Part shown: positions 1 through 20,487 of the stretch, one piece after another
How positions within the stretch are numbered: position 1 is the stretch's first letter
Layout: each line of letters begins with the position of its first letter
Virus record (IMG/VR): IMGVR_UViG_3300035698_000337
Coordinates: 1 to 20,487 of that record
Direction: 5' to 3' (one strand)
DNA: 20,487 nucleotides
Source of the DNA: a virus
Notes under the pieces: model-generated
The model's input: the letters and a program-made list of their open reading frames with translations, nothing else
Told to the model about the DNA's origin: nothing
Databases searched by the model: none
Made by a program: the position numbers and the translations under genes

Positions 1-623
1 ACGCCGCTAACATCCCAGATTCCAGCAGTTAGAGAAATACTCGTTATGTTCTTAACAGCGTCACTTGTGAGAGCTACTGCACTTCCTGAAGGAATCGCGG
101 ATTCGATAACCTCACCAATTGCCCCCGCAGCAGGTGCTGTCTGGTTTGTACTGGTTATATCACCCGTTACGCTAGCTGTCGTGAACGCTCCAGTCGAAGG
201 AGTTGTATTACCTATAGGTCCAGGCGCTGACATCTTCGCTGTGATACTTATCGCAGTAGCTGCTCTTGTGGTGTCTGTACCTGTAACACACTCTGCGCTC
301 GTCAATAGCTCTACGATACCTTCCTGAGTAGTAGTGGCCGATCCTCCACTAATCGTACCAGAGACTGTTAAATCCGTTACTGTCATCGCTGCAATAAGAT
401 CACCAGTTTGGTCTAACGTGAAGAGACTTATCCAAGCGTCATCAGCTGCGTTTCTCTGCTTTAGGATGTTTGTCGAAGTGTCATACCACATCATATATGC
501 TGCTGTGGTTGTCGGCTCCGTGGCACCAGAGTTCGACGTCATAATCGCCCCAAGCTGCAAATTCAAATCTGCTCTGAACTGCGCTGCTGTCTGGTTTGAG
601 ATTGTATAATCAGCTTGACTCAT
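1..623 (-). CDS. Tail fibre protein, N-terminal part (runs off left edge)
   Basis: An open frame starts at ATG 621-623 and continues without a stop to the left edge, giving about 207 residues. A purine-rich ribosome site (AAGGA) lies 7 bases before the ATG, directly after the stop of the tip gene. The protein begins MSQADYTISNQTAAQFRADL. It then has a WYDTSTN segment, a TQEGIVELLT segment, a low-complexity Thr/Ala/Ser-rich stretch and an AIPSGSAVALTSDAVKNITS segment. Such segments are common in phage tail fibre and tail collar proteins, and the composition fits a beta-rich trimeric fibre. Its place after the J-like gene fits a side or tip fibre that contacts the host surface. The receptor-binding C-terminus is outside the window. 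The fibre assignment is inferred from composition, motifs and position. Confidence 0.8.
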   Translation of the reverse strand, partial: MSQADYTISNQTAAQFRADLNLQLGAIMTSNSGATEPTTTAAYMMWYDTSTNILKQRNAADDAWISLFTLDQTGDLIAAMTVTDLTVSGTISGGSATTTQEGIVELLTSAECVTGTDTTRAATAISITAKMSAPGPIGNTTPSTGAFTTASVTGDITSTNQTAPAAGAIGEVIESAIPSGSAVALTSDAVKNITSISLTAGIWDVSG

Positions 624-633
624 GTTTTTTTCC

Positions 634-3600
634 TTATGTTGCTAAATGGCCGTAGCCTTTCACGGTGTAGTCAAAAGTTCTGCTAACGGCACTAGCACCG
701 GAATCATAAAACGTTATACTGAAACCTGTAGCAGATTTTCCCGTTATTTCATAATAATCACCCTGCTGGCCATCCTGAATTGATATCGCAATTCCTTTGA
801 TGGCTTTGAATGCTGGTGTGAATGTCACGCTTTTAGTCCCTACACCGCTAACAATATCTTGGTCAGCTTCTATCCTGTCTGGCATGTCAACAGTAACCGA
901 GAGCACTTCGATTCGTGGTGTTTGATATACATTTTGAGAGGTCAATATAGCTCTAAATTTTAGACCCCTCGCCGTATAATCACCAACGAAAAATTCTAAC
1001 CATGATCCCCACACTGGACTTGCTGCCGGGTCTGTATTTGTAATGGCTACCTCTAGCTTTACATCTGTGTCTGTTGCGCTAGCGTTTAGAGCGTCCCATA
1101 ACCCCTCTAGGTCATCCGTGTTACCTCGCAGTGAGTCAAAGCTATCAGAATATGAAATTGCAAGCTGGTCGATGTTAGCGGTGACTCGTGACGTGTAGAT
1201 GGACCCTAGATCAACCACGGTCGCGAATTCGTAATACCCCAGTGTCTCGACCGACCCTGTAGATCCACCACCACCGTCGATCAATCCTATCCAGTCGTCT
1301 ATATTTCCATCTAATGAGTCCCATAAAACGCTAGTGTCTAAAATTAGCGTCCCGTCGGTCACAAGAGTATTTGTTTTTACACCTGAAAAGGTGGGGTTTT
1401 CCGTAACCGTCTCGACAACGTTTAGGTTTTTAATCGACTCGATGAATGTCGTCACCGAGCTTGCTGCTTGAGACGCTTTACCAAGAGTGTCGAACGCCTT
1501 GATAAAGTATGTCCCTGTCCTTGCAGTCGCCATCATTGAGCTTGTTGACTTAGATATTTCTGTGAAAAGCTGTACGGCGTTTTCGTAAGACGCACCCGAT
1601 GTTTTCGGTGTGAATTTGATAATGTAATGGTCTAGGTCGCTTTCTGTATTAGGTGTCCAATACAGCTGAGCAACAGTATCCACGACATTGATAGTGAAGT
1701 TTGTAACGTCTGCTGGTGGGTTTGACCTGCCGACCACTAGATAGCTCAGGGACTCCGCCCACGCTGACACCTGCGCGAATCTTCCTTCCGCGTGAATATA
1801 GATGTCGTACTTGGCGAACTCTTCTATGTCCCTTATTTCTAATCTCGTTTCATCTCCAGCAAAGACAATGTTTTGAAAGCTGCCTGTGTTACCTGTCTTG
1901 CGGTACTTAACTCGTATGTTGGCCCTTGGAACCTCGAACCCTAACGCTGGAGGTTCGATGGTTATTACTATCTGAGGTGATAGAATTCCCTGGGAGTTGA
2001 AGTAGAGCGCATCCTCGTCGCTTGAGATACTATTGATAACGACTGGTGCTGGTGTGCTCCTAAATGTAGGGGCCGTGCCTGTGATCTTAGGGTCGAAAGG
2101 TGGAATGGTTCCTGTGTCTGACGTGTGTACAGCTGGCGCAGCGTCAAGTAGCGTTAGCGTTGCTACAAAGTCATCGCCTGTGTCTATGGACTTAACGAGA
2201 AGCTCTACGCTTTCCAGGTTAGTCTCACCGAACATGCAAAGGTCACCAACACTTGGTAGCGATGCAGCAGGAATGACGGTTTGAAGCTCAAGGTCGGTGA
2301 CTGTTGCGATGCTAGCCACAACGTCATGTAGTGTTGTAGATCCATCGGATCTTCGAATACGTAAATTATACGTTTTGCCAGACACCATCGTCACTTCTTC
2401 GTCTATGGTGATGTGTGTTGCGTCACCACTTGAAAGTGTCAGAGATGAGATCCTAGCGCCCTTCTGACCCCAACTGGTAACGTCATGAGTCACTCGTACA
2501 AGATCGCCCTTAGTACAGATGATATTCTCTATGTCACACGTTAACTTGTACACCTCTGGTCTCAGTCTTGAGACGGCGATATTATATCTACCTTCCCTCC
2601 ACGCCTGATTTTTGTTAGTGCATCCCCAAAGTTGGATATTTGCAAACTCTGTGGCGTTGTTCTCGTCGTATCCATCATCGTATGCAATGATTTCATCTTG
2701 TTGCCAGTCATTGTCTGGGTTGATGAAACGACACTTTAGACCATGCACTGGGTCTATAAAAATCTTTGTCGCCTCAAACCCCCAAGAGTTTCTTGGTGTG
2801 AAGTGTTGAACGGGCACTGTCTGTTCGATATCCCTAACAACCGTGTAAACCCCATTTACATTTGCGAACGAAGCCCGTCCCGCTGCCGACACATCCCTGA
2901 GCGTCTCGAACACAGTCGTTTTGAAGTCTATAACGGCATCGAATGTCCATCTAGCTTCACCACCCTGCATGACAACGTCACATGCGTCGGCCCACGCCTT
3001 TAACCCATCCCCATCGATCAGGCTGTCGGACACAGAGTTTTTGTTAGCTATGCCACGTAGGATTTCAGCGAAGGCCCAAGCCGGGTTCCTTGTCGCAACA
3101 GGTGTATCCCACGCGCTTCCATTCCATTTAGAAAGCTTAGATGTCGCGATTGCGTTGAACTGGTCCACGACTCCGTTAAGTTGGTCTGTGGCCTTTATGC
3201 GCATGGCAACAAGGCACCGCTTGCCAAGTAGGTCGGTACTTAGCGGTGGATTGTCGGAAATGCTCTTCAGGTTGGAGATGAAGAAATCACTTTTTATCTG
3301 GTTAGACGAGTGATCCTCTGTGATCCTTGTGACCCTAACATCGTATTGATCGGTGGTTGGGAAGCTGATTCTTTTTGTGGCGTACTGAATTTGTGCTGTA
3401 TTGTCAGTGTGTGTTTCCGTTGAAACTGTTGTCCACGATCCCAATCCTGTAATTGAATATTCGTATTTGATATCCACGCTCAACTCGTCGTAGCTACCGC
3501 TTCCAGAAACCGAAACCAGTCCCTGAAAATACCCATCCATAATTGCTTCGTTTGAGTTTGGCTCTGTTGTGACTACCTGTGGTCCACCTGCGTTTGTTAC

Positions 3601-4479
3601 CTTGATATTGAATCTATCTTCCGTGATATCTAGCGAGTAAAGCGTGATTTTTGTGTCGCCTGAAACACCGTAACGTATTTCTGTTTCGACTTCTTCAAAC
3701 TCTGCTAGGGCTATGTTTCCGATTCTCATATCTGACAGCTCAAGCTCGCCGTAACCAAAATCGAAAAGAAGTCTTAGGAACTGTTCGTTACCTGAAATTT
3801 CTGTATATGGCATCGCACCAAACGTTGGAAAAACTCTGTGCGTTCCGAATATTCTTGGCACAACCCCAAACTGATTCGGAGCGTTTTGAGAACCTGTAAT
3901 CGAAAGAGTGGGGCTTTCTTTTGGTGACGTATTACCTCTTGAGCCTAGCTGTGGGCTTGTTGGTGGGATCAATGCGTTAATCGCTAACGAACCGATCATA
4001 CCGATAACGGCAGACCCTACAATCGTTCCTAACGTTGTAGCACCAACTGCGGTGGCAGCAAATGTTGACCCTAATAGTGCTCCACCAAGTGACGCACCGA
4101 AACCAGCGGTAACGACAACAAGAGCGATTGAAGCTACGATTCTCAGTACGTCTTTTCCACCACCTCCACCGCCACCGGTAGGGATAATCTTAACGGATAC
4201 AACCATCCCGCCTTTAACCATTATGCCGCGGAAGTTTTCTGGTGTGACGTAAAAAGGTGCAAACCTTCTTTCCTTGTCACTGATCCAAACTTTGCAGTGG
4301 TCGATCAATTCAGGATGGCACACGCTGTCGGAAACGATCTCTTCAACTGTTGTTAGGTGGTCGTATTCCTTAACGTTCCTTTTAGCACTGAAAACGTTTG
4401 TAGAGGAAATTACCTCTACAGGTGGGTAGGTCTTATTTGTTTTCTGTGTCTGTAGAAAGCCACGATCCTGTTTTTCCAT
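634..4479 (-). CDS. Tail tip attachment / host specificity protein, lambda J-like
   Basis: A protein of about 1281 residues, the size class of lambda gpJ, which forms the tail tip and contacts the receptor. I choose ATG 4477-4479 because AGGGG lies 6 bases upstream; an upstream ATG at 4506 is possible but has no such site. The gene overlaps the end of the NlpC/P60 gene by 64 bases. The N-terminal 100 residues are soluble, followed by a run of seven glycines (about 102-108) and a long hydrophobic Gly/Ala/Val-rich stretch (about 110-171). Next comes a tip-protein core (GVVPRIFGTHRVFP, then FDFGYGELELSDMRIG). A fibronectin type III-like segment lies near 920-1010 and a beta-rich C-terminal region follows. 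The hydrophobic part resembles lambda gpI in character, and no separate I-like gene is present. Tip function is well supported; the exact domain limits are estimates. Confidence 0.9.
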   Translation of the reverse strand: MEKQDRGFLQTQKTNKTYPPVEVISSTNVFSAKRNVKEYDHLTTVEEIVSDSVCHPELIDHCKVWISDKERRFAPFYVTPENFRGIMVKGGMVVSVKIIPTGGGGGGGKDVLRIVASIALVVVTAGFGASLGGALLGSTFAATAVGATTLGTIVGSAVIGMIGSLAINALIPPTSPQLGSRGNTSPKESPTLSITGSQNAPNQFGVVPRIFGTHRVFPTFGAMPYTEISGNEQFLRLLFDFGYGELELSDMRIGNIALAEFEEVETEIRYGVSGDTKITLYSLDITEDRFNIKVTNAGGPQVVTTEPNSNEAIMDGYFQGLVSVSGSGSYDELSVDIKYEYSITGLGSWTTVSTETHTDNTAQIQYATKRISFPTTDQYDVRVTRITEDHSSNQIKSDFFISNLKSISDNPPLSTDLLGKRCLVAMRIKATDQLNGVVDQFNAIATSKLSKWNGSAWDTPVATRNPAWAFAEILRGIANKNSVSDSLIDGDGLKAWADACDVVMQGGEARWTFDAVIDFKTTVFETLRDVSAAGRASFANVNGVYTVVRDIEQTVPVQHFTPRNSWGFEATKIFIDPVHGLKCRFINPDNDWQQDEIIAYDDGYDENNATEFANIQLWGCTNKNQAWREGRYNIAVSRLRPEVYKLTCDIENIICTKGDLVRVTHDVTSWGQKGARISSLTLSSGDATHITIDEEVTMVSGKTYNLRIRRSDGSTTLHDVVASIATVTDLELQTVIPAASLPSVGDLCMFGETNLESVELLVKSIDTGDDFVATLTLLDAAPAVHTSDTGTIPPFDPKITGTAPTFRSTPAPVVINSISSDEDALYFNSQGILSPQIVITIEPPALGFEVPRANIRVKYRKTGNTGSFQNIVFAGDETRLEIRDIEEFAKYDIYIHAEGRFAQVSAWAESLSYLVVGRSNPPADVTNFTINVVDTVAQLYWTPNTESDLDHYIIKFTPKTSGASYENAVQLFTEISKSTSSMMATARTGTYFIKAFDTLGKASQAASSVTTFIESIKNLNVVETVTENPTFSGVKTNTLVTDGTLILDTSVLWDSLDGNIDDWIGLIDGGGGSTGSVETLGYYEFATVVDLGSIYTSRVTANIDQLAISYSDSFDSLRGNTDDLEGLWDALNASATDTDVKLEVAITNTDPAASPVWGSWLEFFVGDYTARGLKFRAILTSQNVYQTPRIEVLSVTVDMPDRIEADQDIVSGVGTKSVTFTPAFKAIKGIAISIQDGQQGDYYEITGKSATGFSITFYDSGASAVSRTFDYTVKGYGHLAT

Positions 4480-4853
4480 CTCATACCCCTGTAGGACTCC
4501 ATACAAGAGTCGATTGCTTTCTCTACGTGAATCATTTTGCCATCTCTGGCAACCATACCGACATGTACTGGAGCACCCATAACGCGCATCAAAATGATAT
4601 CACCAAACTGTTCGTTTCCTGGCGAAATTTGATGCCATTCTGGATCGTCTTGTTGTGAATTTTCATTCACCTTATTCAGTAATATCCCGCTGGCTGACTC
4701 GATATCGCATGATGATGTGTATTCGTCCCATGATGGTAACTCTATATCAAATAGTCCCTTGTAAAGCTTCATAACTAGACCCCAGCAATCAAGTTTATCG
4801 CCTCTGCCCCTGTCACCAAACTCAATGCCGATATACTGACCTAGATCCTCCAT
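4416..4853 (-). CDS. NlpC/P60-family tail peptidoglycan hydrolase (lambda gpK-like)
   Basis: A 145-residue protein with the NlpC/P60 cysteine peptidase signature. The nucleophile is Cys23 in DCWGLV, a histidine follows at His97 in APVHVGM, and His109 in MIHVEKA fits the third polar residue. In phages, tail-tip members of this family cut peptide bridges in peptidoglycan during DNA entry or help tail-tip assembly. Its place between the DUF1833 protein and the J-like protein matches the L-K-(I)-J order of lambda-like tails. Its ATG overlaps the TAA stop of the upstream gene (TAATG), implying coupled translation. The lambda gpK N-terminal metalloprotease (JAMM) half is absent, so this is the hydrolase domain alone. 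The family call is firm; its role during infection is inferred. Confidence 0.88.
   Translation of the reverse strand: MEDLGQYIGIEFGDRGRGDKLDCWGLVMKLYKGLFDIELPSWDEYTSSCDIESASGILLNKVNENSQQDDPEWHQISPGNEQFGDIILMRVMGAPVHVGMVARDGKMIHVEKAIDSCMESYRGMRWKNRIVAFYRHRKQIRPTHL
4486..4490 (-). promoter_or_regulatory. Ribosome binding site that fixes the tip-protein start
   Basis: AGGGG on the minus strand, 6 bases before ATG 4477-4479 and inside the coding end of the upstream NlpC/P60 gene. It favours the shorter J-like reading frame over the upstream ATG at 4506, which lacks a comparable site. Confidence 0.6.
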
Positions 4854-5326
4854 TAGAAAAGACCCGGGTAGTCTCTAGGATTGTATGTGTCGTATGGATA
4901 GGGCGCGTTAAGAAAGTCCGTAAACGAGCAAGTTCCCGTTAGCGTTTGAGCGTTATAGCTCACTTCCTTGATCGTCAAGTTGAAAGGTCCAGCTTCGATT
5001 GTATCGGGATCGCTGGCCAAGATTACTTCTAGCTTCGCAGATAAAGGCGAGGCGATGGCCCTCACCCCTTCCACAAGCAGCCTGTCGACGTTGGTTACCG
5101 TTAGACTAACCTTAGCCAAGCTTTCATCGTCTTCGCTAGGAAGCTTCATCTTGAAAGGGTAAGCGATAAAGGTTTCCGAGTTGCTGGTGATGTTTTCGTT
5201 GTTGTTTACGAGCCTTACTGGTGAGGCCAAGTCGGTATGGTCGATGGTCAAAATCAAAAGAAACACCTGGCTTGTCTCTTGAGAAAATATCGCCTCTTTG
5301 GCGGTCGTTGAAAGTGATCTGGCCAT
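4853..5326 (-). CDS. DUF1833-family distal tail protein
   Basis: A 157-residue protein that reads as a typical DUF1833 member. It has an opening like SLSTTAKEAIFSQET, a FLLILTIDH strand, a VTNVDRLLVEGVRAI segment, an EVILASDPDTIEAGPFNLTI core, and the characteristic ending YNPRDYPGLF. The family is found in phage distal tail modules just before NlpC/P60 and J-like genes, the position of lambda gpL, and probably helps build the tail tip. I infer that role from position, since the domain itself has no defined activity. The ATG follows the upstream TAA with no gap, and the stop overlaps the start of the hydrolase gene. Confidence 0.85.
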   Translation of the reverse strand: MARSLSTTAKEAIFSQETSQVFLLILTIDHTDLASPVRLVNNNENITSNSETFIAYPFKMKLPSEDDESLAKVSLTVTNVDRLLVEGVRAIASPLSAKLEVILASDPDTIEAGPFNLTIKEVSYNAQTLTGTCSFTDFLNAPYPYDTYNPRDYPGLF

Positions 5327-5674
5327 TTAAACCAACCGCTCAAACTGACATGAAACCCGGAAATACGTACCTGTTATTGCAGATACATCTGGTGGTGCTA
5401 CAAAACGCCATGTTTCCGCTGCTCCAGACCTTGGGTTATCCATTGTAAATGTAACCGACCCGTCTGAAATCGTTGTGCTGAAAAACGTTTCTAAAGTGTC
5501 AATCTGTGCGGAGGTCATTTCGTAGGAAAGCTTGTACATCTTTGGTGATGCAGTTGTGCGCTTTCTGATCTTCATCGGACCCACTTCCATTTTGCTATGG
5601 ATAGCGTTGTCAGGGAAAACCTCTTGATAGCCACCTACGGAAGGCAACGGTAAACTTGCTGGCCATGTCGTCAT
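5327..5674 (-). CDS. Minor tail protein (lambda gpM-like position)
   Basis: A 115-residue protein starting MTTWPASLPLPSVGGYQEVF. It has a KIRKRTTASPKMYKLSYEMT segment and an ending FRVSCQFERLV. This layout (WPxSLP opening, basic RKR segment, aromatic C-terminus) recurs in small phage minor tail proteins encoded directly after the tape measure gene, where lambda has gpM. The ATG overlaps the TGA that ends the tape measure C-terminal segment (ATGA), so the two are probably translationally coupled. A G-rich run on the minus strand 7 bases upstream can serve as a ribosome site independently. I cannot name the protein family with certainty; the tail-tip role rests on gene order. Confidence 0.7.
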   Translation of the reverse strand: MTTWPASLPLPSVGGYQEVFPDNAIHSKMEVGPMKIRKRTTASPKMYKLSYEMTSAQIDTLETFFSTTISDGSVTFTMDNPRSGAAETWRFVAPPDVSAITGTYFRVSCQFERLV

Positions 5675-6096
5675 GCTAACGCCCCCCCTCTATTGATACC
5701 GTACAGTTTCATGCTTCTGTCAAAAGCTCCGTCAGCAAAGCCCTGCTTTACCTCGTCTCTAATAACCACACTTATACTCCTGTTTCCGTTGGCGTCTCGT
5801 GACTCGCTTACCTGTGCTTTCTCTCCGCCACCTCTCTGGTCCACAATGTTTACGCTAACACTAGATGCACCTGCGCCGCTTGCATCAACACCTAATCGAC
5901 CATTAGACCCACGCTTTAAAGGCATGATCGCCTCTGGGCCTGCTTCAGCCATCAAACCGGTGTTACCTCCCGCCATAGGGAACGAAACAGGTGAATCGAA
6001 TACACCTCCCGAAGCAAACTTGCTTAGTTTGCCGTAATCGAATACGCCACCATTCGCAACCAGAGTTGCCGGGTTGATGTTAGCAAAACTTGACGT
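5671..6096 (-). CDS. Tape measure protein C-terminal segment, in frame after an internal TGA
   Basis: This 141-codon open stretch is in the same frame as the tape measure gene and directly follows its TGA. It encodes TSFANINPATLVANGGVFDY and then two repeats of the type GGVFD. Next is MAEAGPEAIMPLKRGSNG, a motif typical of the extreme C-terminal part of phage tape measure proteins. A beta-rich end (SVSVNIVDQRGG, RSISVVIRDEVKQGF) closes it. The first ATG (5974-5976) has no ribosome site. A GGAGGT at 5965-5970 lies 9 bases before TTG 5953-5955 and 12 before ATG 5950-5952, so internal initiation is possible, although those bases also just encode Gly-Gly. The stop overlaps the next gene as ATGA. 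No extra frameshift or stop is seen, so the reading frame appears to be kept under selection. Confidence 0.72.
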   Translation of the reverse strand, partial: TSSFANINPATLVANGGVFDYGKLSKFASGGVFDSPVSFPMAGGNTGLMAEAGPEAIMPLKRGSNGRLGVDASGAGASSVSVNIVDQRGGGEKAQVSESRDANGNRSISVVIRDEVKQGFADGAFDRSMKLYGINRGGALA

Positions 6097-6099
6097 TCA
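6097..6099 (-). other. In-frame TGA inside the tape measure gene
   Basis: On the minus strand the codons read ATC TCA ACA CCT TGA ACG TCA AGT. The frame is identical on both sides of the TGA, and 5671-8316 is otherwise fully open. A small hairpin (GCAAC, loop TCTG, GTTGC at 6056-6069) begins about 27 bases downstream, too weak and too far away to be strong evidence for recoding. The large terminase ends in TGA and the window uses TGG for Trp, so a code with TGA as tryptophan is unlikely. Confidence 0.8.
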
Positions 6100-8316
6100 A
6101 GGTGTTGAGATTGCAGCCCCTCCACCTGGGTAGAAATAATTTCCAAGAAGCGATCCTGCTATCTTTGTTAATCCACCTAGGAAACCACCGCCACCGCCTC
6201 CTGTAACTCCTGATAGCTCGCTGAAAGCATCTTTTGTCCTTCCCGCTTCTAGGCTCATATCCAGCAAGGCAAGAACGATTTTTTTTGCGCTATTTATGAA
6301 TATATCCTGCGCTGTAACGGTTCCGTTTATGACGCCCTCGAAGACATCACCAAACTCACTCGTTTTATCTGACGCGCTGTCTAGCTGATCCTTGTACTTT
6401 CCAAGAGCTCGGTTGTACGTATCTTGTGATATTGCCCCGGACTTGTGTAGCTCTTCCAGCTGTATGAGCTGTGCTTTGTAGATCTCGTTAGGTGTTCTCA
6501 GCTGCTCTTTTAGAAGATTCCCTTCCCTAGTCATCTCGTTTAGCCTCTCTTGCGCAGCGGCTTCCCTTTCTAGGATCTTCGAAAGGTCTGGGGGAGGTTG
6601 CGACCCGTCATTGCCACCTGTAGTTGACGGTGTTCCTGTTGAGTCAACGCCTCTTTCTGCAAAGAACTTTTCCTTTGCCAAGGAAATGCCCACCTTAAGC
6701 TTTTCGTTCTGTGCGTCAAGCAAAGCGTTTTCTTCTATTCTGCTGTTAGCAACCTTAGCAGCTTCCTGCGAGTAGGCTATTTGCTCTTTCTTCAAGCTCT
6801 CGATCTTATCAAGTGCACCCTGATATGCGTCCTGGCTACCTATATAGCTAAGTATGTTCGCAGCAACCTCAACCGCTGTGGTTTGAAGGGAGTACATAGC
6901 CTCTTTCATCTTGGTAATCGCTGATTGAATCCAGTTTTCTAATGAGTTTAGGCCTTTATGAATGTGATTCATTGCAATCATGAAATATCCGCTCACTATT
7001 TCCCATGTTGGCCCAAGAAGCTCAAACTTTCTGTTCAATGTGACTGCCGATCCAATAGCTATAGTTATTGCTGTGACCCAAAAGGTGATGGGGTTTGACA
7101 ACAGAGACAACGTGAAGCCCCTCACTGCGATAGTCATGGAGGTAATACCTGCAACGATAGCCGTGAAGTTCATCGCCAGCAGCCCGGCGGTAAGGCCTAA
7201 TACGGCAACCTTGGCAAGGTCCATATTGTTTGCTAAAAGCTCCATCGCAGGGGCAAGAACCGTAAGAAGAGCGTTACCGACTTCAATGGCTACAATGGTT
7301 AACGCAGACATGAATCTGTTTAGCTTAAACTGAGCCGTTTTGCTCATTTTGTCTAGAGCGCCATCTGTCAAGCCAGCTCTGGTTTCCATCTCTTTTAAGT
7401 TAGCAGCAAAATCACCAGAGGCCTTTCCTGTAAGAGCCATTACAGAACCTAGCGCCTCAACACTTCCGAAAAGTTTTGCCATCTGCTCGGTGTTTCCGCC
7501 TGTCGCTGCTTTTACATCGTCTAAGAATCCAGCAAATCCCTTACTTTTCAGAGCTGCCGCACTGAACTCAATACCTAGCTCTTTAGCAAGATCTACCGCC
7601 TCGCTCGACGGTTTAATGACGTTGGAAATGGCCCCTCTCAATTGGTTCATCGCTACTGAGGTTTGAACACCACCCTTAGTCAATGCAGCTACTGCCGAAA
7701 GAAGCTCCTCAGTAGACACACCTGTTTGCGCTGCTATAGGTGCAACGTTACCGATGGAAGATGATAGCTCGTTAATGGTTGTTTTACCCGCCTTCACTGC
7801 CACAAAGAACGCATCGGATATCTGAGTCGCTGTACCTGCCGAATCGCCGTAGGCATTAAGTACGGATGTCAAGCCGTCGGCTGCCGTGGTTATGTCTGTC
7901 ACACCACCAATAGCGAGCTTGTTGGAAACGGTTAAAATATCTGTGGCCTCTGCTGCGTTTGCGGCTCCGGCAGATATCACCTGATAAAGAGCTTTTGCTT
8001 GCTCGGTAGGAGAAGAACCAAACTCTAATGCTAAAGCCTTGACGCTATCAGTGAGTATGCCCATCTCTCTTGCATCCGGTAGAAGCGTGCTAACCTCAGC
8101 CATAGCAGATCCAAACCCAAGCGCAGCCTCACTAGCTGTTTTTAAAGCTGTTGTGAAAGAGGCAATGCCGCCAAGCTTAAGAAGTAAACCCTGGAATTTT
8201 GAGACCTTAGACCCTGCATCTTCAGAGCTAACCCCAACCTTTTTGATCCCCTTGGCAACCTTTTCGGCACCCTTTTCTTTGAACTCAATTTCGACTACTT
8301 TTGAATCTGACGCCAT
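6097..8316 (-). CDS. Tail tape measure protein (TP901-type), main body
   Basis: This encodes 739 residues up to a TGA at 6097-6099. The protein sets tail length inside the tube and helps pass DNA into the cell. The N-terminal third matches the TP901 tape measure core: AMAEVSTLLPDAREMG near residue 70, then ALEFGSSPTEQAKALYQVIS, and an SVAMNQLRGAISNVIKPS segment. Hydrophobic helices span about residues 332-423 (ALTIVAIEVGNALL, AITIAIGSAVTL). A charged, probably coiled-coil stretch follows (EREAAAQERLNEMTREGNLL). The reading ends in a glycine-rich loop (TGGGGGGFLGGL, YPGGGAAISTP), an abrupt end for the family. The frame continues past the TGA for 141 codons with a typical tape measure C-terminus, so the full product would span 881 positions. 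Confidence 0.93.
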   Translation of the reverse strand: MASDSKVVEIEFKEKGAEKVAKGIKKVGVSSEDAGSKVSKFQGLLLKLGGIASFTTALKTASEAALGFGSAMAEVSTLLPDAREMGILTDSVKALALEFGSSPTEQAKALYQVISAGAANAAEATDILTVSNKLAIGGVTDITTAADGLTSVLNAYGDSAGTATQISDAFFVAVKAGKTTINELSSSIGNVAPIAAQTGVSTEELLSAVAALTKGGVQTSVAMNQLRGAISNVIKPSSEAVDLAKELGIEFSAAALKSKGFAGFLDDVKAATGGNTEQMAKLFGSVEALGSVMALTGKASGDFAANLKEMETRAGLTDGALDKMSKTAQFKLNRFMSALTIVAIEVGNALLTVLAPAMELLANNMDLAKVAVLGLTAGLLAMNFTAIVAGITSMTIAVRGFTLSLLSNPITFWVTAITIAIGSAVTLNRKFELLGPTWEIVSGYFMIAMNHIHKGLNSLENWIQSAITKMKEAMYSLQTTAVEVAANILSYIGSQDAYQGALDKIESLKKEQIAYSQEAAKVANSRIEENALLDAQNEKLKVGISLAKEKFFAERGVDSTGTPSTTGGNDGSQPPPDLSKILEREAAAQERLNEMTREGNLLKEQLRTPNEIYKAQLIQLEELHKSGAISQDTYNRALGKYKDQLDSASDKTSEFGDVFEGVINGTVTAQDIFINSAKKIVLALLDMSLEAGRTKDAFSELSGVTGGGGGGFLGGLTKIAGSLLGNYFYPGGGAAISTP

Positions 8317-8323
8317 TATTCCC

Positions 8324-8725
8324 TCACAATTCTAGCACGGCTCTTGATACCGACCTTTCGGCGGCGGCAAGTGCTTTTTGCACGAAGCCAATGGGTGCCT
8401 GTCCGCTCCAACCGTTATTTAATCTTTCAATGTACGGAAGATTGTTGGTAAGGAAAATAGATTTCCCTTCCTCGGACTGCAAAACATTCTCTTGCTGATT
8501 GGCGTAGTTGTCTTGTGAGTTTGTGTTTTCTGTGACGGACGTATCAGGTGATCCGATTCCCACAAACCAGTTAGATCTCGCTCTTCCTGTGTCGACTGGT
8601 GTTGCGAGCACTACGTTCTTTAGAGACTCTAAAGCTATTACACGCATCGACTTGTTAGTCCTTATCTTAAAAGACTCAGCGTACTTAAACATGTCTTCAC
8701 CCAACTCATTTAGACTTTGCGCCAC
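8324..8725 (-). CDS. HK97 gp10-like neck / tail completion protein
   Basis: A 133-residue protein with the layout of the HK97 gp10-like family. A charged N-terminal helix leads to TPVDTGRARSNW (about residues 42-53), then NNLPYIERLNNGWSGQAP and a C-terminal FVQKALAAAERSV helix. Members join the head-tail connector to the tail or help finish the tail. The start is GTG 8723-8725 with a GAGGTG ribosome site about 6 bases upstream, and the gene overlaps the end of the chaperone extension by 20 bases. The location is unusual: the family normally lies among the connector genes between capsid and tail tube, but here it sits between the chaperone and the tape measure. Family membership is likely; its exact role in this position is open. 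Confidence 0.75.
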   Translation of the reverse strand: MAQSLNELGEDMFKYAESFKIRTNKSMRVIALESLKNVVLATPVDTGRARSNWFVGIGSPDTSVTENTNSQDNYANQQENVLQSEEGKSIFLTNNLPYIERLNNGWSGQAPIGFVQKALAAAERSVSRAVLEL

Positions 8726-9041
8726 GCTTCACCTCGTTGTTACGCCACTCCAGGTACACCTCGTCCATTCTCTGAATCACATCCACAAGGTCGTCAAACA
8801 TTTCGCATAGCTCATGTCTGCTTGCATATGCGTCAATCGCAGTCCAAGGTATGTAACCTTCACCCCGGCAGCCATTGAGTTCCCAGAAAGCATTCCAATA
8901 GACCTGAAATTCCTCTCTCATTTTCGGCTTCTCTAAGAGAGCTTTAGGTATGGGGTGTCCAGATTCTAAAGCCGCCATGAGGATCTTGTCCTCGTGCGAG
9001 CCTGTTAGGCTAATCTTGTATTGCAGGAACTCGGCTATTTC
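8706..9041 (-). CDS. Tail assembly chaperone, -1 frameshift extension (GT-type C-terminus)
   Basis: This frame becomes continuous with the upstream chaperone only after a -1 slip at 9041-9047. It then reads EIAEFLQYKISLTGSHEDKI into MAALESGHPIPKALLEKPKM, followed by a compact Trp/Tyr-rich domain (VYWNAFWELNGCRGEGYIPW, AIDAYASRHELCEMF). It ends in a basic tail. The extension is 111 residues and the fusion would be 247. As with lambda gpG/gpGT, a short and a long chaperone would bind the tape measure and recruit tube subunits. An internal ATG at 8976-8978 could start a separate 90-residue protein, but its only upstream purine run (GAGG, about 10 bases away) is modest. The frame stays open from the slip site to that ATG, which would be pointless for a separate gene. 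Confidence 0.85.
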   Translation of the reverse strand, partial: EIAEFLQYKISLTGSHEDKILMAALESGHPIPKALLEKPKMREEFQVYWNAFWELNGCRGEGYIPWTAIDAYASRHELCEMFDDLVDVIQRMDEVYLEWRNNEVKRGAKSK

Positions 9042-9448
9042 TTTTTTAGCGTTTCTCTTTCCTCTTGCTGGAAGTTGTCAATTTTCATTGCCTGTGACTG
9101 GACTTCCCATAGGAGGTCTGGCAAATCAGTAAAGATCTTTTCTACGTTAGCTTGAGAGAATGGCATCTCGTTGTCGTTGTCGTCCTTAATCCCTGTCCAA
9201 GCAATAACAACGGACTCTGCATAGACTTTTGCAAGGATCTCTATCACCTTGTCGTCGTCAAGCATCTGTTTCTCCATCTGCAAGGCGTAGGGCTTAGAGT
9301 GCTTCCTGTAGGATTTTGCAAAGTTCTTGTTTGCCTTACCGTTTGCTCTGAGAACTGTCATTGTGACTCCCTCAGCAAACGTCAAGATAACCCCTTTCTT
9401 GCTTTCAAGATCTGAGTTTGTTTTATACATCTTGTATATTGAGGACAT
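9035..9448 (-). CDS. Tail assembly chaperone, short form (lambda gpG-like role)
   Basis: A 137-residue helical, charged protein between the tail tube and tape measure genes, the universal place of tail assembly chaperones in long-tailed phages. It has an early VILTFAEGVTMTVLRANGKA strand pair, an aromatic/basic segment (FAKSYRKHSKPYALQ), a helix with IEILAKVYAESVVIAW, and an acidic/Gln-rich end. The gene finishes in a run of Lys codons that forms the slip site producing the long form. In known systems the short form is made in excess and coats the tape measure until tube assembly. Recognition here is by position, size and the frameshift rather than by strong motifs. The start ATG 9446-9448 follows an AGG-containing leader after the hairpin at 9474-9503. 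Confidence 0.85.
   Translation of the reverse strand: MSSIYKMYKTNSDLESKKGVILTFAEGVTMTVLRANGKANKNFAKSYRKHSKPYALQMEKQMLDDDKVIEILAKVYAESVVIAWTGIKDDNDNEMPFSQANVEKIFTDLPDLLWEVQSQAMKIDNFQQEERETLKKK
9041..9047 (-). promoter_or_regulatory. Programmed -1 ribosomal frameshift site A AAA AAG
   Basis: The minus strand reads CTA AAA AAG AAA TAG at the end of the short chaperone, so the heptamer A AAA AAG is in the correct phase (X XXY YYZ) two codons before the stop. This heptamer is one of the most slippery sequences known in bacteria, as in dnaX. After the slip, reading continues in the -1 frame (GAA ATA GCC GAG) with no stop until 8706. A hairpin AGCCT-loop-AGGCT (8999-9011) lies about 29 bases downstream, farther than usual, and may contribute to a larger structure. 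Confidence 0.9.
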
Positions 9449-9473
9449 TGCATACCTATATATTTAAAATTGA

Positions 9474-9503
9474 CACCCCCCAATGCTATTACATTCAGGG
9501 GTG
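9474..9503 (-). terminator. Strong hairpin between tail tube and chaperone genes
   Basis: The minus strand can fold CACCCCT (six Watson-Crick pairs and a G-T), one mismatch, then four more pairs (AATG/CATT) around a 6-base loop, and closes with GGGGTG. It lies 8 bases after the tail tube stop. The sequence after it is TCAATTTTAAATATATA, T-rich but without a clean T run, so termination is probably partial. It could lower transcription after the highly needed tube gene, or protect the 3' end of tube mRNA. Confidence 0.6.
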
Positions 9504-9511
9504 GTTTGCAA

Positions 9512-10957
9512 TTATTCTTCCGTGTACCAGAATCGCTGCACCTGGATGGTGTAGTCGTATGTGGCATTACGAATTGCCTGATACCCAAGCTCGGTGGTCA
9601 CATCGGTATTCTTACCTGAAACCTCTGGTGCTCCGCTAGAGTACTTCACACGTGGCAAGTCGAATAGGTAGACATTACCAGAGCTGTCCTTGAAGTGGAA
9701 TTCAAGAGCTGTCTCTGTGTTATTTAGCACTTTGTCTAGTAGAGTGCTGTCCCCGAAGTACGATGTTAATGTTCCTGTTACGGAACACTCGCCGACACCC
9801 ATATCAACCGAGCCAATGTTAGCTATAGCTTGCTGACGTCTCAGGCTGTTTGAAACATCAAGTCCAACGCTTAGGGCTAGGTTAGGGCTAGCCAACACGC
9901 TGCCGCCTTCGAATAGCTGTCCTACGTTGGTTGAGGTATTCATAACATCCGTTGTAGTAACGGCTGCGTCTGTAGCACCTGAAGTTCTAGTCGTTGACGA
10001 GGTTGAGTTCTTACCAAGAAAACCAAAGGTGCAATTTGCAATGCTCGCGCTTTCAGCAGTCAAAGAGAACGTATCCACTGTCATTCCTGTAAATACTTCG
10101 TACAGTGGTGACGAGTGGTCCAAGAACTGCCTTTCTAGAGAGTAGCTCTTTTTTGTGGTTCCATTTCTTAGGTAATCACCAACGAAAACCATGATGGTCT
10201 TCCCTGTCCCAGTATCGGTTGTCCATCCAGTTGGAAGTACATCAAATGTTAAAGCTGTTGCTGCGATAACTGATATTCTTGCCCAGCCATTACATGCTGC
10301 TGTTGCAAACTGATCGGCTGTTGCTGCTCCACCAATTTTAACCCACTCGCCTACTGCTAGGCCCATATCGGTAAAATCAAGTAGTGTGCTTCCAAGTCCT
10401 GAAGCTGCTGCGGTGATATCCGCGCTTGCACCTTGAAACCCAACCTGTCTAAGTACGGCAGTAGACGGTGGTGTTTCATTAACTGTGCCATCGGGGGCTA
10501 CTAGTGCTGTAGCTGAGGTTCCATCCTGAGCAGCAAAAACACCGTTGTTTGCAGCTTCTGTAAATCCTGTGGCCTCAACAAGCATGTACTCAACATAATC
10601 GAGTGTTTTGTCGGTTATGGCGTATGTATCTGTTGACGCGGTTACTCCGGTGATCTCTGTGCTTCCTGAATGCAGAGCCTTCTCTACCCAGTCTGAAAAC
10701 AACGATCCTTCAAGTAGCTTGTCTTGAGAATTGAACGAAAGTTCCATTTCAAGATTACCGCCGGCTTCTTTGTCCACGAGGATCAAGTCTGTAACCTGTC
10801 TGTCCGAACGAATTTCATTCGAAGATATGGTTACGGGTTGAAACGAAAGGTTTGGCTCACCTGTAACTCTGAGCGTCTGAAATTTTGGTGATGTTGGAGT
10901 CGTTCCAAAAGTAGACTCCTCGATTATACCCACCTGGGTTCTGTTTGCATCGGACAT
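9512..10957 (-). CDS. Major tail tube protein
   Basis: A 481-residue protein beginning MSDANRTQVGIIEESTFGTT, an opening typical of phage tail tube proteins. LRVTGEPNLSFQPVTISSNE and EMELSFNSQDKLLEG follow and form the start of the tube fold. A middle stretch, roughly residues 95-260, is rich in Ala, Thr and Gly and may be an inserted surface domain. The C-terminal half returns to beta strands (TFGFLGKNSTSSTTRTSG, VSVGLD-type and LPRVKYSSG segments). The subunits stack as rings around the tape measure. The gene sits between tail terminator and chaperone, as expected. AGGAG lies 7 bases before the ATG, the best ribosome site in the tail block, consistent with high expression. The unusual length is explained by the middle insertion. 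Confidence 0.9.
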   Translation of the reverse strand: MSDANRTQVGIIEESTFGTTPTSPKFQTLRVTGEPNLSFQPVTISSNEIRSDRQVTDLILVDKEAGGNLEMELSFNSQDKLLEGSLFSDWVEKALHSGSTEITGVTASTDTYAITDKTLDYVEYMLVEATGFTEAANNGVFAAQDGTSATALVAPDGTVNETPPSTAVLRQVGFQGASADITAAASGLGSTLLDFTDMGLAVGEWVKIGGAATADQFATAACNGWARISVIAATALTFDVLPTGWTTDTGTGKTIMVFVGDYLRNGTTKKSYSLERQFLDHSSPLYEVFTGMTVDTFSLTAESASIANCTFGFLGKNSTSSTTRTSGATDAAVTTTDVMNTSTNVGQLFEGGSVLASPNLALSVGLDVSNSLRRQQAIANIGSVDMGVGECSVTGTLTSYFGDSTLLDKVLNNTETALEFHFKDSSGNVYLFDLPRVKYSSGAPEVSGKNTDVTTELGYQAIRNATYDYTIQVQRFWYTEE

Positions 10958-10967
10958 CTAACGACTC

Positions 10968-11366
10968 CTATTTAAGTTGGTCTGCTAAAAATTCTACAGC
11001 CACATTCTGCTGATAAAAGTTGCCTGAAACACCCACGTATATAGGGCTCGGCTTTCGGTAAATTATTCCCGAAGGATTGCTTGTCACAAAATGATCGATG
11101 ACATTTTCCGTCAACACATCACACCTCTGAGCGTTTTCGTTTAGGTCCGTGAAAATCTGAACGAATACGAGACCGCTGTAACGAAACGTTCTGTTGCCCA
11201 CTCCGCCTAGAGTCTGCTGCGTTCCATCCACAAACTGGACTGAAAAACGGATAAATTCTGTGCCATCGGAATGAAAATCCACGTTATCCCATGCTATAGG
11301 AGTTGCGGAAGCCCATGCGGTGTTGAAATCGGACTGCATCGTGGTTCTTATTGTCGCTAGTGTCAT
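10968..11366 (-). CDS. Tail terminator protein (DUF4128-like)
   Basis: A 132-residue protein. It starts with a helix containing FNTAWASATPIAWDN, followed by strands FIRFSVQFVDGTQQTLGG and FRYSGLVFVQIFTDLNENAQ, a helix (VLTENVIDHF), and a final NFYQQNVAVEFLAD strand. This alpha/beta pattern fits the DUF4128/tail-terminator-like group, which caps the tail tube at the head-proximal end and stops elongation (the role of lambda gpU). It is directly upstream of the tube gene, the normal position. The start overlaps the stop of the head-closure gene as ATGA, implying coupled translation. The role is well supported by pattern and position together. Confidence 0.82.
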   Translation of the reverse strand: MTLATIRTTMQSDFNTAWASATPIAWDNVDFHSDGTEFIRFSVQFVDGTQQTLGGVGNRTFRYSGLVFVQIFTDLNENAQRCDVLTENVIDHFVTSNPSGIIYRKPSPIYVGVSGNFYQQNVAVEFLADQLK

Positions 11367-11734
11367 TTCTCTAGATCCACAATGTAAAGTAATTCAGTCG
11401 TAGAGGGACTCACAACCTCTACCCCTACGATCTTGTATGTGTCACTTCCGATTGTTACGTAGTCCTTGATCTCCGGTGTGAAAAAGGTTCCCGTCGCAGC
11501 TACTGGGGATATGTAAGCTATCATCGTGTCTCGGCGTGTGATGGTAGTGCCGTCGTACTTTGGCTTCCTTGTGTCCAACACAGCATAGCCAGTATACGTC
11601 GACACTACTGCTGTCTTGCCTTCCCATGGGTTAGCTTCGGAAGTGTCTGTCCTTTCTCTCCTGACGGTGACAACCCTTCCAAACTTGGTGAGTAGTGAGT
11701 CCGATGTTGTCTGTAGTTCAGAGTAGAAAGTCAT
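11363..11734 (-). CDS. Head-closure / head-tail stopper protein
   Basis: A 123-residue beta-rich protein. It has an N-terminal helix (LQTTSDSLLTKFG), then VVTVRRERTDTS, a GYAVLDTRKPKYDGTTITR segment, DTMIAYISPV, and a final strand set (YKIVGVEVVSPSTTELLYIV). The small beta-barrel pattern and its location between the DnaT-like adaptor and the tail terminator fit the head-closure proteins that seal the portal and form the docking surface for the tail (SPP1 gp16 or lambda gpFII role). The short charged end (VDLEK) overlaps the next gene by four bases. No residue motif gives the function on its own, so the call is mainly positional. Confidence 0.7.
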   Translation of the reverse strand: MTFYSELQTTSDSLLTKFGRVVTVRRERTDTSEANPWEGKTAVVSTYTGYAVLDTRKPKYDGTTITRRDTMIAYISPVAATGTFFTPEIKDYVTIGSDTYKIVGVEVVSPSTTELLYIVDLEK

Positions 11735-11735
11735 C

Positions 11736-12245
11736 TTACAACCTTACGACCGTGGCACCGTCAAGTATTAGGTCACGCATGAGTAAGTCAGCAGCGGGGT
11801 ATCTTCTTGAGGTTACAACACCAGAGTACGTCTTATTTGTCTCTACAGGTCCAACCTTGCTCTTCTCACTACTTACAGACCTTCCATCTGTTTCGTATGT
11901 GACGTCCTGTAAAAGATCTGCCGATAGAGCCCTCAATGCGTACTCTGACTGGGCATACGTTAAGTTGACTGGTATCCCTGAATACTCGTAGCCAGACGGG
12001 TCGTACGCACTATCTCTAGGCCATTTGGTCGTTTGGGTTGACGTCAGCTTAAGTCCAAGGAAACTGAAAGCGTTGTCCATGTACTGCCATGCATTGATTA
12101 AAGCAAATTCCTTGTTGGCGTCTGTTGCAGCGCTCCAGGTAGAGTTATTCCTATCCGAAAAATAGGTATTGGCGTCTGCAAGCGAGATGTAGCTATTTGC
12201 TGACGCTGTTGTCCCTGTCGCATTCTGAACGTTTATTGTTGCCAT
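11736..12245 (-). CDS. Head-tail adaptor, DnaT-like domain family
   Basis: A 169-residue protein with the layout ANSYISLADANTYFSDRN, SAATDANKEFALINAWQYMD, KWPRDSAYDPSGYEYSGIP, and a helix containing YAQSEYALRALSADLL. This is the pattern of the phage family labelled DnaT-like ssDNA-binding. In structural modules these proteins act as helical connector adaptors (HK97 gp6-like) attached to the portal, and not as DNA-replication proteins; that functional reading is inferred from position. The C-terminal tail (AADLLMRDLILDGATVVRL) is a short helix and strand that could reach the portal. The gene starts the connector block after the terminator and small charged gene. Confidence 0.8.
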   Translation of the reverse strand: MATINVQNATGTTASANSYISLADANTYFSDRNNSTWSAATDANKEFALINAWQYMDNAFSFLGLKLTSTQTTKWPRDSAYDPSGYEYSGIPVNLTYAQSEYALRALSADLLQDVTYETDGRSVSSEKSKVGPVETNKTYSGVVTSRRYPAADLLMRDLILDGATVVRL

Positions 12246-12297
12246 CTTCTAAATCCCTTTATCACCCAAAAGACAAAACCTACTTCGTCAAAAAACT

Positions 12298-12528
12298 TCA
12301 GTAGCTTGTTTTTGACGGCTTAGATTTCTTCGCTTTTTTTCTTTCTGAATACCCGAATCCATCATCGTCTGCATGCTCTTCCGGCTGTGCTTCAACCTTC
12401 GGCTGTTCTTCAGTTGGGTTCTTTTCGAAATAGTATCCTGAGGAAATGTGTTCTTTAATACTTGTGTTCGTATGTAACGTCTTTGGATTCCCTTCTACGT
12501 CCCACACGGTCTTACAAAACTTGCTCAT
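12298..12528 (-). CDS. Small charged protein of unknown function
   Basis: A 76-residue protein I do not recognise. The N-terminal half (KFCKTVWDVEGNPKTLHTNT, then HISSGYYFEKNP) could form a small fold. The second half is low-complexity, first acidic (EEQPKVEAQPEEHADDDG) and then strongly basic (ERKKAKKSKPSKTSY), and is probably disordered. An AAGGAG ribosome site lies about 9 bases before the ATG, immediately after the T run of the intrinsic terminator, so it is translated from transcripts that pass that terminator. Phages often encode a small protein between capsid and connector genes, but I have no basis for a function. A stretch of about 50 bases without a gene follows it. Confidence 0.65.
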   Translation of the reverse strand: MSKFCKTVWDVEGNPKTLHTNTSIKEHISSGYYFEKNPTEEQPKVEAQPEEHADDDGFGYSERKKAKKSKPSKTSY

Positions 12529-12545
12529 GTACCTTAACTCCTTAA

Positions 12546-12579
12546 AAAGGGGAGCCCGTCTAGCAACAGGCTCCCTTTT
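12546..12579 (-). terminator. Intrinsic terminator after the capsid/decoration genes
   Basis: On the minus strand a 7-bp GC-rich stem (GGGAGCC / GGCTCCC, plus-strand arms 12550-12556 and 12569-12575) closes a 12-base loop and is followed by CTTTTT. A-T and G-T pairs extend the stem outward. It sits 8 bases past the stop of the decoration gene. The arrangement is also usable on the plus strand (trailing CTTTTG), though less well. It should reduce transcription after the two most abundant head proteins while letting some polymerase through to the connector and tail genes. Confidence 0.85.
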
Positions 12580-12586
12580 GTTATAC

Positions 12587-13009
12587 TTACGCTTGCTCTA
12601 GGTGGCAGCCATATGTGATGGATGGTGTTGTTCCACCAAGTGTCGCCTTGCACTGGATAAATGCTGAGTCTGCATCAAACTCCTCAGCAAGATTTCCAGA
12701 AAGTGGCAACTCAAGTCTCATTTGCCCAGCTGTAACCGCGTTAGCGACCACAGTTGCAGTAGGTATAGAAGCGATAGAGGTATATGTACCTCCAACAACG
12801 TCAGACACCAAAATATCTAGCTGATAAGTTTCATTAGTTGCGCCGTAGTCAATGGCTGAAATGTTAAATACAGCCTTGTAAGCTCCGATCTTTCGAACAG
12901 CGAACTCTACACCAGTCTCGGCTGCGGTTGCTGTCTCAGCCCCGTCAGCAATGTCTCTAAGAACAAGGAGCGTGTCCACTGTTCCAATATTTCTATTTAG
13001 TGCTACCAT
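12587..13009 (-). CDS. Probable capsid decoration / minor head protein
   Basis: A 140-residue protein with alternating strands (TLLVLRDIADG, GVEFAVRKIGAYKAVFNISA, YQLDILVSDVVGGTYTSIAS, MRLELPLSGNL, SAFIQCKATLGGTT). It is rich in Ala, Thr and Gly, with little charge, and looks like a beta-sandwich. It directly follows the major capsid gene, has its own strong ribosome site (AAGGAG, then a second AGGA), and is followed by an intrinsic terminator. A structural protein needed in many copies, such as a head decoration protein, would fit. I do not recognise a named family, so the function is inferred from position and composition only. Confidence 0.62.
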   Translation of the reverse strand: MVALNRNIGTVDTLLVLRDIADGAETATAAETGVEFAVRKIGAYKAVFNISAIDYGATNETYQLDILVSDVVGGTYTSIASIPTATVVANAVTAGQMRLELPLSGNLAEEFDADSAFIQCKATLGGTTPSITYGCHLEQA

Positions 13010-13021
13010 TTTCCTATCTCC

Positions 13022-13951
13022 TTAAGCGACGATTGCTGCGTCTTTGATTCCCTGAAGTCGAGCTGCTGATCTTCCGTTGAAAATGGCAAAGCTCATGTAC
13101 CATTCAACTCGTGTTCGGAATACGGGCTTGGTATTTTGCTCACCAAGATCACGTACATCCATTTCACCATTCTGGATACCCATCACACCGTTTTCGCCAA
13201 AGCTAACACAGTAGATAGAAGTAGACGCAGCTGATCCACCACCTGGGTTTGCCTCTGTGAATGGAAGAATTGCTGTTCCAGTATCGTCGAGATCAACCGT
13301 TAGGATAGGTAGATCGGCGTACATCAGGACTCTTTGTCCTAGCTGGTCTTTTTCCCAGTTAATTGTACCGGACACGGATGTTGTACGCGCTGCTGCATCG
13401 AAACGACGTCTCATAGATTTTGACATAACAAGGTGAGTTGGATTCTCAACTTGGTCAATGAGCTGGTCAAGTTTTGATAATGAAAGAGCGTCGCCGCCTG
13501 AAGTAGCACCGCCAGCAATCAACTGACCGCCAACAAGCCGTGTCTGTAGGCCGTCGAATTCCTTTGGTGTGCTTGTGCTGTCACCAGTTAGGAAAGCTCT
13601 TGTAATGTTCAGTGAAAGAGCACGAATCTTCATCGCTTCTTGTGCAGCTCTTGCCCTTTCTCCACGCGTTTGCATGATGAACTTGTCAACGTCCAGATCA
13701 CCACCAGCAATCACTAGTGACTCTGTCTGTTGATTGATAACACCAACGCTTTCTGCGTATGCTTCATTCACACCACGGAACGCTACACCCGGTAGGGTGT
13801 TTTCCTCGTTGTAAAGCATTGCTCCGCCTTGAATGTTTTCAAACGGAAGGTTTGCAAGAATCGAACTTGAGCCAGCATAGAATTCCATAACGGCTTGCTT
13901 CATAACATTGCCAGAATTCAATTTAGCGGCTTCTAAAAGTGTTAAAGCCAT
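13022..13951 (-). CDS. Major capsid protein
   Basis: A 309-residue protein starting MALTLLEAAKLNSGNVMKQA. It reads as an HK97-fold coat protein without a large N-terminal delta domain: NLPFENIQGGAMLYNEENTL and GVAFRGVNEAYAESVGV (N-arm and E-loop), a helix with FIMQTRGERARAAQEAM (spine), LTGDSTSTPKEFDGLQTRL, and a P-domain and A-domain region with HLVMSKSMRRRFDAA and VLMYADLPILTVD. It ends in RVEWYMSFAIFNGRSAARLQ, a typical closing stretch in this coat-protein group. It follows a scaffold gene and precedes the decoration gene. GAGGT lies 7 bases upstream. The absence of a delta domain agrees with the separate scaffold protein. Confidence 0.92.
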   Translation of the reverse strand: MALTLLEAAKLNSGNVMKQAVMEFYAGSSSILANLPFENIQGGAMLYNEENTLPGVAFRGVNEAYAESVGVINQQTESLVIAGGDLDVDKFIMQTRGERARAAQEAMKIRALSLNITRAFLTGDSTSTPKEFDGLQTRLVGGQLIAGGATSGGDALSLSKLDQLIDQVENPTHLVMSKSMRRRFDAAARTTSVSGTINWEKDQLGQRVLMYADLPILTVDLDDTGTAILPFTEANPGGGSAASTSIYCVSFGENGVMGIQNGEMDVRDLGEQNTKPVFRTRVEWYMSFAIFNGRSAARLQGIKDAAIVA

Positions 13952-13959
13952 TTTTTACC

Positions 13960-14646
13960 TCATGTCTTTGTTGGCTCAGGGTTCGCCCGAGCGTAAACTA
14001 GTTTGTCTATAGGTTTCATGTCGCTGATATCTTTAGCACTGGCACCGCCAGTACTATTAGAGGCACCGCCTCCACTTGACTTAGTCCCTCTAATGATAGG
14101 GGAAAAGTCGGGATTTGACTGGAACTCAGTAACAAGATCGTCTTGAGAAAACACAGTTTCCCCGCCAGACTTATCTGTTACGCAAAGTTCTCCCTTATCG
14201 TTAACCTTTAGCCTAGCTTCTAGGTGAGGTTTTATCAGGGAAACATTCGAGCCGTCGCATAATTTGGCTGCTATGTCCGTTACGGCTGAATGTATAAGAG
14301 ATCTGTGATTTTTATCACGCCAATTTGAAACTTCAGACTCTTTTTCATCCAACTTTTTTTGAGCGGACTCTAAAAGTGACTTGTAGTCTCCCTCTTTTCT
14401 TGCTCTTTCGTCTTCCTCTTTGGACTTTATGTCTTCCTGTTCCTTCTTCGTTCGCTTTACAGACTTAACCTCATCGAGGAGCTCTTTGTTTTTTTTCTTG
14501 AGAGCCTCTAGCTCTTCGCTCGCTCCTTTCACAGGCTCCGAACCTTCAACATCCAAGGCGTATCCGTCGCCGTCTTTTTTATAAAGAGCCTTTATGTGGT
14601 CATCTAAACCCTCGACGCTATCTATCTTTAGCTTTAACTGTGACAT
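13960..14646 (-). CDS. Capsid scaffold protein
   Basis: I start this at ATG 14644-14646, giving 228 residues, because GAGGT lies 4 bases upstream; an ATG at 14682 extends the frame into the previous gene but has no such site. The protein opens with SQLKLKIDSVEGLDDHIKAL, then has a long, highly charged coiled coil (about residues 40-110, Lys/Glu-rich, with KKKNKELLDEVKSVKRTKKE). After a short folded part comes a Gly/Ser-rich linker (SSGGGASNSTGGAS) and a short C-terminal helix (DMKPIDKLVYARANP) that could bind the coat protein. The shape and the place immediately before the capsid gene are classic for a scaffold that guides procapsid assembly and is then lost. No protease motif is visible in it. 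Confidence 0.85.
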   Translation of the reverse strand: MSQLKLKIDSVEGLDDHIKALYKKDGDGYALDVEGSEPVKGASEELEALKKKNKELLDEVKSVKRTKKEQEDIKSKEEDERARKEGDYKSLLESAQKKLDEKESEVSNWRDKNHRSLIHSAVTDIAAKLCDGSNVSLIKPHLEARLKVNDKGELCVTDKSGGETVFSQDDLVTEFQSNPDFSPIIRGTKSSGGGASNSTGGASAKDISDMKPIDKLVYARANPEPTKT

Positions 14647-14650
14647 TTTT

Positions 14651-14655
14651 ACCTC
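14651..14655 (-). promoter_or_regulatory. Ribosome binding site fixing the scaffold start
   Basis: GAGGT on the minus strand, 4 bases before ATG 14644-14646 and overlapping the TGA stop of the preceding head gene. It favours the 228-residue scaffold over an upstream ATG at 14682. Confidence 0.6.
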
Positions 14656-15718
14656 ACTTAATGTTTGCTTCTTCGAATGCAACCGGATATTTATCCTTTA
14701 ATTCATCAAGGTTTAACACCTGATTGCTGTCATTTGTAAACTTCTCTATTGGAAGCTTTCCTCTTCTAAACAGGGCCGCTCTCGTCTTACCCAGTGCTGC
14801 GTCTTGAAATTTAGCAGGCTGGTTGTTGAGCCATGTAGAGTACTTTTGGCCACCTGGGACAGGCTTAGGGCCGTCAGCACCTACACTTGCTCTTGTTGTG
14901 ACACCCCTGGTTGGTGGTATCTGGAATTCGCTTTTCAAAACATACGAAATCATGGATCTGCAATTTGGGTGCAACGGCGGTATAGGCCCTTTACCTATAG
15001 GCCATACCTTTTCCGTGTCCTGGCTTGCGCAAATAATGGACGTGCGACTGTCTAGGGTATTGACGAAACGCCACCCCTTAACGATGTCTTCATTCGCCTT
15101 TAGCACACTCATTTGAGCCTGATTGCTCGTGTGTGTTATTGACGTCCTAACGATGGTCGAAGCGGAGTTGTTTGTTTGTCCTCCAAGTATCCCATCCTTG
15201 AACTTGTTTGCTCGTGTGCCTCTTATTCGTCGGGTGATTTGAGCCGTGGTCTCACCTCTAAAAAACCCATCTGTAATAGCATACTCAACACGCTGCCTTT
15301 CCTTTTTACTCCATTCTTTTGCCATGGTCTCAAGGAATTGCCCCTTTATAGGTCTTGACATGATGGCTGCGTTTAACTGTTCCGGTGTAGGCACTCTTGT
15401 TTCTAATCCGTATTTTACCCCCAGGTCTAGAGACTTCTTCTCAAACTGAACCTCTACCGGACCAAGCTTCTCCATCTGCTCTATGAGATCATTTGAAGCT
15501 TTACCGTAACTATACTTCAGCATAGCCCTAACGTCCTTCATCAGCGCGTTGTATCGTGCCGTTGACGTTATTGTTGCATCTTCACGGGAAAGCCTTAAGA
15601 CAAGATCCTTTTCCACACTGCCTAGCATCCTCTGCACTCTTTTGATCTCGCTATTCGTGAACTGCTCCAAAAGAACCTTGTGCCGAATAGCTCGATTTAT
15701 CGCTTGCTCGTCTGACAT
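14654..15718 (-). CDS. Phage head morphogenesis protein, Mu gpF / SPP1 gp7 family
   Basis: A 354-residue protein with the diagnostic C-terminal block of the Mu F/SPP1 gp7 family. TIVRTSITHTSNQAQ lies near residues 188-202, followed by the zinc-site-like pattern TLDSRTSIICASQDTEKVW (about 221-239) and PPLHPNCRSMISY (247-259). The N-terminal half is helical and charged. Family members are minor head proteins carried into the procapsid with the portal, some of which help eject DNA. It lies directly after the portal gene, as in Mu and SPP1. Its start overlaps the TAA of the portal gene (TAATG). Residues beyond 270 form a short extra tail. Confidence 0.9.
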   Translation of the reverse strand: MSDEQAINRAIRHKVLLEQFTNSEIKRVQRMLGSVEKDLVLRLSREDATITSTARYNALMKDVRAMLKYSYGKASNDLIEQMEKLGPVEVQFEKKSLDLGVKYGLETRVPTPEQLNAAIMSRPIKGQFLETMAKEWSKKERQRVEYAITDGFFRGETTAQITRRIRGTRANKFKDGILGGQTNNSASTIVRTSITHTSNQAQMSVLKANEDIVKGWRFVNTLDSRTSIICASQDTEKVWPIGKGPIPPLHPNCRSMISYVLKSEFQIPPTRGVTTRASVGADGPKPVPGGQKYSTWLNNQPAKFQDAALGKTRAALFRRGKLPIEKFTNDSNQVLNLDELKDKYPVAFEEANIK

Positions 15719-17211
15719 TATTGATTGTCTTCATTGTCTTGAGGGACGACGTCCGCATCAAAGTTTACAGCAGGCGCATTTGCTTGCTCTTCTTCGATTT
15801 CCTTATCAATATCCTCGTCAGTTCTATCTTTTTCGATGATCTCACCTTTACGGAAAGCTGCTCTAACATCCTGCTTAGATATGACCCCTTGCTGCCATGA
15901 CTCCATAAACAGCTTCGCCGTTTCGTGTGTCATCATCTCTGAAAAGAAATCCATGTTGAGCTTAAATTTGTTTAGGCCGCTGTCTCCACCCATGAAAACA
16001 GTACAATAATCCAAAGCTTTGGTTAACGCTTCACTTACATTTCCTGCTATATTAGACAAAATGTTTGCTTCGCCTGTCATTCTTAATCTAATCGCTTCAG
16101 CAGATTCTACTCCGCTAGGTGTTCCGGTAATCAACCTAGCCCCTATTGCCACCATCTGTTCCTCTTTCCTCTTCATCGCCTTGTCTGAAATTTGACTTTC
16201 ATTAAGCTGCAAAAACATTGCGTTACCTCCGACCGGCAACTGCATACCCGCTCTAGACCCTACGCCTATAGGCTTTCCGTTAAAGACATTGTCTATCCAT
16301 TGCTGTGTTAGCCCTGTCATCACCAAGGTTGGCTGTCCAATCATAAATGTCATCTCTTCGAAGTCTGCTGAATTTCGGTAATGGGAGATGTTGAGGTCTG
16401 CTAGGTCTATCAATGGGGCTTTGTCAATATCAGGGCTTAGATTGCTAGACCCAAGGAAGATAAACGGAATTCTGTCCAGCGCGACCCCTTCTTTTGACCT
16501 TGGGTAACTCCTTGGCTCTACAAGAATGAAGTTTTTCCCACCTCCACCTTCCCTGCTATCTGAAACGTAAAGCTCTTGGTAGTATGTACCCTCTTCATCT
16601 AGGCCTAGCACCCTGTATGAGTCCTGTATTTTTACTTCGAACCCATCATCTCCGACCACCTCTCTCTGCTCTCTTAACACCACAAGAGATACGACGCTGT
16701 CTGCACCTAATCTCGCTTCTCTCCAGTTGATGATATCCTCTGCCTTGTACATCACAATGTTGGATCGTAGGTTGAGGTCTCTTTCTTGCTGAAGGGTGAC
16801 AGGCATTTCGCCAACACGAGGGAAATCAACAAGCAATCCTGCCCGTCCGACCTGTATCACATCGTCAAGCGTTTCCTTTGACAGCTGAATTAGAGATGCT
16901 CCAGATCCGTCCGCGTTATCTCTAAGATATTCTATCTCTGGCGATAGCTCTACCAGCGGTTCTTTTCTGTTGATCGCACCTGAAAGGCCATCCAACGTTC
17001 TTGAGGTTACATTGTAAAACACAGCCCTCGTGATGTAGGCGTCATATCTTACAGAGTTTGGTTCTTGTGGGTTTGGCGACGGGAGGTAAGTCGTGGTCCT
17101 TGCTTTTATCGCTGCACCACCAGCAACACAATCCCGCACCTTCTCCCATAATGGAAGGCTGCTTATGTAACTCACTTTCTTTACATCTACGTTCTTTGTC
17201 ATGTTGGCCAT
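15718..17211 (-). CDS. Portal protein, DUF4055 family
   Basis: A 497-residue protein beginning with ANMTKNVDVKKVSYISSLPLW. It contains YLPSPNPQEPNSVRYDAYIT and RAVFYNVTSRTLDGLSGAIN, both typical of the DUF4055 family, which is accepted as a phage portal group. The LLVDFPRVG, NVSEALTKALDYCTVFMG and FFSEMMTHETAKLFMESWQ segments fit the portal fold, with wing, stem and clip helices. The C-terminus is acidic and ends PQDNEDNQ. Twelve copies form the vertex through which DNA is packaged by the terminase. The gene overlaps terL by 13 bases. A second ATG four codons in is also possible as start. Confidence 0.88.
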   Translation of the reverse strand: MANMTKNVDVKKVSYISSLPLWEKVRDCVAGGAAIKARTTTYLPSPNPQEPNSVRYDAYITRAVFYNVTSRTLDGLSGAINRKEPLVELSPEIEYLRDNADGSGASLIQLSKETLDDVIQVGRAGLLVDFPRVGEMPVTLQQERDLNLRSNIVMYKAEDIINWREARLGADSVVSLVVLREQREVVGDDGFEVKIQDSYRVLGLDEEGTYYQELYVSDSREGGGGKNFILVEPRSYPRSKEGVALDRIPFIFLGSSNLSPDIDKAPLIDLADLNISHYRNSADFEEMTFMIGQPTLVMTGLTQQWIDNVFNGKPIGVGSRAGMQLPVGGNAMFLQLNESQISDKAMKRKEEQMVAIGARLITGTPSGVESAEAIRLRMTGEANILSNIAGNVSEALTKALDYCTVFMGGDSGLNKFKLNMDFFSEMMTHETAKLFMESWQQGVISKQDVRAAFRKGEIIEKDRTDEDIDKEIEEEQANAPAVNFDADVVPQDNEDNQ

Positions 17212-18680
17212 CCTATGTCTGCTTTAATTGGTTCATCTTTCGAATCTAAGCAACGATAACGCAGTGCGTCGTAGTCGTGATCCTCTGCTTTTGTGTCAAC
17301 GTCCTCTGGATTCTTGGTGTCTCTAGGCAGTACGGGTAAGTGCTCTACTATATTCCTGCATGTGTTGAAGAAATAGAGTGCTGGACTCTCTACGTGCTCA
17401 CACAGACCGTTTTTCAGCCTTGCTCTAATCAGAGCTAGACCTGACACCCTTGACCCCGGTTCCTTGTTTGACCTGGTCCAGTAGATTTTCTTATTCTCCA
17501 TATCATCCGATATGCAGTTTGCGTTGCTCGTGTTGTAGATCGAATTATCAGCAGGCCCGCCGGAAATACGTCGAGTGTGCTTTACTCCATCAATCATCCA
17601 TTCGGCTAGGATTGATTTTTTCAAATCATCCTCTATTTCGATGATCCCGTTTGCAATCTCCCCTGCTGTCATCCTCAGTCCTACATCTGATTCACCTGTT
17701 GAACCGTACCATTCAGCAATACAGACAAGAGTTCCCTTGGGTGGACACCAACCTTTCATCACACCTTCTTGAACTTCGGAACCGTCTGCCTCGGCAAACC
17801 ACAAAACGGAAAACGGCTTTGCCTCACCCCAGTCAAATGCTCTGTCCACGTACCATGTATGCGGTATATGAAACGGCTGTATGACATGCTCGCTCTGTTG
17901 CCACACGTCGTCAAATGCGCCGCCTGAGACGATGTTCCAGTCTCCTAGGAGCATTGCCCTAACAAGAGAGTCATTACCCAAGCCTTTAAGTCGTGAGGAG
18001 TAGTCCGGGTCTTGACTATTCATGATGTAGTTGTCTGAAAGTTTGGCCGGGATGTACTGCCTTCTAAAACCGCCCTCCTCTTCAGCCATGTGCTCTATTT
18101 CCATCGGTGGTCGCGGTGTCACAAACATCTTTTTGATGAAGTTGTGAGACGTTCCCCCTGGGTTTGAACCGCAAAGGATTCTAGGAAACAACCCTTTGTA
18201 TTTTTCTGGCACCTTAGCCCCTACCATTCGCGTGCGACCTCTAAGGTACTTATACTGGAATGGAGTAAAGTGCGTCGCCTCGTCTAGCATCAAAACATGT
18301 ATCTCTGCTCCCTGGAAATTGTATACCGTATTCTCGTGCTGACAGTGACAAAGGTGTATGATCGAGCCGTTATTGAACACAATTTGGTTCTTGCTGGAGT
18401 TTATCTTACACATTTTTCTTGAAACGAATGGTTCAAGCATGGCGTAAAAACCACTCGGCCCTATCATGTGGTTTTTCGAAAGCTCCGGGTATGTTCTCCT
18501 GAAAAGATAGACCTGTAGCCCTTCAATTTCCAGACACCAGATTAACCCAGCGACACGCATTAAGTGGCTCTTGCCTGACCCAGCGCTGCCACCATAGAGG
18601 GTTTCCGTTGACGTGGTTAGAAACGCCTCCATCTGCTTGATTTGTAACCCGAGTTCAAGCTCAAACACTCTCAACATCAC
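17199..18680 (-). CDS. terL: Terminase large subunit (packaging ATPase and nuclease)
   Basis: A 493-residue protein that cuts concatemeric DNA and pumps it into the head. The ATPase half shows Walker A GGSAGSGKS (residues 30-38), Walker B VLMLDEATHF (Asp133, Glu134), and a GSNPGG coupling motif near 171. The nuclease half has the RNase H-like pattern: Asp279 and Asp284 in YVDRAFDWGEA, a second Asp near 378 (GGPADNS), and Asp467/Asp469 in AEDHDYDALRY near the C-terminus. The reading starts at GTG 18678-18680; ATG 18675-18677 is the next codon and equally likely. It overlaps terS by 20 bases. Its length is normal for the family, with no missing motif, so it should be active. Confidence 0.95.
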   Translation of the reverse strand: MMLRVFELELGLQIKQMEAFLTTSTETLYGGSAGSGKSHLMRVAGLIWCLEIEGLQVYLFRRTYPELSKNHMIGPSGFYAMLEPFVSRKMCKINSSKNQIVFNNGSIIHLCHCQHENTVYNFQGAEIHVLMLDEATHFTPFQYKYLRGRTRMVGAKVPEKYKGLFPRILCGSNPGGTSHNFIKKMFVTPRPPMEIEHMAEEEGGFRRQYIPAKLSDNYIMNSQDPDYSSRLKGLGNDSLVRAMLLGDWNIVSGGAFDDVWQQSEHVIQPFHIPHTWYVDRAFDWGEAKPFSVLWFAEADGSEVQEGVMKGWCPPKGTLVCIAEWYGSTGESDVGLRMTAGEIANGIIEIEDDLKKSILAEWMIDGVKHTRRISGGPADNSIYNTSNANCISDDMENKKIYWTRSNKEPGSRVSGLALIRARLKNGLCEHVESPALYFFNTCRNIVEHLPVLPRDTKNPEDVDTKAEDHDYDALRYRCLDSKDEPIKADIGWPT

Positions 18681-19197
18681 CTGGTAAGATCGTTTTCATT
18701 GTGATGTTTATTTTGTTGTCGTCTTTTTCTGCGACTTCTTCTTCTTGTGCCTGTCTTCTATACGCTCTTTCTCTTCGATCAAGGACGAATTTAGCCGCTT
18801 CAACATCTGGAGCAACCCATTTCTCGTGAACCTCAACCTTTGAGGTAGTGACAGGTTTACCTCTTACAGTCTTAGTTAAAACTGTTTGCTTCTTCTCCTT
18901 ATACTTTACTCCCTTGATACGAATCATGAGTGTTTTTTGCGCAGCTATTAGTAATTCGTCTTTAGCCTCTAATAATTCATTCGCAAATATTGGGAACCGT
19001 TTTTTCCATCCAACAAGTGTAGCGGCTCCGATTTTGACCCTTCTACAAATCTCTGCTTCTGATAAACCGCTTCTTGCAAGGGTGTATATGTGTTCTTTGA
19101 TATGATCGTTGAATGCTGACGGCCTACCGGACGGCCTGCCTGAAGGCTTTGAATAGTCTCTTGTCGACCCATCCTTTCTTTTGTACTTTCTAGGCAT
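18661..19197 (-). CDS. terS: Terminase small subunit
   Basis: A 178-residue DNA-binding protein. After a basic N-terminal tail (PRKYKRKDGSTRDYSKPSG), a helix-turn-helix lies near residues 45-70 (LSEAEICRRVKIGAATLVGW), followed by a helical oligomer segment (FANELLEAKDELLIAAQKTL). A basic stretch and an EAAKFVLDRRERAYRRQAQE helix close the core. Small subunits recognise the packaging site and load the large subunit. It overlaps terL. The ribosome site AGGAAGG lies just before the ATG. The family call rests on the N-terminal helix-turn-helix, the size and the partner gene. Confidence 0.87.
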   Translation of the reverse strand: MPRKYKRKDGSTRDYSKPSGRPSGRPSAFNDHIKEHIYTLARSGLSEAEICRRVKIGAATLVGWKKRFPIFANELLEAKDELLIAAQKTLMIRIKGVKYKEKKQTVLTKTVRGKPVTTSKVEVHEKWVAPDVEAAKFVLDRRERAYRRQAQEEEVAEKDDNKINITMKTILPGDVESV

Positions 19198-19240
19198 TTA
19201 CCTTCCTGTATTTCTTATCTCAATACGGGTTGCTTATGGG

Positions 19241-19269
19241 TTTAAATTCGAATATACACAACGTTGCAA
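19241..19269 (-). promoter_or_regulatory. Possible weak promoter before terS
   Basis: In the 76-base gap before terS the minus strand has TTGCAA (19264-19269), a 17-base spacer, then TTTAAA (19241-19246). Each box matches the sigma70 consensus at four of six bases. It could add transcription of the terminase genes separately from the divergent control region. Such matches arise by chance in AT-rich gaps, so support is low. Confidence 0.3.
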
Positions 19270-19273
19270 TAAG

Positions 19274-19858
19274 CTATATTTTCTTTTCTTTTCTTGCTGT
19301 TGGGAATTTTTCTATCAGTTTATCGAGCTGATTCTCGAAAGACGCAGCTTCCGCATTTGGAATTCTTATCATAAATCCAACCGTGAATTCTTCTGCGCTT
19401 GCTTCCGAATCGCCGGATTCGTCCTGACCTCCTACATCTTCATCAAAGTCAAGAGTTCCGCTATCAAGCTCCTCTGTCGTCCACCCTGCTGACAAGAGCT
19501 CATCCTGGTCGAACATTTCGCACAGCATCTCTGTGTCGTATTCACCACCTATCTTGTTACCCCGAAGACTTATTCGTGTAACTTCGGAATCGTTCAGGTG
19601 CCTTTCAGGTATCCAGCACTCGACCTCTTGTATTCCTAGCTCTATAAAGGCTTTCTTTCTCTGGTGTCCACCTATGATTGTCATGTCTGTGTTGAGGTAT
19701 GGCTTATCGATAATCCCGTCCTCTATGATGGACTGCTTGAGGCTATCCATCATGGAATCTTTCATTATTCGCGGGTTGTTTGTGAGTTCCTTGAGGGATT
19801 CGATCTTAACGCTTTCGAGCCTCCACTTGATTTGTGGAGGGGTATTGCTTTCCGACAT
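19274..19858 (-). CDS. ParB-like (ParB/sulfiredoxin fold) protein
   Basis: A 194-residue protein with a ParB-type N-terminal domain: ELTNNPR (Asn-Pro-Arg at 28-30), DSLKQSIIEDGIIDKPYL, and the signature IIGGHQRKKAFIELG (GGHQR at 63-67). A middle helical part contains GNKIGGEYDTEMLCEMFDQ. The C-terminal third is very acidic (DFDEDVGGQDESGDSEASAE) and then has a short FTVGFMIRIP strand and a Lys-rich end. The GGHQR pocket binds nucleotide in ParB-type proteins; phage copies near terminase genes are frequent, with roles in DNA binding or methylation that are not settled. It is the first gene of the leftward operon. The ATG has AGGTG 4 bases upstream. The acidic part might bind a protein partner. 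Confidence 0.85.
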   Translation of the reverse strand: MSESNTPPQIKWRLESVKIESLKELTNNPRIMKDSMMDSLKQSIIEDGIIDKPYLNTDMTIIGGHQRKKAFIELGIQEVECWIPERHLNDSEVTRISLRGNKIGGEYDTEMLCEMFDQDELLSAGWTTEELDSGTLDFDEDVGGQDESGDSEASAEEFTVGFMIRIPNAEAASFENQLDKLIEKFPTARKEKKI

Positions 19859-19934
19859 ATGACACCTGCGATTGAGTAAAGTTGTTGGTTGCTTGATCTG
19901 AGGCGCTGCTTTACCTCACAAAAGGTGAAAACGC

Positions 19935-19964
19935 TTGACTTACCCTTATAACTATAGGTATAAT
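19935..19964 (+). promoter_or_regulatory. Rightward sigma70-type promoter
   Basis: TTGACT (19935-19940), 18-base spacer, TATAAT (19959-19964): five of six and six of six matches to the consensus. The transcript would begin near 19971 and run into the plus-strand genes. Its -35 box overlaps the TTG that best starts the first of those genes, so promoter and start codon cannot both be used on the same transcript. Confidence 0.75.
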
Positions 19965-20294
19965 GCTGACATAAGTGAACCAACCTATAAACCCATAAAT
20001 CACTTAGGTTCTGCGTTGAATGAAAATATAGATGTAACTTTAGAGAAAATCAATTGGTTTTACCGCCTAAGAGATTTTGCTGATAGAGAGAATTGGTGTT
20101 CCGAGATCGCGAACGAGATATTTTCTCACTTGCTGGTTGAGCCTAGCTGCGCTGAGTTACGTGCTATGTATAGAAAGCATTCGCTCCTATTCGGTATCGG
20201 TGGCCCTGGTACGATCACTGTTGATGATTTTGATGGATTACACGAGAAAGACAGGTGTATTTTATCCTCTGCTGAAACGATAAATCTAACGTAG
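19935..20294 (+). CDS. Unrecognised protein, rightward gene
   Basis: A 119-residue reading from TTG 19935-19937, which has AAAGGTG 7 bases upstream. I do not recognise the family. The first 27 residues are Tyr/Asn-rich (TYPYNYRYNADISEPTY) because they are read from promoter-like DNA. The rest looks like a folded, helical, acidic protein (ENIDVTLEKINWFYRLRDFA, NWCSEIANEIFSHLLVEPS). It ends in a LLFGIGGPGTITVDDFDGL segment. If the strong promoter overlapping the start is real, translation must begin inside the message, for example at TTG 20016-20018 with a weak TAGG site, giving 92 residues. Its divergent position next to the late operon suggests an early or regulatory gene, but no DNA-binding motif is visible. 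Confidence 0.5.
   Translation: MTYPYNYRYNADISEPTYKPINHLGSALNENIDVTLEKINWFYRLRDFADRENWCSEIANEIFSHLLVEPSCAELRAMYRKHSLLFGIGGPGTITVDDFDGLHEKDRCILSSAETINLT
19946..19963. promoter_or_regulatory. Candidate operator: 18-bp near-palindrome over both -10 boxes
   Basis: The sequence TTATA-A-CTATAG-G-TATAA is a palindrome in eight of nine base pairs. It covers the leftward -10 box entirely and nearly all of the rightward -10 box. It may be the target of a dimeric repressor that shuts both directions. Symmetric -10 boxes on opposite strands can also create such a palindrome by themselves, so a binding protein is not required. Confidence 0.45.
19951..19979 (-). promoter_or_regulatory. Leftward promoter of the late operon
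   Basis: On the minus strand TTCACT (19974-19979), a 17-base spacer and TATAGT (19951-19956) match the sigma70 consensus at four of six and five of six bases. Transcription would begin near 19944, about 85 bases before the ParB-like gene, and would feed the whole structural operon. It overlaps the rightward promoter completely, so polymerase on one should block the other. Confidence 0.6.
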
Positions 20295-20339
20295 CCTGTC
20301 CTTGTAGATTTTGAGATATATGATAATATATGGTGGTAT

Positions 20340-20487
20340 ATGATGAACGAAATTGGCAACGAAACAACGATAAGATGTGCGTCCGCCTTCGGTGAAGCTA
20401 TTCGTAACGAAGTGTACAAGTATTTGAACGATCCTGACATGCATCCCGATGCCTTATTACTTTACTTATGCTGTCAGATTTGCGAAG
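20340..20487 (+). CDS. Unrecognised protein, N-terminal part (runs off right edge)
   Basis: An open frame starts with two consecutive ATGs (20340-20342 and 20343-20345) and is open to the right edge, giving 49 residues in the window. GGTGG (20332-20336) lies 3 bases before the first and 6 before the second, so the second ATG is the better start. The visible part (NEIGNETTIRCASAFGEAIR, then NEVYKYLNDPDMHPDALLL) looks helical and acidic, with no motif I recognise. It follows the first rightward gene by 45 bases on the same strand, so both probably belong to one rightward transcript. A function cannot be given. Confidence 0.5.
   Translation, partial: MMNEIGNETTIRCASAFGEAIRNEVYKYLNDPDMHPDALLLYLCCQICE

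Follow-up and report, generated by a model that had tools for sequence, protein, structure and literature searches.

An in-frame TGA separates the body of a predicted siphophage tape measure gene from its conserved C-terminal domain

The sequence analysed is a lone virus record, the whole stretch of which (20,487 bases) is referred to as the window. Its late genes, from terminase to tail, form a block on the minus strand that includes a predicted tape measure protein (TMP) gene with one in-frame TGA. The features of this gene and its surroundings are:

9512-10957: likely tail tube gene (putative)
8706-8978, minus strand: Phage_TAC_18 frame, 5' of the TMP gene, assigned by profile match
6100..8316, minus strand: TMP body, 739 codons with ATG start; conserved N-terminal region at residues about 50-400
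6097..6099, minus strand: in-frame TGA at codon 740, in the context ACA CCT TGA ACG (Thr-Pro-stop), with A as the +4 base
5671..6096, minus strand: in-frame continuation, 141 codons plus final TGA; TMP C-terminal domain with two copies of GGVFD and MAEAGPEAIMPLKRG
5976 and 5952, minus strand: internal ATGs, weak candidate starts; 5976 without Shine-Dalgarno (SD) sequence, 5952 with GGGAGG 12-13 nt upstream
5671..5674, minus strand: ATGA overlap of the continuation's stop (TGA 5673-5671) with the start of the next gene (ATG 5674-5672)
5327..5674, minus strand: next gene, intact, 115 aa, phrog_384-like virion protein

The gene order is typical for a TMP, with a chaperone pair carrying a -1 frameshift site, the TMP and the distal tail genes; 3' of the TMP, profile matches were obtained for phrog_384, phrog_396 and NlpC/P60 genes. 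In the chaperone pair (8706-9448, minus strand), the slippery heptamer A AAA AAG (9041-9047) is located immediately ahead of the TAG that ends the upstream frame, and the -1 frame past the heptamer continues into the Phage_TAC_18 frame, an arrangement predicted to be a lambda G/GT-like programmed -1 frameshift.

The body matched Pfam PhageMin_Tail (E=3.8e-29) and 20 PHROG families, 19 of the 20 being named tail length tape measure protein, phrog_991 (E=3.9e-60) among the matches. Judged by these profiles, 8316-6100 is predicted to encode a siphophage-type TMP, in agreement with the identity proposed in an earlier note on this DNA. The same note had described the 739-codon body and the 141-codon continuation as sharing one frame, with a lone TGA at 6099-6097 between them, and had pointed to the two GGVFD copies, MAEAGPEAIMPLKRG and the ATGA overlap; all of these were found. 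Owing to the TGA, the C-terminal domain and the body do not form one uninterrupted frame here, and an intact gene without the stop would be expected to comprise 881 codons.

At this base composition, the chance of 141 open codons is about 2e-4. Codon bias, with the other genes of the window as the model, was 0.073 bits/codon in the continuation vs 0.069 in the body, GC3 was 0.447 vs 0.451, and the remaining two frames of that strand contain 10 and 11 stops across the continuation. As open length, codon usage and GC3 equal to the body and stop-rich alternative frames all point the same way, the continuation is genuinely coding in its ancestral reading frame, and decay has not visibly begun in it. 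It further matched phrog_1716 (E=2.6e-18, positions 805-922 of 943), carries a GPEAIMPL motif, and aligns to TMP C-termini with identities of up to 57% over most of its length, the homology starting at about residue 14. The proposal that this C-terminus is genuine and undecayed was thus borne out by codon bias, GC3, homology and the lack of any further stop; intact codon bias and homology are, however, expected for a fresh mutation too. In the alignment, the stop falls into a linker whose length and sequence vary, directly before the conserved FANGG/GGVF stretch. As a side observation, the last 200 residues of lambda gpH (L207) contain FATGG/YATGG repeats and a GEFVF stretch at the position of GPEAIMPL, and may represent the counterpart of the same C-terminal domain.

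With the C-terminal query, 80 loci were obtained among viral contigs; in all 80 the frame carrying the motif is open over at least 100 codons ahead of it, and 0/80 show a stop within the 90 residues preceding the motif. In about 26 of the 80, the frame around the domain is short, at roughly 210-270 codons, and these loci are putative gene-transfer-agent-like short tape measures. With the N-terminal profile (A1), bacterial genomes gave 12 loci and viral contigs 80. One uninterrupted frame combines the homologous N-terminal domain with the GPEA motif in a Brucella endophytica contig (L116) and in six viral contigs (L163, L167, L169, L184, L191 and L199; L183 is the same as L184 but truncated at its end). 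These seven GPEAIMPL-type TMPs are homologous to ours at both ends and similar in total length, with frames of 833-1002 codons, a range that includes the 881 expected for our gene, but have no stop at the junction. A total of 26 homologous TMP frames, including the near-duplicate pairs L035/L036 and L092/L093, align with ours both before and after the stop, and 0/26 are interrupted there, all of them being distant relatives of about 35-60% identity. The TMP of Dinoroseobacter phage vB_DshS_R26L resembles ours in its N-terminal domain (49% identity over residues 50-401), in being of the PhageMin_Tail / phrog_991, phrog_23013 type, and in its location after chaperone genes and before distal tail genes; it differs in consisting of one uninterrupted frame without GPEA motif, whereas in ours a TGA precedes a GPEA-type C-terminus.

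Two further observations were made among the relatives. The N-terminal domain is common to L107, L127, L130, L148 and others on the one hand and L116, L163 and L169 on the other, with unrelated C-termini that do or do not carry the GPEA motif, so that TMP ends look to be exchanged as modules. In L162 (about 6001-7542), the TMP frame of 508 codons is followed, after '...FFQKLGNW', by non-homologous and stop-rich sequence, perhaps as the result of an insertion, a chimera or an assembly break.

Interruptions were surveyed with non-overlapping frames in about 200 sequences of related loci, amounting to 1.7 Mb, and the 26 spanning frames above come from this survey. Elsewhere in this material, coding-strand interruptions of comparable support were not seen, and such breaks are therefore uncommon in it; the matches left outside the window are weak, run antisense within short-TMP-type loci, or lie 5' of a gene start (L045). 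Closer relatives were sought among viral contigs with the body, which returned one relative only (36% identity), and with the capsid, which returned none. A DNA pattern spanning the junction, its stop codon left open, gave four matches, which were unrelated chance ones and were discarded, and a 27-mer taken from the continuation had no match in the collections searched, which may omit records very near the window's own. We accordingly use 'private' for a stop that is absent from every relative examined, all of which are distant. The earlier note had held that close relatives with an uninterrupted gene would make the stop an error or a private mutation. As all testable relatives are uninterrupted at the junction (26/26), the stop falls on that side; the relatives are distant, however, and the close ones that the note had in mind were not found.

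What the loss of the C-terminus would entail can be estimated from TMPs of other phages. In the lactococcal phage TP901-1, about 60 C-terminal TMP residues are required, and deletion of the last 30 leads to the formation of only heads (PMC5099701). In T5 the TMP, pb2, undergoes cleavage, and 35 residues of the C-terminal piece are visible in the tip of the tail (PMC10038345); cleavage of lambda gpH takes place at a late stage of tail assembly (PMC3224144). By analogy to these TMPs, which belong to different families from that of the window, a phage with a strict stop at codon 740 is predicted to be defective. The options would then be a prophage that is defective, a consensus that is wrong or represents a minority, or leakage at the stop, and among these one private base change is the simplest reading. 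The comparison to lambda drawn in the earlier note holds in so far as gpH and pb2 are indeed proteolytically cut, and as in ours the C-terminal part becomes separated from the body. It is an analogy only: the T5 piece stays in the tip and the last 30 residues of TP901-1 TMP are needed, so that truncation of a TMP cannot be equated with its cleavage, and the separation in lambda and T5 results from proteolysis after full-length synthesis, whereas ours would result from a translational stop.

Readthrough, an internal start, a nonsense mutation and a base error had been put forward as competing models, which is a fair list. We consider it probable that one private base change, either a recent nonsense mutation in a phage or prophage or an error of the assembled consensus, affects an otherwise intact TMP gene; this is favoured because the stop is absent from the relatives, the continuation is undecayed, TGA is an ordinary stop here, and no readthrough element was found. 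The gene would be an ordinary siphophage-type TMP gene of about 881 codons, in which a single base change turned codon 740 into TGA, at a site in the variable linker that joins the body to the conserved C-terminal domain. We infer that this change was recent. If real and strict, the stop would result in a 739-residue TMP without the part that joins the tail tip in related systems, and the phage would then either be defective or rely on a low level of leakage at UGA-A. Two points count against this reading: since the TMP C-terminus of TP901-1 is essential (PMC5099701), it would be surprising for a replicating phage to carry a strict stop in the majority of its genomes, and such breaks are uncommon in the related loci surveyed.

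Functional UGA readthrough, in which translation mostly ends at codon 740 and a few ribosomes insert tryptophan or another near-cognate residue to yield an 881-residue form, with short and long forms coexisting or only the long one used in tails, is unlikely in our estimate. It would account for an intact, in-frame continuation and would be compatible with the low demand for the protein, as few TMP copies per tail suffice. An in-frame UGA that precedes a long coding extension also underlies the A1 protein of the RNA coliphage Q-beta, a product of leaky UGA readthrough; here, unlike in Q-beta A1, conservation of the stop is not seen in relatives, the case is known from sequence alone, and the virus class is a different one. 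Two local features are weak pointers in the same direction: the UGA-A context, one base, said in PMC5289835, with reference to Engelberg-Kulka 1981, to be readily misread in E. coli by tRNA-Trp, and the proline before the stop, one residue, C-terminal proline being linked to inefficient termination in the work that PMC3985003 lists as Hayes et al. 2002. Together they make some leakage at codon 740 weakly plausible, but UGA-A also ends an ordinary gene at 12298, so the context is not distinctive. Against readthrough further stand the 0/26 spanning frames, distant as these relatives are, the lack of an Rfam match (E<=1) or SECIS in 5850-6300, an RNA fold 3' of the stop with a z of -1.18, no better than most shuffles, and the lack of any precedent for TMP readthrough or split TMP genes in the literature searched. 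Programmed readthrough with two TMP forms, as considered before, is not favoured by any of the evidence, the stop being absent from all testable relatives. The more specific idea that a leaky UGA provides few full-length TMPs with a tip-binding C-terminus among many truncated ones, as a translational counterpart of the proteolytic trimming in lambda and T5, is a long shot. Selenocysteine, an RNA element and a suppressor tRNA were rejected as the Rfam and tRNA searches were empty: no SECIS lies 3' of the UGA as in a selenoprotein gene, and no tRNA gene, suppressor or other, is present in the window. A reassigned genetic code (4, 25 or a similar one), with TGA translated by phage or host as an amino acid, is next to inconceivable; recoded phages do have in-frame TGA in late structural genes such as this one, but TGA closes nine other frames of the window, counting the continuation, at positions where genes are expected to end. 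Reassignment was therefore rejected, also in view of the missing suppressor tRNA, and TGA taken as an ordinary stop.

An internal start near 5950 had been suggested in the earlier note. Such a start (5976/5952), or reinitiation after the stop, would give two proteins, a 739-aa TMP and a short C-terminal one, and the two ATGs and the SD-like GGGAGG before 5952 do exist. Both ATGs lie inside the conserved motif, however, and the GGGAGG, the only SD-like sequence, is explained by the codons for the motif's Gly-Gly and is 12-13 nt off, while 5976 is devoid of an SD. As the homology begins 80-105 nt before these ATGs, the small protein would be without the first part of the domain, and no checked relative has a stop between body and C-terminal domain; internal initiation is thus not favoured, and the two-protein model is very improbable. 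Somewhat easier to entertain, although still unlikely, is a 739-aa form that would function as TMP by itself after loss of the C-terminal domain, with the continuation as a fresh relic. Many TMPs with the same N-terminal domain are indeed without the GPEA motif, but these carry other long C-terminal parts and mostly comprise 800-2000 aa; the heads-only phenotype of TP901-1 lacking its last 30 TMP residues (PMC5099701) and the undecayed continuation likewise argue against a short functional TMP.

For metagenomic phage records in general, a lone in-frame stop, considered in the absence of close relatives or reads, constitutes weak evidence for recoding, however healthy the downstream sequence. 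If the stop in this TMP gene were both fixed and leaky, it would represent a new way to two TMP forms, and would allow testing why tails need a removable C-terminal piece.
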